Assembly (NCBI RefSeq): GCF_032999765.1
Contig: NZ_CP136051.1
Location: 6,404,501 to 6,468,500, forward strand
Source of the DNA: Imperialibacter roseus
Lineage (GTDB): Bacteria; Bacteroidota; Bacteroidia; Cytophagales; Cyclobacteriaceae
DNA: 64,000 bases
Direction: 5' to 3'
In this document: positions 1-64,000 of the stretch, one piece after another
Position numbering within the stretch: the first letter of the stretch is position 1
Layout of the letters: each line of letters begins with the position of its first letter
Position numbers and translations under genes: made by a program
The notes under the pieces: generated by a model
Seen by the model: the letters and a program-made list of their open reading frames with translations, nothing else
What the model was told of the DNA's origin: nothing
Database searches by the model: none

Positions 1-99
1 TTCGGCGATGACAGTTTCTCGTGGATCAAGCTCTACTTCAACGGTTTGAATGCTTTCACCAAAAATCTTGTAATCAATTTCGTGTGATCGTATCGCCAT
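1..99 (-). CDS. AIM24/TIGR00266-family protein, N-terminal fragment cut by window edge
   Basis: The first 33 codons read from the ATG at 97-99 toward the window edge and remain open. The N-terminus, with HEIDYKIFG and then [14 protein letters not shown], matches my recollection of the conserved start of the AIM24/TIGR00266 family. These are beta-rich proteins of unclear function that usually carry a glycine-rich stretch after this point, which lies outside the window. It is the last visible gene of the minus-strand operon, with only 2 bases separating it from the stop of the 70-residue gene. Family assignment rests on a short segment. Confidence 0.65.
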
Positions 100-101
100 G
101 A

Positions 102-314
102 CTAGTCTTCGTCTTTGCTTGTTTTCTTTTTTATTTCTTCGATATCTTCCCTGTCACGTAGTTTCTTGTCATCTACGTTTTTATTGAGAAACTCGTTGAT
201 CTTATCAATTTGAAGGTTGGAGGAGATTTCCCCAAACGTATCTATGCTTATTTCGAAGCCACTAAGGTCTTTGGCTACTTTAGGCTTCTTTTTTTCGGTT
301 TCTTTCTTGCTCAT
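102..314 (-). CDS. Small charged hypothetical protein (70 aa)
   Basis: I do not recognise a family. The product is very rich in Lys, Glu and Asp, with charged ends and a central stretch (about residues 18-45) of mixed hydrophobic residues that could form a helix. It has no signal peptide, membrane segment or cysteine, so it is probably cytoplasmic. Its start codon overlaps the gltX stop by 4 bases (311-314), implying translational coupling, and the AIM24-family gene follows 2 bases after its stop. The position inside a gapless operon supports it as a real gene. Confidence 0.75.
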
Positions 315-1861
315 GCTTGTGTGCTTTGTCCTCCTAATATAACGATAGCTGAGTCAATTCGTTTAGCAGTTTCTTTGGCGCCAAGTATTTCTATGATGGC
401 CATGAGGTCGGGCCCGCCGCCTTGTCCGGTAATTGACAACCTTAGTGGCTGCATATATTTGCCCATTTTCAACTCTTTGGCAACAAAGAAATTTTCTATC
501 GTGTCATGAGCAGTGGTGGCCGTAACCGAATCTTCAAGTTGGGAAATACGTTTCGATAAGTCGTGAAGAACCGCTGCCACGTCTGGGTTCCACTTCTTTT
601 CAACAACTTGCTGGTCGTAGGCGGTTGGAGCTTCAAAAAAGAACCTGCCCTGTTCCCATAGTTCCTGTGGAAAAGAGACTCTCTCTCTTAGCACTTCACA
701 AATCCTGATTGTGTTTTCTGAGGATGCCTTTAAACCGGCTTTTTCCAGGTCTTTTTCCAAATAAACAGCCAGCTCCTCTGCTGATTTGCTTTTTATATAA
801 TGCTGGTTGAACCAGTTGGCCTTGTCGATGTCGAATTTGGCTCCGGCCTTGCTTATGCGCTCAATGGAGAACTCCTGGATAAGTTCTTCCATGCTGAATA
901 TTTCCTTTTCGGTGCCAGGGCTCCAGCCCAACAAAGCCAGAAAGTTAATCATTGTTTCCGGCAGGTAGCCTTTTTCCCTAAACCCCTGAGAAAGCTCTCC
1001 CGACACCGGGTCTGTCCAGTTGAGTGGAAAAATAGGGAAGCCAGCTTTGTCGGCGTCCCTCTTGCTCAGTTTGCCGTTGCCGTCTGGTTTCAGAAGCAGA
1101 GGCAGGTGAGCAAACTGCGGCATGGTGTCTTCCCACCCAAAGTACCTGTACATCAGCACATGTAGGGGTGCCGAGGGCAGCCATTCTTCGCCTCTGATTA
1201 CATGAGTAATCTTCATGAGGTGATCGTCGACGATATTGGCCAGGTGGTAGGTAGGCATGCCGTCCGACTTCAGCAATATTTTATCATCCAGCACAGACGA
1301 ATGCACAACAACCCAACCTCTTATGAGGTCATGAAACCGAATGTCTTCTTTGCGAGGCACCATCAAACGAACTACATACGGATCTCCATTGGCAAGCCTC
1401 GCCTTCACCTCAGCTTCCGGTAGGGTGAGGGAGTTCTGCATCGTGTTGCGGGTCACGGCGTTGTACTGCTGATTGGCTACCTTGGCAGCTTTCAGCTTCT
1501 CCCGCATAGCGTCAAGTTCCTCCGAGGTGTCGAAGGCATAGTAGGCCTTTCCTTCGTCGATTAGCTGCTGGGCATACTGCGCATAGATATCTTTCCTTTC
1601 AGATTGCCTGTAGGGGGCGTGAGGGCCTCCGGTTAATGGGCCTTCGTCTATCTCTATACCCACCCACTTTAGTGATTCCAAAATATATGCTTCGGCACCT
1701 GGCACAAACCTAGACTGGTCGGTGTCTTCTATGCGCAAAAGCATGGTGCCGTTGCTCTTTCTGGCGAAGAGGTAGTTATAAAGAGCGGTTCTTACACCTC
1801 CAATGTGAAGGGCTCCTGTGGGGCTTGGAGCAAAACGAACCCTGACTTCTGAATTGTTCAT
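311..1861 (-). CDS. gltX: Glutamate--tRNA ligase
   Basis: Charges tRNA-Glu with glutamate in the cytoplasm. The 516-residue product has the class I synthetase HIGH-type signature in PSPTGALHIGG (residues 13-23) and a KMSKS-type loop KLSKRD around residue 265, followed by an anticodon-binding C-terminal region. Length is slightly above the usual 470-510. The start overlaps the upstream membrane-protein stop by 4 bases, and its own stop overlaps the next gene by 4 bases, so it is embedded in a translationally coupled operon. Whether it is discriminating or also charges tRNA-Gln cannot be told from here. Confidence 0.97.
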   Translation of the reverse strand: MNNSEVRVRFAPSPTGALHIGGVRTALYNYLFARKSNGTMLLRIEDTDQSRFVPGAEAYILESLKWVGIEIDEGPLTGGPHAPYRQSERKDIYAQYAQQLIDEGKAYYAFDTSEELDAMREKLKAAKVANQQYNAVTRNTMQNSLTLPEAEVKARLANGDPYVVRLMVPRKEDIRFHDLIRGWVVVHSSVLDDKILLKSDGMPTYHLANIVDDHLMKITHVIRGEEWLPSAPLHVLMYRYFGWEDTMPQFAHLPLLLKPDGNGKLSKRDADKAGFPIFPLNWTDPVSGELSQGFREKGYLPETMINFLALLGWSPGTEKEIFSMEELIQEFSIERISKAGAKFDIDKANWFNQHYIKSKSAEELAVYLEKDLEKAGLKASSENTIRICEVLRERVSFPQELWEQGRFFFEAPTAYDQQVVEKKWNPDVAAVLHDLSKRISQLEDSVTATTAHDTIENFFVAKELKMGKYMQPLRLSITGQGGGPDLMAIIEILGAKETAKRIDSAIVILGGQSTQA

Positions 1862-2319
1862 GTTAACTTATCAAGTACTCGGTGTAGTGCTTTTTGTGTT
1901 TGTTTCAAATGGACGTCAAAGTTAGCCAATGCTATCAGATAATTGGCAATGCATCCTGCCAAAGAAAGGCAACCGTAGAGGTAATTTTTAGCTGGCCCCA
2001 GGAAAATAAGCGTAAGCAGAAAAGTCAATAGACACCAGAAAACAAGGAAGAATCTGGTGCTGGGAAAAAGGCGATACTTTACCTGAATCAGTGAGCCTGT
2101 CGAAGTCTGATCGACAACACCCTCCGCCAGTGGAATGAAATTTTGAGGCTTGGCTACGTTAACGGAAACCCGGAATGAGTCTTGGCAGACAAGGCCCGTA
2201 AATGCAAAGTCTTTTCCGGCGCTTGCCTCGGATTTAGTCTCCGTTTTTAAAAGAGCGATGATGTTGGCGGCTTTGGCCGATGAAACAATAGTCTCTCTTT
2301 CAAAAGGGACTAACCTCAT
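1858..2319 (-). CDS. Membrane protein of unknown function (153 aa)
   Basis: I do not recognise a family. The N-terminal half (residues 1-85) looks soluble and beta-rich. Two hydrophobic stretches follow, FFLVFWCLLTFLLTLIFLG (about residues 90-108) and LYGCLSLAGCIANYLIALA (about 114-132), giving two membrane helices. A short amphipathic C-terminus ends the protein. The gene overlaps ridA upstream and gltX downstream by 4 bases each, so it is clearly part of the operon. The soluble domain is expected in the cytoplasm because there is no signal peptide. Confidence 0.8.
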   Translation of the reverse strand: MRLVPFERETIVSSAKAANIIALLKTETKSEASAGKDFAFTGLVCQDSFRVSVNVAKPQNFIPLAEGVVDQTSTGSLIQVKYRLFPSTRFFLVFWCLLTFLLTLIFLGPAKNYLYGCLSLAGCIANYLIALANFDVHLKQTQKALHRVLDKLT

Positions 2320-2699
2320 GCATCAATACCCGCAATAAGGGATATCTCAACCAGGGCGTCTTTGGGCAACCTCGCCACTTCAACGGTTTCACGTGCCGGG
2401 GGCTCACTCTTGAAATAGCCTCCATAAATCTCATTGACCACGGGAAAGTCGTTCATGTCTTTGATAAAGATGGAACACTTTAGCACCTCTGCAAAGGAAA
2501 GACCCTCTTCCAAAAGGATAGCTTTAAGGTTTTCCATGACCAATTTGGTTTGCGACTTAATATCACCCGACTCAAACTGACCCGTAGCAGGGTTGATAGC
2601 CACTTGACCTGATACCAGCACAAGGTTGCCGTATCTTACAGCCTGGCTGTAAGGCCCGATAGGGGCAGGAGCATTTTTAGTGTATACTATTTTCTTCAT
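2316..2699 (-). CDS. ridA: RidA-family enamine/imine deaminase
   Basis: RidA (YjgF/YER057c/UK114) proteins hydrolyse reactive 2-aminoacrylate and related enamines from PLP enzymes. The 127-residue product has the family hallmarks: the N-terminal APAPIGPYSQAV segment, LVSGQVAINPATG, and a C-terminal ARETVEVARLPKDALVEI block with the conserved Arg that binds the substrate carboxylate. The protein is a trimeric barrel in characterised members. It starts 2 bases downstream of the glmS stop and overlaps the following membrane-protein gene by 4 bases. Confidence 0.95.
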   Translation of the reverse strand: MKKIVYTKNAPAPIGPYSQAVRYGNLVLVSGQVAINPATGQFESGDIKSQTKLVMENLKAILLEEGLSFAEVLKCSIFIKDMNDFPVVNEIYGGYFKSEPPARETVEVARLPKDALVEISLIAGIDA

Positions 2700-2701
2700 G
2701 C

Positions 2702-4552
2702 TTATTCAACAGTTACTGACTTGGCAAGGTTTCGTGGCTGATCTACATTACATCCTCTCATCACCGCAATGTGATACGAAAGCAATTGAAGAGGAATAAC
2801 CGACACCAATGGCATAAGTGCTTCGGAAGTGTGGGGAACCTCAATCACAAAGTCTGCTATTTGGTTGATGGTTTCTTCTCCTTCGGTAACAATAGCAATT
2901 ACTTTTCCTTTTCGTGCCTTCACTTCTTGAATGTTGGACACTACTTTTTCGTAGGAAGAATCCCTGGTGGCAATAAACACCACGGGCATTTCCTCGTCAA
3001 TCAAGGCAATAGGGCCATGCTTCATCTCCGCTGCAGGATACCCTTCCGCATGAATGTAGGAGATTTCCTTCAATTTGAGCGCCCCTTCAAGCGCCACGGG
3101 GAAATTGTAGCCCCGGCCCAAATAAATGAAGTTTCTGGCATCTTTGAAACGTGCCGATATTTCTTTGATTTGATCGTTAACGTCCAGCGCTTTTTTTATT
3201 TTCGCAGGTATGCTTTCAAGCTCCACGAGTAACTCGTGGTATTTGCTCTCCGTAATGGTTCCTTTGCGATGAGCTATCCGCAACGCCATCATGATAAGAA
3301 CCGTCAGCTGAGCAGTGAAGGCTTTGGTACTTGCAACACCTATCTCAGGGCCAGCGTGCAAATAGGCTCCTTCGTGCGTTATTCTCGAAATGGAAGACCC
3401 TACGGCGTTAACCACTCCAAGAATAATGGCTCCTTTGGATTTGGCCAATTCAAGGGCGGCTAGTGTATCGGCTGTTTCACCAGACTGCGAGATAGCAATC
3501 ACAATATCCCCTTCGTTAATGATCGGGTTCCTGTAACGGAATTCTGACGCATACTCAACCTCTACCGGGATGCGGCAAAAATCTTCAATAATGTATTCAG
3601 CAACGAGCCCTGCGTGCCACGAAGTGCCGCAAGCCACAATCACTATTCTTTGGGCATTAGTGAGTGCATTAGCATACTCATGAATACCTCCCAGCACCAG
3701 TTTGCCTTCGTTGGCCTTTAAACGGCCCCTCATACAGTCGGCGATGCTGTTGGGCTGTTCAAATATCTCCTTAAGCATGAAATGCTCATATCCACCTTTT
3801 TCGATGGCCTCAAGATTGAGGTCAAGCTCATGCACCTGAGGAGTTTGTTCTACATCCTCAAGACTCTTTATTGTCATTTGATTGCCACTGATGACAGCCA
3901 TTTCTTCGTCCTTCAAATACACCACCTTCTTGGTGTATTCTACGATCGGTGTTGCATCAGAGGCAAGGAAGAAAGAGCCATCATCCTCTTTAATACCAAT
4001 AACAAGGGGGCTGCCCTTTCTGGCCGCAATAAGTGTGTCGGGGTTGTCTTTGGCGATTACTACAATAGCGTAGGCACCTACCACTCTGGTCAGAGCAAGC
4101 CTTACGCCTTCCTCGAGAGAGCAATCTTCAGACGTAATAATATAGTCGATAAAAGACGCCAGCACTTCTGTGTCAGTCTGGCTCTCAAATGTGTATCCCT
4201 TTTTTTGAAGCTCTGTTTTTATTGCTGCGTAATTTTCAATAATGCCGTTGTGCACTAGTGAAAGTCTGCCATTGTGCGACCTGTGGGGGTGGGCATTGAT
4301 ATCACTGGGCTCACCATGAGTGGCCCAGCGAGTGTGGCCGATGCCAACGCCAGATTTGGGGCTTTTACCGTCAATGAGGTTTTCAAGCTCTTTGACCTTG
4401 CCTTGTTTCTTGTATATCTTGATATCAGAGACGGAATTGTCGTATAAGGCAACTCCTGCACTGTCGTAACCTCTGTATTCAAGTCTTTTAAGGCCCTTAA
4501 TGAGAATTGGCAATGCTTGCTCTTTTCCCTTGTAGGCAACTATTCCACACAT
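2702..4552 (-). CDS. glmS: Glutamine--fructose-6-phosphate aminotransferase (isomerizing)
   Basis: Makes glucosamine-6-phosphate from fructose-6-phosphate and glutamine, the entry step to peptidoglycan and lipopolysaccharide amino sugars. The product (616 aa) starts MCGIVAYKG, with Cys2 as the expected N-terminal glutamine-amidotransferase nucleophile. It has the GYDSAGVAL segment of that domain, then two SIS domains with the sugar-phosphate SQSGETADT loop, and the typical C-terminus DQPRNLAKSVTVE. It lies 3 bases after the DUF4270 gene and 2 bases before ridA. I see no ribozyme-like leader, as expected for an internal operon gene. Confidence 0.98.
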   Translation of the reverse strand: MCGIVAYKGKEQALPILIKGLKRLEYRGYDSAGVALYDNSVSDIKIYKKQGKVKELENLIDGKSPKSGVGIGHTRWATHGEPSDINAHPHRSHNGRLSLVHNGIIENYAAIKTELQKKGYTFESQTDTEVLASFIDYIITSEDCSLEEGVRLALTRVVGAYAIVVIAKDNPDTLIAARKGSPLVIGIKEDDGSFFLASDATPIVEYTKKVVYLKDEEMAVISGNQMTIKSLEDVEQTPQVHELDLNLEAIEKGGYEHFMLKEIFEQPNSIADCMRGRLKANEGKLVLGGIHEYANALTNAQRIVIVACGTSWHAGLVAEYIIEDFCRIPVEVEYASEFRYRNPIINEGDIVIAISQSGETADTLAALELAKSKGAIILGVVNAVGSSISRITHEGAYLHAGPEIGVASTKAFTAQLTVLIMMALRIAHRKGTITESKYHELLVELESIPAKIKKALDVNDQIKEISARFKDARNFIYLGRGYNFPVALEGALKLKEISYIHAEGYPAAEMKHGPIALIDEEMPVVFIATRDSSYEKVVSNIQEVKARKGKVIAIVTEGEETINQIADFVIEVPHTSEALMPLVSVIPLQLLSYHIAVMRGCNVDQPRNLAKSVTVE

Positions 4553-4555
4553 AGC

Positions 4556-5866
4556 TTATTGTAATCTCGTATAATAAATTTTTAGCTGGATGCTGTCTTT
4601 GGGCACAACGAATCTGCTCAAGCTCGTTACATCATTGCCTCCAGGATAAATGATCAGGTCGTTGGTATTAAATATGCTGTCACGTAACCCCTGAAAGAAA
4701 AAAGTCGGCGTTCCGCTGTACGACCTTGAGGCTGAGTCGTATAATGGGAGCAGGGCACGAGGCGAACTGGGATTGCCGTAGCTGACATCGGTCAGGACAA
4801 CATGATTGGCGATTCTGGAAGCCAGTCCAATATTTGCCCCAATTATTTTATTCGTACTATCAGCAAATATATACATAAAGCTATTTGGTGGCATGATTCG
4901 ATAGTCTACCGAAGTCAATTCATCAATAGCACCGAGCCTTATCTCAGCACGGTTGACGATAATATTTCCCAAAGAATCCACAAACTTTCTGAACGGTCTG
5001 AGAGAAAGCTTCGTGTAAATGCCTGTTCCTCCCTGAAGATACATATCGCCTGAAGGAGGAATAAACTCATCACTTCTCTTTACGAGTGTCTCCAGTTCGG
5101 TGCCAGTCCTGTCCGCAATTATGCCGTTGTATCTTGTGGCGTTAAAGTTCAGTGTATAAACCAATGAATCTGCGCCGTCAGGCACGTGGTAATGAACATT
5201 CACTTTGGAGTTCTCGGGATGGAATCCAAAAATAAGGGTATTGTCTTTCCCTGGAATCAGGGCGAATCCCTTTATCTGATTTTCCAGTTCAGAAGCTGAT
5301 GTTCCATCTCTAACGATACTAAAGAAGTTACTGGCCCATGCGGGAGTTGCCTTTATCCTTATTACTGTGTCTCTTGATGGAGAGTAAAAGAATTTTTTGG
5401 AGGCAGCCGGCGTACGTGACAAGTACTCGGTTGAATCATCCGAATAATAGCTAACCCCGGAATACAGCGTGTCGGATAGCTGGTAAACATTAATGGTTTG
5501 AAAAACACTGGTATATTCTCCATACAGGTAGCTCAATTCAAAATCAAACATGATAGAGTCAACTACGCCCTTGTCGTTGATGGCAACAAGCTCGCCGTTT
5601 CTCGTTACCTGAGAAAAAGACTTGGCGGTAATGTCTCCAAAGAATGGGTCTTTAAACCTCCCAACAAGTAACCTTGAGTCGTTGGTGGTATTTAGACTAT
5701 CAAAAAGAATAACAGAAGATGGAAGAGTAAATACCTCTTCGTAAACACCTACATTATTTTCGTTTGGATTAAGCTCCAACCCTACTTCACTTGGGCTTTC
5801 ACACCCAAAAAGCATTAGGGCTGCTCCAAAGAGCAACCCTGATGCAGTCCTACCCTGCAAGTTCAT
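4556..5866 (-). CDS. DUF4270-family lipoprotein
   Basis: Predicted surface or periplasmic lipoprotein with a signal peptide ending in a lipobox LMLFGC (Cys at residue 22). The mature part is beta-rich with Tyr/Ser/Asp-rich strands. The organisation, starting with a PSEVGLELNPN-like segment after the Cys, matches the Bacteroidota-specific DUF4270 family, whose biochemical role is not established. The gene overlaps the upstream starch-synthase-like gene by 17 bases and lies 3 bases before glmS. The same neighbourhood with a glycogen-synthase-like gene and panC recurs in Bacteroidota as far as I recall. Confidence 0.88.
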   Translation of the reverse strand: MNLQGRTASGLLFGAALMLFGCESPSEVGLELNPNENNVGVYEEVFTLPSSVILFDSLNTTNDSRLLVGRFKDPFFGDITAKSFSQVTRNGELVAINDKGVVDSIMFDFELSYLYGEYTSVFQTINVYQLSDTLYSGVSYYSDDSTEYLSRTPAASKKFFYSPSRDTVIRIKATPAWASNFFSIVRDGTSASELENQIKGFALIPGKDNTLIFGFHPENSKVNVHYHVPDGADSLVYTLNFNATRYNGIIADRTGTELETLVKRSDEFIPPSGDMYLQGGTGIYTKLSLRPFRKFVDSLGNIIVNRAEIRLGAIDELTSVDYRIMPPNSFMYIFADSTNKIIGANIGLASRIANHVVLTDVSYGNPSSPRALLPLYDSASRSYSGTPTFFFQGLRDSIFNTNDLIIYPGGNDVTSLSRFVVPKDSIQLKIYYTRLQ

Positions 5867-6662
5867 TATATAGATTGTAGTGTCTGTCTAAAAAGTTCTC
5901 GTCATTTTCGATAACGTTGAATTTCTTTTCTTTGGATAATTCGTTGGTTAAATTATTCAGGCTCTCACTTTCTTCTTCTTCTGCTCTGATAACAGCGTCC
6001 GAGTATTCGATACCCATCTTAATAAAACCTTCGTAATCTGCTGACTTAAGCGGATTCAACATACTGTCCTCGATATCAATCATTTTCACCTTTTCAAGCA
6101 GGTTATCACCAAACTTGAAAGAGAAAGCGTTATCGTATATCGTCAAGACACACTTAGCCGTCTGAAAGATGGGATCGTTCTTGTAAGTAGTTTTTACATA
6201 CAACGGAATCAGGCTTGTCATCCAGTCGTTGCAGTGGATAATGTCTGGCGCCCAACCCAATTTCTTAACGGTTTCGAGCACACCCTTGCAGAAGAAAATA
6301 GCTCTTTCATCATTATCGCTATAGAATTTATCTTCTTTATCGTGAAACACAGACTTTCTGTGGAAGTAATCTTCATTATCGATGAAGTATACCTGTAATT
6401 TAGCGTTAGGGATAGAAGCAACCTTAATAACAAGAGGCTTTTCCTCATCTCCCACGGCAATGTTAATGCCGGACAATCTTACTACTTCATGCAGTCTGTT
6501 TTTTCGCTCGTTGATCAACCCAAAACGTGGAACAAGAATTCTGATCTCCATGCCTCTTTCCTGCATCGCCTGCGGCAGTCTTCTTACGAATTCTGCTACC
6601 TGAGTTGTCTGGAGAAAGGGATTGATTTCGCTGGCTACGTATAGAATGCGAAGTTTTGCCAT
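5850..6662 (-). CDS. Stand-alone starch/glycogen synthase N-terminal (GT5) domain protein
   Basis: The 270-residue product resembles the N-terminal catalytic-domain half of glycogen synthase GlgA: it opens with LRILYVASEINPF, has RILVPRFG near residue 42 and DIIHCNDWMTSLIP near residue 150. A full GlgA has about 480 residues with a second Rossmann half that binds ADP-glucose; that half is absent. The usual KTGGL loop near residue 15 is replaced by LQTTQV, so glycosyl transfer is doubtful. It is the first gene of the eight-gene operon, divergent from panC. An operon regulator or binding protein is possible, but I cannot assign a function. Confidence 0.85.
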   Translation of the reverse strand: MAKLRILYVASEINPFLQTTQVAEFVRRLPQAMQERGMEIRILVPRFGLINERKNRLHEVVRLSGINIAVGDEEKPLVIKVASIPNAKLQVYFIDNEDYFHRKSVFHDKEDKFYSDNDERAIFFCKGVLETVKKLGWAPDIIHCNDWMTSLIPLYVKTTYKNDPIFQTAKCVLTIYDNAFSFKFGDNLLEKVKMIDIEDSMLNPLKSADYEGFIKMGIEYSDAVIRAEEEESESLNNLTNELSKEKKFNVIENDENFLDRHYNLYNELAG

Positions 6663-6701
6663 AAGAGTATTGATTTATATTTGACGGAACAAAACGAGGC
6701 A

Positions 6702-6709
6702 CAAAAGTA
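6702..6709 (-). promoter_or_regulatory. Candidate -7 element for the 6662-to-1 operon
   Basis: On the minus strand the bases read TACTTTTG, a full match to the Bacteroidota -7 consensus TAnnTTTG, 40 bases upstream of the starch-synthase-like start. I see no convincing -33 TTTG at the right distance, so the call rests on one box. Confidence 0.45.
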
Positions 6710-6752
6710 CAAAAAAATAACGTGCTTTCCATACATATTCCCTTTTATAACT

Positions 6753-6760
6753 TAGTTTTG
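6753..6760 (+). promoter_or_regulatory. Candidate -7 element for panC
   Basis: TAGTTTTG matches TAnnTTTG and ends 30 bases before the GTG at 6791. This placement supports the GTG as start and argues against the longer reading frame starting at 6722, which would begin upstream of the promoter. Confidence 0.45.
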
Positions 6761-6790
6761 CTGCCCTTTAGCTCACTCATAATCAGTGCT

Positions 6791-7648
6791 GTGGAGATAG
6801 TAACGTCCCCCTTAGAATGTCGAAAAAAGATACTTTCTCTAACCTTGGAGGGGAAAAATATAGGGTTTGTTCCGACCATGGGGGCACTGCATCAGGGACA
6901 TCTGGAATTGGTCCGGCAGGCAAGGTCGTTTTGCGATTTTGTGGTGGTTAGCATCTTTGTAAACCGGACACAGTTCAACAGCAAGGAGGACTTCGAGAAA
7001 TACCCGAAGACCTTCGATAACGACGTTGCGAAATTGAGACTGTCAGGCTGCGATATCGTTTTTGCTCCCACAGATAGTGATATGTACCCTGGCACTCCTG
7101 AAGTGAAAATAACTTTCCCTCGCTTCCAAAAATCTATGGAGGGGCACTACCGCCCGGGTCATTTTGAGGGGGTCGCTCTTATCGTTTCGAAGCTGCTGCA
7201 TGCGGTGCCTGCCCAAAAGGCTTTTTTCGGCAGAAAGGATTGGCAACAGGTGCTTATTATCAAACAGCTGGTCAAAGATCTTCACTTCGACACAGAAATT
7301 ATTTCGGTGCCAACAGTGAGAGAGCCAGATGGATTGGCTATGTCTTCCCGGAATCAACGTTTGAGCGAGACGGAACGATCATTGGCTGTGATTTTCAGTA
7401 AAAGCCTGTATATGGCAAAGGAAAAACTTCTGGGGGGAGATAGTATTGAGGAAACGGTTTCTTCAGTCAGACAAGCATTTGATCGCATGCCGGAGGTAAG
7501 ACTGGAATACTTTGAAATAGGGAATCGTGAAACTTTAGAGCCTGTACAAACTGTTGAAAGCAATACGCCCGTTTCGCTATTCATCGCAGGGTATGTGGGC
7601 GACGTTCGATTGATTGATAATATCTTCCTTCAGGAAGAAACTGAATAA
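6791..7648 (+). CDS. panC: Pantoate--beta-alanine ligase
   Basis: Joins pantoate and beta-alanine with ATP to make pantothenate for coenzyme A. The 285-residue product has the nucleotide-binding [14 protein letters not shown] with the HxGH signature, then GRKDWQQ and MSSRNQRL, which line the active site. I chose the GTG at 6791 because family alignments start at about this point (VEIVTSPLE) and a -7 box lies just upstream; the frame is open back to 6722, but those residues do not look like PanC. It is followed at once by panD, the source of its beta-alanine. Confidence 0.95.
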
Positions 7649-7652
7649 GAAA

Positions 7653-8003
7653 ATGCAGATTGAAATTCTTAAGTCAAAAATTCACCGAGTTCGAATTACT
7701 CAGGCAGAGCTTCACTATGTGGGCAGTATCACCATCGATGAGGACCTGATGAAGGCAGCCAACCTTATTGAGAATGAGAAAGTGCAGATCGTCAATATTA
7801 ACAATGGTGAACGGCTTGAAACCTATGTCATTAAAGGGAAAGCCGGAAGTGGGGAGATTTGCCTCAATGGCCCCGCAGCCCGAAAGGCACAGGTAGGCGA
7901 CATCGTAATAATCATTTCCTACTGTCACATGGATTTTGAGGAGGCAAAAACCTTTAAGCCCACACTCATCTTCCCTACCGACAATAACAAACTAATCAGT
8001 TGA
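7653..8003 (+). CDS. panD: Aspartate 1-decarboxylase (pyruvoyl enzyme precursor)
   Basis: Decarboxylates aspartate to beta-alanine, the partner substrate of PanC. From the ATG at 7653 the product has 116 residues, with the self-cleavage site in HYVGSITID: Gly24-Ser25 is the position at which characterised PanD cleaves to form the pyruvoyl group. Tyr22 and the downstream [12 protein letters not shown] block are also conserved. The ATG lies 4 bases after the panC stop. An in-frame upstream extension exists but would displace the cleavage site from its usual number. The stop overlaps the TTG start of the flippase-like gene by 4 bases. Confidence 0.95.
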
Positions 8004-9025
8004 GAAAAACCATCACCAGTGTTGCCCGATACGTTTTAACCCTTGCCCTTGCCTTCGCCCTCCTTTGGTGGCTTTTTAAGGATATTGACCTGGATGACTT
8101 CATGGCACGGCTTAGCAAAGTAGAATATGGCTGGGTGTACCTGTCTATTGGTATATCGTTTTTTGGTTATTGGATAAGGGCCTACAGATGGAACTTGCTG
8201 TTTAAATCCCTTGATGTATCGGTTAGTACATTCAGGCTGTTTTTGGCTGTCATGGTAGGCTATATGGCCAACATGGCCTTTCCCAGGATGGGGGAGGTTA
8301 GCCGGTGTGCTATCCTCAGACGAACAGACAACATCCCGATGTCTACCTCCATTGGCACAGTGGTTACAGAGAGGGGAGTTGATCTAATCTCTCTCTTATC
8401 GGTGCTGGCCGGGGCTATGCTTGTCGAGTTCGGGAAAATTTCATCTCTGTTAGGCGACATGATGGGCCGCCTTTGGTCCGGGCTTTCGGTGAGTCAGCTA
8501 ACCATCACCATTGGAGTTATTGCTGCTGCGATTGTTCTCATCTACTTGCTGATCAAAAGGTTTCAAAAAATGCCGGCCTTCGCAAAGCTCAAGGAATTCC
8601 TCGTCAACCTGGGTCATGGTATCGGCAGCATAACTAAACTCAAGTCTCCTGCTCTTTTTATTCTCAGTACCGTGGCCATGTGGTTGAGTTACTTTTTCAT
8701 GTCTTATGTAATCGTCTTTTCTATGGAGGAGACTGCCTGGCTTGACTTAAAGGCAGGTCTTGTGCTATTGGCCATGGGCGGAATTGGCATGGCTATGCCA
8801 GTTCAGGGTGGAATTGGCACATATCATGCCTTTGTGGCAGGAATTTTACTGTGGTATGGCATCGGAGAGCAAACAGGCGTATTTTTTGCTACACTGCTTC
8901 ATACGTCTCAGGTTGTAACCATCCTCGTGTTGGGAGGGGTATCGATTCTTGTGGCAGTGCTATTACCAGTAAAGAACCAAATTGAAAACAGCGTCGAAAA
9001 TCCAGGATCGGAAGGCGGCCAGTAG
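8000..9025 (+). CDS. Lysylphosphatidylglycerol synthase-like (YbhN/UPF0104) membrane protein
   Basis: A 341-residue integral membrane protein with about eight hydrophobic segments. It has the family pattern: an early [12 protein letters not shown] motif, then [18 protein letters not shown], and a later [19 protein letters not shown]. These match the transmembrane domain shared by MprF flippases and AglD/YbhN-type proteins, without the catalytic synthase domain. The substrate is unknown; lipid or lipid-linked sugar transport is an inference. The start is the TTG at 8000, overlapping the panD stop, and the 3' end overlaps rfaE2 by 44 bases, so the three are coupled. Confidence 0.88.
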
Positions 9026-9473
9026 CCAGGTTGCTAGTTGGCATGCCGAAGGGCTTTCAGTGGTGTTTACCAATGGATGCTTCGACATTCTGCACCTGGG
9101 CCATGTCGATTATCTTGAAAGGGCGAAAGAACTGGGTGACAAGCTGGTAGTGGCGCTGAATACTGATGCTTCGGTTCAGCGACTGAAAGGGCCCGAAAGG
9201 CCTATCGTGAATGAGGCATCCAGGGCCAGGGTAATGGCCGCTCTCGGGTTCGTTGATCTGGTGGTTTTTTTTGACGAGGAAACGCCGAAAGAGCTGATCG
9301 AAGCCCTTCAACCAAATATTTTAGTGAAAGGCGGTGACTACACTGTTGAAACTATTGTGGGTGCCGATTTTGTTTTGAAACACGGTGGAAAAGTTATTCC
9401 GCTCCCATTGATAGATGGGTATTCTACTACTACATTTGTGAATAAAATTAAGCTAAACGATAAAAACTTATGA
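8982..9473 (+). CDS. rfaE2: D-glycero-beta-D-manno-heptose 1-phosphate adenylyltransferase
   Basis: Forms ADP-heptose for lipopolysaccharide inner core. The 163-residue product has the cytidylyltransferase-type motif [20 protein letters not shown] with HxGH, and later [16 protein letters not shown]. This is the stand-alone form of the C-terminal domain of HldE. The only in-frame start that keeps the N-terminal helix is the TTG at 8982, giving a 44-base overlap with the flippase gene. Its stop overlaps the next gene by 4 bases. Confidence 0.94.
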
Positions 9474-10162
9474 TGCTTCTTCTGATTGGTGTTGTTTTTA
9501 TGATCATCAGCTGGTCGGTGAGTAACAAGCTGAAAAATAAATTTAAAAAGTACTCCCAGGTTGGGCTAGCCTCTAACCTTAGTGGCCGTGAAATTGCCGA
9601 AAAAATGCTGGCAGATCATGGTATATATGATGTGAAAGTTGTTTCGGTTGAAGGTCAGTTGACGGATCATTACAATCCGGCCAATAAAACCGTCAACCTG
9701 AGTCCAGAGGTATACCACGGCAGGTCTGCCGCTGCGGCTGCCGTAGCTGCCCACGAATGTGGCCATGCAGTGCAACACGCTACGGCCTATAGCTTCCTTG
9801 AGTTCAGATCGGCCATGGTGCCAGTGCAGAACGTTACTGCCAGGGTAATGAACATTATGTTCATGGCGATGTTGTTCGGAGCCTTTTTCATGAAGGGATT
9901 TGCTGAAACAGGTCTGCTGATAATTATTGGTTGCTATTTTGTATTTACCCTTTTTGCTTTCGTTACATTGCCTGTTGAGTTTGACGCAAGTAGCAGAGCC
10001 CTGGCGTGGATTGACCGGAAAGGCATAGTAACCTCGAAGGAACATGAAATGGCCAAAGATGCTTTGAAATGGGCTGCAATGACTTATGTGGTGGCTGCAT
10101 TGTCGGCACTGGTTACGCTGTTTTACTTTATTCTTTCCTACCTGGGCATGAGCAGAGACTAA
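9470..10162 (+). CDS. Neutral zinc metallopeptidase (YugP-like)
   Basis: A 230-residue membrane-anchored protein. The first 20 residues form a membrane segment, the catalytic motif [12 protein letters not shown] (HExxH) lies around residue 98, and at least two further hydrophobic segments follow at about 124-165 and at the C-terminus. [11 protein letters not shown] around residue 172 probably supplies the third zinc ligand region. This matches the YugP/Zn-peptidase-2 family of unknown substrate. It overlaps rfaE2 by 4 bases and is the last gene before a terminator. Confidence 0.92.
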
Positions 10163-10186
10163 CAAAATATTTTAAAGAAATGATGG

Positions 10187-10216
10187 GGACTTGGGCGTGG
10201 CTCAAGTCCTTTTTTG
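10187..10216 (+). terminator. Rho-independent terminator after the panC-to-peptidase operon
   Basis: Inverted arms GGACTTG (10187-10193) and CAAGTCC (10203-10209) with a 9-base loop are followed by T6. It lies 25 bases after the peptidase stop. Confidence 0.85.
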
Positions 10217-10253
10217 TTTATTTTTAGCTCATTCAATAACCCGCACATAACTT

Positions 10254-11399
10254 ATGATGAAATTTGACTTGACTGAAGAGCAGCTGGCAGTAAGAGATGC
10301 CGCAAGAGATTTTGCACAGAATGAATTGCTTCCCGGGGTAATTGAGAGGGATGAGCATCAAAAATTTCCGGCTGAGCAGGTCAAAATGATGGGGGAGCTG
10401 GGGTTCATGGGCATGATGGTGGATCCAAAGTATGGCGGGAGCGGTATGGACACTGTGTCCTATGTGCTGGCCATGGAGGAGATATCGAAAGTGGATGCTT
10501 CAGCCTCCGTTTGCATGTCGGTGAACAATTCACTTGTGTGCTGGGGCCTCGAAAAATACGGGAGCGAGGAGCAGAAGCAGAAATACCTTACAAGATTAGC
10601 CAAGGGTGAGATCATCGGGGCATTTTGCCTGTCAGAGCCGGAAGCTGGTTCCGATGCCACCTCGCAACGAACCACTGCTGAGGACAAGGGCGACTACTAC
10701 CTGCTTAACGGAACAAAGAACTGGATCACGAATGGAAACAGTGCATCTGTATACATTGTGATGGCGCAAACCGATGCTTCCAAGGCCCACAAAGGAATCA
10801 ATGCGTTGATAGTGGAAAAGGGCATGGATGGCTTTGTTGTTGGGAAAAAGGAAAATAAGCTGGGCATCAGAGGATCCGATACCCATTCGCTGATGTTTCA
10901 GGATGTGAAGGTGCCAAAGGCAAATAGGATAGGCGACGATGGATTTGGCTTTTCATTTGCCATGAGCACGCTTAACGGCGGTAGAATTGGCATAGCTTCC
11001 CAGGCGCTCGGAATTGCCTCCGGGGCGATGGAGCTGTCAATTGCCTATGCGAAAGAACGCAAAGCTTTTGGGAAAAGCATCGCTGAGCACCAGGCCATTC
11101 AGTTCAAACTTGCTGACATGGCTACTGAAATTGAAGCTGCCAGGTTGCTTTGTCTCAGGGCGGCGCAATTAAAAGATCAGAAGGCAGATTTTAGTCAGGC
11201 AAGTGCGATGGCCAAACTTTTTGCATCCGATGTAGCTATGAAGACGACGGTGGAAGCAGTGCAGATTCATGGCGGTTACGGTTACGTGAAAGAGTACCAT
11301 GTGGAGCGGCTTATGAGGGACGCAAAAATCACGCAGATTTACGAAGGGACGTCAGAAATTCAGAAAATTGTAATTTCCAGAGGGTTGCTCAAAAAATGA
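10254..11399 (+). CDS. Acyl-CoA dehydrogenase (short-chain type)
   Basis: FAD enzyme that introduces the first double bond in fatty or amino-acid-derived acyl-CoA. At 381 residues it is a full-length family member. It has the FAD-binding CLSEPEAGSDA (about residues 125-135), WITNG, and near the C-terminus QIYEGTSEIQKI, where the Glu of YEGTSE is the usual catalytic base in the short-chain group. The second ATG (10257) is an equally possible start. It stands alone after a terminator, with no electron-transfer flavoprotein nearby. Substrate length cannot be settled by reading; butyryl- or methyl-branched acyl-CoA are the likely choices. Confidence 0.95.
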   Translation: MMKFDLTEEQLAVRDAARDFAQNELLPGVIERDEHQKFPAEQVKMMGELGFMGMMVDPKYGGSGMDTVSYVLAMEEISKVDASASVCMSVNNSLVCWGLEKYGSEEQKQKYLTRLAKGEIIGAFCLSEPEAGSDATSQRTTAEDKGDYYLLNGTKNWITNGNSASVYIVMAQTDASKAHKGINALIVEKGMDGFVVGKKENKLGIRGSDTHSLMFQDVKVPKANRIGDDGFGFSFAMSTLNGGRIGIASQALGIASGAMELSIAYAKERKAFGKSIAEHQAIQFKLADMATEIEAARLLCLRAAQLKDQKADFSQASAMAKLFASDVAMKTTVEAVQIHGGYGYVKEYHVERLMRDAKITQIYEGTSEIQKIVISRGLLKK

Positions 11400-11447
11400 G
11401 TTCCTTTTTAATTCATATTTGAGCTAGGTATTTTGTTATTAAATCAT

Positions 11448-11470
11448 ATTTGTATTAGTTTTATACAAAT
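11448..11470. promoter_or_regulatory. Inverted repeat upstream of AraC-type regulator gene
   Basis: Perfect 8-base arms ATTTGTAT and ATACAAAT flank a 7-base spacer. The site ends 50 bases before the regulator start. There is no T-tract, so it looks like an operator more than a terminator; autoregulation is an inference. Confidence 0.5.
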
Positions 11471-11520
11471 TCATTGTTAATTTTTTCTATTGCCACCCGC
11501 TCTCGCAAATTGTAAGATTC

Positions 11521-12441
11521 ATGGAAGAGTATAATAAAATTATTGAATCTCTTAGTATCAGATTTATTAAGGCACGCCACACCAATGTAATTCAATCTGT
11601 TACAGTAGAGAATTTTTATGACGTTGAAAACACCATTTTTTTGGTTCACAAGGGGGTTTTGAAGTTTGGTAAGGACAAAGAAGAGGTGAATGCCGGCGAG
11701 GTGCTTTTCGTGCCGGGCGGTAAAATGGCGTCTATTACTTATGGCTCAGGAAAGGCCATCAGCTTGTCTAATGACGACTTTTTGAACAACAAAGAGAAGT
11801 ACCTGGAGAGCGTGAAGGGTTATAGCCAGGAGGAAGAAACGAGAGATAATTTTAGCTACATCACTTTCGAAGCAAAAGTATTTGACACAGTCAACTTTTT
11901 TGCTTCACTTGACATACCGCCGTTTGTGATGAAAGACCCTATGATGGGTGCTTTGATCCAGGACATTGTTGTTGAGCACTTTTCCGGAAAGCTGGGCAGG
12001 GATAGAATTGTGAAGCTTGAAACGGATAGATTGGTGGTGCAGGCCATCAGATATATCATTCAACACAACCTGTATGTGGAGCAGCTGGCTACCAATAGCA
12101 ATTACTTCAAGGATCCTCGCCTGATAGATATCTTTGCCTATATCAAGGATAATCTGGGTGACGACCTTTCCAATAAGATTTTGGCCAATGTTGCCAATGT
12201 TTCGGAGGATTATGTGGGGCAGTACTTCAAAATGCTGACCGGCATTAACCCGCAGGACTACATCGAGTACCAGCGAATGGAAAAGGCAGTTAACCTTTTG
12301 CGAACCTCAAAGAAAAGCATTAGAGAAATAGGTAAGGATGTGGGATATAAAGACACGGCGTATTTTTGCCGTCGTTTCAAAATGATGTTTGGAATCCCTG
12401 CAGGTAAAATGCGAAGGAGAGAGTCTTTAATTAATGTTTAA
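11521..12441 (+). CDS. AraC-family transcriptional regulator
   Basis: The C-terminal 100 residues carry two helix-turn-helix units: NKILANVANVSEDYVGQYFKMLTG and the second signature KSIREIGKDVGYKDTAYFCRRFK followed by GIPAGKMRR, typical of AraC/XylS. The N-terminal 150 residues look like a cupin-type sensor domain (GVLKFGKDKEEVNAGEVLFVPGG). The ligand is unknown. The 3' end overlaps the convergent GGGP synthase gene by 15 bases, so the two transcripts meet tail to tail. A perfect inverted repeat upstream may be its own operator. Confidence 0.92.
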   Translation: MEEYNKIIESLSIRFIKARHTNVIQSVTVENFYDVENTIFLVHKGVLKFGKDKEEVNAGEVLFVPGGKMASITYGSGKAISLSNDDFLNNKEKYLESVKGYSQEEETRDNFSYITFEAKVFDTVNFFASLDIPPFVMKDPMMGALIQDIVVEHFSGKLGRDRIVKLETDRLVVQAIRYIIQHNLYVEQLATNSNYFKDPRLIDIFAYIKDNLGDDLSNKILANVANVSEDYVGQYFKMLTGINPQDYIEYQRMEKAVNLLRTSKKSIREIGKDVGYKDTAYFCRRFKMMFGIPAGKMRRRESLINV

Positions 12442-13194
12442 AGGCTTTTGATTGAGGTGATGAATTCTTTCCGATACTTCAATCAATAGATTTGGGTTTT
12501 CCTCCACACTGTTGCCCAGAATAAGCATGTCGGCTCCAGCCTGAAGGGCCTGTATGGCCAAATGAACCGAGCTGATTCCCCCACCGACGATTAAAGGCAC
12601 ATTAATATTTTTCTTGACGGCAGTAATTACTTTGGGTGGAATAGGTGCCTCTGCCCCGCTGCCAGCGTCCATATAAATTATTTGTAAACCGAGCATTTCG
12701 CCGGCCATTGCTGTAGAAACAGCGATGCTTACCTTGTCCGTGGGAATGGGCGTGGTGTTGCTGATGTAGCTCGCAGCCGTAGCATGGCCGCTGTTCACCA
12801 GCATATACCCCACTGGTATTACTTCAAGGTGTGTTCTTTTTAAAATGGGTGCAGCTATCACATGCTGGCCTATCAGATACTCCGGGTTCCTTCCTGAGAT
12901 CAAAGAAAGAAAAAGAATGGCGTCGGCATTGGAGTCTATTTGATAGTAGTTGCCTGGAAAAATGATCACCGGAATGCTGGAATTCGCTTTGATGAGCTGG
13001 ATGATCTGGCTAAAATTATTCTTGGTCATCAGGCTGCCACCCACAAGAATATAGTCAACCTTATTTTCTACACACATGTTAATCACCCTGAGGCAAGCGC
13101 TGTTGTCCGACACCTTGTCAGGGTCAATTAATATGCCCAGGGAACGTTTACCTTCGTTGCTCTTCTGTGTCAGTTGACTCAGTAGGTGGTTCAT
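12427..13194 (-). CDS. Geranylgeranylglyceryl/heptaprenylglyceryl phosphate synthase
   Basis: PcrB/GGGP-synthase family TIM barrel that couples glycerol-1-phosphate to a prenyl diphosphate. The 255-residue product shows LGILIDPDKV near the N-terminus, YMLVNSG, YMDAGSGAEAPI (about residues 175-186) and the phosphate-binding PLIVGGGISS and AGADMLILGNSVEENP near the end. Bacteroidota homologues are bacterial members of the archaeal ether-lipid enzyme group; the physiological product in these bacteria is uncertain. The start is the ATG at 13194. It lies within the frameshifted extension of the upstream small gene (see 13148-13341). Confidence 0.93.
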   Translation of the reverse strand: MNHLLSQLTQKSNEGKRSLGILIDPDKVSDNSACLRVINMCVENKVDYILVGGSLMTKNNFSQIIQLIKANSSIPVIIFPGNYYQIDSNADAILFLSLISGRNPEYLIGQHVIAAPILKRTHLEVIPVGYMLVNSGHATAASYISNTTPIPTDKVSIAVSTAMAGEMLGLQIIYMDAGSGAEAPIPPKVITAVKKNINVPLIVGGGISSVHLAIQALQAGADMLILGNSVEENPNLLIEVSERIHHLNQKPLNIN

Positions 13195-13341
13195 TCGTCA
13201 GTATTCTTTTTTGAATATAATTTAAGCCAAATTGAAGTAAAACTCCCCAAAGAGCCGCCATGCTTTTATTGAGTGTCAATTTTAAAAATGATTTTGGCGG
13301 TTTTTCAACTAGTTCTACAGGCTGGTCAGGGCTTTTTTTTT
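13148..13341 (-). pseudogene. Out-of-frame C-terminal extension of the 13545 gene after an A9 run
   Basis: Reading on in the -1 frame from the A9 run (plus-strand T run 13333-13341) gives 61 more sense codons before the TAA at 13148-13150. The extension begins SPDQPVELVEKPPK and contains a hydrophobic helix AALWGVLLQFGLNYI. Its composition (amphipathic linker, helix, charged tail) looks like real protein, whereas the in-frame reading ends after only five further residues. The joined product would have 135 residues. A missing base, a genuine mutation or programmed -1 slippage on A9 could explain this; sequence alone cannot decide. Confidence 0.6.
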
Positions 13342-13545
13342 AAGATTCTCTGTTCTGGAAGAGGATGTGATAAGTCTGGCTACCTGGTAGCCTGCAAAAA
13401 GGACGCCGCCAATAATCAGCCCGGTTTTCAGTGCCCGGGATACATTTTGCTCAACAGAGTCGGTTCCGGTTTGGAGTTTCTTTTTTGCCTTTCGCTCCAT
13501 CTCCTCAAGTTGTTCCTTCCGTTTGGTAATTGCCGCTTTACTCAT
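13315..13545 (-). CDS. Small YqjD/DUF883-like membrane protein, probably frameshifted
   Basis: From the ATG at 13545 the product is about 76 residues: a charged amphipathic helix (KRKEQLEEMERKAKKK) and one membrane segment (TGLIIGGVLFAGYQVARLI). It ends a few residues after a Lys triplet encoded by A9. The layout resembles ribosome- or membrane-associated YqjD/ElaB-type partners of holin-like YqjE proteins, but I do not recognise the exact family. A TTG start 9 bases upstream is also possible. The ATG overlaps the stop of the holin-like gene by 8 bases. The likely complete protein continues in the -1 frame to 13148. Confidence 0.7.
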   Translation of the reverse strand: MSKAAITKRKEQLEEMERKAKKKLQTGTDSVEQNVSRALKTGLIIGGVLFAGYQVARLITSSSRTENLKKKALTSL

Positions 13546-13918
13546 CTTCTTCAATTGATTTTTCTGTGAGGGCCTCCTTCTCTTTCATCGCTTTGGTGAT
13601 CTGATTTTCAACAGCGTCCTTCAATTTGCCGGATTGGAGCAGATACACGAAAAAAAGCAACGCAAGAAGATAGAAGCACGTAACTGCGCCATACCCAAGG
13701 TAGGCACTGCTCCAAAGATAGTTTAAAAAAGTGCTCAGCGTAATACTTCCAAAAAACAGGAAGAACATAAACACCGTGAGAATCAGAAACAGAGCTATCA
13801 GCTGAGCGAGAATTCCGGAGAGCTCTTCGATCATATTGAGTTTGACAAGCTCTATTTTTATCCGCACATATTCAGTGACGGAATCTATCAATTCATCTAT
13901 TTTCAAAAACTTTGACAA
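13538..13918 (-). CDS. Phage-holin-family (superfamily III, YqjE-like) membrane protein
   Basis: A 126-residue protein with an amphipathic N-terminal helix (residues 1-30), two long hydrophobic helices at about 35-62 and 70-95, and a charged C-terminal tail ending EKSIEEDE. This matches the holin-X/DUF1469 group found in ordinary bacterial chromosomes; no lysis genes or other phage genes are nearby, so it is not a prophage holin. It is coupled by overlap to the next small membrane-protein gene. Function in the group is unknown. Confidence 0.8.
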   Translation of the reverse strand: MSKFLKIDELIDSVTEYVRIKIELVKLNMIEELSGILAQLIALFLILTVFMFFLFFGSITLSTFLNYLWSSAYLGYGAVTCFYLLALLFFVYLLQSGKLKDAVENQITKAMKEKEALTEKSIEEDE

Positions 13919-13969
13919 AAATACCTCCTTTGGACTAAGTGTTCAAGGTATGAAACTTTGATCAAACGG

Positions 13970-15169
13970 TTAAGGTTCCTCGATAGGCTTTTTGTCTATT
14001 AGCTCCACGGGAGGAGAAGCTGTTTGTGTAAACGATCTATGCGCCAGAATGAGGCTGTAGGGAATAATGAAGAATGTGAGCAGTATGTAGGCAAATCCCA
14101 CGATGCGATACCTCAGCGTAAATTTTCCAAGGAGCTCAGCCATTTTAACAGGAATCCTTCGGATGACAGGGAAGGGCAGGAATATCAGGACACCGATTAA
14201 GTTGAACAACAGGTGGGCAATTGCCACGGCAATGGCTTCTTCCGACTTGAACAGCGCTGCAATAATGGCAGTAATGGTTGTGCCAACATTGGCGCCCAGG
14301 ATGAAGTTGAAGGCTTTTTGTACGGAGATTTTGCGGGTAGCCGCCAAAGGAACAATAAGAGAAGTGGTGATAGAACTTGACTGAATACCTGCCGTGAGAA
14401 GAGTTCCCCAGCCAAAGGCCTTAAGGGGGTTGTTAAAAACAATATTTTCAAAATTCACCTTTGACTGACCAATAAGTCTCTTGTAGATGATATTCGACAG
14501 CAGCTTGATGCAGCCTATCAGCACCAAAAATGAAAGAGTGAGAAGAATAATGGGCTGCGATATCCAAAGACTTACCCAGTGGCTAATGGGGTCAAACAGC
14601 AACGTGTTGATATTAAATATTGGGCCGCTCTTCGAAAACAAATCGCCAGCGCTCAGAGAGGAGGCTATTTCACGGGAGAGGCGGGAAAGTAGGTGGTATT
14701 TGAGCTCTAGTGGAAAAAGAATGATGGTGGTAAGGATGTTGAAAATATCGTGCACTGCCCCAGCGGCAATGGCTTTCCTGAACTCATTTCTTTTTGTGAT
14801 ATAACCAAGCGATACAATTGACGACGTAATAGTAGTGCCAATATTGGCCCCCATGATAATGGGAACGGCATCCTCAAATGAGATTGAGCCAACAGCTACG
14901 GCCGCCACAATCATGGTGGTGCTTGACGAACTGCTTTGTATAAGCGCCGTGATCAGAAGGCCGATAAACAGGCCAACGAAGGGGTCAGAAGTGGCGGCCA
15001 GGATGGATTGGGCGGCAGTTTCAGTAAGCTGGTTGAAGGCCTGCCCCATCATATTGATGGACAGGAGAAAGATGAAAACGGTGATGAGGACGTACCCGAT
15101 ATTACGGTACAGGTTTTTCGCAGAAGTCTGCTTTCCCTCGTCTATGTTTAAAACTTTCTTGACGGTCAT
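13970..15169 (-). CDS. Na+/phosphate cotransporter (NptA/SLC34-like)
   Basis: Sodium-driven phosphate uptake through the inner membrane. The 399-residue protein has the two inverted family repeats: ITALIQSSSSSTTMIVAAVA (about residues 76-95) and LTAGIQSSSITTSLIVPLA (about 257-275), each followed by a GANIGTTIT or GANVGTTIT motif. There are eight or more membrane segments and no C-terminal PhoU-like domain. It is divergent from the porin gene across a 406-base intergenic region, and a PiT-like permease follows that porin. The three genes together indicate a phosphate-acquisition locus. Confidence 0.93.
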   Translation of the reverse strand: MTVKKVLNIDEGKQTSAKNLYRNIGYVLITVFIFLLSINMMGQAFNQLTETAAQSILAATSDPFVGLFIGLLITALIQSSSSSTTMIVAAVAVGSISFEDAVPIIMGANIGTTITSSIVSLGYITKRNEFRKAIAAGAVHDIFNILTTIILFPLELKYHLLSRLSREIASSLSAGDLFSKSGPIFNINTLLFDPISHWVSLWISQPIILLTLSFLVLIGCIKLLSNIIYKRLIGQSKVNFENIVFNNPLKAFGWGTLLTAGIQSSSITTSLIVPLAATRKISVQKAFNFILGANVGTTITAIIAALFKSEEAIAVAIAHLLFNLIGVLIFLPFPVIRRIPVKMAELLGKFTLRYRIVGFAYILLTFFIIPYSLILAHRSFTQTASPPVELIDKKPIEEP

Positions 15170-15204
15170 CCAATTGAAGAGTTGTTGCCAGAAGAAGCAA
15201 GCCG

Positions 15205-15212
15205 CAAAGTTA
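15205..15212 (-). promoter_or_regulatory. Candidate -7 element for the Na/Pi cotransporter gene
   Basis: Minus strand reads TAACTTTG, a full TAnnTTTG match, 36 bases upstream of the start. A TTG at 15229-15231 may serve as a weak -33 element. Confidence 0.45.
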
Positions 15213-15455
15213 TCAAAAACTAATTGTTCAATCAGTTAGCGATATGAAACTATTGTTAATTCACCTTTTGCCAAAATAGCCAAACCGAGGCTGTAAGGGA
15301 ATTTGCGAATGACCGGATTCGCCTATATTTTATTGAAAACAGTAAATGTCTGGGTGGAGATATTAGCTGTCATTCAAAATAGGTCGGTTTCAACCATTTT
15401 GTCAGTGACTTTGCTCCCCACTTGAGCAAGGGAGCTTTAGCATCAATCTTTGTTA

Positions 15456-15472
15456 TGTTAAGAAAATGTTAT
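15456..15472 (-). promoter_or_regulatory. Pho-box-like repeat, minus orientation
   Basis: TGTTAA, five bases, TGTTAT on the plus strand equals two TTAACA/ATAACA hexamers in 11-base phase on the minus strand. It is almost 300 bases from the cotransporter start, so its target is unclear. Confidence 0.3.
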
Positions 15473-15507
15473 TAATATTTCTAAATTGTTAACTAAACGA
15501 CTGTTTG

Positions 15508-15535
15508 TTAATATATAGTTATCAATTTCTTAACA
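15508..15535 (+). promoter_or_regulatory. Three-copy Pho-box-like repeat upstream of the porin gene
   Basis: TTAATA (15508), TTATCA (15519) and TTAACA (15530) occur at exact 11-base steps with five-base spacers. This is the geometry of PhoP/PhoB direct-repeat sites (TTAACA-type hexamers in Bacillus PhoP). The last copy ends 40 bases before the porin ATG; I find no clear -7 box between them. Confidence 0.45.
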
Positions 15536-15575
15536 TTGCAGCTCTTCCTTATTGAAAGCAACTGACCTAAGATTC

Positions 15576-16736
15576 ATGCAGAGAGTGACCAACATTGTGT
15601 TAGCCTTCTTATTAGCCTTCTCGTTCATTTTATCAGATACTGCCAAAGCACAGAACATCACCGAAAGCAAATTCGGAAGTGGAATTTCAGTAGTTGCCAG
15701 AGACTCTTCATTTTCGATGAAGTTTAGCACGAGGTTTCAGACCTTGTATGAGGGAGTACATGACCTGGAGGCAGATAAATACAGAGACAATTTATTGATA
15801 AGAAGAGCAAGGTTGAAGTTTGATGGGTTTGTTCATAACCCAAAAATTCAATATAAGATTGAGCTTGGCCTGAGTGGTAGCGACATTGGAAATAAGGACG
15901 TTGTATCTGAATCAAATTATGCGCCGTTGCAGATTCTCGATGCCCTGGTAAGATACAACTTCTATGGTAACTGGAGCTTGTGGTTTGGGCAAACAAAGCT
16001 TCCTGGCAACATAGAGAGGGTGATTTCTTCGCAAGCACTTCAGTTTGTTGACAGGAGTTTTCTCAATTCACGCTACAACCTAGATAGGGATAGAGGTGTG
16101 CAGCTACACTACAGTGGTAAGCTTATTAACCTGAAAGGTGCCGTCAGCATTGGGGAGGGTAGGAATATTTCCGAAGACAATGCGGGGGGGTATGACTATA
16201 CGTTGAGGGCGGAGTGGTTTCCGTTCGGGCAGTTCAATAAAAAGGGAGACTATATTGGAAGCGATTTGAGCAGAGAGTCAATACCTAGGCTAATGCTTGG
16301 TGTCTCCTACGATTTGAACGACCATACTAACAGGGAAAGAGGTCAGTTGGGTAAAGTTTTAGGCGATACACGGACATTGGAGGCTGTGTTTGCTGATTTG
16401 CATTTCAAGTACCGTGGGTGGTCGTTGATGTCGGAATACGTTGTTAAACGAGCACCTGAAGGAGCTGTGGTTATGGATGGGGCATTTTATACTGGCACCG
16501 GCTTTAATGTTCAAACGGGATATTTACTCGAAAATAACTTCGAACTGGCGCTTAGATTTACAGAAGTGTTGCCAGCAAAGGAAACGATGAGAGCTGACGT
16601 TCATCAATACACTCTCGGCGTCTCAAAATATATTGTTGGCCATTCTCTTAAAATACAGTCGGACTTGACAAGGATAGAAATTGAAGGAGAGGATGGTTCA
16701 ATAATGTACCGTGCGCAGGTTGAGGTCTCCTTTTAG
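15576..16736 (+). CDS. Phosphate-selective porin O/P-type outer-membrane protein
   Basis: Outer-membrane beta-barrel channel expected to admit phosphate or polyphosphate. From the ATG at 15576 the product has 386 residues with a clear signal peptide (hydrophobic LAFLLAFSFIL, cleavage after about residue 26). The mature barrel opens with FSMKFSTRFQTLYEG and RRARLKFDGFVHNPKIQYKIE, typical of the OprO/OprP family, and ends in a terminal aromatic strand (RAQVEVSF). The in-frame TTG 24 bases upstream would spoil the signal peptide. Its place between two phosphate transporters supports the substrate inference. Confidence 0.9.
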   Translation: MQRVTNIVLAFLLAFSFILSDTAKAQNITESKFGSGISVVARDSSFSMKFSTRFQTLYEGVHDLEADKYRDNLLIRRARLKFDGFVHNPKIQYKIELGLSGSDIGNKDVVSESNYAPLQILDALVRYNFYGNWSLWFGQTKLPGNIERVISSQALQFVDRSFLNSRYNLDRDRGVQLHYSGKLINLKGAVSIGEGRNISEDNAGGYDYTLRAEWFPFGQFNKKGDYIGSDLSRESIPRLMLGVSYDLNDHTNRERGQLGKVLGDTRTLEAVFADLHFKYRGWSLMSEYVVKRAPEGAVVMDGAFYTGTGFNVQTGYLLENNFELALRFTEVLPAKETMRADVHQYTLGVSKYIVGHSLKIQSDLTRIEIEGEDGSIMYRAQVEVSF

Positions 16737-16804
16737 CCTGATAGCTTTCATCGTCAATGGCTTTCAAGATTCAAAAGGATTTGCAAATATCATAAAATAA
16801 AAGC

Positions 16805-16831
16805 CTTAACACTTTCTTAACAGTGGTAACA
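16805..16831 (+). promoter_or_regulatory. Pho-box-like direct repeat upstream of PiT-like permease gene
   Basis: Two identical 7-mers CTTAACA (16805-16811 and 16816-16822) are separated by 4 bases, followed by GTAACA at 16826. The 7+4 arrangement is that of the classical Pho box, and TTAACA with five-base spacing is the Bacillus PhoP hexamer pattern. It sits just upstream of a good -7 box, where a transcriptional activator would bind. Confidence 0.55.
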
Positions 16832-16842
16832 AAAACTATATT

Positions 16843-16850
16843 TAGCTTTG
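16843..16850 (+). promoter_or_regulatory. Candidate -7 element for PiT-like permease gene
   Basis: TAGCTTTG matches TAnnTTTG, 31 bases upstream of the ATG at 16882. The Pho-box-like repeat replaces a -33 element. Confidence 0.55.
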
Positions 16851-16881
16851 CCGGAACTTTCAAATTAAGCATACACCTGCG

Positions 16882-18012
16882 ATGTCGTCCAAACCGTCTG
16901 ATAGTATCACTACACAAAAGCTAGGCAAAGGAGCTTTTAAGCTGTTTAGTGTGTCAAAAAAGGAGAGAAACTATCTTTATTTTTTGCTAGCCATTACGTT
17001 TGTCTGCGGCATGGTGTATCCCTATCAGGAGGTGGCTATGTGGGTTGCTTTTGCTTTGGCTGGCTATTCAGCTATTGCTAACGATAGTATTCAAACCATT
17101 GGCACTTTTATTTCTTCAAATTCCCATAGGAAGTGGTATCATCTGTGGCTTTTCATGGGACTGATTTTCCTTGTTACCGTTACTTATAGCTGGATTACCT
17201 ATGGGGGCGACGTATCCTATCAGCGGTTGAACACAAAAGGCCTTGAGGTAGCACCTACATCCTTTAGCTTTCTTCAGGTTGCCGCTCCGGTAATCCTGCT
17301 GGTTCTTACAAGGCTTCGCATGCCAGTGTCTACTTCGATTCTGCTATTGAGCGCCTTTTCAACTAAAGCCAGCTCCATCGGAGGTATATTGTCTAAAAGC
17401 CTTGTTGGTTATGCCCTGGCTTTCGTCATTGCTATTATTGTATGGACGCTAACGGCACAGCTATTTGATAAATATGCCAAGAAAAAGCCAGCTCACTGGT
17501 GGGCACCGCTACAATGGCTTACCAGCGGAGCGCTGTGGTCCGTCTGGATCATGCAGGATGCTGCAAACATTGCGGTTGTCTTGCCAAGGGCGTTGAACAC
17601 GGTAGAGTTTGTTGCATTTGCGTCATTTATATTTCTTGGGCTAGGCGTGTTGTTTTACCTCAAAGGGGACAAAATACAGTCGATCGTGGAAGAAAAGGCT
17701 GACATTACTGATGTGAGAGCCGCCACTATAGTCGATCTGGTTTATGCGTGCTTGCTCTACTACCTGAAGGTTGTCAATACGATTCCAATAAGTACGACAT
17801 GGGTATTCATCGGACTTTTAGGGGGTCGTGAGTTGGCGATCAACTACATGAAGAAAAGCAAGTCAAGCCGCAGAAAGGGAATAAGAAAGAGCTTGAAGCT
17901 AATAGGTAAAGATGCCCTTTATGCGGGTATTGGCCTGGTGATTTCGATCCTCCTCGCTTTGTCAATCAACGACGACATGAGGAAGGAGTTTTTTGACCTG
18001 ATTGGCTGGTAA
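16882..18012 (+). CDS. PiT-like (PHO4 family, diverged) inorganic phosphate permease
   Basis: A 376-residue inner-membrane protein with about ten hydrophobic segments. Two halves each hold traces of the PiT signature: AIANDSIQTIGTFI (about residues 67-80, versus GANDVANAxGT) with MPVSTS further on, and IMQDAANIAV (about 224-233) with PISTTWVFIGLLGG later. The second signature has lost the usual N in NDxAN, so this is a remote member and ion choice (phosphate, sulfate) is not proven. The upstream Pho-box-like repeat and phosphate neighbours favour phosphate. It ends 2 bases before the convergent M20 gene. Confidence 0.7.
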   Translation: MSSKPSDSITTQKLGKGAFKLFSVSKKERNYLYFLLAITFVCGMVYPYQEVAMWVAFALAGYSAIANDSIQTIGTFISSNSHRKWYHLWLFMGLIFLVTVTYSWITYGGDVSYQRLNTKGLEVAPTSFSFLQVAAPVILLVLTRLRMPVSTSILLLSAFSTKASSIGGILSKSLVGYALAFVIAIIVWTLTAQLFDKYAKKKPAHWWAPLQWLTSGALWSVWIMQDAANIAVVLPRALNTVEFVAFASFIFLGLGVLFYLKGDKIQSIVEEKADITDVRAATIVDLVYACLLYYLKVVNTIPISTTWVFIGLLGGRELAINYMKKSKSSRRKGIRKSLKLIGKDALYAGIGLVISILLALSINDDMRKEFFDLIGW

Positions 18013-18014
18013 CT

Positions 18015-19205
18015 TTAAACAGCCAGCTCTTTCAAAGCCAGCCAGGTCATAAGCCCCACACCAAGCTCTAGAGCACTTTCATCTATATCGAACGTGGGCG
18101 TGTGGACGCCGGAAGTGATGCCCTCAGCTTCATTTCTGGTGCCAAGCCGATAGAAACATGAATCGACGTGGTGGGAGTAGAAGGCAAAATCTTCTGCAGC
18201 CATCCAGATATCCAGGTCCACAACTTTGTCTTTTCCCAAAAATTCTTCGGCCCATGATTTAGAGCGGTTGGTTAGGTGCTCATCATTCGCAAGAAACGGG
18301 TAACCTTTCATGATATTAAAGTCGCAGGTGGCACCCATTGACTCGGCAATTCCTTCGGCCATCTTTTTCATCTTCGCATGGGCTTCCATTCTCCATTCCT
18401 CGTTGAGCGTTCTGAACGTGCCCTTTAGTTTGACCTCAGATGGAATAACATTGGTAGCCCCTTTGCCCTCAATATCGCCAAAAGAAAGTACCGAGGGTAT
18501 CTTTGGGCTGGCCATTCTACTGACCACTTGCTGCAATGCTGTGATTATGTAAGCTGTTACTACAATAGGGTCTACCAAAGTTTCAGGCATGGCTGCATGA
18601 CCCCCTTGTCCTGTCACTGTCACATATATTTCGTCAGCGCTGGCCATGTACATGCCAGGGCGAAAGCCTACCGTGCCCGCAGGCAACAAGGGCATCACAT
18701 GCTGACCGAAAAGACTTTTTGGAGAAGGGTTGGTAAGCACGCCCTCCTTGATCATTAAGCTGGCGCCACCCGGTAGTTTCTCTTCTCCCGGCTGAAAAAT
18801 CAGCTTAACGGTTCCCTCAAATTCACCTTTCAGCTCACAGAGGATTTTGGCAACGCCGAGGAGCGAGGAGGTATGCACATCGTGGCCGCAGGCATGCATA
18901 ACACCCTCGTTTGTCGACTTATAGGACGCAGCGCTCTGTTCCAGGATCGGCAAAGCGTCAATGTCGGCCCTCAATGCAACAACTTTTTTGTCTGGATTAT
19001 TTCCTTTGATGATGGCCACAGTGCCAGTAGTAGCCATTTCGTCGAGCCGGTCGATAGGAAGCTTTCGAAGGAATTCTCTGATGTAGCCTGCTGTGTTGTA
19101 CTCCTCAAAAGACAGTTCAGGATTGGCATGCAGGTGTCTTCGTGCGCCAATAACCTCTTTCGAAAGCTGACCACTGAGCGTTTTGATTCTGTCTTTTAGA
19201 TCCAT
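18015..19205 (-). CDS. M20-family amidohydrolase (hippurate/N-acyl-amino-acid hydrolase type)
   Basis: Di-metal hydrolase that removes acyl groups from N-acyl amino acids or related amides. The 396-residue product has the metal-binding HACGHDVHTSSLLG (about residues 100-113), the FQPGEE segment with the catalytic Glu, and AAEDFAFYS near the C-terminus, with a dimerisation domain between. No signal peptide is seen, so it acts in the cytoplasm. Its stop is 2 bases from the PiT-like gene end, and its start abuts the SPOR-lipoprotein stop, so it shares that transcript. The exact substrate is unknown. Confidence 0.92.
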   Translation of the reverse strand: MDLKDRIKTLSGQLSKEVIGARRHLHANPELSFEEYNTAGYIREFLRKLPIDRLDEMATTGTVAIIKGNNPDKKVVALRADIDALPILEQSAASYKSTNEGVMHACGHDVHTSSLLGVAKILCELKGEFEGTVKLIFQPGEEKLPGGASLMIKEGVLTNPSPKSLFGQHVMPLLPAGTVGFRPGMYMASADEIYVTVTGQGGHAAMPETLVDPIVVTAYIITALQQVVSRMASPKIPSVLSFGDIEGKGATNVIPSEVKLKGTFRTLNEEWRMEAHAKMKKMAEGIAESMGATCDFNIMKGYPFLANDEHLTNRSKSWAEEFLGKDKVVDLDIWMAAEDFAFYSHHVDSCFYRLGTRNEAEGITSGVHTPTFDIDESALELGVGLMTWLALKELAV

Positions 19206-19715
19206 TTATTCTACGGGTATTTTTTCAGGAAGGAGGAGTGCGTTGGGGAATACCTCCCGAACCTGCGCATATACCTGATTGGCCTCTAACCTGGAATAAA
19301 ACTTCCCTATTTTTACCTTAAAGTTGGGCTGGACGTAAACAACCTGGGAGGGAATGTCCAGTCCGATTGAATGAAGCTGTGCCCTTGCATTATTAGCCTG
19401 GTCTCTGTTTGGGCCTGAATACACCTGAACCGTAAAGCCGTCAATTACTCTCTTCTGGAGGTTTTTTTCGGCTATAAACATAACGACACTGTCGAGTTCT
19501 TGGGTGATGTCGTATTGTGTCTTCAGTGGTTCTGAAGAAGGCGTCAATTTGCTTGTTTCTACAGGTTTAAGTGCGCTTTCGTCAGTGGTTATGACCGGGT
19601 GTAAAATAGACAAGTCTTCAGAATAAGAGTCAGTGGTGCCAGAAGAAGGAACCACCTTTTTTGAACACCCATACAGGATAAAAACTCCAAGTGCTAAAGA
19701 AACGACTCTATTCAT
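19206..19715 (-). CDS. SPOR-domain lipoprotein
   Basis: A 169-residue lipoprotein with signal peptide and lipobox ILYGC (Cys at residue 17), a Ser/Thr-rich linker and a C-terminal SPOR domain (about residues 90-165: VIDGFTVQVYSGPNRDQANNARAQL, ending in VKIGKFYSRLEANQVYAQV). SPOR domains bind denuded peptidoglycan glycans, often at the septum. It lies 6 bases after secA and directly before the M20 gene. A role in envelope maintenance is likely; a specific partner is not visible. Confidence 0.9.
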   Translation of the reverse strand: MNRVVSLALGVFILYGCSKKVVPSSGTTDSYSEDLSILHPVITTDESALKPVETSKLTPSSEPLKTQYDITQELDSVVMFIAEKNLQKRVIDGFTVQVYSGPNRDQANNARAQLHSIGLDIPSQVVYVQPNFKVKIGKFYSRLEANQVYAQVREVFPNALLLPEKIPVE

Positions 19716-19721
19716 AGCTGG

Positions 19722-22700
19722 TTAGTCTTCAATATTGATCACAACGCATTTGTTATTATTCACATCCTGTTCCACTGTTTTGTATTTCACCCCTTCTTTC
19801 AAAGTTCCATCAGTGTACTGCACAGTCACCCGATCGTTTCTTCCAGCCACTTTTTGCGACTTCATTGGTTCTGGTCGGGTAACGGCAGGCCTAGAGCCAA
19901 CTGGTTGTCCTTCTTTTCCTTCCAGCAAAGAACGTGATTCTTCCTTACTTTCTTTGTAGTCACTTTTTGTGCGGGTTTGACGAGCTTCTCTTACCTGACT
20001 TGGATCCTGGCTTGGTATATCGGCTTTAATAAGGAATGACATAGTTTCCTCATTTACCTTGGCAAGGAATACTTTGAACAATTCGAAGGCTTCAAATTTG
20101 TAGATCAAAAGTGGGTCTTTTTGCTCGTATACCGCATTTTGAACAGATTGCTTCAAATCGTCCATCTCACGAAGGTGTTCCTTCCAGGTTTGGTCGATCA
20201 GCGCCAGGGTGATCATTTTCTCCATGGCGGCCACCATCTCCTTACCTTCGGTATCCACCGCCTTCTTTAAGTTCACCACAATGCCGAGTTGCTTCTTCCC
20301 GTCCGTAAATGGCACGAGAATATCCACCACTGTGGCTCCTTTGTTGTCAAGGGTATGCTTAAGAACCGGAAGCGCTTTTTCTCTGATAGTGTTTTTTCGG
20401 GCTGTATAGTGTGCCAACACTTCGTCGTAAAGTCTTGCAGCAAGTGCATCGCTTTTGATACCGGCAAACTCGTCCTGACTGATACGCATATCGAGGCCAA
20501 AGGTGCTAAGAACATTCAGTCTAAAGCCATCATAGTCTTGAGAGGCAGTGGCTGATATGGCCAGATCCTCAGACGTATCGTACATCATGTTGAGGATGTC
20601 AAGCTGTAGTCTTTCACCGAACAAGGCATTCTTCCTTCTTGTATAGATGACCTCTCTCTGCGAGTTCATTACGTCATCGTACTCCAGGAGGCGCTTACGC
20701 ATGGCAAAGTTGTTCTCTTCTACCTTCTTCTGCGCTCTTTCAATCGACTTGGTAATCATCGAATGCTGGATTACTTCACCTTCTTCCAATCCCATTCTGT
20801 CCATCCACTTGGCAATTCTGTCTGAGCCGAACAAACGCATCAGGTTGTCTTCAAGAGACACAAAAAACTGCGAGGACCCAGGGTCACCTTGTCGGCCTGA
20901 TCGGCCTCTCAACTGCCTGTCTACCCTTCTTGATTCGTGTCTTTCCGTTCCTACAATAGCTAAACCTCCAGCCTTTTTCGACTCTTCGGTCAGTTTTATG
21001 TCCGTACCACGTCCCGCCATGTTGGTGGCAATCGTCACGGTAGAAGGATGGCCTGCTTCAGCCACAATTTCTGCTTCCCGTTGGTGTTGCTTGGCATTCA
21101 GTACGTTGTGTTTAATCTTGCGGATATTAAGCATGCGGCTTAGCACCTCCGAAATTTCAACAGAAGTAGTACCCACCAGCACGGGTCTGCCTGCCTCAGT
21201 CAGCGCAACAATTTCATCGATAACAGCATTGAATTTCTCACGCATGGTCTTGTAGACCTTGTCTTCCATGTCTTTCCGGACGATCGGCCTGTTGGTCGGA
21301 ATAACGACCACGTCAAGCTTGTAAATCTCCCAAAGCTCACCAGCTTCGGTTTCGGCAGTACCAGTCATACCTGCCAGCTTGTGGTACATTCTGAAGTAGT
21401 TCTGTAGCGTGATGGTCGCATAAGTCTGCGTGGCATCTTCCACCGTCACATTTTCCTTGGCTTCGATTGCCTGGTGAAGACCGTCTGAATAGCGACGACC
21501 TTCCATCATGCGGCCGGTTTGCTCATCCACAATCTTTACTTTCCCATCAATCACCACATACTCAGTGTCTTTTTCGAAGAGCGTGTAGGCTTTTAGCAAC
21601 TGGTTGACGGTGTGGATGCGCTGCGCTTTAATTTGGTAGTCTTTGATAACCGACTCTTTCTTCTTTAGAATATCGATTTCAGCAAGAGAGGTGTCACCCT
21701 CAAGCTTGGCAATTTCCATCCCAATGTCAGGCATAATGAAAAAATTGGGATCTTCACCATCGCCGGTAATCATATCGACGCCTTTTTCAGTCAGCTCGAT
21801 AGAGTTATTTTTTTCCTCAATGGTAAAAAGCAAAGGCTCATCCGCCTCCGGCATCATCCTTTGATTATCAGCCAGGTAGATATTCTCCGTTTTTTGAAGA
21901 ACATTTCTTATGCCTGTTTCACTGAGGTATTTGATCAAAGGCTTGTATTTGGGAAGCCCTCTGTGAGCCCTGAACAGTGACAAGCCGCCATCTGTCTCGT
22001 TGCCCTCAGCAATTTGTTTTTTGGCGTCATTCAAAAACTGTGCACATAGCTTGCGTTGAGATTCAACCAGCTTAAATATTCTAGGCTTCAGTTCGTAAAA
22101 CTCATGCTCATCTCCCTTAGGTATAGGACCGGAAATGATAAGTGGTGTTCTTGCTTCATCCACAAGAACAGAGTCAACCTCATCCACCATGGCGTAGTGG
22201 TGTTCCCGCTGAACCAATTCCTCCGGGCTTCTGGCCATGTTGTCCCGCAGGTAGTCAAAGCCAAATTCGTTGTTGGTGCCGTAGGTAATGTCGGCGAGAT
22301 AAGCGTTTCTCCTTTCCTGTGAGTTGGGTTGGTGCCGGTCAACACAGTCAACCGTCAGCCCATGAAACTGGAACAAGGGAGCGTTCCACTCTGAGTCACG
22401 CTTGGCCAGGTAGTCGTTTACTGTAACAATATGTACGCCTTTGCCTGCAAGGGCGTTCAGGTAGGCAGGCAAAGTAGCCACAAGGGTCTTTCCCTCACCG
22501 GTCGTCATTTCGGCAATTTTACCTGAGTGCAGTACAACACCACCAATGAGCTGCACATCGTAGTGCACCATGTTCCACTCTACCTCAGTGCCTGCAGCGA
22601 GCCATTTGTTGGACCACTCGGCAGTGTCTCCAGCGATTTTTATGTGGGGCTTGGTAGCCGCCATCTGCTTATCCATGAGAGTGGCCTTCACCACCAGCTT

Positions 22701-23090
22701 CTTGTTCTCAGCAAGTCGCCTGGAGGTTTCCTTCACTACGGCAAAAGCTTCCGGCAGCAGTTTAAGCAGCGAATCTTCAATTTTCTTATTCTTGTCTTTT
22801 TCGAGTTGATCTATTCTTTTGAATACGTCATCTTTCTGGTCAATATCCAAATCCGGTTCGTCGATTATCCTCTGATGCAAATCGTCAATTTCCTTCTGGA
22901 TAGTGGCATTCCCCTCTTTGATGAACGCTTTGAACTGACTGGTTTTGTCTCTCAACTCATCGTCAGAAATACTCTTAAGTTTCTCAAATTCTTTTTTGAT
23001 TTGCTCAACAAGCGGAAGGACTTCCTTAATATCTCGCTCTGATTTTGTTCCAAAAAGTTTGGCTACCCCTTTGGTGAATATATTCAACAT
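19722..23090 (-). CDS. secA: Preprotein translocase ATPase subunit SecA
   Basis: Drives protein export through SecYEG. At 1122 residues it is longer than Escherichia SecA (901), as usual in Bacteroidota, with insertions between motor segments. Visible motifs are the Walker A region MTTGEGKTLVATL (about residue 190), DEVDSVLVDEARTPLIISG (DEAD-type Walker B and the following motif), and NMAGRGTDIKL in the second motor domain. The C-terminal tail lacks the cysteine-rich zinc-binding SecB-docking motif and ends VVINIED. It heads the minus-strand unit secA-SPOR-M20. Confidence 0.98.
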   Translation of the reverse strand: MLNIFTKGVAKLFGTKSERDIKEVLPLVEQIKKEFEKLKSISDDELRDKTSQFKAFIKEGNATIQKEIDDLHQRIIDEPDLDIDQKDDVFKRIDQLEKDKNKKIEDSLLKLLPEAFAVVKETSRRLAENKKLVVKATLMDKQMAATKPHIKIAGDTAEWSNKWLAAGTEVEWNMVHYDVQLIGGVVLHSGKIAEMTTGEGKTLVATLPAYLNALAGKGVHIVTVNDYLAKRDSEWNAPLFQFHGLTVDCVDRHQPNSQERRNAYLADITYGTNNEFGFDYLRDNMARSPEELVQREHHYAMVDEVDSVLVDEARTPLIISGPIPKGDEHEFYELKPRIFKLVESQRKLCAQFLNDAKKQIAEGNETDGGLSLFRAHRGLPKYKPLIKYLSETGIRNVLQKTENIYLADNQRMMPEADEPLLFTIEEKNNSIELTEKGVDMITGDGEDPNFFIMPDIGMEIAKLEGDTSLAEIDILKKKESVIKDYQIKAQRIHTVNQLLKAYTLFEKDTEYVVIDGKVKIVDEQTGRMMEGRRYSDGLHQAIEAKENVTVEDATQTYATITLQNYFRMYHKLAGMTGTAETEAGELWEIYKLDVVVIPTNRPIVRKDMEDKVYKTMREKFNAVIDEIVALTEAGRPVLVGTTSVEISEVLSRMLNIRKIKHNVLNAKQHQREAEIVAEAGHPSTVTIATNMAGRGTDIKLTEESKKAGGLAIVGTERHESRRVDRQLRGRSGRQGDPGSSQFFVSLEDNLMRLFGSDRIAKWMDRMGLEEGEVIQHSMITKSIERAQKKVEENNFAMRKRLLEYDDVMNSQREVIYTRRKNALFGERLQLDILNMMYDTSEDLAISATASQDYDGFRLNVLSTFGLDMRISQDEFAGIKSDALAARLYDEVLAHYTARKNTIREKALPVLKHTLDNKGATVVDILVPFTDGKKQLGIVVNLKKAVDTEGKEMVAAMEKMITLALIDQTWKEHLREMDDLKQSVQNAVYEQKDPLLIYKFEAFELFKVFLAKVNEETMSFLIKADIPSQDPSQVREARQTRTKSDYKESKEESRSLLEGKEGQPVGSRPAVTRPEPMKSQKVAGRNDRVTVQYTDGTLKEGVKYKTVEQDVNNNKCVVINIED

Positions 23091-23167
23091 TTCGTCGTTT
23101 TTTAAAACCTTAAAATTAACCGCTTTTTCCTAATCGATACTAATTGCCAAGGTGTTTCTTGACAGAT

Positions 23168-23935
23168 TTACACATCAATGAGGCCTGAGTAAACGGGTGT
23201 GGCCGGGCCCTTCAGGAAAATATCACTAAAGCCACCCTCCTTAACCGCAAAACTGACCTCGAGGGTTCCGCCCAGGGTGTGAACTATTACCGGGCTTTTA
23301 TATCCTTTGAGTGATGCGGCGAGCGAACAAGCTGTGACGCCCGTGCCGCACGACAGCGTTTCGCCTTCTACCCCTCTTTCATAAGTCCTCACAAAGATTG
23401 CATTGCCATCCTCTAACTCTACGAAGTTAACATTGGTACCCTTGGGGGCATAGGCCTCGCTAAAGCGAATAGCTTTTCCTTCCGGCACAACAGGGAAGTT
23501 TTTAACATCTTCAAGGAAGGCAATATGGTGTGGGGATCCCGTATTGATGAAAACGCCGTCAGTAAGTTCTTCAACGCTGTCCACATCATAAAGCTGCACA
23601 GAAACAATGTCTTCTTTGATGGTCGCTTCATGAGGCCCGTCGGTAGACATAAAAGTAGTTCTGTTGGTGGCCATGCCAAGAGACTTCGCAAAGTGCACTG
23701 CGCACCTGCTACCGTTCCCGCACATGCTCTGCGAGCCGTCGGAATTGTAGTAGACCATTTCAAAGTCGTACTCGGGATGATTGCGTATCAGAATGAGTCC
23801 GTCTGCGCCGATGCCAAACCTGCGATGGCAAAGGGTTTCTATAACGGTCAGGTCATCAGGAAATTGGAGCTCCCTGTCATCGATGAGAATGAAGTCGTTA
23901 CCTGTGCCCTGATATTTGTGAAAACGAATTTCCAT
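23168..23935 (-). CDS. dapF: Diaminopimelate epimerase
   Basis: Interconverts LL- and meso-diaminopimelate for lysine and peptidoglycan synthesis. The 255-residue product has both active-site cysteines in their motifs: SMCGNGSRCAV (about residue 71) and SCGTGVTACS (about residue 195), together with the N-terminal KYQGTGNDFILID. It lies between the rplS terminator and secA, separated from each by short gaps; I see no strong promoter box for it. Confidence 0.97.
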   Translation of the reverse strand: MEIRFHKYQGTGNDFILIDDRELQFPDDLTVIETLCHRRFGIGADGLILIRNHPEYDFEMVYYNSDGSQSMCGNGSRCAVHFAKSLGMATNRTTFMSTDGPHEATIKEDIVSVQLYDVDSVEELTDGVFINTGSPHHIAFLEDVKNFPVVPEGKAIRFSEAYAPKGTNVNFVELEDGNAIFVRTYERGVEGETLSCGTGVTACSLAASLKGYKSPVIVHTLGGTLEVSFAVKEGGFSDIFLKGPATPVYSGLIDV

Positions 23936-23963
23936 AGCATAAAACTAATAGCAAGTAAACGAA

Positions 23964-23989
23964 AAAAGCCAACCCGAGAGTTGGCTTTT
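23964..23989 (-). terminator. Rho-independent terminator after rplS
   Basis: Ten-base arms AAAAGCCAAC and GTTGGCTTTT with a 6-base loop. On the minus strand the stem runs into T6, 21 bases after the rplS stop and before dapF. Confidence 0.85.
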
Positions 23990-24009
23990 CAGCTATTTTA
24001 TTTAATCCC

Positions 24010-24366
24010 TTAGGACATTTTTTCTTTGATCCTTGCGGCTTTTCCTTTTCTACCACGAAGGTAGTAAAGACGGGCTCTGCGAACTGACCCCTGACGAACC
24101 AATTCAACTTTCTCAACGCTTGGAGACATAATCGGGAAAATTCTTTCCACGCCGATACCTGAAGATACTTTTCTTACAGTAAAGGTTTCCCCATTCGTGC
24201 TGATATTCTTACGTTGGATAACGGTACCCTGAAACTGCTGGATACGCTCTTTGTTACCTTCCGTGATCTTCACGTGTACATTTATAGTATCACCTGCCTT
24301 AAATGCGGGCAGTGAATTTCTCTTCTCCTGGTACTCTGCTTCAACTAGTTTTATCAACTCGCTCAT
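24010..24366 (-). CDS. rplS: 50S ribosomal protein L19
   Basis: The 118-residue product has the L19 hallmarks: [51 protein letters not shown] and [20 protein letters not shown]. It contacts 16S rRNA at the subunit interface. In many bacteria rplS is the last gene of the rpsP-rimM-trmD-rplS operon; here a LacI-type regulator gene separates it from trmD, and it has its own strong promoter and terminator. Confidence 0.98.
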
Positions 24367-24402
24367 GACTGTCTATTTAAGCCGTATTCTGAAACGGACT
24401 GC

Positions 24403-24432
24403 AAATATACGACTATGTTTTTAAAGACAAAT
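24403..24432 (-). promoter_or_regulatory. Strong Bacteroidota-type promoter for rplS
   Basis: On the minus strand TTTG (24432-24429), an 18-base spacer and TATATTTG (24410-24403) form a complete -33/-7 pair, 37 bases upstream of the start codon. Confidence 0.7.
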
Positions 24433-24464
24433 AATACAATCAAATAAAAATCTTCTTTTGGCAG

Positions 24465-25532
24465 TTATTGTGCGGCAAGTGCTGGCTTATAGCTGTCAAT
24501 ATTCTCCTTGGTGATAATTTCGAGGGGCAGAAGGGCCTCTTTGGGTGGTGTGGTCTTAAACACCAGGTGATTGATAAGGTGGCTGATAGACAAGGCAGCT
24601 TGCTTGCTTGGGTTTTGATTAATCAGGAAGTTGATATACCCCTCTTTCAGAAATTGAAGGTTCTTTTCCAGTAAATCATAGCCAACAATTCTACAGCCAT
24701 TTTTGCCGGTCGCTTTCATAAATTCCACCACCTGATAGGCTTTGGAGGTGCTTATGTAAACCCCGTGCAACTGGGGGTCGCTAAAGAGTTTCCTGAGATC
24801 CGTTTCGAAGGAGGTGTTCTCCGGGGCCTCAAGGTTGATAGTGTTTACCTCCACATTCAATCCCGACATCGAAGCTACATATTCTCTGAAGCCTTTTTCC
24901 TTGTCCAAAAGGTGGGCAGAATTTGGCAAATCCTCGTGAATATGTAGGATCGCCAGTTTTTTGCCAGTGGCCAGTCCGGGCGAAATCAGTTCAGCGGCCA
25001 GCCGCCCGCTTTGATACAGATCTTGCCCGATGAATGACAAGGGGTGTGGATGCTCAATATGAGTGTTGAACAATATGTAAGGCACCCCATTTTCATGAAA
25101 TTTTTGGAAAAAGGGCAGCGCTTCCTTATAGAACAGTGGCGCAACTACCGCTCCGTCAGGGTTTGAAGCAATGGCCTTTTCAAACGCTTGATTGTAAGAT
25201 TCTTTATTGTGGAGGTCGTAAAAGTAGTAGTCAATAACAAGCCCTTGCTGCTGCCATTCCTGCTCGCTTTGTTGCAGTCCTTCATGCGATTGCACCCAGA
25301 AAGCGTCAAGCTTGGGGTCGGGTAGCACGGCGGCGACCCTAAACGTCCTGTTGAGACCAAGGCTTCTGGCGATGAGGTTGGGCTTGTAGTCAATTTGGTC
25401 AAGGATAGCATGAACTTTCTCAAGTGCCTTATCGGATACTTTGCCTCGCTTATGCAACACCCTGTCCACAGTGCCCACTGACACTCCGGCAAGGCGGGCG
25501 ATATCTTTGATCCGTATATTTTTGTTTTCCAT
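24465..25532 (-). CDS. LacI-family transcriptional regulator
   Basis: The N-terminal helix-turn-helix and hinge RIKDIARLAGVSVGTVDRVLHKRG (residues 6-29) and IDYKPNLIARSL define the LacI family. The remaining 290 residues form a periplasmic-binding-protein-like effector domain (VAAVLPDPKLDAFW, SFIGQDLYQSGRLAAELI, HGVYISTSKAYQVVEF, RIVGYDLL). It probably senses a sugar or sugar phosphate, but no sugar-use genes are near, so the target is unknown. It stands between trmD and rplS, where no gene is usual. Confidence 0.93.
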   Translation of the reverse strand: MENKNIRIKDIARLAGVSVGTVDRVLHKRGKVSDKALEKVHAILDQIDYKPNLIARSLGLNRTFRVAAVLPDPKLDAFWVQSHEGLQQSEQEWQQQGLVIDYYFYDLHNKESYNQAFEKAIASNPDGAVVAPLFYKEALPFFQKFHENGVPYILFNTHIEHPHPLSFIGQDLYQSGRLAAELISPGLATGKKLAILHIHEDLPNSAHLLDKEKGFREYVASMSGLNVEVNTINLEAPENTSFETDLRKLFSDPQLHGVYISTSKAYQVVEFMKATGKNGCRIVGYDLLEKNLQFLKEGYINFLINQNPSKQAALSISHLINHLVFKTTPPKEALLPLEIITKENIDSYKPALAAQ

Positions 25533-25613
25533 AAAAAATCGAGACCTCTAAATAATCAAAAAAATAAAAGATTGTCTGTATTAATATGGGATAATGTGTT
25601 TGCGGGCGAATGT

Positions 25614-26288
25614 CTACAGTAGATTTGGTCTTCGCTCTTTCGTTCGCTGCACCGACTGCTCGTGCCTCCAGTCGTCGATAAGTGCGTCGTTTCCTGACAG
25701 CAATACATCCGGCACTTTCATGCCTTTGTAGTCGGCTGGTCTGCTGTAAACCGGCGGTGCAATCAGGTCATCCTGAAAGGAGTCGGTAAGTGCGGAGGTT
25801 TCGTCGTTTAGCACGCCCGGAATAAGCCTGATCACTGCGTCGCACACAATGGCGGCAGCAAGTTCTCCGCCCGACAGCACAAAATCGCCAACGCTGATTT
25901 CTCTTGTTATCAGGTGCTGACGCACTCTTTCGTCAACTCCTTTATAATGCCCGCAGAGCAAAATCATGTTCCCTTTCATAGCCAGGCCGTTGGCCAACCT
26001 TTGGGTAAGCAGCTCCCCATCAGGACTCATATATATAATGTCGTCGTAGGTTCGTTCGGATTTGAGGGCCTGGATGCAGCGGTCGATGGGCTCTATTTGC
26101 AGCACCATGCCAGCTCCGCCGCCGTAAGCGTAGTCGTCAACAGTTTTATGTTTGTTGACAGCGTAATCTCTCAGGTTGTGCACTTTAACTTCCGTGAGGC
26201 CCTTGTCGATGGCTCTTTTGAGAATGCTGTGTTCAAAAGGGCTTTTGAGCAGCTCAGGTACACATGAAATAATGTCGAATCTTACCAT
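25614..26288 (-). CDS. trmD: tRNA (guanine-N1)-methyltransferase TrmD
   Basis: Methylates G37 of tRNAs with S-adenosylmethionine, guarding the reading frame. The 224-residue product has the SPOUT knot signatures [13 protein letters not shown] (about residue 109) and [16 protein letters not shown], plus [15 protein letters not shown]. It starts 6 bases downstream of the rimM stop, as in the usual operon. Confidence 0.98.
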
Positions 26289-26294
26289 GGCTGC

Positions 26295-26818
26295 CTAAGA
26301 GTCTAAGTATATATCAAGCAAACCGGGTGGAAGCTGCAGGGTCACCGATTTCGCTTTTAAATCCACCGCTTTAATAATATTGTCGCTGATTGGCACAAGC
26401 ACTTCCTTTCCCTGGCAATCGATGGCTAGCACGTCGTGCCCCGGAAAGTTAAGGATGTTTGATATGGTGCCCAATACTTTGCCCTCTTCAACTGCCTCAA
26501 GTCCTACCAGATTGTGGAAGAAATATTGCCCTTCCGAAAGTTCCGGCAGGCTGCTTTCTGGTAGGTAGACCTCCGTGCCGGCAAGCTTCTCAGCCGCATC
26601 CAACGACCTCACTTCGTCGAACCGAGCAATGGCCTTTTTGCCATTGAGTGACCAATGCTCTAAAAAAAAGGAACCAATTCGTTGTTGATTAACAACAGAA
26701 CTGATTCCAGATTTTTGTAATGCCCAGGGTCGTCCGAATCGATCCAAACCTGAACATCGCCCTTTGTGCCATGGGTTTTGGTGATTACCCCAAGCTGAAA
26801 GCAATCATCCAAATGCAT
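26295..26818 (-). pseudogene. rimM: 16S rRNA processing protein RimM, reading frame broken at a T8 run
   Basis: Assists 30S head maturation. The true start is the ATG at 26818, 5 bases after the rpsP stop: the first 52 codons read MHLDDCFQLGVITKTHGTKG and on to VPFF, the expected RimM N-terminus, then hit TAG at 26660-26662. The rest of RimM (from FFLEHWSLNG to the PRC-barrel and DIYLDS) continues in the frame that ends at 26295. One extra T in the T8 run (26662-26669) restores a 174-residue protein. The 169-codon open frame starting at 26804 contains non-RimM sequence before the shift and is not the real gene. Confidence 0.88.
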
Positions 26819-26823
26819 AAGGA

Positions 26824-27528
26824 CTACTCTTCTTTTTTCTCGTCTGCTTCAGGAGCGTCGGCCTTAGGGGCCTCTTCTGCCGGGGCTTCTGCTTTAGGAG
26901 CTTCCTCTGCAGCAGGTACTTCAGCCACTGGAGCCTCTTCAACTGGTGCTTCAGCAGCAGGTGTTTCCTCTACCACTGGTGCTGTTTCAGTTACTTCAGC
27001 AGCAGGTGCTTCTTCCGCAACCGCAGCCTCTTCTACTGCAGCTTCTTCGCTGGCTTCGGGCGCAGCAGCAACCTCAGCCTTCTTACGAATAGCTTCAGCT
27101 CTTGCCTGGCTCACCTTGGTTTCAGCAGCAAGACGTGATTTTCTTTCGTCTTCTTTCTTCTTAGCCAGAGACTCAACTTTGCCAGTCACTTTGGCATCTT
27201 GTTGATTCTTCCACTCTTCGAACTTGGCATCAGCCTGTTCTTGTGTAATGGCTCCTTTGTTCACACCAATCTGAAGGTGTTTTTTCAAAAGAATTCCCCT
27301 GTAAGAAAGCATGGCTCTAACGGTATCAGAAGGTTGCGCACCTTTCATAACCCAGTCAAATGCCTTTTCATCATTCAAAACAATTGTTGCCGGATTGGTA
27401 TTTGGATTGTACGTTCCCAATTTCTCGATGAACTTACCATCCCGTGGCGAAGTACTGTTAGCCACAACCACATCAAACATTGCAAGTTTTTTACGTCCTC
27501 GACGTGATAACCTGATTTTAACTGCCAT
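26824..27528 (-). CDS. rpsP: 30S ribosomal protein S16 with long Ala/Glu-rich C-terminal tail
   Basis: Residues 1-85 are a normal S16 (MAVKIRLSRRGRKKLAMFDV, GKFIEKLGTYNP, DWVMKGAQPSDTVRAML). A helical charged region follows (about 86-150, rich in Lys, Ala and Glu). The last 80 residues are a low-complexity string of EAPAAE-type units ending EADEKKEE. The total is 234 residues, against 80-90 in Escherichia. Extended S16 tails are usual in Bacteroidota, but this one is long. It heads the rpsP-rimM-trmD operon. Confidence 0.97.
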   Translation of the reverse strand: MAVKIRLSRRGRKKLAMFDVVVANSTSPRDGKFIEKLGTYNPNTNPATIVLNDEKAFDWVMKGAQPSDTVRAMLSYRGILLKKHLQIGVNKGAITQEQADAKFEEWKNQQDAKVTGKVESLAKKKEDERKSRLAAETKVSQARAEAIRKKAEVAAAPEASEEAAVEEAAVAEEAPAAEVTETAPVVEETPAAEAPVEEAPVAEVPAAEEAPKAEAPAEEAPKADAPEADEKKEE

Positions 27529-27552
27529 TTTTTGTTCGTTTTATTTAATCTC

Positions 27553-27571
27553 TTCCGGAACCCGTCCGGAA
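27553..27571 (-). promoter_or_regulatory. Hairpin in the rpsP leader
   Basis: Six-base arms TTCCGG and CCGGAA with a 7-base loop lie between the -7 box and the rpsP start, 24 bases from the ATG. It could act in leader regulation; no T-tract follows. Confidence 0.35.
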
Positions 27572-27581
27572 AATTGGATCG

Positions 27582-27589
27582 CAAAGATA
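27582..27589 (-). promoter_or_regulatory. Candidate -7 element for rpsP operon
   Basis: The minus strand reads TATCTTTG, a full TAnnTTTG match, 53 bases upstream of the rpsP ATG. A TTTTG further upstream (27602-27606) is too close for a normal -33 element. Confidence 0.5.
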
Positions 27590-27717
27590 GAGATTTTTTT
27601 GCAAAACCTACTCATTCGCAGCAATTTGATAGTGGCTTCAGGAGCGAAAAATGCGAGCAAAGTACGTTGCCCGCCAACGGGGCTTAAAAAAAGTGCCCTG
27701 GAGTAGAAATAACCAAT

Positions 27718-27737
27718 ATATTCGTTAAAGCGAATAT
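27718..27737. promoter_or_regulatory. Inverted repeat upstream of sucA
   Basis: ATATTCG, six bases, CGAATAT: perfect 7-base arms. It lies about 30 bases upstream of a near-consensus -7 box (TACCTTTA, 27766-27773) and so in the usual position for a regulator of the sucA operon. Confidence 0.45.
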
Positions 27738-27797
27738 GCGATTTTAATAGATTTAATGTATTATTTACCTTTACCTGAATAAACGTCACCCAACAAC

Positions 27798-30521
27798 ATG
27801 GATAAATATTCCTATATCGCTAACGCACACTCGTCCTACATCGATGAACTATACCAAAGTTACAAACAAGATCCTGAGTCAGTAGACATTACCTGGCAGA
27901 AATTTTTCGAGGGTTTTGAGTTCTCTCAATCGAAGTATGGCGAAAATGGTCATGCCGCGGCTGCCTCAGGAGGAGTGTCGGACAAAGAGATCGCCGTTAG
28001 CAACCTTATTCATGCCTACAGAACACGTGGCCACCTTAAATCTAAAACTAATCCGGTAAGGGAAAGGAAGGATCGGAAGGCCCTGCTTGACCTTAGCGAC
28101 TTTGGGTTGTCGGAAGCGGATCTTGATGTTGAATTTCAGTCAGGGGCGGCGATTGGTATTGGGAAAGCGACGTTAAGGAAAATTGTAGAATCTCTTAAAC
28201 AGATTTACGAAGGTGCTGTTGGCTTCGAATATATGTATATCAGGGAGCCGGATATTTTGGAGTGGTATAAAAAGAAGGTTGAATTCGACGCTTTGAACTT
28301 TAATCCTTCTATTGATGAGAAAAAAAGGATACTCAGGAAGCTGAACGAGGCAGTTGTTTTCGAGAATTTCCTTCACACAAAATATGTTGGGCAGAAGAGG
28401 TTCTCTCTCGAGGGCGGCGAAACAACAATAGCAGCACTTGACGCCATAATTAATAAAGGAGCTGAACTGGGTGTGCAGGAAGTGATGATTGGCATGGCGC
28501 ACCGGGGTAGGCTGAACGTGCTGGCCAATATCATGGGGAAAACCTATGAGCAGATATTCAATGAGTTTGAAGGGAATGCAGCCACCGACCAGACCATGGG
28601 CGATGGTGATGTAAAATACCATATGGGCTACTCCAGCCAGATAGTAACTCCATCAGGTAATACAGTAGATCTAAGGTTGGCGCCCAACCCATCTCACCTT
28701 GAGGCGGTTGATCCGTTAGTGGAAGGGTTTCTGAGAGCAAAGGTCGACCGGGAATTCAAAAACGATGCGACCAAGGTGCTTCCTATCCTTATTCATGGAG
28801 ATGCGGCGGTGGCTGGTCAGGGTATAGTATACGAAGTGGTTCAAATGAGTAAGCTGGATGGTTATACCACAGGCGGCACCATTCACTTTGTTATCAATAA
28901 CCAGGTAGGCTTTACGACAGACTTTGACGACGCCAGGTCCAGTATCTACTGTACGGATGTGGCTAAAGTAATCGACTCGCCAGTGCTTCACGTAAATGGT
29001 GATCAGCCGGAGGCAGTTATTTTCTGTGTTAATCTGGCAGTGGAGTTCAGACAGAAATTCCAGAGAGACGTGTTTATTGACATGGTGTGCTACCGTCGGC
29101 ACGGGCATAACGAAAGTGATGAGCCAAAGTTCACCCAGCCATCACTCTATAATATTATATCAAAACATCCTAACCCACGAGAGGTGTACAACAAGCACCT
29201 GATAGAAAGAGGAGATGTAGATGCGCAACTGGCTGACAAAATGGATTCGGAGTTCAGAGACCTTTTGCAGGACAGACTCAACATGGTGAAGCAAAAGCCA
29301 CTCCCTTATCAGTACTCCCCGATGGAAAAAGAGTGGCAGGAGTTGAGGATTTCAAAACCTGATGATTTTGAAAATCCGCCTAAAACTTCTGTTGATCAAA
29401 AAGTAATCGATAAAGTAGGCAAGGCCCTCACAACTATTCCAAAGGGCTTCAAGCCACTGAAGCAGATTGACAAAGTGCTGAAGCAACGCACCGAGATGAT
29501 TTTCGAAGATAAGTCGGTCAACTGGGCAACTGCTGAACTACTGGCTTATGGGTCGCTGCTTCTTGAGAAAAAGATTGTCAGAATGACTGGCCAGGATGTG
29601 CAAAGGGGCACTTTTTCTCACAGGCACTCTGTGTTGCGTGACAGTGTCACTAATAAGCCCCACAATAGTTTGGATCACATTGAGGAAGGTCAGGAAAAGT
29701 TCAGAATTTTCAACTCATTGCTTTCAGAGTTTGGTGTGCTGGGCTTTGAGTTTGGTTATGCCATGGCCAATCCAAATGCGCTGGTTATTTGGGAGGCTCA
29801 GTTTGGTGACTTTGCTAACGGCGCCCAGGTAATGACCGATCAGTTTATTGTGCCGTCGTATACCAAGTGGCAGCGAATGAACGGCCTTGTGCTGTTATTG
29901 CCACATGGCTATGAGGGGCAGGGCCCGGAACATTCCAACGCCCGCCCGGAAAGATTCCTGCAGATGTGCTCAGGCAACAACATGTTCTTCTGTAACCTGA
30001 CTACACCTGCCAATTTCTTCCACATGCTCCGCCGTCAGCTGGTGATGCCGTTCCGCATGCCAGCCGTGCTAATGTCTCCAAAGTCTTTGTTCCGTCATCC
30101 GCTAGTGATGTCGCCGATAAGCGACTTGACCGATGGTAGTTTCCAGGAAGTGATTGGCGACACAGAGGTAAAAGCGAAGGATGTTAAAAAGCTTATCCTG
30201 TGCACTGGCAAGATTTATTTTGACTTACTGGATGAACGCCAGAAAAGTAATAGAAAGGACGTTGCGCTTGTTCGTGTGGAGCAGCTTCATCCTTTCCCGA
30301 GAAAGAAAATCCTCGCAGAAATCAATAAATACAAAGGAGCCAAACTCGTGTGGGCCCAGGAGGAACCCGAAAATATGGGTGCCTGGACCTTCTTGTTGAG
30401 GATGTTCCCTGAAGTGAGAATGGAATTGGTTTCAAGAAAAGCAGCAGCCTCTCCTGCCACTGGCTACTACAAACTGCACAACAAAGAGCAGGAAGAGATT
30501 GTACAAAAAGCATTTGCATAA
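27798..30521 (+). CDS. sucA: 2-oxoglutarate dehydrogenase E1 component
   Basis: Thiamine-diphosphate enzyme that decarboxylates 2-oxoglutarate in the TCA cycle. The 907-residue product has the N-terminal E2-binding start YIDELYQSYKQDPESVD, the MIGMAHRGRLNVLAN motif (about residue 235), GDAAVAGQGIVYE with the ThDP-binding GD region, VCYRRHGHNESDEP, and the C-terminal transketolase-like half (EAQFGDFANGAQV, LLPHGYEGQGPEHSNARPER). It is followed by sucB and lpdA on the same strand with gaps of 17 and 34 bases, a complete complex operon. Confidence 0.98.
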   Translation: MDKYSYIANAHSSYIDELYQSYKQDPESVDITWQKFFEGFEFSQSKYGENGHAAAASGGVSDKEIAVSNLIHAYRTRGHLKSKTNPVRERKDRKALLDLSDFGLSEADLDVEFQSGAAIGIGKATLRKIVESLKQIYEGAVGFEYMYIREPDILEWYKKKVEFDALNFNPSIDEKKRILRKLNEAVVFENFLHTKYVGQKRFSLEGGETTIAALDAIINKGAELGVQEVMIGMAHRGRLNVLANIMGKTYEQIFNEFEGNAATDQTMGDGDVKYHMGYSSQIVTPSGNTVDLRLAPNPSHLEAVDPLVEGFLRAKVDREFKNDATKVLPILIHGDAAVAGQGIVYEVVQMSKLDGYTTGGTIHFVINNQVGFTTDFDDARSSIYCTDVAKVIDSPVLHVNGDQPEAVIFCVNLAVEFRQKFQRDVFIDMVCYRRHGHNESDEPKFTQPSLYNIISKHPNPREVYNKHLIERGDVDAQLADKMDSEFRDLLQDRLNMVKQKPLPYQYSPMEKEWQELRISKPDDFENPPKTSVDQKVIDKVGKALTTIPKGFKPLKQIDKVLKQRTEMIFEDKSVNWATAELLAYGSLLLEKKIVRMTGQDVQRGTFSHRHSVLRDSVTNKPHNSLDHIEEGQEKFRIFNSLLSEFGVLGFEFGYAMANPNALVIWEAQFGDFANGAQVMTDQFIVPSYTKWQRMNGLVLLLPHGYEGQGPEHSNARPERFLQMCSGNNMFFCNLTTPANFFHMLRRQLVMPFRMPAVLMSPKSLFRHPLVMSPISDLTDGSFQEVIGDTEVKAKDVKKLILCTGKIYFDLLDERQKSNRKDVALVRVEQLHPFPRKKILAEINKYKGAKLVWAQEEPENMGAWTFLLRMFPEVRMELVSRKAAASPATGYYKLHNKEQEEIVQKAFA

Positions 30522-30538
30522 TTAAACCCTAATAAATA

Positions 30539-32059
30539 ATGAGCCTTGAAGTTAAAATCCCTGCAGTAGGGGAATCGATAACCGAAGTAACCATTGCCAA
30601 GTGGTTAAAGAATGATGGTGACATTGTGGAGAGGGACGAACTTCTGTGTGAGCTGGAATCTGACAAAGCCACTTTCGAGCTAAACGCTGAGTCAGCCGGA
30701 AAAATAAAGATTTTGGTCAAAGAGGGAGAGACTGTTGAGATTGGTGCTGTTATATGCAGTATTGACACCGACAGTGCAGCTCCAGCGAAAGAAGAGAAAA
30801 AAGAAGAAAAGTCAGCGCCGGCTAAAGAGGCGACATCGACTGGCGAGACAATCGAAATGCATGTACCCACGGTTGGCGAGTCCATCAATGAGGTGACCAT
30901 ATCTTCGTGGGTCAAAAAAGACGGCGAAATTGTGCAGCTGGATGAAGTAATCGCTGAAATTGAATCTGACAAAGCCACTTTTGAACTCACCGCCGAGGCT
31001 ACAGGCAAGCTTCAGGTGATTGCCAAGGAGGGTGAAACACTTGAGATAGGTGCTTTAATATGCAAAATTGAAGTAATGGAAGGTGCAGTTGCTAAAGAGG
31101 AGGCCAAAAGCCCTGCTCCGGCTGCTGCTCCTGCAACATCAAGCAGTTCATCTTATGCAGCTGGGCATGCCTCTCCCGCAGCGGCAAAGCTTATGGCAGA
31201 AAAAGGACTTTCTGCTTCCGATGTGAAAGCAACCGGAGTTGACGGGCGCATCACCAAGGAGGACGCTATGAAAGCGGAAAAATCGGCTGCTCCAAAAGCT
31301 GATGCTGGAAAGCCAGCGGCTCCATCCTATGCCGCACCTCAAATCGGTGGCGGTGTTTCAAGGGGACAGCGCAGAGAGAAGATGACTTCTCTTCGGAAGA
31401 CTATTTCCAGAAGACTGGTTTCTGTGAAAAATGAAACAGCGATGCTCACCACCTTTAATGAGGTGAACATGGCGCCTGTGATGGAGTTGAGAAAAAAATA
31501 CAAAGACAGCTTCAAGGAAAAATATGAAGTTGGTTTGGGCTTTATGTCATTCTTTACCAAGGCAGTTACGATGGCGTTGAAAGAGTGGCCTGCAGTAAAT
31601 GCACAGATCGACGGAGAAGAAATTGTTTATAATGACTATGCTGATGTTTCGATTGCTGTATCCACGCCGAAAGGTCTTGTGGTGCCTGTGATAAGGAATG
31701 CCGAAGCACTCAGTTTCGATCAAATAGAAAAGGAAATAGTGAGGCTGGCATTGAAGGCCAGAGACGGAAAGTTGAGCATTGACGAAATGCAAGGCGGCAC
31801 GTTCACCATCACCAATGGGGGTATTTTCGGCTCTATGCTTTCTACGCCTATTATTAATGCCCCCCAGGCAGCTATTTTGGGTATGCACAACATAGTAGAA
31901 AGGGCTGTCGTGGAAAACGGTCAGGTAGTGGTCAGGCCTATCATGTACGTGGCACTGTCCTACGACCACCGTATCATTGATGGTCGTGAGTCTGTTAGCT
32001 TCCTTGTACGAGTGAAGCAACTTCTCGAAGATCCAAGCAGGCTTCTTTTGGGAGTGTAA
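30539..32059 (+). CDS. sucB: Dihydrolipoyllysine succinyltransferase (E2) with two lipoyl domains
   Basis: Transfers the succinyl group to CoA on lipoyl arms. The 506-residue product has lipoyl domains at about 1-77 and 101-180, each with the lipoylation site ESDKATFEL; most E2o proteins carry one. After a Pro/Ala/Ser linker comes the E3-binding domain ([14 protein letters not shown] to [10 protein letters not shown]) and the catalytic domain ending [16 protein letters not shown], with the HxxxDG active-site motif. A second Ala-rich linker leads into the core. It lies between sucA and lpdA. Confidence 0.97.
30656..30981 (+). repeat. Identical 20-base repeat in the two lipoyl-domain coding segments
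   Basis: The 20 bases at 30656-30675 recur exactly at 30962-30981, 306 bases apart and in the same frame, encoding the lipoylation site (SDKATF). Recombination between them would delete exactly one lipoyl domain in frame. Confidence 0.9.
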
Positions 32060-32093
32060 ACCCTTTCACTATTTTTTCATTAAAACAAAAAAC

Positions 32094-33488
32094 ATGGATT
32101 ATCAGGTAACAGTAATTGGTTCAGGACCCGGCGGATACGTGGCAGCCATCAGGTGTGCACAGCTGGGCCTAAAAACTGCGATTATTGAGAAATATGATAG
32201 CCTGGGCGGCACCTGCCTCAACGTCGGTTGCATTCCCTCAAAAGCGCTCCTTGATTCAAGCGAGCACTTCCACAATGCGGCACACACATTTAAGGAGCAT
32301 GGGATTGACATTCCCCAGCCGAAAGTGAATTTGAAGCAGATGATTGCCAGGAAAACGGACGTGGTGAAACAAAACACCGACGGCATCAACTTTCTGATGA
32401 AGAAGAACAAGATCGATGTTTTTCATGGCATGGGTTCCTTTATAGACAAGAACACCATAAAAGTTTCCGGAAAAGAAGAAAAGAAAATTACCACCGAGAA
32501 AGTGATCATCGCTACTGGCTCTAAGCCCGCCAGCCTTCCTTTTATCAAAATCGATAAAAAAAGAGTTATTACCAGCACTGAAGCACTCGAATTGACCGAA
32601 GTACCCAAACACATGATAGTGATCGGCGGCGGCGTTATAGGCATGGAATTAGGCTCGGTTTACGCAAGGCTTGGGGCCAAAGTATCTGTGGTAGAGTTTC
32701 TCGACAGCATTATTCCTACCATGGATTCGACTATGGGTAAGGAGCTGCAGAAATCGCTAAAAGGGCTTGGCATGGACTTTTACCTGTCCCACAAAGTAAC
32801 GGCAGTAGAGGCCAAGGGCAAAGAAGTGACCGTGACGGCAGAAACTCCGAAAGGAGAGAAGATAGACCTTAAAGGAGATTATTGCCTGGTGTCGATTGGC
32901 AGAAAGGCTTACACCGAAGGACTTGGTCTGGAGAAGGCCGGCGTAAAGGTAACTGACAGAGGGCTGGTTGAAGTGGACGGTCACCTGCGCACAAACGTGG
33001 ACAATATTTGGGCAATTGGCGATGTCATCAAAGGTGCCATGCTTGCGCACAAAGCCGAAGAGGAAGGTGTGTTTGTAGCTGAAACCATTATGGGGCAGAA
33101 ACCTCACATAAATTACAACCTGATCCCGGGTGTTGTATACACCTGGCCCGAAGTAGCTGCTGTTGGTTACACCGAAGAGCAACTCAAAGATCAGAAGAAG
33201 GAATATAAAGTCGGCAAGTTTCCGTTCAAGGCGCTGGGTAGAGCTCGGGCTTCGGGAGATACAGATGGACTAGTGAAAGTATTGGCCGACAAGCAAACTG
33301 ATGAGATACTGGGCATCCATATTATTGGTGCCAGAGCGGCCGATATGATTGCTGCCGGCGTCACAGCCATGGAATTCAGGGCCTCTGCTGAGGATGTGTC
33401 ACGCATGTCGCACGCACACCCCACTTACATGGAGGCCGTGAAAGAAGCGTGTTTGGCAGCAACGGACAACCGACCAATTCACATGTAA
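32094..33488 (+). CDS. lpdA: Dihydrolipoyl dehydrogenase (E3)
   Basis: Reoxidises dihydrolipoamide with NAD+. The 464-residue product has the N-terminal FAD-binding GSGPGGYVAAI, the redox disulfide in GGTCLNVGCIPSKALL (about residues 39-54), the NAD-binding IGGGVIGMELGSVYARLG (about 182-200), and the C-terminal interface motif with the catalytic His in SHAHPTYMEAVKEA. It completes the 2-oxoglutarate dehydrogenase operon and is closed by a terminator. Confidence 0.98.
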   Translation: MDYQVTVIGSGPGGYVAAIRCAQLGLKTAIIEKYDSLGGTCLNVGCIPSKALLDSSEHFHNAAHTFKEHGIDIPQPKVNLKQMIARKTDVVKQNTDGINFLMKKNKIDVFHGMGSFIDKNTIKVSGKEEKKITTEKVIIATGSKPASLPFIKIDKKRVITSTEALELTEVPKHMIVIGGGVIGMELGSVYARLGAKVSVVEFLDSIIPTMDSTMGKELQKSLKGLGMDFYLSHKVTAVEAKGKEVTVTAETPKGEKIDLKGDYCLVSIGRKAYTEGLGLEKAGVKVTDRGLVEVDGHLRTNVDNIWAIGDVIKGAMLAHKAEEEGVFVAETIMGQKPHINYNLIPGVVYTWPEVAAVGYTEEQLKDQKKEYKVGKFPFKALGRARASGDTDGLVKVLADKQTDEILGIHIIGARAADMIAAGVTAMEFRASAEDVSRMSHAHPTYMEAVKEACLAATDNRPIHM

Positions 33489-33507
33489 AAAACAATTGCT
33501 TGAAATC

Positions 33508-33536
33508 AAAAGCCACCTTTGCAGGGTGGCTTTTTT
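33508..33536 (+). terminator. Rho-independent terminator after lpdA
   Basis: AAAAGCCACC (33508-33517) pairs with GGTGGCTTTT, then continues as T6. It lies 20 bases after the lpdA stop. Confidence 0.88.
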
Positions 33537-33629
33537 ATTGTTACACAATCGATAAATGAGAATCTGTGAGCGAACAGGGCTCGGTTCTCGGTCATCTTGA
33601 TTTTTCTTGCCCATCTTTCCGAAATCTCT

Positions 33630-33660
33630 TTTGATAATCGGGCGGTGGCATATAACTTTG
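33630..33660 (+). promoter_or_regulatory. Bacteroidota-type promoter for carB
   Basis: TTTG at 33630-33633, a 19-base spacer and TAACTTTG at 33653-33660 make a complete -33/-7 pair, 45 bases before the carB ATG. Confidence 0.7.
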
Positions 33661-33705
33661 CCGGGATTTGTGAATTGCTAACCCTCCTTTCAATACATTC
33701 TAAAG

Positions 33706-36519
33706 ATGCCTAAAGACCCCAGTATCAAATCAATTCTCATCATTGGAAGCGGCCCTATTGTCATCGGACAAGCCTGTGAATTCGACTATGCCGGTTCACA
33801 AGCGTCAAGATCGCTTCGTGAAGAAGGAATAGAAGTAATACTGATAAATTCGAACCCAGCCACGATCATGACCGATAAGGTCACTGCTGATCACGTGTAC
33901 CTGTTGCCGCTGGAGAAGAAATACATCAAACAGATTCTTGAAAAGCACAAAATTGACGCCGTATTGCCCACGATGGGCGGACAGACAGCCCTTAACCTCG
34001 CTATCGACTGCGATAAAGCCGGGCTTTGGGAGAAATATGGTGTCAGGATCATAGGCGTGGACATTGCCGCCATCGAGACCACCGAAGACCGGGAGAAATT
34101 CCGGTTGAAAATGCACGAGTTGAATGTAAATGTATGTAAAGGGGCGACGGCTACGTCATTCCTTCAGGGAAAGGAAATAGCACAGGAAATAGGCTTCCCC
34201 TTGGTTATCCGCCCTTCTTACACACTTGGTGGAAGCGGTGGGGGGTTTGTTGAAAAGCCGGAAGAGTTTGATCAGGCACTGAACAACGGCCTACACGCTT
34301 CACCCATTCACGAAGTGCTGGTGGAGCAAAGTATCCTTGGCTGGAAAGAATACGAGGTGGAGTTACTGCGGGACAATATTGGGAACGTAATCATCATTTG
34401 CTCCATTGAGAATTTTGACCCCATGGGTGTGCATACTGGTGATTCGATCACTGTGGCACCGGCCATGACCTTGCCCGACACCATATACCAGCAAATGCGT
34501 GACCTGGCCATCAGGATGATGAATGGCATTGGTATGTTTGCCGGAGGATGCAACGTGCAGTTTGCAGTTAACCCCGAAGACGACATGATCGTGGGCATCG
34601 AGATCAACCCAAGGGTATCTCGTTCTTCGGCCCTTGCTTCAAAGGCTACCGGTTATCCGATTGCTAAAATAGCGGCTAAGCTAGCCATTGGCTATAACCT
34701 TGATGAACTCAAAAACCAAATTACGGGCAGCACTTCGGCATTTTTCGAGCCGGCGCTCGACTATGTAATCGTAAAAATTCCACGCTGGAACTTTGATAAG
34801 TTTAAGGGTGCCGACCGTCGCCTTGGCCTTCAGATGAAGTCGGTGGGCGAAGTAATGGGCATCGGCCGCAACTTTCAGGAAGCCCTTCAAAAGGCTTGCC
34901 AGTCGCTTGAAATAAAAAGAAACGGTTTGGGTGCCGATGGCAAGGAAGTCACTAATCAGGAGCAAATCCTGGAGAGCCTCCGCCATCCCAGCTGGAACAG
35001 GCTTTTCCATGTATATGATGCCATTAAGCTGGGCATTCCGCTGAAGACCATTCATAAGCTCAGCAAAATTGATATGTGGTTCCTCGACCAGATTGAGGAA
35101 CTCTTGAAACTGGAGAATGAGATCGAATCGTTTACAATAGAAACCATTCCAGCGGAAATTCTTCGGATAGCAAAAACCAAAGGTTACGCCGACAGGCAAA
35201 TCGCCCATCTTTTGGGCTGCCTGGAAAGCGAAGTGCACACCAAGCGTCATGCATTGGGAATAAAGCGGGTATATAAACTGGTCGACACTTGTGCTGCGGA
35301 GTTTGAAGCGAAAACGCCTTATTATTACAGCACTTTTGATGATGAGAACGAGTCGGTAAGAAGCGACAGGAAGAAAGTTGTCATTCTGGGATCAGGGCCC
35401 AACCGAATTGGTCAGGGAATTGAGTTTGATTACTCTTGCGTGCATGGTGTGCTGGCTGCTAAGGAATGCGGCTACGAAACCATCATGATCAATTGCAATC
35501 CAGAAACTGTTTCTACCGACTTTGATATTGCTGACAAGCTGTACTTTGAGCCGGTTTTCTGGGAGCATATCTACGACATCATTTTGCATGAGCAGCCTGA
35601 GGGCGTTATTGTGCAGCTGGGTGGGCAGACAGCACTTAAGCTGGCTGAAAAGCTTGAGAGATATGGCATCAAGATTATCGGAACCGACTATAAATCTCTT
35701 GACCTTGCCGAGGACAGAGGCAGCTTTTCTTCCCTTTTAAAAGATAACAATATCCCATATCCGCAGTTTGGCGTGATCGAAGATGCTGACCAGGCCATTG
35801 AATTGTCGAAGGAGCTTGGGTTTCCTCTACTGGTGCGACCCTCCTACGTTTTGGGAGGTCAGAGCATGAAAATTGTGATCAACGAGCAGGAGCTGGAGTC
35901 TCATGTAATCGATTTACTAAAGGATATTCCGGGTAACAAAGTGCTTCTCGATCACTTCCTCGATGGGGCTATTGAGGCTGAGGCGGACGCCATCTGCGAT
36001 GGTGAAGATGTATACATCATAGGAATCATGCAGCACATTGAGCCGGCGGGCATCCACTCAGGTGATTCCTATGCAGTGCTTCCTCCTTACAACCTGGGCG
36101 ACTTTATTATTCGCCAGATTGAGCAGCACACCAAAACCATCGCTTTGGCATTGAAAACTGTTGGTCTGATCAACATTCAGTTTGCAATAAAAGACGACCA
36201 GGTGTATATTATTGAGGCAAACCCGAGGGCATCACGTACTGTGCCTTTTATATGCAAGGCCTACGATGAGCCTTACGTAAACTATGCCACAAAGGTGATG
36301 TTGGGGGAGAAGAAAGTGAAGGATTTCAAATTCTCACCTAAAAAGCAAGGGTATGCGATCAAGGTTCCTGTGTTTTCATTCAACAAGTTTCCAAATGTGA
36401 ACAAGGAGCTTGGCCCTGAAATGAAGTCGACGGGTGAGGCCATTTATTTCATTGACGATCTGATGGATGACTACTTCTTAAAGATTTATTCAGAACGAAA
36501 TCTTTATTTGAGTCGTTAA
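33706..36519 (+). CDS. carB: Carbamoyl-phosphate synthase large subunit, without C-terminal regulatory domain
   Basis: Makes carbamoyl phosphate for pyrimidines and arginine. The 937-residue product holds both ATP-grasp halves: the first opens ILIIGSGPIVIGQACEFDYAG, the second VVILGSGPNRIGQGIEFDYS (about residue 558), each with ATP-binding RPSYTLGGSGGG or RPSYVLGGQSM. Escherichia CarB has 1073 residues; the last 130 residues (the MGS-like domain that binds UMP and ornithine) are missing, and the protein ends ERNLYLSR. carA is not adjacent. Confidence 0.97.
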   Translation: MPKDPSIKSILIIGSGPIVIGQACEFDYAGSQASRSLREEGIEVILINSNPATIMTDKVTADHVYLLPLEKKYIKQILEKHKIDAVLPTMGGQTALNLAIDCDKAGLWEKYGVRIIGVDIAAIETTEDREKFRLKMHELNVNVCKGATATSFLQGKEIAQEIGFPLVIRPSYTLGGSGGGFVEKPEEFDQALNNGLHASPIHEVLVEQSILGWKEYEVELLRDNIGNVIIICSIENFDPMGVHTGDSITVAPAMTLPDTIYQQMRDLAIRMMNGIGMFAGGCNVQFAVNPEDDMIVGIEINPRVSRSSALASKATGYPIAKIAAKLAIGYNLDELKNQITGSTSAFFEPALDYVIVKIPRWNFDKFKGADRRLGLQMKSVGEVMGIGRNFQEALQKACQSLEIKRNGLGADGKEVTNQEQILESLRHPSWNRLFHVYDAIKLGIPLKTIHKLSKIDMWFLDQIEELLKLENEIESFTIETIPAEILRIAKTKGYADRQIAHLLGCLESEVHTKRHALGIKRVYKLVDTCAAEFEAKTPYYYSTFDDENESVRSDRKKVVILGSGPNRIGQGIEFDYSCVHGVLAAKECGYETIMINCNPETVSTDFDIADKLYFEPVFWEHIYDIILHEQPEGVIVQLGGQTALKLAEKLERYGIKIIGTDYKSLDLAEDRGSFSSLLKDNNIPYPQFGVIEDADQAIELSKELGFPLLVRPSYVLGGQSMKIVINEQELESHVIDLLKDIPGNKVLLDHFLDGAIEAEADAICDGEDVYIIGIMQHIEPAGIHSGDSYAVLPPYNLGDFIIRQIEQHTKTIALALKTVGLINIQFAIKDDQVYIIEANPRASRTVPFICKAYDEPYVNYATKVMLGEKKVKDFKFSPKKQGYAIKVPVFSFNKFPNVNKELGPEMKSTGEAIYFIDDLMDDYFLKIYSERNLYLSR

Positions 36520-36546
36520 ACAGTAGGACTTAAAAATTTAAAGCAG

Positions 36547-36807
36547 ATGTTTAAATTCATTCTCATACTCCTCATATTCTTTTATGTCTTCTATAAAGTA
36601 GGCGGCTTCATCATGCGTGCACTTTATTTTGGTTCGGGCAGGCAGTACCAACAGCGGCAGCAGCAACAGTACAGGAGCAGAACGACCACCAACGCCCGCC
36701 ACGAGGAAATTAGGGTGGATTACATACCCGAAGACGAGGTGAAAAAAAGGAAATCTTCATCAGGAAAGAAAGGTGGAGAGTATGTTGACTATGAGGAAGT
36801 AAAATAA
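36547..36807 (+). CDS. DUF4834-family small membrane protein
   Basis: An 86-residue protein with an N-terminal membrane helix (FILILLIFFYVFYKVGGFI), a Gln/Arg-rich middle and the conserved-looking tail EEIRVDYIPEDEVKKR. This resembles DUF4834 proteins of Bacteroidota, of unknown function. It follows carB by 27 bases and precedes a terminator, so it is probably co-transcribed with carB. Confidence 0.78.
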   Translation: MFKFILILLIFFYVFYKVGGFIMRALYFGSGRQYQQRQQQQYRSRTTTNARHEEIRVDYIPEDEVKKRKSSSGKKGGEYVDYEEVK

Positions 36808-36836
36808 CCCACGAACAATATTTTGATTTTATAGTG

Positions 36837-36868
36837 AAAAGCGCTTCAATTGAGGCGCTTTTGTTTTT
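36837..36868 (+). terminator. Rho-independent terminator after the carB unit
   Basis: AAAAGCGC and GCGCTTTT arms (36837-36862) enclose an AT-rich inner stem or loop; TTGTTTTTTT follows. Confidence 0.8.
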
Positions 36869-36940
36869 TTGAGGGTGGAATAGGGCTTCGGCGGCGTAAC
36901 TGCTTGGAAATAGCATTATTTTTATGATAATTTAGCTTAT

Positions 36941-38665
36941 ATGAATAATAAGATACTCTACTACCTGCTTGCAGCTTCATTTTTTGTTTTTGTCGCAGCA
37001 CCCTTAGTTGCCCAGGAACAGGAAGCTGAAGACCCTTTTGCTGACTATTCGTACCTGTGGGAGAACACAAAAAAGAAGAAAAAGAAAAAAGATAAGAAGG
37101 CTGGGAAGGTCGATCAGCCACAGGCAATCGTTGACACGCTTGTTGCCGAGCCGGCATCCCTAGCCGACACACTCACGCTGCCAACCCAACCACTTGACTC
37201 AATAACGCCTGTTACTACTTACCAGGCTGATACAATTCCAGCAACAGACAGCCTGCAGGCTCCCGTTGAGAAACAAATATTTGACAGTGAGCCGGAAGAA
37301 AAGATAAAGGAGCCGAAAGAAGAACGAGAAAAAAGAGACATAGCACCGGTTCCTGAAGATTTCAGGGCTGGGCCGCCCGACAGTGAATCCGGAGGTTCAT
37401 TTACCGGAGGCGTGACCTACACCAAGATTGGAGACGAGAATTTTGTGGGCTTGGTACTCGCTCCGGAATTCAAAATTTGGAAAATAGGCCTGGGCCTCAA
37501 TGTGCCTGTACTGTACGGGCTCGAGAGCCAGGCAATACGAACAGAGATTTTCAAAGGTGGTGTTGGTGCGGCAAGGTTGATCAGGTACATCAGGTACGGT
37601 TCACAAAAGAGAGACCCGGTTTATGTCCGTGTTGGTGAGCTAAACAATACCATGATCGGTTTTGGAGGGTTAATTAACAACTACACTAACACAACCAGCT
37701 ACGAAAAGCGGAAGCTTGGGCTTCACTACGACCTGAATTTTAAAGGTCTGTTTGGGCTTGAAGGGATGTACAGCGATTTTGACCCCGCCTCGCTCAATTT
37801 GCTGGCTGTGCGCCCTTATGTGCGTCCAATGGCATGGACGATTATACCGATTGTGAGGACGCTGGAGATTGGAGCCACTGTCATTAAGGACAAAGACCAG
37901 ACCAAGCGGCCAACCAGCGACAGCACTTTTGTGGTGAATCAATTTACCGCTGAAGGTGTGGGTGCTTTTGGCCTGGATGCAGGTATCAATTTGCTGAGGA
38001 TTCCTTTTATTCAGATTGACGCATTCTTCAACTATTCGAAACTAAACGCCGGAACCACTGCCCTAGCCGATTCGATAGCCACAATATATGCCGCACAGGG
38101 CGATACAAAAGAATTTACCGACGGACATGGAATCAGCGGTGGGATCAATTTTCGTTTCAATTTCATCGCCGACCTTCTCAGCACTGACATGAGAATTGAG
38201 CGTCTTACCTATACTGATAATTATTTGCCTCAGTTTTTTGACGCCTCCTATGAACTGAACAAGGATGCCCGGTTGCTTTCGCTAGCCAATGCTGGGAAAA
38301 TGAGTGGCATATATGGTAGCCTCACAGGGCACATATTGCAGAAAGTGCAACTTGGCGGCAGCATTTTGTTGCCCGACGACGTTTCCGAAACAGCACCTGC
38401 CGTGGTGAGGCTAAATGCTGATGTGGACAGGCTTGGCGACAAGGTGTCGATTCATGGAAGCTATGTGAAAGGCAATCTGTCCACCCTGAAAGACGCATTT
38501 AAGCTCGACGAAAGATCCCTGGCCAAGGTTCGCTTCATTTATCACCTCAATAGGTTCTTGGCGGCTGGCGTTGACTATTACTGGGCCTTTGCACCAACTG
38601 CTGACGGCTCCTACAAGGCTACCCAGTATATCTCGCCCTATTTTGGGGTGAGCATTAAGTTTTAG
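36941..38665 (+). CDS. Predicted outer-membrane beta-barrel protein with charged N-terminal linker
   Basis: I do not recognise a named family. The 574-residue product has a signal peptide (cleavage after about residue 24, VAQEQEAED), a Lys-rich tract, then a 90-residue Thr/Pro/Glu-rich linker. From about residue 140 it is a long series of alternating hydrophobic strands with many Tyr and Gly, ending ISPYFGVSIKF, with a terminal Phe typical of outer-membrane barrels. Context (between carB and accD transcripts) does not hint at a function. A patatin-type or porin role is not supported by any motif I see. Confidence 0.72.
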   Translation: MNNKILYYLLAASFFVFVAAPLVAQEQEAEDPFADYSYLWENTKKKKKKKDKKAGKVDQPQAIVDTLVAEPASLADTLTLPTQPLDSITPVTTYQADTIPATDSLQAPVEKQIFDSEPEEKIKEPKEEREKRDIAPVPEDFRAGPPDSESGGSFTGGVTYTKIGDENFVGLVLAPEFKIWKIGLGLNVPVLYGLESQAIRTEIFKGGVGAARLIRYIRYGSQKRDPVYVRVGELNNTMIGFGGLINNYTNTTSYEKRKLGLHYDLNFKGLFGLEGMYSDFDPASLNLLAVRPYVRPMAWTIIPIVRTLEIGATVIKDKDQTKRPTSDSTFVVNQFTAEGVGAFGLDAGINLLRIPFIQIDAFFNYSKLNAGTTALADSIATIYAAQGDTKEFTDGHGISGGINFRFNFIADLLSTDMRIERLTYTDNYLPQFFDASYELNKDARLLSLANAGKMSGIYGSLTGHILQKVQLGGSILLPDDVSETAPAVVRLNADVDRLGDKVSIHGSYVKGNLSTLKDAFKLDERSLAKVRFIYHLNRFLAAGVDYYWAFAPTADGSYKATQYISPYFGVSIKF

Positions 38666-38769
38666 GGGCTAAGGGGCAGTCGCAAATTTGCATCAGCAAT
38701 AGCAGGTTATCATTGTGGGCGGGAACTTAGCATCTGCTTAATTCGTCGTTACTTTTAAAGAATATCTAA

Positions 38770-38777
38770 TATCTTTG
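38770..38777 (+). promoter_or_regulatory. Candidate -7 element for accD
   Basis: TATCTTTG matches TAnnTTTG, 22 bases before the accD ATG. No clear -33 TTTG is seen. Confidence 0.5.
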
Positions 38778-38799
38778 CAGTCCAACAATTGGAAACAGT

Positions 38800-39642
38800 A
38801 TGGCGTGGTTTAAGAGACAGGACAAGGGAATATTAACACCGACAGACGAGAAGAGAGAGGCACCTGACGGACTATGGTACAAGACGCCAAGCGGTAATAT
38901 CATTCATATCAGGGAGCTGAAAAACAACGCTTACGTTTGCCCTGACGACGACTTTCACGTGCGTATTGGCTCAAAAGAGTATTTTGAAATACTTTTTGAT
39001 AACAATAAGTTTCAGGAGCTCGATGCCAACATGAAGTCGGCTGATCCGCTCAAGTTCACTGACTCGGCCCCTTACCCAAAGCGCATTGAGGCCTCCATTA
39101 AGAAGACTGGGTTGAATGATGCTGTAAGATCGGCAGTTGGCAAAATGAACGGCTCCGAAATAGTGATTGCCTGTATGGATTTCACCTTTATTGGCGGCTC
39201 AATGGGTTCAGTGGTCGGGGAGAAAATCGCCCGGGCAATTGATCACAGCCTTAAGCATAAGATTCCCTTTCTTATGATTTCTAAATCAGGTGGTGCCAGA
39301 ATGATGGAAGCAGGCTTTTCTCTGATGCAGATGGCAAAGACCTCAGCCAAACTTGCACTTTTGTCAGAAGCTAAAATACCCTATATATCATTATTGACAG
39401 ACCCGACCACCGGTGGGGTAACAGCGTCGTTTGCTATGTTGGGCGACTTCAATATAGCTGAGCCGGGTGCTTTGATCGGCTTTGCCGGCCCAAGGGTTAT
39501 CCGTGAAACCATTGGAAAAGACCTTCCCAAAGGCTTTCAAAGTGCTGAATTTGTGCTTGATCACGGTTTTCTGGACTTTATAGTCGACAGAAGGAATCTG
39601 AAGACAAAACTTACCAATCTGTTGAAGCTTCTCAATAATTAA
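38800..39642 (+). CDS. accD: Acetyl-CoA carboxylase carboxyltransferase subunit beta, zinc-ribbon cysteines lost
   Basis: Transfers carboxyl from biotin to acetyl-CoA for fatty-acid synthesis. The 280-residue product has the crotonase-fold core: [62 protein letters not shown] and GFAGPRVI. Escherichia AccD begins with a four-Cys zinc ribbon; here that region is [10 protein letters not shown] to [10 protein letters not shown] with a single Cys. I recall the same loss in other Bacteroidota AccD proteins, so it is likely lineage-typical. Confidence 0.96.
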
Positions 39643-39748
39643 TTTCTAAAAGCTGATAACTAAAACGGGCACAGAAGGTTAAACCATGGCACTTGCTAAT
39701 AATATTCAAATTTTCAGTGTTTGGTTAATGGAAAACCCGTGTTATAGA

Positions 39749-39756
39749 TATATTTG
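39749..39756 (+). promoter_or_regulatory. Candidate -7 element for nqrF
   Basis: TATATTTG matches TAnnTTTG, 37 bases before the nqrF ATG. A TTTG at 39720-39723 is somewhat far upstream (25 bases) for a standard -33. Confidence 0.5.
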
Positions 39757-39793
39757 TGTCTGTTAAGTAAGAACCAAAAATCTTTCATAGTCA

Positions 39794-41092
39794 ATGACAT
39801 CTATTGTTCTAACTTCTATTGTAGCCTTTACCGTCATCATTCTTTTGTTGGTGGTAATTCTTCTGGTGGCTCAGGCCAAGCTGGTTCAGCAAGGCGACGT
39901 AAAGATCATTGTTAACGGGGACGAGAAGAATCCCCTGATAGCGGCGGCTGGCACAAGCCTTCTGTCAACGTTGTCCGGTCAGAAAATATTTCTTCCATCC
40001 GCTTGTGGTGGAGGTGGCACTTGCGCCATGTGTAAGTGCAAAGTACTGGAAGGTGGAGGCGATGTCCTTCCTACAGAAGTTGGTCATTTGAGCAGAAGCG
40101 AGCAGAAAGAGCACGTTAGACTTGGATGCCAGGTGAAAGTGAAGCAAGACATGAGAATAGAGATACCCGAAGAAATCTTCGGTATCAAGAAATGGGAAGC
40201 GACTGTTGTTAGAAACTACAACGTGGCCTCATTTATTAAAGAATTTGTTGTTGAAATACCTGAAGATATGGACTACCAGGCCGGTGGTTATATTCAGATT
40301 GAGGTTCCCAAATGTACAGTTGATTTCAAGGACATGGATATTACTGCCCACCCTAAGGAGCATGATGATCCAATGAAATTTCAGAAGGAGTGGGACAAAT
40401 TTGGTCTTTGGGATTTGAAAATGGTTAACCCTGAACCAGCTGAAAGAGCTTACTCTATGGCGTCTTATCCTGCTGAGGGTAGAGAAATCATGCTAAACGT
40501 GAGGATCGCTACACCTCCATGGGACAGAGCAAATAATGGCTGGATGAAAGTTAATCCGGGCTTAGCTTCTTCGTACATCTTTTCAAGAAAGCCAGGCGAC
40601 AAGGTAACAATTTCAGGCCCTTACGGAGAGTTCTTCATTAACCCTTCTGACGCAGAAATGCTGTACGTGGGCGGAGGAGCTGGCATGGCGCCAATGAGAT
40701 CACATCTTTATCAGCTTTTCAAAACTTTGAAAACGGGCAGAACCGTTACTTTCTGGTATGGTGGCCGGTCGAAAAGAGAGCTATTTTACCTTGATCATTT
40801 TTATCAACTGGAAAAGGCCTTTTCTAACTTCAAATTCTTTGTAGTGCTTTCTGAGCCATTGCCAGAAGACAATTGGAAAGTGAAGAAGGATGTAAACGAC
40901 AAGGAGGGAGACGGATTCCTGGGCTTTGTACACCAGGCGGTAATAGACCAGTACCTTAGCAAGCACGAGTCTCCTGAAGAAATAGAGCTTTACTTCTGCG
41001 GACCTCCTATGATGAACTCAGCAGTTCAGAAAATGGGCGAGGATTTTGGTATCCCGGATGAAAATATTCGATTTGATGACTTCGGAGGATAA
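39794..41092 (+). CDS. nqrF: Na+-translocating NADH:quinone reductase subunit F
   Basis: Entry subunit of Na+-NQR: takes electrons from NADH by FAD and a 2Fe-2S centre. The 432-residue product has one N-terminal membrane helix ([19 protein letters not shown]), the ferredoxin cluster motif [14 protein letters not shown] with a fourth Cys in RLGCQV, the FAD motif RAYSMAS and the NADH-binding [12 protein letters not shown]. All known cofactor motifs are intact. The other subunits (nqrA-E) are not adjacent: accD is upstream and an arginase-fold gene downstream. Confidence 0.97.
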
Positions 41093-41123
41093 TCTCTGAA
41101 TCAAGACACTGTAAAAGGGAAAA

Positions 41124-42326
41124 ATGAAAATTTTTCCCTTTTTTTATGATTCAATCTCAAGCGAGCAAATGGACTTCAAGCTTTTTTTCGACCCGGTTTC
41201 TTCAGATGTCACCAAAGCATTGCCGAAGTCTGCATTTCTAAAGAGCATCAGGATCTTCTCCAACAAGATGCCTGACCTGAAAAACACCGACATAGCAATT
41301 GTTGGAATCAAGGAGCACAGAGGCGAAAACAGTGGTGAAGGCATTGAACAATCGGCTGATGCAATTCGGAAAAAGCTTTATGGGCTGAGCAAAGGGCTTG
41401 GCAAAAACAACATCGTTGATCTGGGTAATTTGCGAAATGGGCCAACCGCTGAAGACACTGTTCTGAGACTGAAAGAGGTGGTGCAATCGCTGCTGGAAAA
41501 GGATATTCTGCCAATTATTATCGGAGGCTCGCACGATATCGACTATGGCCAGTACATGGCATATGAGGCTTTCGACAAGATGATTTCAGTGCTTGGCGTA
41601 GATAGTTCATTTGACCTGGAGGATGACAAAAAGGCTGCCGAGGCTGATCGTAGGCTGCATAGAATTCTTGTTCATCAGCCCAATTACCTTTTTAACTATA
41701 CTCATCTTGCTTTCCAAACCTATCTGGTTGACCAGCAGGCTTTGAACATTGTTGAGAAATTTTATTTCGAAGCAGTGAGGCTTGGTGTGTTGAGAGAGAG
41801 TATTGACGAAATGGAGCCGTCTATCCGGCAGGCTGATATGCTGAGCTTCGACATGTCGGCACTGAGCTCTATTTATGCACCAGGAGGGCAACATGCACAG
41901 GTTTTCGGCCTTACTGGTGAGGAGGCTTGCCAGGTTTGCTGGTATGCGGGCAACAGCGAGAAGCTAAGTTCGGCTGGCTTCTACGGTTACAATCCGCTGA
42001 AGGATGATGTGCGCAGCTCAACGGCCATGGTAACAGCCACGATGATCTGGTACTTTATAGAGGGATATTATCACAGGAAAGACGACAGACACTTTAGGGA
42101 GAAAGACTACACTAAGTACGTGGTGTCGATGAACAACCAGCCCTCAACCATCACTTTTTTTAAGAGCCAGTCGTCGGAAAAGTGGTGGATGGAAGTACCT
42201 TATCCTGGCGGGAAAGCCAAGTACAGCCGAAATAGCATTGTGCCATGCAGTTACAAAGACTATGAAACGGCTACCAAAGGTGAGATTCCGGAAAGGTGGA
42301 TGACCACCCATGCCAAGCTGAATTAA
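41124..42326 (+). CDS. Arginase-fold protein (Bacteroidota formimidoylglutamase-like), metal site degenerate
   Basis: The 400-residue product has the ureohydrolase fold: IAIVGIKEHRG near residue 57, PIIIGGSHDIDYG (residues 130-142) and a mid-protein SFDMSAL. True arginases bind two Mn with GGDHS, DxHxD and SxDxDxxDP. Here these read GGSHD, D160-S-S-F-D164 and D243-M-S, so several ligands are absent. The C-terminal part with SSEKWWMEVPYPGG and CSYKDYETATKGEIPERW is typical of a Bacteroidota-wide group often called formimidoylglutamase. Catalysis is doubtful. It follows nqrF by 31 bases. Confidence 0.85.
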   Translation: MKIFPFFYDSISSEQMDFKLFFDPVSSDVTKALPKSAFLKSIRIFSNKMPDLKNTDIAIVGIKEHRGENSGEGIEQSADAIRKKLYGLSKGLGKNNIVDLGNLRNGPTAEDTVLRLKEVVQSLLEKDILPIIIGGSHDIDYGQYMAYEAFDKMISVLGVDSSFDLEDDKKAAEADRRLHRILVHQPNYLFNYTHLAFQTYLVDQQALNIVEKFYFEAVRLGVLRESIDEMEPSIRQADMLSFDMSALSSIYAPGGQHAQVFGLTGEEACQVCWYAGNSEKLSSAGFYGYNPLKDDVRSSTAMVTATMIWYFIEGYYHRKDDRHFREKDYTKYVVSMNNQPSTITFFKSQSSEKWWMEVPYPGGKAKYSRNSIVPCSYKDYETATKGEIPERWMTTHAKLN

Positions 42327-42508
42327 CTTTCTGGCACCACTATCCACATAATAATATAGACAAGTATCCCTGGAAAAGCAGCGCTGAGTACAGATAGAAC
42401 AACATAGCCAAGACGAACCATGGTGGGATCCCACCCAAAGTAGTTGGCAATTCCTGCGCAAACACCGCCCAGCATTTTATCTCTTGATCTTGTTAGTCTT
42501 TGAGTCAT
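42323..42508 (-). CDS. PspC-domain protein (61 aa)
   Basis: A single PspC domain: RSRDKMLGGVCAGIANYFGWDPTMVRLGYV followed by a membrane helix (VLSVLSAAFPGILVYIIMWIVVP). PspC domains sense or stabilise envelope stress in enterobacteria; stand-alone copies have unknown function. The stop overlaps the convergent arginase-fold gene by 4 bases. Confidence 0.92.
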   Translation of the reverse strand: MTQRLTRSRDKMLGGVCAGIANYFGWDPTMVRLGYVVLSVLSAAFPGILVYIIMWIVVPES

Positions 42509-42543
42509 GTTAAATAAGGTTTATGGAATATAGGCGAAGGCAA

Positions 42544-42924
42544 TTATTTATCCAATTGATAAATGGTTGTATTATCGCTCGAAAACATAAGATCACATAC
42601 TTTCAGCAATCTACTGAGGTGCTCCTTTTCATAGACAGAAATTGACGTCAGATTGGCAGATAAAATAAGGTCAAGGTTCCTGTCATAAATAATCACTTCA
42701 GGCGTAGTTTCAACGTCAAGAAAATCCGAGCCCACAACTATGACGCTGTAGCTTACTGTCTTCGGATCAATAGCAAACTCACCCATTGCATTGGGCCGAG
42801 CGTGCAAAGTGAAGAAGCCTACGAGAAGGGCTACGGCTATCCCCAGAATGATAACAATGTTTTTAAAAGCAGGCAGAGAGACGACTTTGAATATGGCTCC
42901 CTTTATTTGAGTTTTCGACCGCAT
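42544..42924 (-). CDS. Membrane-anchored protein of unknown function (126 aa)
   Basis: I do not recognise a family. Starting at the ATG at 42924 (MRSKTQIKG), it has one membrane helix near the N-terminus (FKNIVIILGIAVALLVGFFTL) and an outer or periplasmic C-terminal domain with beta-rich pattern. The frame is open further upstream, but the added residues look like non-coding sequence. It lies 35 bases before the PspC gene and may be co-transcribed. Confidence 0.65.
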   Translation of the reverse strand: MRSKTQIKGAIFKVVSLPAFKNIVIILGIAVALLVGFFTLHARPNAMGEFAIDPKTVSYSVIVVGSDFLDVETTPEVIIYDRNLDLILSANLTSISVYEKEHLSRLLKVCDLMFSSDNTTIYQLDK

Positions 42925-43012
42925 GCCAAAAAGCTTGCAATTCGAATGCCAAACAATATAATTAATTGATAACCAGAATATTAAATAATAAATAAAAGAT
43001 AAGGGTTGTAAC

Positions 43013-43034
43013 AAAAACGGACACTTTTAGTCCG
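43013..43034 (-). terminator. Rho-independent terminator after the 43339 gene
   Basis: On the minus strand CGGAC, seven bases, GTCCG is followed by T5. It lies 45 bases after the stop of the small gene at 43079. Confidence 0.65.
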
Positions 43035-43078
43035 GCGATTGTTCACCTTTGTTCGGACTGCCTTTGCCTTTTTAGCAT

Positions 43079-43339
43079 TTACTTGTCGACAATAATCTTC
43101 TTTACCTTTTGAAATTCTGTAGAAGCATCGATCATTTTAGTCCAGTGGACTTTGGTTCCGCTTGCTTCTGACTGGTAGTAGAGCCCATCTTCTTCCTGGA
43201 TCAATATGCTTATGCCAAGATCATACCTCAGAGACTCCACTTTGTCGCCAACCGCAAGGGGCTGCTGCTCCAGATCAACCAGCTCAAGCTTTTTCTCTTT
43301 CCTGGGGGATTCATTTTTTCTTTTGAATATGCCAAACAT
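43079..43339 (-). CDS. Small hypothetical protein (86 aa)
   Basis: I do not recognise a family. From the ATG at 43339 (MFGIFKRKN) the product is soluble: a basic N-terminus rich in Lys and Arg, then alternating beta-type segments (VGDKVESLRYDLGISILIQ, YQSEASGTKVHWTKMIDA). It could be a small SH3-like domain protein by pattern (inference only). The 12 residues encoded upstream in the open frame are unlike a start. Confidence 0.65.
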   Translation of the reverse strand: MFGIFKRKNESPRKEKKLELVDLEQQPLAVGDKVESLRYDLGISILIQEEDGLYYQSEASGTKVHWTKMIDASTEFQKVKKIIVDK

Positions 43340-43503
43340 CCTCGGAGTAATTAATACATGAGAAAAATAGAGCAAACGCCGACGAAAGCGAAAAGTTTTT
43401 TTACGAATGCGAATATTTACGGTTTATGATCATTTCCCAATCAAAATATTCGGAAATTAACTACCCAAATATTGTTGAAACTACTTTTAACATACCTACT
43501 CAT

Positions 43504-44535
43504 ATGAAACCTATCTATTTTAGTGTGGCTATTGCCATATTGATGAGCGGCTGCGGGCCGCAGAAACCTCAGACCGAAGAAACTAGCAATGAAGAAGCAT
43601 CGAAGCCACAGGTAGTGGAGCGGCTGGATCCTGCTATTGACAAACTAATTGATAAAGACGCAAAGCTCGAAATACTTGGAGAGGGTTACACCTGGGCAGA
43701 GGGTCCTGTGTGGGTGCCCTCGCAGCAAATGGTGCTTTTTACGGACGTGCCTAACAATGTGGCTTACAAATGGAAGGAAGGTGAGGGTGTTAGCGTATTC
43801 CTGAAGCCTTCGGGCTATACTGCGGAAGCAGGAAAAGAGGAAAGGGAGCCTGGAGCCAACGGCCTTATTCTGGACGACCAGGGCAGGCTGTTGCTGTGCC
43901 AGCACGGCGATAGAAGGGTGGCCAGGATGGATGCGCCCTTGGATGCACCTGCCTCCAAATTTGTTACGTTGGTTGATAGGTTCGAGGGCAAGCGTTTGAA
44001 TAGCCCCAATGACCTCATTTTGAGCAGTTGGGGGGATATTTACTTTACGGATCCTCCGTACGGTCTTACCGGCCTGGACGCCAGCCCTATCAAAGAGATT
44101 CCCTTCAACGGCGTTTACCGGCTAAAGAAAAGTGGAGAAATCGAACTTGTGACGGATAAAATGTCCAAGCCCAACGGCATAGCCCTGTCTCCCGACGAGA
44201 AAACATTGTATGTTGCCAACTCTGACCCTGAAAGGTCAATTTGGATGGCTTTTCCGGTGAATGAAGATGGCTCTGTTGGAGAAGGGAAGGTCTTCTTTGA
44301 TGCTACTGAATTGACGAAAGTAACACCCGGAAATCCCGATGGGATGAAGGTAGATTCAAAAGGAAACATTTTTGCCACTGGCCCCGGTGGAGTAGTTGTT
44401 TTAAGTCCTTCCGGAAAGCATCTGGGCACAATAATCACGGGAGCACCGACAGCCAATATTGCTTTCGGAGGTGACGACAAGGTTGTTTTTATTACTTCCG
44501 AAAGTCGATTGCTAAGGATGAAGTTAAGGGACTAA
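43504..44535 (+). CDS. SMP-30/gluconolactonase-family lipoprotein
   Basis: A secreted or periplasmic six-bladed beta-propeller hydrolase-like protein. From the ATG at 43504 the product has 343 residues, starting MKPIYFSVAIAILMSGC with the lipobox Cys at residue 17, then an acidic linker. Family motifs are EGYTWAEGPVWVPSQQ, NSPNDLILSSWGDIYFTDPPYG, PNGIALSPDEKTLYVANS and PGNPDGMKVDSKGNIFATGPGG. The metal ligands (Glu, Asn, Asp) of these lactonases appear preserved. The substrate lactone is unknown. A longer frame upstream to 43426 lacks signal-peptide form. Confidence 0.88.
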   Translation: MKPIYFSVAIAILMSGCGPQKPQTEETSNEEASKPQVVERLDPAIDKLIDKDAKLEILGEGYTWAEGPVWVPSQQMVLFTDVPNNVAYKWKEGEGVSVFLKPSGYTAEAGKEEREPGANGLILDDQGRLLLCQHGDRRVARMDAPLDAPASKFVTLVDRFEGKRLNSPNDLILSSWGDIYFTDPPYGLTGLDASPIKEIPFNGVYRLKKSGEIELVTDKMSKPNGIALSPDEKTLYVANSDPERSIWMAFPVNEDGSVGEGKVFFDATELTKVTPGNPDGMKVDSKGNIFATGPGGVVVLSPSGKHLGTIITGAPTANIAFGGDDKVVFITSESRLLRMKLRD

Positions 44536-44546
44536 ACCCGTATTGG

Positions 44547-45014
44547 CTAGTAAAGCCAAAGAATGAGGTCTTTGGCATATTTTACGAAAAGGGTGAGAAT
44601 AATGCCCCAAAAAATGGCACTCACCCACATCGGGCCAATGATCTGCTCCTTTTTCACACCAAGCGTATTGAGTATAAGCGCACCGCCTATCGGTGTGATA
44701 AATAGCGGGGAAAAGAACGACACTCCGTAGACACCGTATTTTTTCCAGAGCGTCACGAAAAGCCGTTTCTTTTTTGTGAATTTCTTTTCGTTGGGCTTTG
44801 GTTTGAAAAAGCGGCTGGTGAGGAACCTCACCTGCTCACCAAAGTAGGTGACCAGGTAAACCATGGTCATCATGCCTGCTACGGAAAGCCCGAAGGTGAC
44901 AAAAATATTTAGCCCTGAAGAAATACCAATGGTGGGGCCTACAATGAACTTAAACATGCTAAGAACATAAACGCCCAGGTATTTCAGGAGTTCGGCTACG
45001 AAATTGATCTGCAT
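44547..45014 (-). CDS. Conserved membrane protein, possibly small-multidrug-export/DedA-like
   Basis: A 155-residue protein with four or five hydrophobic stretches and a basic cytoplasmic loop (KPKPNEKKFTKKKRLF). SFFSPLFITPIGGALILNTLGVKK, with its Pro/Gly-rich re-entrant look, recalls the PF06695-type small multidrug exporter or DedA-like proteins. I cannot be sure of the family, and no substrate can be named. It is convergent with the SMP-30 gene, with an 11-base gap. Confidence 0.6.
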   Translation of the reverse strand: MQINFVAELLKYLGVYVLSMFKFIVGPTIGISSGLNIFVTFGLSVAGMMTMVYLVTYFGEQVRFLTSRFFKPKPNEKKFTKKKRLFVTLWKKYGVYGVSFFSPLFITPIGGALILNTLGVKKEQIIGPMWVSAIFWGIILTLFVKYAKDLILWLY

Positions 45015-45085
45015 ATATACAGGCTGAAAGCAATATTAAAAAGTTGGAGTTATCACTTTCCAAATCAACACCAATCGTCAGTGAA

Positions 45086-45736
45086 TCATTCTTTGGTACC
45101 GAAAGATAAGTCGCCGGCATCGCCAAGGCCGGGCACGATATAGGCCATTTCATTTAAATGGCTATCTTTTGCCCAGGTCCATATACTTCCCGGGTGATCG
45201 ATTGATTCTTCCAGATAGCTGATACCTTCAGGAGCGCTTATCACCGACATGATATGAACGGCTTTCGGGTGGCCATATTTCAGGCACTGCTTGAAAGCCT
45301 TCACTAGCGATTTTCCGGTAGCCAGCATCGGATCAATTAATACGAGTTGTTTGTTGTCAAGGTTGGGTAAAGCAGAATAATTAAGTGTTATCATTAAATC
45401 CTTTGCAGAACCCTCTTCCCTGTAGGCGCCAATAAAGCCGGATTCTGCCTTGTCAAAAATGTTCAGAAACCCCTGATAGAAGGGAATGCCTGCCCTTAGC
45501 ACCGTCACCATTACCAGATCGTTAACTGGTACTTCTGCTTGTGAAGTCCCCAGAGGAGTAGCTACCTCACATTTTTTCGCCAGCAGCGTTTTCGAAAACT
45601 CGTAGGCCATCAGCTCGCCCAGCCGCTCCAAATTGGTACGGAAACGAAGCCTGTCCGTCTGTACCGACGTGTCCCGCAATTCACATAAAAACTGGTTGGC
45701 GATTGAGGTTTGCTGATTTAAAATATGAATCTTCAT
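45086..45736 (-). CDS. upp: Uracil phosphoribosyltransferase
   Basis: Salvages uracil to UMP with PRPP. From the ATG at 45736 the product has 216 residues, the usual length; it begins MKIHILNQQTSIANQFLCELRD. Motifs are VTVLRAGIPFYQGFL, the PRPP loop LVLIDPMLATGKSL and the C-terminal uracil-binding YIVPGLGDAGDLSFGTKE. The 22 residues encoded upstream do not match the family. hpt, a purine salvage gene, is about 1.1 kb away on the other strand. Confidence 0.96.
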   Translation of the reverse strand: MKIHILNQQTSIANQFLCELRDTSVQTDRLRFRTNLERLGELMAYEFSKTLLAKKCEVATPLGTSQAEVPVNDLVMVTVLRAGIPFYQGFLNIFDKAESGFIGAYREEGSAKDLMITLNYSALPNLDNKQLVLIDPMLATGKSLVKAFKQCLKYGHPKAVHIMSVISAPEGISYLEESIDHPGSIWTWAKDSHLNEMAYIVPGLGDAGDLSFGTKE

Positions 45737-45847
45737 GGCGATGCTTTTGAGATGTTTCAATTTCATAAATTTAACCGCCATTAAAAAGCATCCGATGACC
45801 ATGGGGTTGATTCTCCAGGGTTGACATTTAAGAAAACTGGAAAACCC

Positions 45848-46759
45848 ATGAAGCTATTGAAAGACCTCTGTGCAGTGCATGCGCCCTCAGGCGATGAAGC
45901 TCCTATGAAGGAGTTTTTGCTTTCCTATATAAGTAAGCAGCAAAAAACATGGAAGGTGAAGCCGGAGCTTATACATGGGCCAGAGTTTCAGGATTGCCTC
46001 ATCCTGGCCTTTGGCAATCCCAGGACGGCGATTTTTGCGCACATGGACTCCATTGGGTTTACTGTCAGATACGACAATCAACTGGTGCCTATTGGCGGGC
46101 CAGATGCCGATACGGGTACGTTGCTGGTAGGGGAAGACAGCCTGGGGCCAATCGAATGCAAGCTTGTATTAAATGAAGAAGGCCGTGCCTTTTATGAATT
46201 TGGCAGAGCCATTGATAGAGGCACCGGGCTTACCTACAAGTGCAACTTTCGACAACATGACGACATGGTAACCACTTGTTATCTTGATAACCGTTTGGGC
46301 GTTTATAATGCCTTGAAAGTAGCGGAAACACTAGAGCACGGAGTGATCGTCTTCAGCGCCTGGGAAGAGCATGGAGGTGGTTCGGTGCAATACCTAACAA
46401 AGTACTTGTACGAGCGCTGGCAGATAAAACAGGCACTGGTTTCCGACATTACCTGGGTGACTGACGGAGTGCATCATGGCAAAGGTGTGGTGGTATCGAT
46501 GAGAGATAAAAATATTCCACGAAAATCGTATGTGGATAGGATCATAGCTATCTCTCAGTCGTCAGGTGTACCTTTTCAGCTGGAAGTAGAGGGGAGCGGG
46601 TCTTCTGATGGTCGGGATGTGCAAATTTCTCCCTACCCGATCGACTGGTGTTTTGTGGGGGCCCCTGAAAGCAACGTGCACTCGCCAAACGAAACCGTGC
46701 ACAAAGATGACATTACGGCTATGGTGAGTCTGTACGAGGTGCTGATGGCTGAATTGTAG
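45848..46759 (+). CDS. M42-like (glutamyl aminopeptidase family) metallopeptidase
   Basis: From the ATG at 45848 the product has 303 residues. Motifs are DLCAVHAPSGDEAPMKEFL at the N-terminus, IFAHMDSIGFTVRY with the first metal ligands (HxD), the LDNRLGVYNALKVAE segment, SAWEEHGGG with the catalytic Glu, and a C-terminal ESNVHSPNETVHKDD metal-ligand region. Members cut N-terminal residues from peptides or are di-zinc amidases. The protein is cytoplasmic, with no signal peptide. It is shorter than typical 340-360-residue M42 members, chiefly in the dimerisation domain. Confidence 0.87.
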   Translation: MKLLKDLCAVHAPSGDEAPMKEFLLSYISKQQKTWKVKPELIHGPEFQDCLILAFGNPRTAIFAHMDSIGFTVRYDNQLVPIGGPDADTGTLLVGEDSLGPIECKLVLNEEGRAFYEFGRAIDRGTGLTYKCNFRQHDDMVTTCYLDNRLGVYNALKVAETLEHGVIVFSAWEEHGGGSVQYLTKYLYERWQIKQALVSDITWVTDGVHHGKGVVVSMRDKNIPRKSYVDRIIAISQSSGVPFQLEVEGSGSSDGRDVQISPYPIDWCFVGAPESNVHSPNETVHKDDITAMVSLYEVLMAEL

Positions 46760-46790
46760 CCAGGCAGCATTGCAATGCGAATGCTCAGGT

Positions 46791-46812
46791 AATTCAACCA
46801 ACTGGTTGAATT
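46791..46812. promoter_or_regulatory. Inverted repeat just upstream of hpt
   Basis: Perfect 9-base arms AATTCAACC and GGTTGAATT with a 4-base loop, 17 bases before the hpt ATG. A T-tract is absent on both strands, so an operator or mRNA leader hairpin is more likely than a terminator. Confidence 0.5.
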
Positions 46813-46829
46813 AAAAATACTGAAGAGGT

Positions 46830-47357
46830 ATGACGGTTAACAACAAAGAATTTGAGCGATACATAGGGCGAAATCAGATCAGCGACAGACTCAATGAGCT
46901 CGCTGGGCAAATTGATATGGATTATGCTGGTAAAAGCCTGGTGATGCTTGCTGTGTTGAACGGGGCCTTCATTTTTGCCGGTGATCTTATTCGTTTGCTC
47001 GAGGTTGATGCCGAGGTTTCCTTTGTAAAGCTGAAGTCTTACAGAGGGACGGCCTCAACCGGTGAAGTGCAAACCCTGATTGGACTCATGCATGAATTGA
47101 AAGACAGAGAAGTGTTGATTGTAGAGGATATTATAGACACTGGGCGCACGATGAGCAAACTTTTGGAAATGGTTTGGGAGCAGTCGCCAGCATCAGTTAA
47201 AGTCTGCACGCTACTGGTAAAACCTGATGTTTTCAAGAACAAATATCAGCTTGATTACGTTGGTTTCAGCATTCCTGATAAGTTTGTTGTGGGCTACGGA
47301 CTTGACTATGACGAGCTTGGCAGGCAACTGCCAGACATCTATAAAATTAAAGACTGA
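46830..47357 (+). CDS. hpt: Hypoxanthine phosphoribosyltransferase
   Basis: Salvages hypoxanthine and guanine to IMP and GMP. The 175-residue product has the PRPP-binding signature VLIVEDIIDTGRTMSKLL (about residues 91-108), LVMLAVLNGAFIFAGDLIR, the flexible loop FVKLKSYRGTASTG and the C-terminal FVVGYGLDYDELGRQLP. It opens a cluster with adk, obg, grpE and dnaJ on the same strand. Confidence 0.96.
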   Translation: MTVNNKEFERYIGRNQISDRLNELAGQIDMDYAGKSLVMLAVLNGAFIFAGDLIRLLEVDAEVSFVKLKSYRGTASTGEVQTLIGLMHELKDREVLIVEDIIDTGRTMSKLLEMVWEQSPASVKVCTLLVKPDVFKNKYQLDYVGFSIPDKFVVGYGLDYDELGRQLPDIYKIKD

Positions 47358-47428
47358 AGTTTGTAATTCTTTTTTTGATAAGTATTTCGGATTTTTGACC
47401 CTTTGTAAAAGAAACGAAACCTAATGTA

Positions 47429-48001
47429 ATGCTGAATATTGTTTTGTTTGGCCCTCCGGGTGCCGGTAAAGGAACCCAGAGTGAGAAGCTAATTAGCAAA
47501 TATCACCTGACTCATATATCGACTGGCGACTTATTTCGTAAACACCTGACTGAAGGCACCGAGCTCGGAAAGCTAGCTCAAAAGTACATGGATGATGGCA
47601 AGCTGGTTCCGGACGAGGTGGTGATTGGCATGGTGGACGATAAGCTGAAATCTACCAATGGATCGTCGGGGGTTATCTTTGATGGCTTTCCCCGCACTGT
47701 TAATCAGGCTGAGGCTTTGGACAAGCTGCTCAATGGCATGGGCGAACCTATCAAAGGGATGATAGCGCTCAATGTTCCGGAAGCCGAGCTAAGGATCAGG
47801 ATAAAAGAAAGAGGTAAGACTTCTGGGCGAGTGGATGACCAGGACGAGGCAAAAATTACCACCCGGATAAAAGTTTATCAGGATGAGACGATGCCGGTAG
47901 CTAATTACTACAAGTCGCAAAGTAAATACCATCAAATAGAGGGAGTTGGTGAAATAGAAGAGATATTTCACGACATTTGCAGCGTAATAGACTCTTTCTA
48001 A
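47429..48001 (+). CDS. adk: Adenylate kinase (short LID form)
   Basis: Interconverts ATP+AMP and 2 ADP. The 190-residue product has the P-loop FGPPGAGKGTQ (residues 6-16), AMP-binding STGDLFRKH, the DGFPRTVNQAEAL motif and a short LID: GRVDDQDEAKITTRI, without the zinc Cys cluster of long forms. It lies 71 bases after hpt and 59 bases before obg. Confidence 0.97.
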   Translation: MLNIVLFGPPGAGKGTQSEKLISKYHLTHISTGDLFRKHLTEGTELGKLAQKYMDDGKLVPDEVVIGMVDDKLKSTNGSSGVIFDGFPRTVNQAEALDKLLNGMGEPIKGMIALNVPEAELRIRIKERGKTSGRVDDQDEAKITTRIKVYQDETMPVANYYKSQSKYHQIEGVGEIEEIFHDICSVIDSF

Positions 48002-48060
48002 GAGCAAAGAAATAAGGAGGGGGATGCTTTTCCATGGCGAAAAGCGTCCTCATTTATTAT

Positions 48061-49053
48061 ATGGCTGACAATAACTTCATTGACTACGTAAAAATTAGCT
48101 GTAAGTCGGGCAACGGCGGGGCTGGTTCAGTTCACTTTCATCAGGAAAAATTTATTGATAAAGGAGGGCCCGACGGCGGTGATGGTGGCCGGGGTGGTCA
48201 CATTATTCTAAAGGGAAACTCTCAACTGTGGACTTTGCTGCACCTCAAATACCGAAAGCACATCATTGCGGAAAATGGTGTGGCAGGTGCAGGCGATAAA
48301 TGTACGGGAGCTCAGGGCAAGGACATTATTCTCGATGTGCCCCTTGGGACGGTAGCAAGGGACGCCGAGACTGGCAAAAAGTTACTGGAGATTGTTGAAG
48401 ACGGGCAGAAAGTCATTTTAAAAAAGGGCGGACTCGGAGGGCTGGGTAACGACCACTTTAAATCACCTACCAATCAAGTGCCTACCTACGCCCAGCCAGG
48501 TACACCTGGTGAGGAGGGTTGGGTGATCCTGGAGCTGAAGCTTTTGGCCGATGTGGGTCTTGTTGGCTTTCCAAATGCCGGGAAGTCGACGCTTCTGTCC
48601 GTTATTTCTGCGGCAAGACCCGAAATAGCCGACTATCCCTTTACCACCCTCACACCCAATTTGGGGGTTGTGCCCTACCGTGACTTTAAGTCGTTCGTTG
48701 TGGCCGACATACCAGGTATCATCGAAGGCGCTGCTGAGGGGAAAGGTCTCGGCGTACGCTTCCTGCGTCATATCGAGCGAAATTCAATTCTCTTGTTTAT
48801 GCTGCCAGCCGATGCATCTGATATCAAAAAAGAATACTACATCCTTCTAAACGAGCTCAAAAAATTCAACCCGGAACTACTGGATAAGCAACGGCTGCTG
48901 GCGATCACAAAGTCGGATATGCTCGATGAAGAGCTCATGACGGAGATGAAAGCAGAGCTGCCCGACGATGTAGAAGCTATATTTATTTCAAGCGTAACCC
49001 AACAAGGCATACAGGAATTGAAGGATAAGATTTGGCAAACCATTAACAGCTAG
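48061..49053 (+). CDS. obg: Obg/CgtA-family GTPase
   Basis: Essential GTPase in 50S ribosome assembly and stress control. I chose the ATG at 48061 because [28 protein letters not shown] is the normal Obg start; the frame is open 27 bases upstream. Glycine-rich Obg fold covers about residues 5-155 ([13 protein letters not shown]), then the G domain: P-loop [12 protein letters not shown], switch [18 protein letters not shown] and TKSD. The product has 330 residues and lacks the extra C-terminal OCT domain. Confidence 0.97.
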
Positions 49054-49113
49054 TGCCATCTTGTCAGTCAGAAGTGGTTTGGCAAAGTAATTGACTCTTG
49101 CTGGCAGGAATTA

Positions 49114-49704
49114 ATGTTTCTTGAAATGGCAAAAAAAAACGTGGAAGAGAACAAAGAAACTATTGAGAATAGTGTAGAAGAGCAGGTTTTGGATGGCGAA
49201 AATGCCAATGCCTCTGAGGAGAGTACTGACAATGGGTCAGACGTCGCCGAAGACGAAGTGACTGTGCTTAAGAGAGAATTGGAAGAGTCGAAAGATAAAT
49301 ACCTGAGACTTTATTCTGAGTTTGATAACTATAGAAGAAGGACTGCCAAAGAAAGAGTGGAGCTTATCAAAACCGCTGGTGAGGACGTACTGGCCGTTCT
49401 TATTCCGGTAGTTGACGATTTTGAAAGAGCAAAAAAATCGATAGATGGGCAAGAAATCGAGGCTTCAGTAAAAGAAGGTGTCGATCTTATTTATAACAAA
49501 TTAATTAAAGTGCTTGACCAAAAAGGACTGAAGGCCATGGAAGTTGAAACCGGCCATGAGTTCAACCCCGAATTGCACGAAGCAGTGACTCAGTTTCCTG
49601 CACCTGACGATTCGCTGAAGGGAAGGGTGATAGATGTTGTTGAGAAGGGATATGTTTTAGGTGACAAGGTCATCAGGTTTGCAAAAGTGGTAACAGGGGC
49701 ATAA
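49114..49704 (+). CDS. grpE: Nucleotide exchange factor GrpE
   Basis: Exchange factor for DnaK. The 196-residue product has an acidic N-terminus (rich in Glu/Asn), a long coiled coil (EVTVLKRELEESKDKYLRLYSEFDNYRRR), and the C-terminal beta domain with NPELHEAVTQFPAPDDS and GYVLGDKVIRFAKVVT. A second in-frame ATG 12 bases downstream is an equal start candidate. dnaJ follows by 6 bases, a normal chaperone pair; dnaK is not in the window. Confidence 0.97.
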   Translation: MFLEMAKKNVEENKETIENSVEEQVLDGENANASEESTDNGSDVAEDEVTVLKRELEESKDKYLRLYSEFDNYRRRTAKERVELIKTAGEDVLAVLIPVVDDFERAKKSIDGQEIEASVKEGVDLIYNKLIKVLDQKGLKAMEVETGHEFNPELHEAVTQFPAPDDSLKGRVIDVVEKGYVLGDKVIRFAKVVTGA

Positions 49705-49710
49705 TCGATT

Positions 49711-50838
49711 ATGGCGAAAAGAGACTTTTACGAAATCCTAGGAGTAGAAAAGGGTGCACCACAGGAAGAAATAAAGAAGGCTTACAGAAAAATAGCCATC
49801 AAATTTCACCCTGACAAAAACCCTAATGACCCTACGGCTGAGGAAAAATTCAAAGAAGCAGCCGAAGCTTATGAAGTGCTAAGCAATGCTGAGAAACGCC
49901 AGCGGTATGATCGTTACGGCCATCAGGGTGTTGGCGGCGCTCCGGGCGGCGGCTTCAGTGGCGGTGGCATGTCAATGGACGACATCTTTGACCAGTTCGG
50001 CGATATTTTCGGCGGTGGTGGCGGCAGCCCTTTCGAAAGTTTTTTTGGTGGTGGGCGCTCCGGTCGTGGAGGTGGTCGTAAAGGATCTAACCTTCGTATT
50101 AAGCTGAAGCTTACCCTTGCAGAAATAGCAAATGGAGTTGAAAAGAAAATAAAAGTGACCAGGCTGGTGACAGCTCCCGGAGTGACTTACGCTACCTGTT
50201 CTACCTGTGGTGGAGCTGGTCAGGTGAGAAAAGTTGTCAACACCATGCTTGGCCAAATGGTATCGAGCAGCACCTGTAGTGCTTGCGGTGGCTCTGGCCA
50301 AAGAGTCGACAAACGCCCACCCGGCGTAGATAGCTCCGGCTTGCAACCTCAGGAAGAAGTGATCAGCATCAAAATCCCGGCTGGTGTTTCTGATGGCATT
50401 CAATTGTCGATGTCAGGCAAAGGTAACGTTGCTCCCGGCGGCGGAACACCTGGCGACCTGCTGATTGTGGTGGAAGAGATTGAAGATGAGTTGCTGAAAA
50501 GAGATGGCAACAACGTCATTTTTGATTTGTACCTCAACTTTGCTGATGCAGCCCTTGGTACTTCTCTGGAAGTGCCAACCATAGACGGGAACGTAAAGAT
50601 AAAAATTGAGCCAGGCACCCAGAGTGGCAAGTTACTAAGACTGAGAAGCAAAGGTATTCCTGACCTGAACGGCTATGGCCGGGGCGATCAGCTGATCCAC
50701 GTCAATGTTTGGACACCCAAAACACTTGACAAAGAAGAGAGGGAAATACTCGAAAGATTCAGAGAATCCGACAATTTCAGCCCTAATCCTGGCAAATCTG
50801 AAAAAGGGTTCTTCGATAAAATGAAAGAATTCTTTTAA
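49711..50838 (+). CDS. dnaJ: Chaperone DnaJ with only two of four zinc motifs
   Basis: J-domain co-chaperone that stimulates DnaK. The J domain (residues 1-70) has HPD at 33-35; a Gly/Phe-rich linker covers 70-125. Typical DnaJ has four CxxCxGxG motifs that form two zinc centres. Here only Cys163/166 (CSTCGGAG) and Cys189/192 (CSACGGSG) remain. The place of the first motif holds [12 protein letters not shown] and that of the fourth [15 protein letters not shown], both without Cys. The C-terminal substrate-binding domains are normal. At 375 residues overall length is standard. Confidence 0.96.
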
Positions 50839-50850
50839 AAGTTATATCGG

Positions 50851-50884
50851 AATGCAGTTTCGTCGAAAGGAACTGCATTTTTTA
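50851..50884 (+). terminator. Rho-independent terminator after dnaJ
   Basis: AATGCAGTT (50851-50859) pairs with AACTGCATT (50871-50879), then T-rich sequence. It lies 13 bases after the dnaJ stop. Confidence 0.85.
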
Positions 50885-50938
50885 TTATTTTCTTTCAACA
50901 TTCGCAACTCTCTCTGCTGTATATCGTTGATAGCCACT

Positions 50939-51829
50939 ATGCGGAGATTGGTTTTATTGAGTTTTAGTCTTTTAGCAAGTTTTTCGTCATTTAGTCAGTT
51001 AAAAAAGTTTTACTCTGTGAGCAACGACTCTGCCTTTCAAAAGGTAGATTTTTGTTTGAGTGCAACTTCTGGCTCTTGCTATATCCGGCCTGTGAAAGCA
51101 GCCCAGCCAGTCAATATTTATGGCAATCCTGACTTCGAAACCATCAACCCATCGTTCAAGACTTACATAAAGAACAGCGTCAAGCATGTTAATCTTGACC
51201 TTGAAAACTATCAGTCCTCGACCATAAGCAAAAGTCTGACGTCGAGCATTTTTGGAGACAGCAAAAAGGACGACAAGAATTACTGGAAGATTCTCCTTAC
51301 CGAGGATAAAGTATACTCTCTGCAGCTAGCTTATGGTATCGGTAATGCGGATGTGGATCTTTCGGGCATTCCTGTAGAAAAACTAAAGATTAACACCGGA
51401 AGTGCTGATGTTATTGTCGATTATGCCGATGGCAAAGGAAACCTGGTGGCAATGGACACCTTTTTTGTGAAAGTTGACCTGGGGTCGCTGATCGCCAATC
51501 ATATCAACCTTACTAACTCAAAAGTAATTGTGGCCGAAGTGGGGTTTGGAACAGCAGTGCTCGACTTTAGTGATAAAAGCCAACAATCGTCCAAAATCAG
51601 GGCCAGCGTAGGGGCCGGCCGATTGGAAATGATCATGCCAAAGGAAAATGTTCCGGTGATTATATACCTGCACAACTCGCCACTTTGCAGTGTTAAAATG
51701 CCAGCTGAGTTTACACAGATACGGAAAAATGTGTACACCAGCTCCAGCTACCATCCCGATGCCCTCGACTTGATGGAGTTCAACATAGACGTTGCGCTCG
51801 GCAACGTAGAGTTCGTCAGCAAGAAGTAA
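50939..51829 (+). CDS. Secreted beta-repeat protein of unknown function (toast-rack-like)
   Basis: I do not recognise an exact family. From the ATG at 50939 the product has 296 residues with a signal peptide (LVLLSFSLLASFSSFSQ). The second half, from YGIGNADVDLSGIPVEKLKI, is a regular succession of short beta strands with a VDLSG, INTGSADVIVD, VEVGFGTAVLDFS, VGAGRLEMIMP rhythm that recalls the adhesin-like toast-rack/DUF4097 fold. That fold call is an inference. It follows the dnaJ terminator and stands alone. Confidence 0.72.
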   Translation: MRRLVLLSFSLLASFSSFSQLKKFYSVSNDSAFQKVDFCLSATSGSCYIRPVKAAQPVNIYGNPDFETINPSFKTYIKNSVKHVNLDLENYQSSTISKSLTSSIFGDSKKDDKNYWKILLTEDKVYSLQLAYGIGNADVDLSGIPVEKLKINTGSADVIVDYADGKGNLVAMDTFFVKVDLGSLIANHINLTNSKVIVAEVGFGTAVLDFSDKSQQSSKIRASVGAGRLEMIMPKENVPVIIYLHNSPLCSVKMPAEFTQIRKNVYTSSSYHPDALDLMEFNIDVALGNVEFVSKK

Positions 51830-52011
51830 ATAGATTTTCAGTTCATTCATTTTGCCTTTTTGGAGTAGCCATTGTTCCACCTGGTTAGGCAAGCAATAGC
51901 TTATTTTATAAAGCGAAATTCTTGAACAAATAGCGGATCAATCTGTATTTCTGAGGATTGAATGTTTCGTTTGTGGTTAAATTAAAAAGCAAAACTGGTT
52001 CAATGCGTCTC

Positions 52012-52023
52012 GCCCGGCCGGGC
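52012..52023. repeat. GC-rich 12-base palindrome
   Basis: GCCCGGCCGGGC is a perfect palindrome in otherwise AT-rich spacer. It has no loop, so it is more a protein-binding site than an RNA hairpin. Significance is uncertain. Confidence 0.4.
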
Positions 52024-52065
52024 TTCTCCAGTCGGATAGGCTTGGCCCTTTTGCTTTTCTATGAC

Positions 52066-52173
52066 CACTTGGGATATTTGGTTTAAAGGGTAATCCCCCA
52101 GGTTTTCCGCTTGATCCCAAATAGCCAAGTGCAGAAAGAGGGTTAACACTTAGTTTGAATTACCCTTTTTTTT
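52066..52173 (+). ncRNA. Candidate structured RNA: two crossing inverted repeats ending in T8
   Basis: Helix A pairs 52066-52072 with 52125-52131 (CACTTGG/CCAAGTG) and 52075-52081 with 52117-52123 (TATTTGG/CCAAATA), 14 base pairs with a small internal loop. Helix B pairs AAAGGGTAAT (52085-52094), in the loop of A, with ATTACCCTTT (52159-52168), which runs into T8 to 52173. The crossing order is that of a pseudoknot or of a switchable terminator. It ends 53 bases before the ATG of the TPR sensor kinase, so it may be a cis-acting leader or a separate small RNA. Confidence 0.45.
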
Positions 52174-52226
52174 AAATAATTATGCATAGGCTATGGTGTT
52201 TTTGTTGCTAATTGCTCTTCTCCAAG

Positions 52227-54146
52227 ATGATGATTCCGAGGTGTTTGGTGCTGATTTTCCTGCTTTTTGCTTCCTATTTTTCTTCCGGGCAATCAAGCCT
52301 TGACTCACTTCTCAATGATTGGAAACTAAGGAAAACGACGGACCCGGACACAACCACCGTTAATCTTCTAATTGATATCGCCACAGCGTATCAGTACGAC
52401 AACACTGACAGTGCGCTTTACTATTGCAGTTTGGCAGAGGACTATTCCAGAGATTTGGATTTTACACGTGGACTCGCCAGTAGCCTGACCAAGAAGGGCG
52501 TTTGCTACTACATCAGAGGTGTTTACGATCTGTCGCTCGATGCTCACTCAAGTGCTCTGGTGTTACATCGGCAGATTGGCAATGGAAAGGGGATGGCACT
52601 AAGCCTGAACGGGATCAGTTTGGTGTATCTCGGCAAGGACGACATGATCAGAACGATTGAGTATCAGAGGCAGTCAATTTGGTACAGTAAAAACAGCACT
52701 GACTCCTCCCTCCTGGCGAATAATTATTTTAACCTTGGCGTCGCTTTCGACGAGTTGCGACAGTTTGACAGCGCCTACCACTATCTCAATGCTTCTGTCA
52801 GGGTTTGCAATGTTTACAAAAATGAAAGGGTCAAGCTCATGGTAAACAATCGCCTGGCGCTTACTTATTTTCACGAGGGCAGGTACAGGGATGCCATCGA
52901 GCAATACAAAAAGGTGCTTAATGCGGGTTACTACCAAAGTAATTGGGAGAGCACATTTGCACATGCCGGTATGGCCGAGGCTTATATTAAGCTTGGCGAG
53001 CCCGTTATGGCTATCAGCCACGGACGTACCGCTTTGGACTATGCAGAGAGAGTGGGGGCAATGTGGGACAAGCAAAGAGCCTACGAGGTGCTGGCAGAGG
53101 CTTATGCTCAAAGCGGTGATTTTGAAAACGCCTTCGAAACACATAAGAAATACAAGCAGTTAAGTGACTCAATTCTTAGCGAAGCGAAAGAAAAAGAAAT
53201 AAACTTGCTGATGGTTAAATACCATGAAGCGGAGAATCAAAAACTTGCTCAGGCGAACAAGATTCAGGAAAAAGAGCTTCGGGTTACCTTTTTGGCTAGT
53301 ATTATTTTTGCAGTGGTGCTGGTATTCACAATGGCCGTTGCTTTTCTCTTATCGAGAAATAGCAAGACAAAGACGAGACTCAACATAAAACTCACGCAGC
53401 AAAATGATGACATTGCCAGGCAAAAGGAGCAGATAGAAAGGCAAAACGAAAGGCTTGAGGCATTGAATAGCACTAATTCACTGATACTTTCCATTATAAG
53501 CCATGACATGCGAAGTCCGATAGCTTCGATGCAGTCAACGATAGAATTGATGAAGGGAAAGTTTGGAACAGCGTTCAAAGACTACGCAGTATTTGACGAA
53601 CTCGGTAAACGAGTTGATAATGTAGCTACCATGCTCAACAACCTGCTCACTTGGGCAGGAGCGCAGTTTTCTGGCATTCAAACAACTATTGAGGAAGTCA
53701 ATGCCACTGCTGTTGTGCGGGATTTGGTGGCTGTTTATGGTTTTCAGGCCGGGGAAAAAGATATAAGCCTGGTTCACCAGCCGCAAGCCGATATTTTTTT
53801 GCGGGCGGATGTTTCCCAACTTAAAATCATTGTGCAAAACTTATTGAGCAACGCTATCAAATTCACGAGAAGAGGTGGTGAAGTGAGGATTCATTATTCG
53901 GAAAACAGCTCAATGACTTCGATACACATAGTGGACAATGGTGTTGGGATGACCGAAAAAAAACTAAATCTTATTCAAAATAAAGTAAGCAAAAGACTGA
54001 CCGAGCCCGGAACCAGCAATGAGCCGGGTACTGGCCTTGGTATTTTACTGGTCAAGCAATTCATTGCGAGCAACGAGGGCTCTATGGAAATCAAAAGTGA
54101 AGTAGGCAAAGGAACGGAGTTCATCATAAGCTTCAAGAAGGTATAG
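52227..54146 (+). CDS. Sensor histidine kinase with TPR sensing region
   Basis: From the ATG at 52227 the product has 639 residues. It has a signal peptide (CLVLIFLLFASYFSSGQ), five or so TPR-type helical repeats in the periplasm (about residues 60-330), a membrane helix (FLASIIFAVVLVFTMAVAFLL), a coiled coil (NDDIARQKEQIERQNERLEAL), then HisKA with the phospho-acceptor in IISHDMRSP and HATPase with NLLSNAIKF, DNGVGM and GTGLGILLVKQF. No receiver domain or response regulator is adjacent, so its partner is unknown. A TTG 15 bases upstream is an alternative start. Confidence 0.9.
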   Translation: MMIPRCLVLIFLLFASYFSSGQSSLDSLLNDWKLRKTTDPDTTTVNLLIDIATAYQYDNTDSALYYCSLAEDYSRDLDFTRGLASSLTKKGVCYYIRGVYDLSLDAHSSALVLHRQIGNGKGMALSLNGISLVYLGKDDMIRTIEYQRQSIWYSKNSTDSSLLANNYFNLGVAFDELRQFDSAYHYLNASVRVCNVYKNERVKLMVNNRLALTYFHEGRYRDAIEQYKKVLNAGYYQSNWESTFAHAGMAEAYIKLGEPVMAISHGRTALDYAERVGAMWDKQRAYEVLAEAYAQSGDFENAFETHKKYKQLSDSILSEAKEKEINLLMVKYHEAENQKLAQANKIQEKELRVTFLASIIFAVVLVFTMAVAFLLSRNSKTKTRLNIKLTQQNDDIARQKEQIERQNERLEALNSTNSLILSIISHDMRSPIASMQSTIELMKGKFGTAFKDYAVFDELGKRVDNVATMLNNLLTWAGAQFSGIQTTIEEVNATAVVRDLVAVYGFQAGEKDISLVHQPQADIFLRADVSQLKIIVQNLLSNAIKFTRRGGEVRIHYSENSSMTSIHIVDNGVGMTEKKLNLIQNKVSKRLTEPGTSNEPGTGLGILLVKQFIASNEGSMEIKSEVGKGTEFIISFKKV

Positions 54147-54327
54147 TATTTTACTTCTTTGCCCAACCCTTAATTTCGGTTGTCTAAAGATTTGGCGTCT
54201 ATGTCCCCCACTGCCCCCGCTTGGTCGAAATCACACATCGGCCATAGCAATTGATTCGTTGTAATAGTGATCTTTGTATCATCACTCTCTTCCATTACTC
54301 ACAACATTATTAATTATTTATTGATGC

Positions 54328-54352
54328 AATCCTTCAAAATGACGAAAGGATT
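54328..54352 (+). promoter_or_regulatory. Inverted repeat upstream of the PAS kinase gene
   Basis: AATCCTT (54328-54334) and AAGGATT (54346-54352) form a 7-base stem with an 11-base loop, 14 bases before the ATG at 54367. The right arm holds AAGGA, so the stem could mask a ribosome-binding sequence, though its spacing to the start is long. Confidence 0.3.
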
Positions 54353-54366
54353 ATGAGTTGTTTGCT

Positions 54367-56862
54367 ATGGAAAAAATAAAAGTTTTGCTGAGGGGAACTT
54401 ACCTCCCCTTGAAGTCGCTTCTGGCGTTTGTTTTTATTGCCTTGGCGTTGGTATCGGTCAACGATTTTCTCGTTTCTGAATATATACTAACGCATACACA
54501 AGCCTCACTTCTGCTATTGACAGGCGCAATGATCGCTATTTACGTGTACGTGCACATCACTAAAGCGTCATATACTAAACACCAGCGTGATAGCTATGCT
54601 TGGAATATAATGAACAACAGCCCTGAGATGGTTTGGGCTGTTAATGTGGAATACAAATTACTTTTTTTCAATGAGGCATTCCGATCTTCCATAAAGCTAT
54701 TTTCCGGGCACGATTGCCGCCTCGGAGATGATGTGCTAGCCATAGATATGGCTGAGGACAACAGTAAATGGAGGGAGCTGTATAATAAAGCATTAAGAGG
54801 GATTTCTTTTACATTCCGGGATAGCATATCGGAGGCTATCGGCAATGCAAGCTATGAAAATTCATTTCAACCTTTAAGGAGCCCAAAGAGCGGCAAAATT
54901 GAAGGAGTAACATGTGTAAGCCGGGACATAACCTGGAAAGTTGTTCAGGAAAAGAAGCTCCGGGAAAGCAACGAAAAATTACAGATGGTGGTGGATGGAG
55001 CCAAACTGGGCATTTGGGATCTTGATGTAAAAACCTGGAAGGCTCAATACAACGACCTGTTAAAAGGAATGTTAGGTTACCCTCCAAAAGAATCCGATAG
55101 GTCTCAGGTCGCCTGGCAGAATTTGTTTCATCCGGATGATCGGGATGAAGCGCTGGATTTGATGAAAAAACACTTCAAAGGCGAAATTGATATGATTGAT
55201 CTGGAATACCGGATGCAACATAAAGATGGCCGTTGGATATGGATACATAATAGGGGCAAGGTGATGGAAAGGGATAGTGATGGCAGAGCCGTTAGAGCCT
55301 TGGGCACACACACTGATATTACACAGCGAAAACTGGCCGAATCTGAGCTTCAAAAGCTCTCTTTGGTGGCAAGTAAAACACATAACGGAGTAGTTATAAC
55401 AGATGCCAATGCGAGGGTGGCATGGGTGAACGAAGCATATGAAAAGATGACGGGATTTACCCTTGCCGAAATAGTCGGTAAATACCCTGCGGATGTTGTT
55501 AGTGGGCCCGATACCGATAGTGAGGCTGTCAGGAGGATTAAGGAGAAGCTTGCTGGAAACCAAATCATTAGGGAAGAGGTTGTCTACTACAAAAAGAATG
55601 GTGAGAAAATATGGGTGTCGCTTGAGATTACTCCGATTTTTGATGCAAAAGGAAAACTTGAGCGATTCATCTCAATCGAGACAGATAATACCGAACGGAG
55701 GAAACAAGACAATCAGCGTATGATTCTGGAGGCAGCTGTTAAAAACATTGCGGAAGCAGTTTTGATTATAAACAAGCCATGCGGAAAAAATGACACAATG
55801 TACAGGGTTGTCTACTCCAATGACGCATTCTCTAAAATGACTGGATTTAGTCCGGAAGAGGTGGAGCAGAGGAATCCCATTAGTTTGCTAAGGGGCCCAA
55901 AATCTGATAGCGGGAAATTGACAAAAGTGTTTGATGCTATTACCAGCGAAAGCTATATCCAGGAGGATTTGGTTTCCTACAAAAAGAATGGAGAATCGTT
56001 TTGGATCAATTTGGCGGTGTCGCCTGTCGGGGATTTGAGCAACAACAACCAGCATTATTTCGTCGCCATAATAAAAAATATAAGCGAAAGAAAAGAAGCG
56101 CAAAGCGAGGCCTTGGGCCTAACCAATGAGCTTGTTGCCCGGAACAAGGAGCTGCAGGAATTTACACAAATTGTTTCTCACAACCTGAGAGCTCCGGTAG
56201 TCAATATTCTTGGGCTGACTCAAATATTTGATAGGTCGCAGGCTTTCAATCAATACAACCTGAAGATACTGAAGCATCTTACCGAGTCTGCACAACAACT
56301 GGACACAATCCTTATCGATCTGAATGACATTCTTCAGGTAAGAGAATCGTCTACTCAAGCGAAGCAGAAGTTTATCTTAAAAGACCTGGTTCAGCAAGTG
56401 CTTTCATCGTTCATACTTCAAATCGAGGAGTCTGGGGCTAAGATCAGTTTGCAAGTCGATGATTCTATTCAGCTTGAAGCAATCAGGGGGTACGTTCACT
56501 CTGTGGTTCATAATCTTACCACCAATGCGCTTAAATACAGGAACCCAAGGCGACCATTGGAGCTTGACGTTACTGCCTATACGACCAAAAATGATTTGGT
56601 TCTTTGGGTGAAGGACAATGGCTTGGGTATGGATACGAAGCTGATTGAGGGTAAGCTATTTAAGCTTTATAAGCGCTTTCATAGCCACGTTGAAGGAAAA
56701 GGAATGGGATTATTCCTGGTAAAAACTCAGGTGGAGAGAATGGGTGGCACGATCAAGGTGTTTAGCACACTTGGCAAGGGCACTGCCTTCAGGGTGACTA
56801 TTCCAAAGGAGAACTGCCTGGTGGAACGGGAGGAAATGCAATATGCCCTGGAGGTAAAGTAA
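54367..56862 (+). CDS. Multi-PAS sensor histidine kinase
   Basis: From the ATG at 54367 the product has 831 residues. Two N-terminal membrane helices (SLLAFVFIALALVSV and LLLLTGAMIAIYVYV) anchor it. Four PAS/PAC units follow, opening near NNSPEMVWAV, WDLDVKTWKAQYNDLL, HNGVVITDANARVAWVN and YSNDAFSKMTGFS. HisKA has IVSHNLRAPVVNI with the phospho-acceptor His, and HATPase has VHNLTTNALKY, DNGLGMD and GKGMGLFLVKTQVE. No receiver domain is fused. It is an orphan kinase here and probably signals to a regulator elsewhere. A TTG at 54358 is an alternative start. Confidence 0.92.
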   Translation: MEKIKVLLRGTYLPLKSLLAFVFIALALVSVNDFLVSEYILTHTQASLLLLTGAMIAIYVYVHITKASYTKHQRDSYAWNIMNNSPEMVWAVNVEYKLLFFNEAFRSSIKLFSGHDCRLGDDVLAIDMAEDNSKWRELYNKALRGISFTFRDSISEAIGNASYENSFQPLRSPKSGKIEGVTCVSRDITWKVVQEKKLRESNEKLQMVVDGAKLGIWDLDVKTWKAQYNDLLKGMLGYPPKESDRSQVAWQNLFHPDDRDEALDLMKKHFKGEIDMIDLEYRMQHKDGRWIWIHNRGKVMERDSDGRAVRALGTHTDITQRKLAESELQKLSLVASKTHNGVVITDANARVAWVNEAYEKMTGFTLAEIVGKYPADVVSGPDTDSEAVRRIKEKLAGNQIIREEVVYYKKNGEKIWVSLEITPIFDAKGKLERFISIETDNTERRKQDNQRMILEAAVKNIAEAVLIINKPCGKNDTMYRVVYSNDAFSKMTGFSPEEVEQRNPISLLRGPKSDSGKLTKVFDAITSESYIQEDLVSYKKNGESFWINLAVSPVGDLSNNNQHYFVAIIKNISERKEAQSEALGLTNELVARNKELQEFTQIVSHNLRAPVVNILGLTQIFDRSQAFNQYNLKILKHLTESAQQLDTILIDLNDILQVRESSTQAKQKFILKDLVQQVLSSFILQIEESGAKISLQVDDSIQLEAIRGYVHSVVHNLTTNALKYRNPRRPLELDVTAYTTKNDLVLWVKDNGLGMDTKLIEGKLFKLYKRFHSHVEGKGMGLFLVKTQVERMGGTIKVFSTLGKGTAFRVTIPKENCLVEREEMQYALEVK

Positions 56863-56957
56863 GACTTGGTAATGCACGGCAATGTGTAAACTCTCTCTTT
56901 CCATTATTAAATAAAGGTTGCATCTTGGCGGTTTAACTTCTAATAAGTTATTCCGCC

Positions 56958-58658
56958 TTGAAGCTTAAACTCAATATATGGCTCACACTTTGCCTCTTTG
57001 TTTTCAGCACCATTTTTATTCTGGTGGTGTTCAATATTACCTATTCGAGCCTTGAAGAGGAGCTTGTTTTAAGAGCAAAAGACAAATTAAACGCCGTTAA
57101 TATTCTTAAAAGACGGCTCATAGAGCTTCACCTGCGGGACAAGAAGCAAGAAGCGGATCACATTTTGTCAAACGCCGACCTACATGGCGTAAATGAGGCA
57201 GACCTGGTCGAAAACTTACAGTCGATATCCGAAATAAAACGAATAGAGGTTTTGCACGAATTTGACCCTAATCAGGTTCGGTTTGTAGCTAGCCTCGACT
57301 CGGACTCCACCTACTATAATTTTCTTTTCACGAGTGAGAAAAGGCAAGTCCGCCTGGTTTTTGGCTTGCAGGACATCCAGGATATTCTACTGGAGCGTAC
57401 CGGGCTTGGTGTGACAGGCGAGTCGTACGTAGTTAATGAGCGGCATCGCCTTATGTCGGCCTCTCTCTTTCACCCTCAGGAGTACCCTACTAACATTTCC
57501 AGCCCGAGCCACGGTGTGTTGTCGGCTATTGGCGGCAAAGAGGACGTCACGATTTACACCGACTACAGAGATGTGGGCGTGATGGGAGCTTTTCGGCCCG
57601 TTGATTTTTATGGGATAAAAATGGCCCTCTTAACAGAAATTGACCTCGACGAGCTCATGAGGCCTATCTATTCAATTAGAGAGAAGATGGTCATAGTTGT
57701 GGGGATTTTGATGGCGGTGTCGTTAGCCATTTCTGTTTTTCTTGGTAAAATTCTTTCGAACCCCATTGTGCAACTTCGAAGAGTGGCTGACCAACTGTCG
57801 CTTGGAACCTTACCTTCCGACATCCGACCTTCTGGTCCTGTGCTGGAAATGCAGCAGATCACACAGTCAATGGACAAGCTTATTCATTCTCTGAAGCAGA
57901 TTGCATCATTCGCCTCCGATATTGGTGAAGGCAAGATGGAGTCCACCTATGTAATGCTGAGCAGCCACGATGAATTGGGGAAAGCCATTCTCCAAATGCG
58001 GGATCAGCTGGTTACGCTAAACAATGAAAAAAATGCGCTTGAGCTCAACTCGAAGCGAGTATTGATTGAAGCCCAGGAGAAGGACCGGGAAAGGATTTCC
58101 AGGGATTTACACGATGGGCTTGGGGCATTGCTAACCACATTGAAGCTAAGAATGGAAAAGAGCGGCCTGTTGGTTGAAAATGCTGACATGCGAGATTTGA
58201 TTGAAAGAACTATTTCGGAAACCAGAAGCTTGGCAAGGAACCTGATGCCGGCAGTGCTTCGTGATTTTGGACTAAGCGAGGCCCTTGAACAGCTTATTTC
58301 GGACATTGAAGACAGTACTCAGATCAAAGTTCTATTTTTTAATGAGCTGGAGAACTCCAACTATAAACTTGAGAAGGACAAGCAAGTATATATTTACCGT
58401 GTGGTGCAGGAGGCGATCAACAATGCCATCAAGCATGCGCAATGTGACGAAATTCAACTCTCAATTACTGTTTTCGATGACCACCTGGCGTTGTATATAA
58501 AGGATAATGGCATTGGTTTTGAAGTTGAGCAGAAAGATGGATTCACCGGTCTGGGACTCAGAAATATTGAGGAGAGGATAAGATTAATGGGAGGTGTTTT
58601 TTACATAGAGTCAGGAAAAGCCGGAACGGGCATAGAGATAGAAATACCGATATCATGA
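56958..58658 (+). CDS. NarX-type sensor histidine kinase with Cache-like extracellular domain
   Basis: A 566-residue kinase. N-terminal membrane helix, then an extracytoplasmic region (about residues 35-230) with GLGVTGESYVVNERHRLMSASLF, typical of double-Cache sensors. A second membrane helix (MVIVVGILMAVSLAISVFLG) follows, then HAMP, and HisKA_3 with RISRDLHDGLGALLTTLKL (His acceptor), and HATPase (VQEAINNAIKHA, FTGLGLRNIEERIRLMGG). The start is TTG at 56958, as no suitable ATG exists. It overlaps the response-regulator gene by 4 bases, a clear cognate pair. Confidence 0.93.
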   Translation: MKLKLNIWLTLCLFVFSTIFILVVFNITYSSLEEELVLRAKDKLNAVNILKRRLIELHLRDKKQEADHILSNADLHGVNEADLVENLQSISEIKRIEVLHEFDPNQVRFVASLDSDSTYYNFLFTSEKRQVRLVFGLQDIQDILLERTGLGVTGESYVVNERHRLMSASLFHPQEYPTNISSPSHGVLSAIGGKEDVTIYTDYRDVGVMGAFRPVDFYGIKMALLTEIDLDELMRPIYSIREKMVIVVGILMAVSLAISVFLGKILSNPIVQLRRVADQLSLGTLPSDIRPSGPVLEMQQITQSMDKLIHSLKQIASFASDIGEGKMESTYVMLSSHDELGKAILQMRDQLVTLNNEKNALELNSKRVLIEAQEKDRERISRDLHDGLGALLTTLKLRMEKSGLLVENADMRDLIERTISETRSLARNLMPAVLRDFGLSEALEQLISDIEDSTQIKVLFFNELENSNYKLEKDKQVYIYRVVQEAINNAIKHAQCDEIQLSITVFDDHLALYIKDNGIGFEVEQKDGFTGLGLRNIEERIRLMGGVFYIESGKAGTGIEIEIPIS

Positions 58659-59284
58659 GTACTATTAAAGTCATAATTGCCGACGATCACCAGCTATTTC
58701 GGAATGGTCTCAGGGCTTTGTTGCAGGCGCAGGAAAGCGTTGAAATTGTTGGTGAGGCAGAAACTGGTGAGGCTCTTCTGAACCAGCTGACAACCACCAG
58801 GGCGGACATCATTCTGCTGGACATTTCTCTGCCAGACAAATCTGGGCTCGATATTCTCCCGCTGGTAAGAGAAAAATACCCTGACACAAAATGTATCATG
58901 CTTACCATGCATGAGGAGCTTCAGTACGTAAAGGAGAGCCTCAAGAAGGGGGCGTCGGGATACTTGCTTAAAGACACAAGCGAAAGTGAATTGCGGGAAG
59001 CTATACGTGGAGTATACCTCGGAAAGCGGCACTTTAAGAATAAGATATCGGAGCTTCTGCTGGAGGATATGTCCGGGCCGGGAAGCCCGTCACCTATACT
59101 TTCCGAAAGGGAAATTGAGATTGTGAAAATGGTGGCCGAGGGCAAAATCACCAAAGAAATAGCCGACAAGCTGTTCATTAGTGTTCGCACAGTAGAAACA
59201 CACCGGTCACGCATCATGAAAAAGCTCGGTGCCGCTAACGCTTCTGAGATGATCAACGCTGCTTATCGCCGTAAGCTCATTTAG
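58655..59284 (+). CDS. NarL/FixJ-type response regulator
   Basis: A 209-residue partner of the preceding kinase. Receiver domain: acidic pair in VIIADDHQLFRNG, phospho-acceptor Asp in DIILLDISLPDKSG (about residue 54) and the conserved Lys in GYLLKDTSE. The C-terminal LuxR-type HTH covers LSEREIEIVKMVAEGKITKEIADKLFISVRTVETHRSRIMKKLG. The TTACGTATTTTCCACAT direct repeat begins 3 bases after its stop and may be a target of this or another regulator. Confidence 0.95.
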   Translation: MSTIKVIIADDHQLFRNGLRALLQAQESVEIVGEAETGEALLNQLTTTRADIILLDISLPDKSGLDILPLVREKYPDTKCIMLTMHEELQYVKESLKKGASGYLLKDTSESELREAIRGVYLGKRHFKNKISELLLEDMSGPGSPSPILSEREIEIVKMVAEGKITKEIADKLFISVRTVETHRSRIMKKLGAANASEMINAAYRRKLI

Positions 59285-59286
59285 CG

Positions 59287-59341
59287 TTACGTATTTTCCA
59301 CATCTGATTACGTATTTTCCACATATCCGATTACCCATTTT
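59287..59341. repeat. Phased direct repeat TTACGTATTTTCCACAT
   Basis: Two identical 17-base copies start at 59287 and 59308, 21 bases apart (about two helical turns). A degenerate third copy (TTACCCATTTT) starts at 59331. They lie between the response-regulator stop and the small secreted protein gene, as expected for a multi-copy operator. Too few and too short for a CRISPR array. Confidence 0.6.
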
Positions 59342-59379
59342 TTGCGAAGGCCGGGGGTGCCGTTAGTTCGTTTATTTGT

Positions 59380-59715
59380 ATGAACATTAAACGCACCCTA
59401 ATTATGTTAAAGGCAGCAACAACAACCCTTATTCTTGGCCTGGCTATATGTTTCAGTGCCAATGCACAAAGCAAGTCTTTGAAAGGCCCGGCGTATAAAA
59501 ATGCCAGCCCGACTGAAAAGTATAAAGGAAGCAGCACCTTGCTGGTAAGAGGAAAAGCTCCCAAACCCAAGGGACCCGAGGCGAAAAATCAAAAGCCCTG
59601 GGATATTGACAAGTCGGAGTTTGTAGTGGTTAGGCTTGATGAATTAAAAGGAAAAAACACGAAGGGACTTAAAGGCCCAGCGTACAAAAACTATAAGCCT
59701 GAAGTGAATAACTAA
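59380..59715 (+). CDS. Small secreted protein with repeated KGPAYKN motif
   Basis: I do not recognise a named family. The 111-residue product has a signal peptide (TTTLILGLAICFSANAQ), giving a mature chain of about 80 residues, very rich in Lys, Pro and Gly. The heptapeptide-like unit LKGPAYKN occurs twice: right after the cleavage site and near the C-terminus, each followed by a Pro-containing tail (ASPTEKY and YKPEVNN). The protein is basic and probably extracytoplasmic. Start may also be the second ATG at 59404. It stands after the direct repeat and before a terminator. Confidence 0.75.
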   Translation: MNIKRTLIMLKAATTTLILGLAICFSANAQSKSLKGPAYKNASPTEKYKGSSTLLVRGKAPKPKGPEAKNQKPWDIDKSEFVVVRLDELKGKNTKGLKGPAYKNYKPEVNN

Positions 59716-59743
59716 TGCAGGAACATTGGTTGGTAGGTTGATT

Positions 59744-59770
59744 AGACCGGCAGAAGGCCGGTCTTTTTTT
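59744..59770 (+). terminator. Rho-independent terminator after the small secreted protein gene
   Basis: AGACCGGC (59744-59751) and GCCGGTCT (59757-59764) with a 5-base loop, then T7. Confidence 0.9.
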
Positions 59771-59890
59771 ACCTCTTCAGTAAGCTTCTAGGGAAATAAA
59801 GGCAGTCGCTACGATTGCCCGGGCAGCCTTTGGCGAAAAGGTGGATAGGTTCTTCGGTTGGTAGAGGTTGCCCAATTTCCCGTCCATTTT

Positions 59891-62581
59891 TTACTCTTCT
59901 CTTAATGTATCTGCCGGATTGTTGGCAGCAGTTTTTATAGTTTGCAGGGCCACCGTGGCCATAAGCAGCAGACAGATGCCCGCCAAAGTCATCAAATAGC
60001 TTATCACAGAGATATCAATCCTATAGGCGAAGTTCTCCAGCCACTTACTTACCCAGAAATAGCTCAAAGGAATGGCCAGCGCTGCGCCAGCAAGCATCAC
60101 CATCAGGTATTCTTTGCCAATTAATCGGATAAGCGAGGTAAAATTGGCTCCCATCACCTTCCTGATAGCCATCTCTTTTATTCTTGTTTTCAGCGAGTAA
60201 GCAATCAAGCCAAACAACCCAATAAAGGCGATAGTAATAGCCAGCCCGCTTAGCAGATAAAGCAACTGGAGCTGCTGCCTTTCATTTTTATAGAGGTTGT
60301 TATAAAGGTCATCAAGAAACTGGTATTCGAAAGGGTACTTTGGGAAAAGCTCATTCCAGGCACCTTCTATAACGGACATTGTTGAAGCTACATCATTGGT
60401 TTCAAGTTTTACCAAAAACGTGCGCAGCCATAAAGGTTCAAAAACCATAATGATAGGATCCACTTTGTTCTTCAGGGTTTCCTGATGAAAATCTTTCACC
60501 ACTCCTACAACGGGGCCTTTTGCAAGCTTATAGGTGCCCTGGTTCCAATCTACATTTTTACCAATAGCCTCTTCTGGGGTTTGCCAACCAATAGCATGCA
60601 TGGCAGTTTCGTTGAGGATGTAGGCCCTTCTTTTGCTTAGCAGGTATTCTTCAACATCGTTGTTGGCGCCGGTTAGCTGAGGAAGTGGTTCGTAGGCCAG
60701 GCTTTTCGGCAACGGCTCGCCTGCCAGCAGCTCCATTCCCATTACGTCGATAAAGTCGTGATCGATTACCTGAATATCCATCGACGGGGCATCATCGACG
60801 TTTTCCTGAATACCTTCCGCAGTCACTGTTCCTCCATCCCGTATTTCTCTGGAAGGTACTTCAAGACAGGCGCTGACTCCTTTGATGCCAGGTTGCCCAT
60901 CGAGCTTATCTTTGAACAATTTGAACTTGTCTTTTACGGTATCCGGCACGCCAGGCAGGGCAATTACCTGGTCTTTTTCCATACCAAGGTTTTTCTCGTT
61001 CAGAAATACGAACTGCTGACGGGCTATCATGGCGCTGGCGATGAGCAGAATAGATATGCCGAACTGCAGGCTAATGAGTACTCTTTTTATACTAAACCGT
61101 CCTGTTTTTTTACCGATCGAAAAGGCTTTGCTGGTTTTGATAATGTTCACAGGCTTGAAAGAAGAAAGCACAAAAGCCGGGTAGAAACCGCCAAGCAGCC
61201 CGGTAACTACTGCCAGGCCGAACAATACGGCAACGAGTACTAAAGACGACAAAAGGTTCTCGGTTCCTGTTAGCTCCTTGAAAACAGGTAAAGCCAAAAA
61301 GGCCAGGGCCAACCCAAGCCCTGCGGCAGCCGTGCTGAACAATACCGATTCAGTTAAAGAATAGAACACAATCTGTTGACTTCCGGCACCAAGTATTTTA
61401 CGCACGCCAATTTCCTTTGACCGGGCAATGGACATGGCGCTGGTCAGGTTCATGAAGTTGATGATAGCTAAGGCCAAAATGAGGATGGCTACCAGCAAGA
61501 ATATTTTAACATAAGCAATGGAGCCGTTGGGCTTTATTTCCCGGGCGAGATTTGAATGGAGGTGGATGTCGCTCAAAGGCTGAAAGACAAACTCTGTGCC
61601 CTGAAGTGCCTGGTCTCCGTTTATCTTGATAGCCATTGCTTCCAGCTTTTCCTGAACAGACTCCATGTTGGTGCCTTGCTGAAACAATACATAGGTATAC
61701 GCCCACCATGATCTTTCAGCTTCGTTTCGAAAAGAAATCAACATGTCGATGGGAAGATGAGTGTTGGCGGGAAGGTTTTTCATTACGCCGGTAACCTTAT
61801 AGACGGTTTCGTCGGTAGACCAGTAGCCAGTGATGAATATTTCTTTGCCCATCGGGTCTTCGTTTGCAAAGTACTTTTCGGCAACAGCTTCCGATATCAC
61901 GATGGAAAGCGGCTCGGCCAGGGCCGTTTTTGCATCGCCTTTTGTAAGAGGGAAATCGAAAACTTCGAAGACATCTTTGTCTGTTACAAAAGCATTGTCC
62001 TGCCTGAATTTTTCTTCTCCGATACGAATAAACTTGGGCTCATGGTTCTGAAAGCGGATGAGCTTCTCTGCTTCAGGAATTTCTTCGGGAATTCCGTTGA
62101 TCCAGTCGGTATCTACTCTGGCGAAGTGTGTGTCGTAGCCGCTGGGTGATGTGTAGTGGACTGTAAGCCTGTAGATCTGACCCGACTTTGTGTGAAAGTT
62201 TTCAAAACTTGTTTCGAAATGCAGGTAAATCGCAATTAGAATAAAGGCCGCAAACCCAATAGCCAGGCCGCTGATATTAAGCAGGGCATGGGCTCTTTGC
62301 TTGGAGAAGTTTCGGCGAATGACTTTCAGGTAGTTGGTTAGCATGGAATAGGTATTTGTTGAACGATAAGTGGCCGAACGTTTAAATGCATAGCTTCGAA
62401 AGCACCTGATCACGTTCCACCAATAGATCAGCTTGGCCAGCCCGGGCGCTTTGCCAGCATGCAGCATGGCATAAAAGCTTTCCTCCAGGTCGCCCTCCAG
62501 CTCCTCCAGCCTGTCTTTGCGGCAGTACCAGCGAAAAAACTTCAGAGCTAGTGGTGGCGGGAAATGTTTTTCGTGACTCAT
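59891..62581 (-). CDS. FtsX-like (MacB-type) ABC transporter permease
   Basis: An 896-residue membrane protein. The N-terminus (about residues 10-90) carries the short permease-prefix domain (RWYCRKDRLEELEGDLEESF), then a membrane helix (LNISGLAIGFAAFILIAIYL), a long extracytoplasmic domain, three helices with IARSKEIGVRKILGAGSQQIV, a second extracytoplasmic domain and a second FtsX block with KTRIKEMAIRKVMGANFTSLI. The duplication and prefix are typical of Cytophagales macrolide-exporter-like permeases. Its ATPase is not in the window. Substrate is unknown. It lies 11 bases after the PadR gene. Confidence 0.9.
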   Translation of the reverse strand: MSHEKHFPPPLALKFFRWYCRKDRLEELEGDLEESFYAMLHAGKAPGLAKLIYWWNVIRCFRSYAFKRSATYRSTNTYSMLTNYLKVIRRNFSKQRAHALLNISGLAIGFAAFILIAIYLHFETSFENFHTKSGQIYRLTVHYTSPSGYDTHFARVDTDWINGIPEEIPEAEKLIRFQNHEPKFIRIGEEKFRQDNAFVTDKDVFEVFDFPLTKGDAKTALAEPLSIVISEAVAEKYFANEDPMGKEIFITGYWSTDETVYKVTGVMKNLPANTHLPIDMLISFRNEAERSWWAYTYVLFQQGTNMESVQEKLEAMAIKINGDQALQGTEFVFQPLSDIHLHSNLAREIKPNGSIAYVKIFLLVAILILALAIINFMNLTSAMSIARSKEIGVRKILGAGSQQIVFYSLTESVLFSTAAAGLGLALAFLALPVFKELTGTENLLSSLVLVAVLFGLAVVTGLLGGFYPAFVLSSFKPVNIIKTSKAFSIGKKTGRFSIKRVLISLQFGISILLIASAMIARQQFVFLNEKNLGMEKDQVIALPGVPDTVKDKFKLFKDKLDGQPGIKGVSACLEVPSREIRDGGTVTAEGIQENVDDAPSMDIQVIDHDFIDVMGMELLAGEPLPKSLAYEPLPQLTGANNDVEEYLLSKRRAYILNETAMHAIGWQTPEEAIGKNVDWNQGTYKLAKGPVVGVVKDFHQETLKNKVDPIIMVFEPLWLRTFLVKLETNDVASTMSVIEGAWNELFPKYPFEYQFLDDLYNNLYKNERQQLQLLYLLSGLAITIAFIGLFGLIAYSLKTRIKEMAIRKVMGANFTSLIRLIGKEYLMVMLAGAALAIPLSYFWVSKWLENFAYRIDISVISYLMTLAGICLLLMATVALQTIKTAANNPADTLREE

Positions 62582-62592
62582 GGCCTGAGAAA

Positions 62593-62919
62593 CTATTGTA
62601 TGGAAATGGCTGGAATTTGACTACGCAGTTGCTCCCGGAGCGAAGCAATTTCTTCCAGGGCCTTTCGTGCATATGGAGTAAGGTAAAACAGTCTCTTGCG
62701 CTTGCCACCTCTAAAGTCACCTGCCTCGCCTAGTTTCGACTCCAGGAAACCCTTCTCTTCCAGCCGGTACAATACCGTGTGGATGGCGCTTATATTGATG
62801 CTCTTGCCAGTTTGTTTCTTGTACTCTTCTACAATGGCAACGGAGTAGGCACCATTGTACAATACCCCAACAAGTAGTAGCACGATCTCCTCAAAATTGC
62901 CCAACCTTAGATTTTCCAT
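62593..62919 (-). CDS. PadR-family transcriptional regulator
   Basis: A 108-residue winged-helix regulator: NFEEIVLLLVGVLYNGAYSVAIVEEYKKQTGKSINISAIHTVLYRLEEKGFLESK and the wing with RGGKRKRLFYLTPYAR. The C-terminal dimerisation helix is short. It is the first gene of the transcript with the FtsX-like permease and probably controls it; the effector is unknown. Confidence 0.93.
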   Translation of the reverse strand: MENLRLGNFEEIVLLLVGVLYNGAYSVAIVEEYKKQTGKSINISAIHTVLYRLEEKGFLESKLGEAGDFRGGKRKRLFYLTPYARKALEEIASLREQLRSQIPAISIQ

Positions 62920-63069
62920 ATTTTATTCAGTATTGTAAGTAATATACCGAATCGGCGATAATATGTTTCACTTTTGTAAGGAAAAAGTGAGAGTGGGTCT
63001 ATTATGAAAGCGACAACACCTCCAAAATCAATTTCCTGGCGCTGCTTGCAACAGAATTCTGGCTAGCTG
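62920..63069. other. Spacer upstream of PadR gene
   Basis: About 150 bases separate the partial permease stop from the PadR start. CCGAATCGG (62947-62955) is a small odd palindrome flanked by TATA-like bases; it could be a PadR operator, but the match is weak. No clear TAnnTTTG box is seen on the minus strand. Confidence 0.35.
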
Positions 63070-64000
63070 TTACTCATGCCTTAGCGACTTGGCAGGGTCA
63101 AGCTTGGCTGCCCGAATGGTTTGCGATGCTGAGGCAAGTAGCGCAACGGCTGCGACGGCGAGGCCCGGGACTAGCAATAGCCAGGGAGAAAGGTCAATCC
63201 TGTTGGCGAAGTTGTCCAGCCAGCCCTGGTAAACTAGCCAGGAAAGGGGTATAGCCAGCACAGAACTAATTACAATCAACAGTAGAAACTCCCGGGTTAG
63301 CAGGCCAAGGATTGTCCGCTCCGATGCGCCCAGCACCTTTCTTATGCCTATTTCTTTGGTACGCATGCTAGCCGAAAATGAGGTAAGTCCAATCAGCCCA
63401 AGGCAAGCAACGAAAATGGATAGGCCTGAAAATAGGGCGACTACTTTGCCAAATGTTTGCTCGCTGGCGTATTGTTGATTGAAGTAATCATCGAGGAAAA
63501 AGTATTCAAAGACATTGCCAGGGAATGAAGACAGGTACTCCTCTTTTACCATTTCAATATTTGACTGGAGATTGGCTGTGTTAAGTTTGATAGAGTAGAA
63601 TTGTCCGGCATCGGGTATGAGCCGGAAAATAAGGGGTTCGTGGCTCTCTTTAAGTGACTGCTGGTAATAATCTTTGGCAATGCCGATTACGGTGTATTGG
63701 TCTCCCCAGAATTCAATTTTGTTTCCGAGCAAGTCTTCCGGGTCGTCGAAACCAATCCACCTGAGGGCAGTTTCATTGAAAATGACATTGGTGGTTTCGG
63801 TACCAAATTCCTTGGAAAACTTTCTGCCAGCTACTATTTCAAGGCCGTAGGCATCAATAAAATCGTAATCCATCCCTACAATTCTATATTGTTTTGCCTC
63901 GCTGTCAGCTTGCGTTACCAAGCGAATTCCTCCGGCGTTCCAGTTGGGCTGCCGACCTGGCACCGAACTCGACGCCGTCATACTTTTGACAGTGGTTTGA
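63070..64000 (-). CDS. FtsX-like ABC transporter permease, C-terminal part; runs past window edge
   Basis: The frame is open to the last bases of the window, so this is the C-terminal 310 residues of a longer permease. Visible parts are the extracytoplasmic end (YRIVGMDYDFIDAYGLEIVAGRKF, NETALRWIGFDDPEDLLG), then FtsX helices with MRTKEIGIRKVLGASERTILGLL and the last helix pair, ending DPAKSLRHE. The same ending pattern and order occur in the permease at 59891, so the two are paralogues on the same strand. The internal ATG at 63981 is not the start. Confidence 0.9.
   Translation of the reverse strand, partial: QTTVKSMTASSSVPGRQPNWNAGGIRLVTQADSEAKQYRIVGMDYDFIDAYGLEIVAGRKFSKEFGTETTNVIFNETALRWIGFDDPEDLLGNKIEFWGDQYTVIGIAKDYYQQSLKESHEPLIFRLIPDAGQFYSIKLNTANLQSNIEMVKEEYLSSFPGNVFEYFFLDDYFNQQYASEQTFGKVVALFSGLSIFVACLGLIGLTSFSASMRTKEIGIRKVLGASERTILGLLTREFLLLIVISSVLAIPLSWLVYQGWLDNFANRIDLSPWLLLVPGLAVAAVALLASASQTIRAAKLDPAKSLRHE

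What the first reader, a model, noticed from the sequence alone, without database searches (positions are those of the whole stretch)
26295..26818. rimM reading frame broken at a T8 run
The frame starting at 26818, 5 bases after rpsP, encodes a clear RimM N-terminus for 52 codons and then stops within T8 (26662-26669); the rest of RimM follows in the next frame. Adding one T restores a 174-residue protein that tiles neatly between rpsP and trmD. RimM loss slows 30S maturation, so a real null allele would be costly. A base-calling error, a strain mutation or transcriptional slippage on T8 are the alternatives.
Basis: partly seen in the sequence, partly recalled or inferred. Interest (0 to 1): 0.6.

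Follow-up and report, generated by a model that had tools for sequence, protein, structure and literature searches.

The report
Miscounted T run in rimM
The apparently broken ribosome-assembly gene rimM is most likely an ordinary intact gene in which a nanopore-only genome assembly counted eight T's where there are nine, so it is a sequencing artefact and not new biology.

Summary
The same-genus genome G001 has T9 and an intact 174-residue RimM. In the family sample, 38 of 40 other genomes have a RimM match, none with an internal stop. The chromosome length, 6,747,663 bp, equals that published for Imperialibacter roseus P4T; its announcement describes nanopore R10.4.1 reads and a Flye assembly, with no polishing or short reads mentioned. 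Among 676 compared G001 ORFs I judge six proteins interrupted in this genome, all by one-base deletions. One is rnpA, its only RNase P protein, cut by the same T9-to-T8 difference in the same codon phase. rimM differences from the sister are mostly synonymous (18 against 3). Best explanation: consensus base-calling error. Against it: T9 runs are not generally depleted (111 against 99 in G001). A real recent mutation, possibly rescued by slippage or -1 frameshifting on T8, is not excluded. The raw reads would decide.

The parts
26660..26818 (-). rimM, first 52 codons and premature TAG
   Evidence: ORF; PF01782 profile positions 1-39, E 6e-07
26662..26669 (-). T8 run in the PFF codons; T9 in the same-genus genome G001
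   Evidence: run lengths at this site in 65 loci
26295..26659 (-). remainder of rimM in the next frame, to its stop
   Evidence: PF01782 positions 50-83 and PF24986 positions 2-69 of 69
26824..27528 (-). rpsP (bS16), intact neighbour upstream
   Evidence: ORF; name from sequence reading and gene order, no profile search run
25614..26288 (-). trmD, intact neighbour downstream
   Evidence: ORF; relatives by tblastn; name recalled

Best explanation
rimM is intact in the organism and the assembly lost one T of a T9 run. The run comes from ordinary codons of a conserved Pro-Phe-Phe-(Leu/Ile/Val)-Glu stretch. Shown: T8 here, T9 in the sister, intact frames in relatives, the same lesion in the only rnpA. 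Taken from the genome announcement: nanopore-only reads and Flye, no polishing described. Inferred: that the missing base is a consensus error and not a mutation.
For: G001, same genus, 95% identical over this stretch, has T9 and a 174-aa RimM. 38 of 40 other family genomes have a RimM match and none of the 38 has an internal stop. Length 6,747,663 equals the published I. roseus P4T chromosome, made from R10.4.1 reads and Flye with no polishing or short reads mentioned (whole text). In a benchmark of R10 assemblies, nearly all indels in typing loci lacked exactly one base (passages). rnpA, single copy here, has the same T9-to-T8 difference in the same phase; 40 of 40 other family genomes have it without an internal stop. 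RNase P protein is essential in E. coli and B. subtilis (recalled), so two such lesions by real mutation would be costly. rimM differs from G001 by 18 synonymous and 3 non-synonymous changes, one codon dropped.
Against: Exactly-T9 runs are not depleted in G000: 111 against 99 in G001. Of 9 coding A/T runs of 9 or more in G001, G000 keeps 4 at full length, 3 are interrupted by substitutions at equal length, and 2 (rimM, rnpA) are one base short. So the error, if it is one, is sporadic. Four of the six breaks I accept are not in long runs. R10 homopolymer errors are few per genome in the passages seen. 202x coverage is reported. The reads were not seen.
Confidence: 0.9

Rival explanations
1. A real, very recent T9-to-T8 mutation in the sequenced stock, leaving RimM truncated at 52 residues.
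For: Long T runs are mutation-prone (recalled). E. coli without rimM is viable though slow to recover from growth arrest (abstract). The announcement notes that the stock now gives orange instead of pink colonies. Runs of 8 or more differ between the two species in both directions outside genes.
Against: It would need the same event in rnpA, which is single copy and essential in model bacteria (recalled). rimM shows no relaxed selection.
Confidence: 0.07
2. T8 is real and full RimM is still made, by RNA polymerase slippage adding one U or by ribosomes slipping -1 on U_UUU_UUU just before UAG. Both give the same Phe-Phe-Leu-Glu join.
For: The phase fits: codons CCT TTT TTT TAG in rimM and TCT TTT TTT TAT in rnpA, both ending in a U_UUU_UUU heptamer (the heptamer rule is recalled). 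Slippage on A11 rescues tssM of Citrobacter rodentium at about 20%, and A9 works in Yersinia (passages).
Against: The sister has T9 in frame and needs no rescue. The phase follows simply from codons xxT TTT TTT TTA. The T run is not conserved in length: among 65 loci, T9 only in G001 and T8 only in G000 and one other genome, where it is in frame.
Confidence: 0.03

Closest known systems
Homopolymer deletion in a long-read-only bacterial assembly
   Same: One base missing from a T9 run in a coding frame, splitting a conserved gene; nanopore-only assembly (general description, passages)
   Different: T9 runs as a whole are not shortened in this genome, so the loss is sporadic
Transcriptional slippage rescue, as in Citrobacter rodentium tssM
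   Same: A homopolymer at a frame break in an otherwise complete coding sequence
   Different: T8 instead of A11 or A9; intact T9 in the sister; no sign of conservation of a slippery run

Membership tests
RimM (PF01782 + PF24986) | N-terminal RimM domain and C-terminal PRC barrel | tested here: met
   Both found, divided over two frames; single frame in G001
Assembly error in a homopolymer | Relatives carry the full run and an intact frame | tested here: met
   T9 in the only same-genus genome held; 38 of 38 family matches without internal stop, one of them (G052) an open frame of only 97 aa that I did not follow up
Assembly error in a homopolymer | Error-prone method without short-read correction | tested here: met
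   R10.4.1, Dorado, Flye, Circlator; no polishing or short reads mentioned; the link to this genome rests on equal length
Assembly error in a homopolymer | General shortening of runs of 9 | tested here: not met
   111 T9 runs in G000, 99 in G001
Assembly error in a homopolymer | Reads support the longer run | not testable with these tools
   SRR26278781 is named but reads are not available here
Programmed transcriptional slippage or -1 frameshifting | Slippery run conserved, out of frame, in relatives | tested here: not met
Programmed transcriptional slippage or -1 frameshifting | Both protein forms made | not testable with these tools
   no expression or protein data held

The most novel reading that the evidence does not exclude
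T8 is real in both rimM and rnpA, and Imperialibacter roseus makes both proteins only through slippage or -1 frameshifting at a UUUUUUUU run in the same codon phase, so that two factors of ribosome and tRNA maturation share one recoding-dependent dose control that its sister lacks.
Probability: 0.02. Interest if true: 0.65.

Novelty: not a real feature. Interest (0 to 1): 0.07.

Why it matters
It matters mainly as a warning. The deposited chromosome shows two conserved translation genes as broken, and automatic annotation or gene-loss studies could take rimM and rnpA for lost. If T8 were real in both genes, it would be a striking case of recoding in near-essential genes.

Tried and rejected
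Second RimM copy: none, only the two pieces. Second rnpA copy: none. General shortening of T9 runs: not found. Excess of frame breaks as proof of poor sequence: weak. One search lists 14 of 676 G001 ORFs as out of frame in G000. I accept six: rimM, rnpA, an M16 peptidase, an O-antigen-ligase-like protein, a patatin and a sorbosone dehydrogenase/cytochrome c. In five of these the break lies inside the Pfam-matched stretch; in the O-antigen-ligase-like protein it lies before it. I dropped eight: five whose break lies before the recognised domain, probably upstream of the true start, two ORFs without any Pfam match, and one that is a break in G001 (Na/Pi cotransporter). The reverse list has 10 of 676 G000 ORFs: three are events already in the first list (two of dropped ORFs and the patatin); of the other seven, two look like real breaks in G001 (Na/Pi cotransporter, HepT-like), three have the break before the domain, one (TIM-barrel protein) is ambiguous and one has no Pfam match. 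Six against two or three is not a significant difference.

Two first alignments used wrong coordinates or the wrong strand and are void; one search replaces them. One search was a script that failed. A literature search for rimM with frameshift and homopolymer gave 31 papers, 15 listed, none on this gene by title. The paper on the other Imperialibacter genomes is not held, so how G001 was sequenced is unknown, and its species name is my inference.

Full report
What is there. On the minus strand, rpsP ends at 26824, an ATG follows at 26818, and 52 codons later a TAG closes the frame at 26660, its T being the last base of a T8 run at 26669-26662. The first piece matches the start of Pfam RimM, and the next frame matches the end of that domain and the whole PRC barrel of RimM. 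The own-genome search with PF01782 finds only these two pieces.

What relatives show. The only other genome of the genus that is held, G001, is 95% identical over 601 bases. It differs in length by one base: it has T9 where the window has T8. Its RimM has 174 residues in one frame. In a sample of 41 family genomes (own included), 39 have a RimM match; of the 38 others none has an internal stop, and 37 have an open frame of at least 169 residues, G052 one of 97. G005 and G009 have no match. Of 119 loci searched with the sister protein, 65 gave a hit, some of them the same genome twice. Only the three loci that are this same window gene came in two pieces. The run comes from codons of a Pro-Phe-Phe-(Leu/Ile/Val)-Glu stretch; T9 occurs only in G001, T8 only in this genome and in one other, where it is in frame.

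Selection. Compared with G001, codon by codon and leaving out the gapped codon, rimM has 18 synonymous and 3 non-synonymous changes, against about 119 synonymous and 403 non-synonymous sites. The gene was under normal selection until very recently.

Which genome. The chromosome has 6,747,663 bases in one contig. That is the published length of Imperialibacter roseus P4T (whole text read). The announcement describes MinION R10.4.1 reads, Dorado base calling, reads of 8 kb or more assembled with Flye, Circlator, 202x coverage; no polishing step and no short reads are mentioned. Passages of a benchmark on R10 assemblies say that nearly all indels in the typing loci lacked one base, and that in Salmonella all but one of the indels lay in runs of six or more. 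Those libraries used other barcoding kits. The same passages show such errors to be few per genome, as does.

Is this genome prone to it? I compared three segments of G000 and G001: 676 G001 ORFs of 80 aa or more, 785,091 bases. Fourteen are listed with an out-of-frame stretch; I accept six as interrupted proteins, all by one-base deletions in G000. Two are T9-to-T8: rimM and rnpA. rnpA is the only RNase P protein in the genome, and 40 of 40 other family genomes have it without an internal stop. RNase P protein is essential in the model bacteria (recalled), so an identical lesion in rnpA makes error, or rescue, much more likely than two real null mutations. The reverse comparison gives two or three acceptable breaks in G001, so the excess in G000 alone proves nothing.

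Results against the error reading. G000 has 111 runs of exactly T9 and G001 has 99: there is no general shortening. Of nine coding A/T runs of 9 or more in G001, four are kept at full length in G000, three are interrupted by substitutions at the same length, and two are one base short. All six such coding runs of G000 align without net length change. Outside genes, run lengths differ in both directions. So any error is sporadic.

Slippage. With T8, adding one U during transcription, or a -1 slip of the ribosome on U_UUU_UUU before UAG, would each restore Phe-Phe-Leu-Glu; rnpA has the same phase. This is possible in principle: slippage on A11 and A9 is documented for tssM (passages). But the sister has T9 in frame, and the phase follows from the ordinary codons xxT TTT TTT TTA.

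Verdict. An ordinary rimM with a probable consensus error, 0.90; a real recent mutation 0.07; rescue by recoding 0.03. The raw reads decide.

Noticed in passing
G000:C1:6669588 (outside the window; locus L268): rnpA, the only RNase P protein gene, is interrupted by the same T9-to-T8 difference.
   Followed up: yes
G000:C1:6630422 (outside the window): An M16 peptidase gene is interrupted by a one-base deletion that is not in a long run.
   Followed up: partly
G000:C1 5924449, 5715016, 2571979 (outside the window): Three further one-base deletions interrupt an O-antigen-ligase-like protein, a patatin and a sorbosone dehydrogenase/cytochrome c; none is in a run of nine. Errors near modified bases are one possibility, not tested.
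   Followed up: partly
window 26824-27528, minus strand: rpsP encodes 234 residues with a long Ala/Glu-rich C-terminal tail.
   Followed up: no
G005: A family genome rated 97% complete shows no RimM match; not checked whether it is a gap in the assembly.
   Followed up: no
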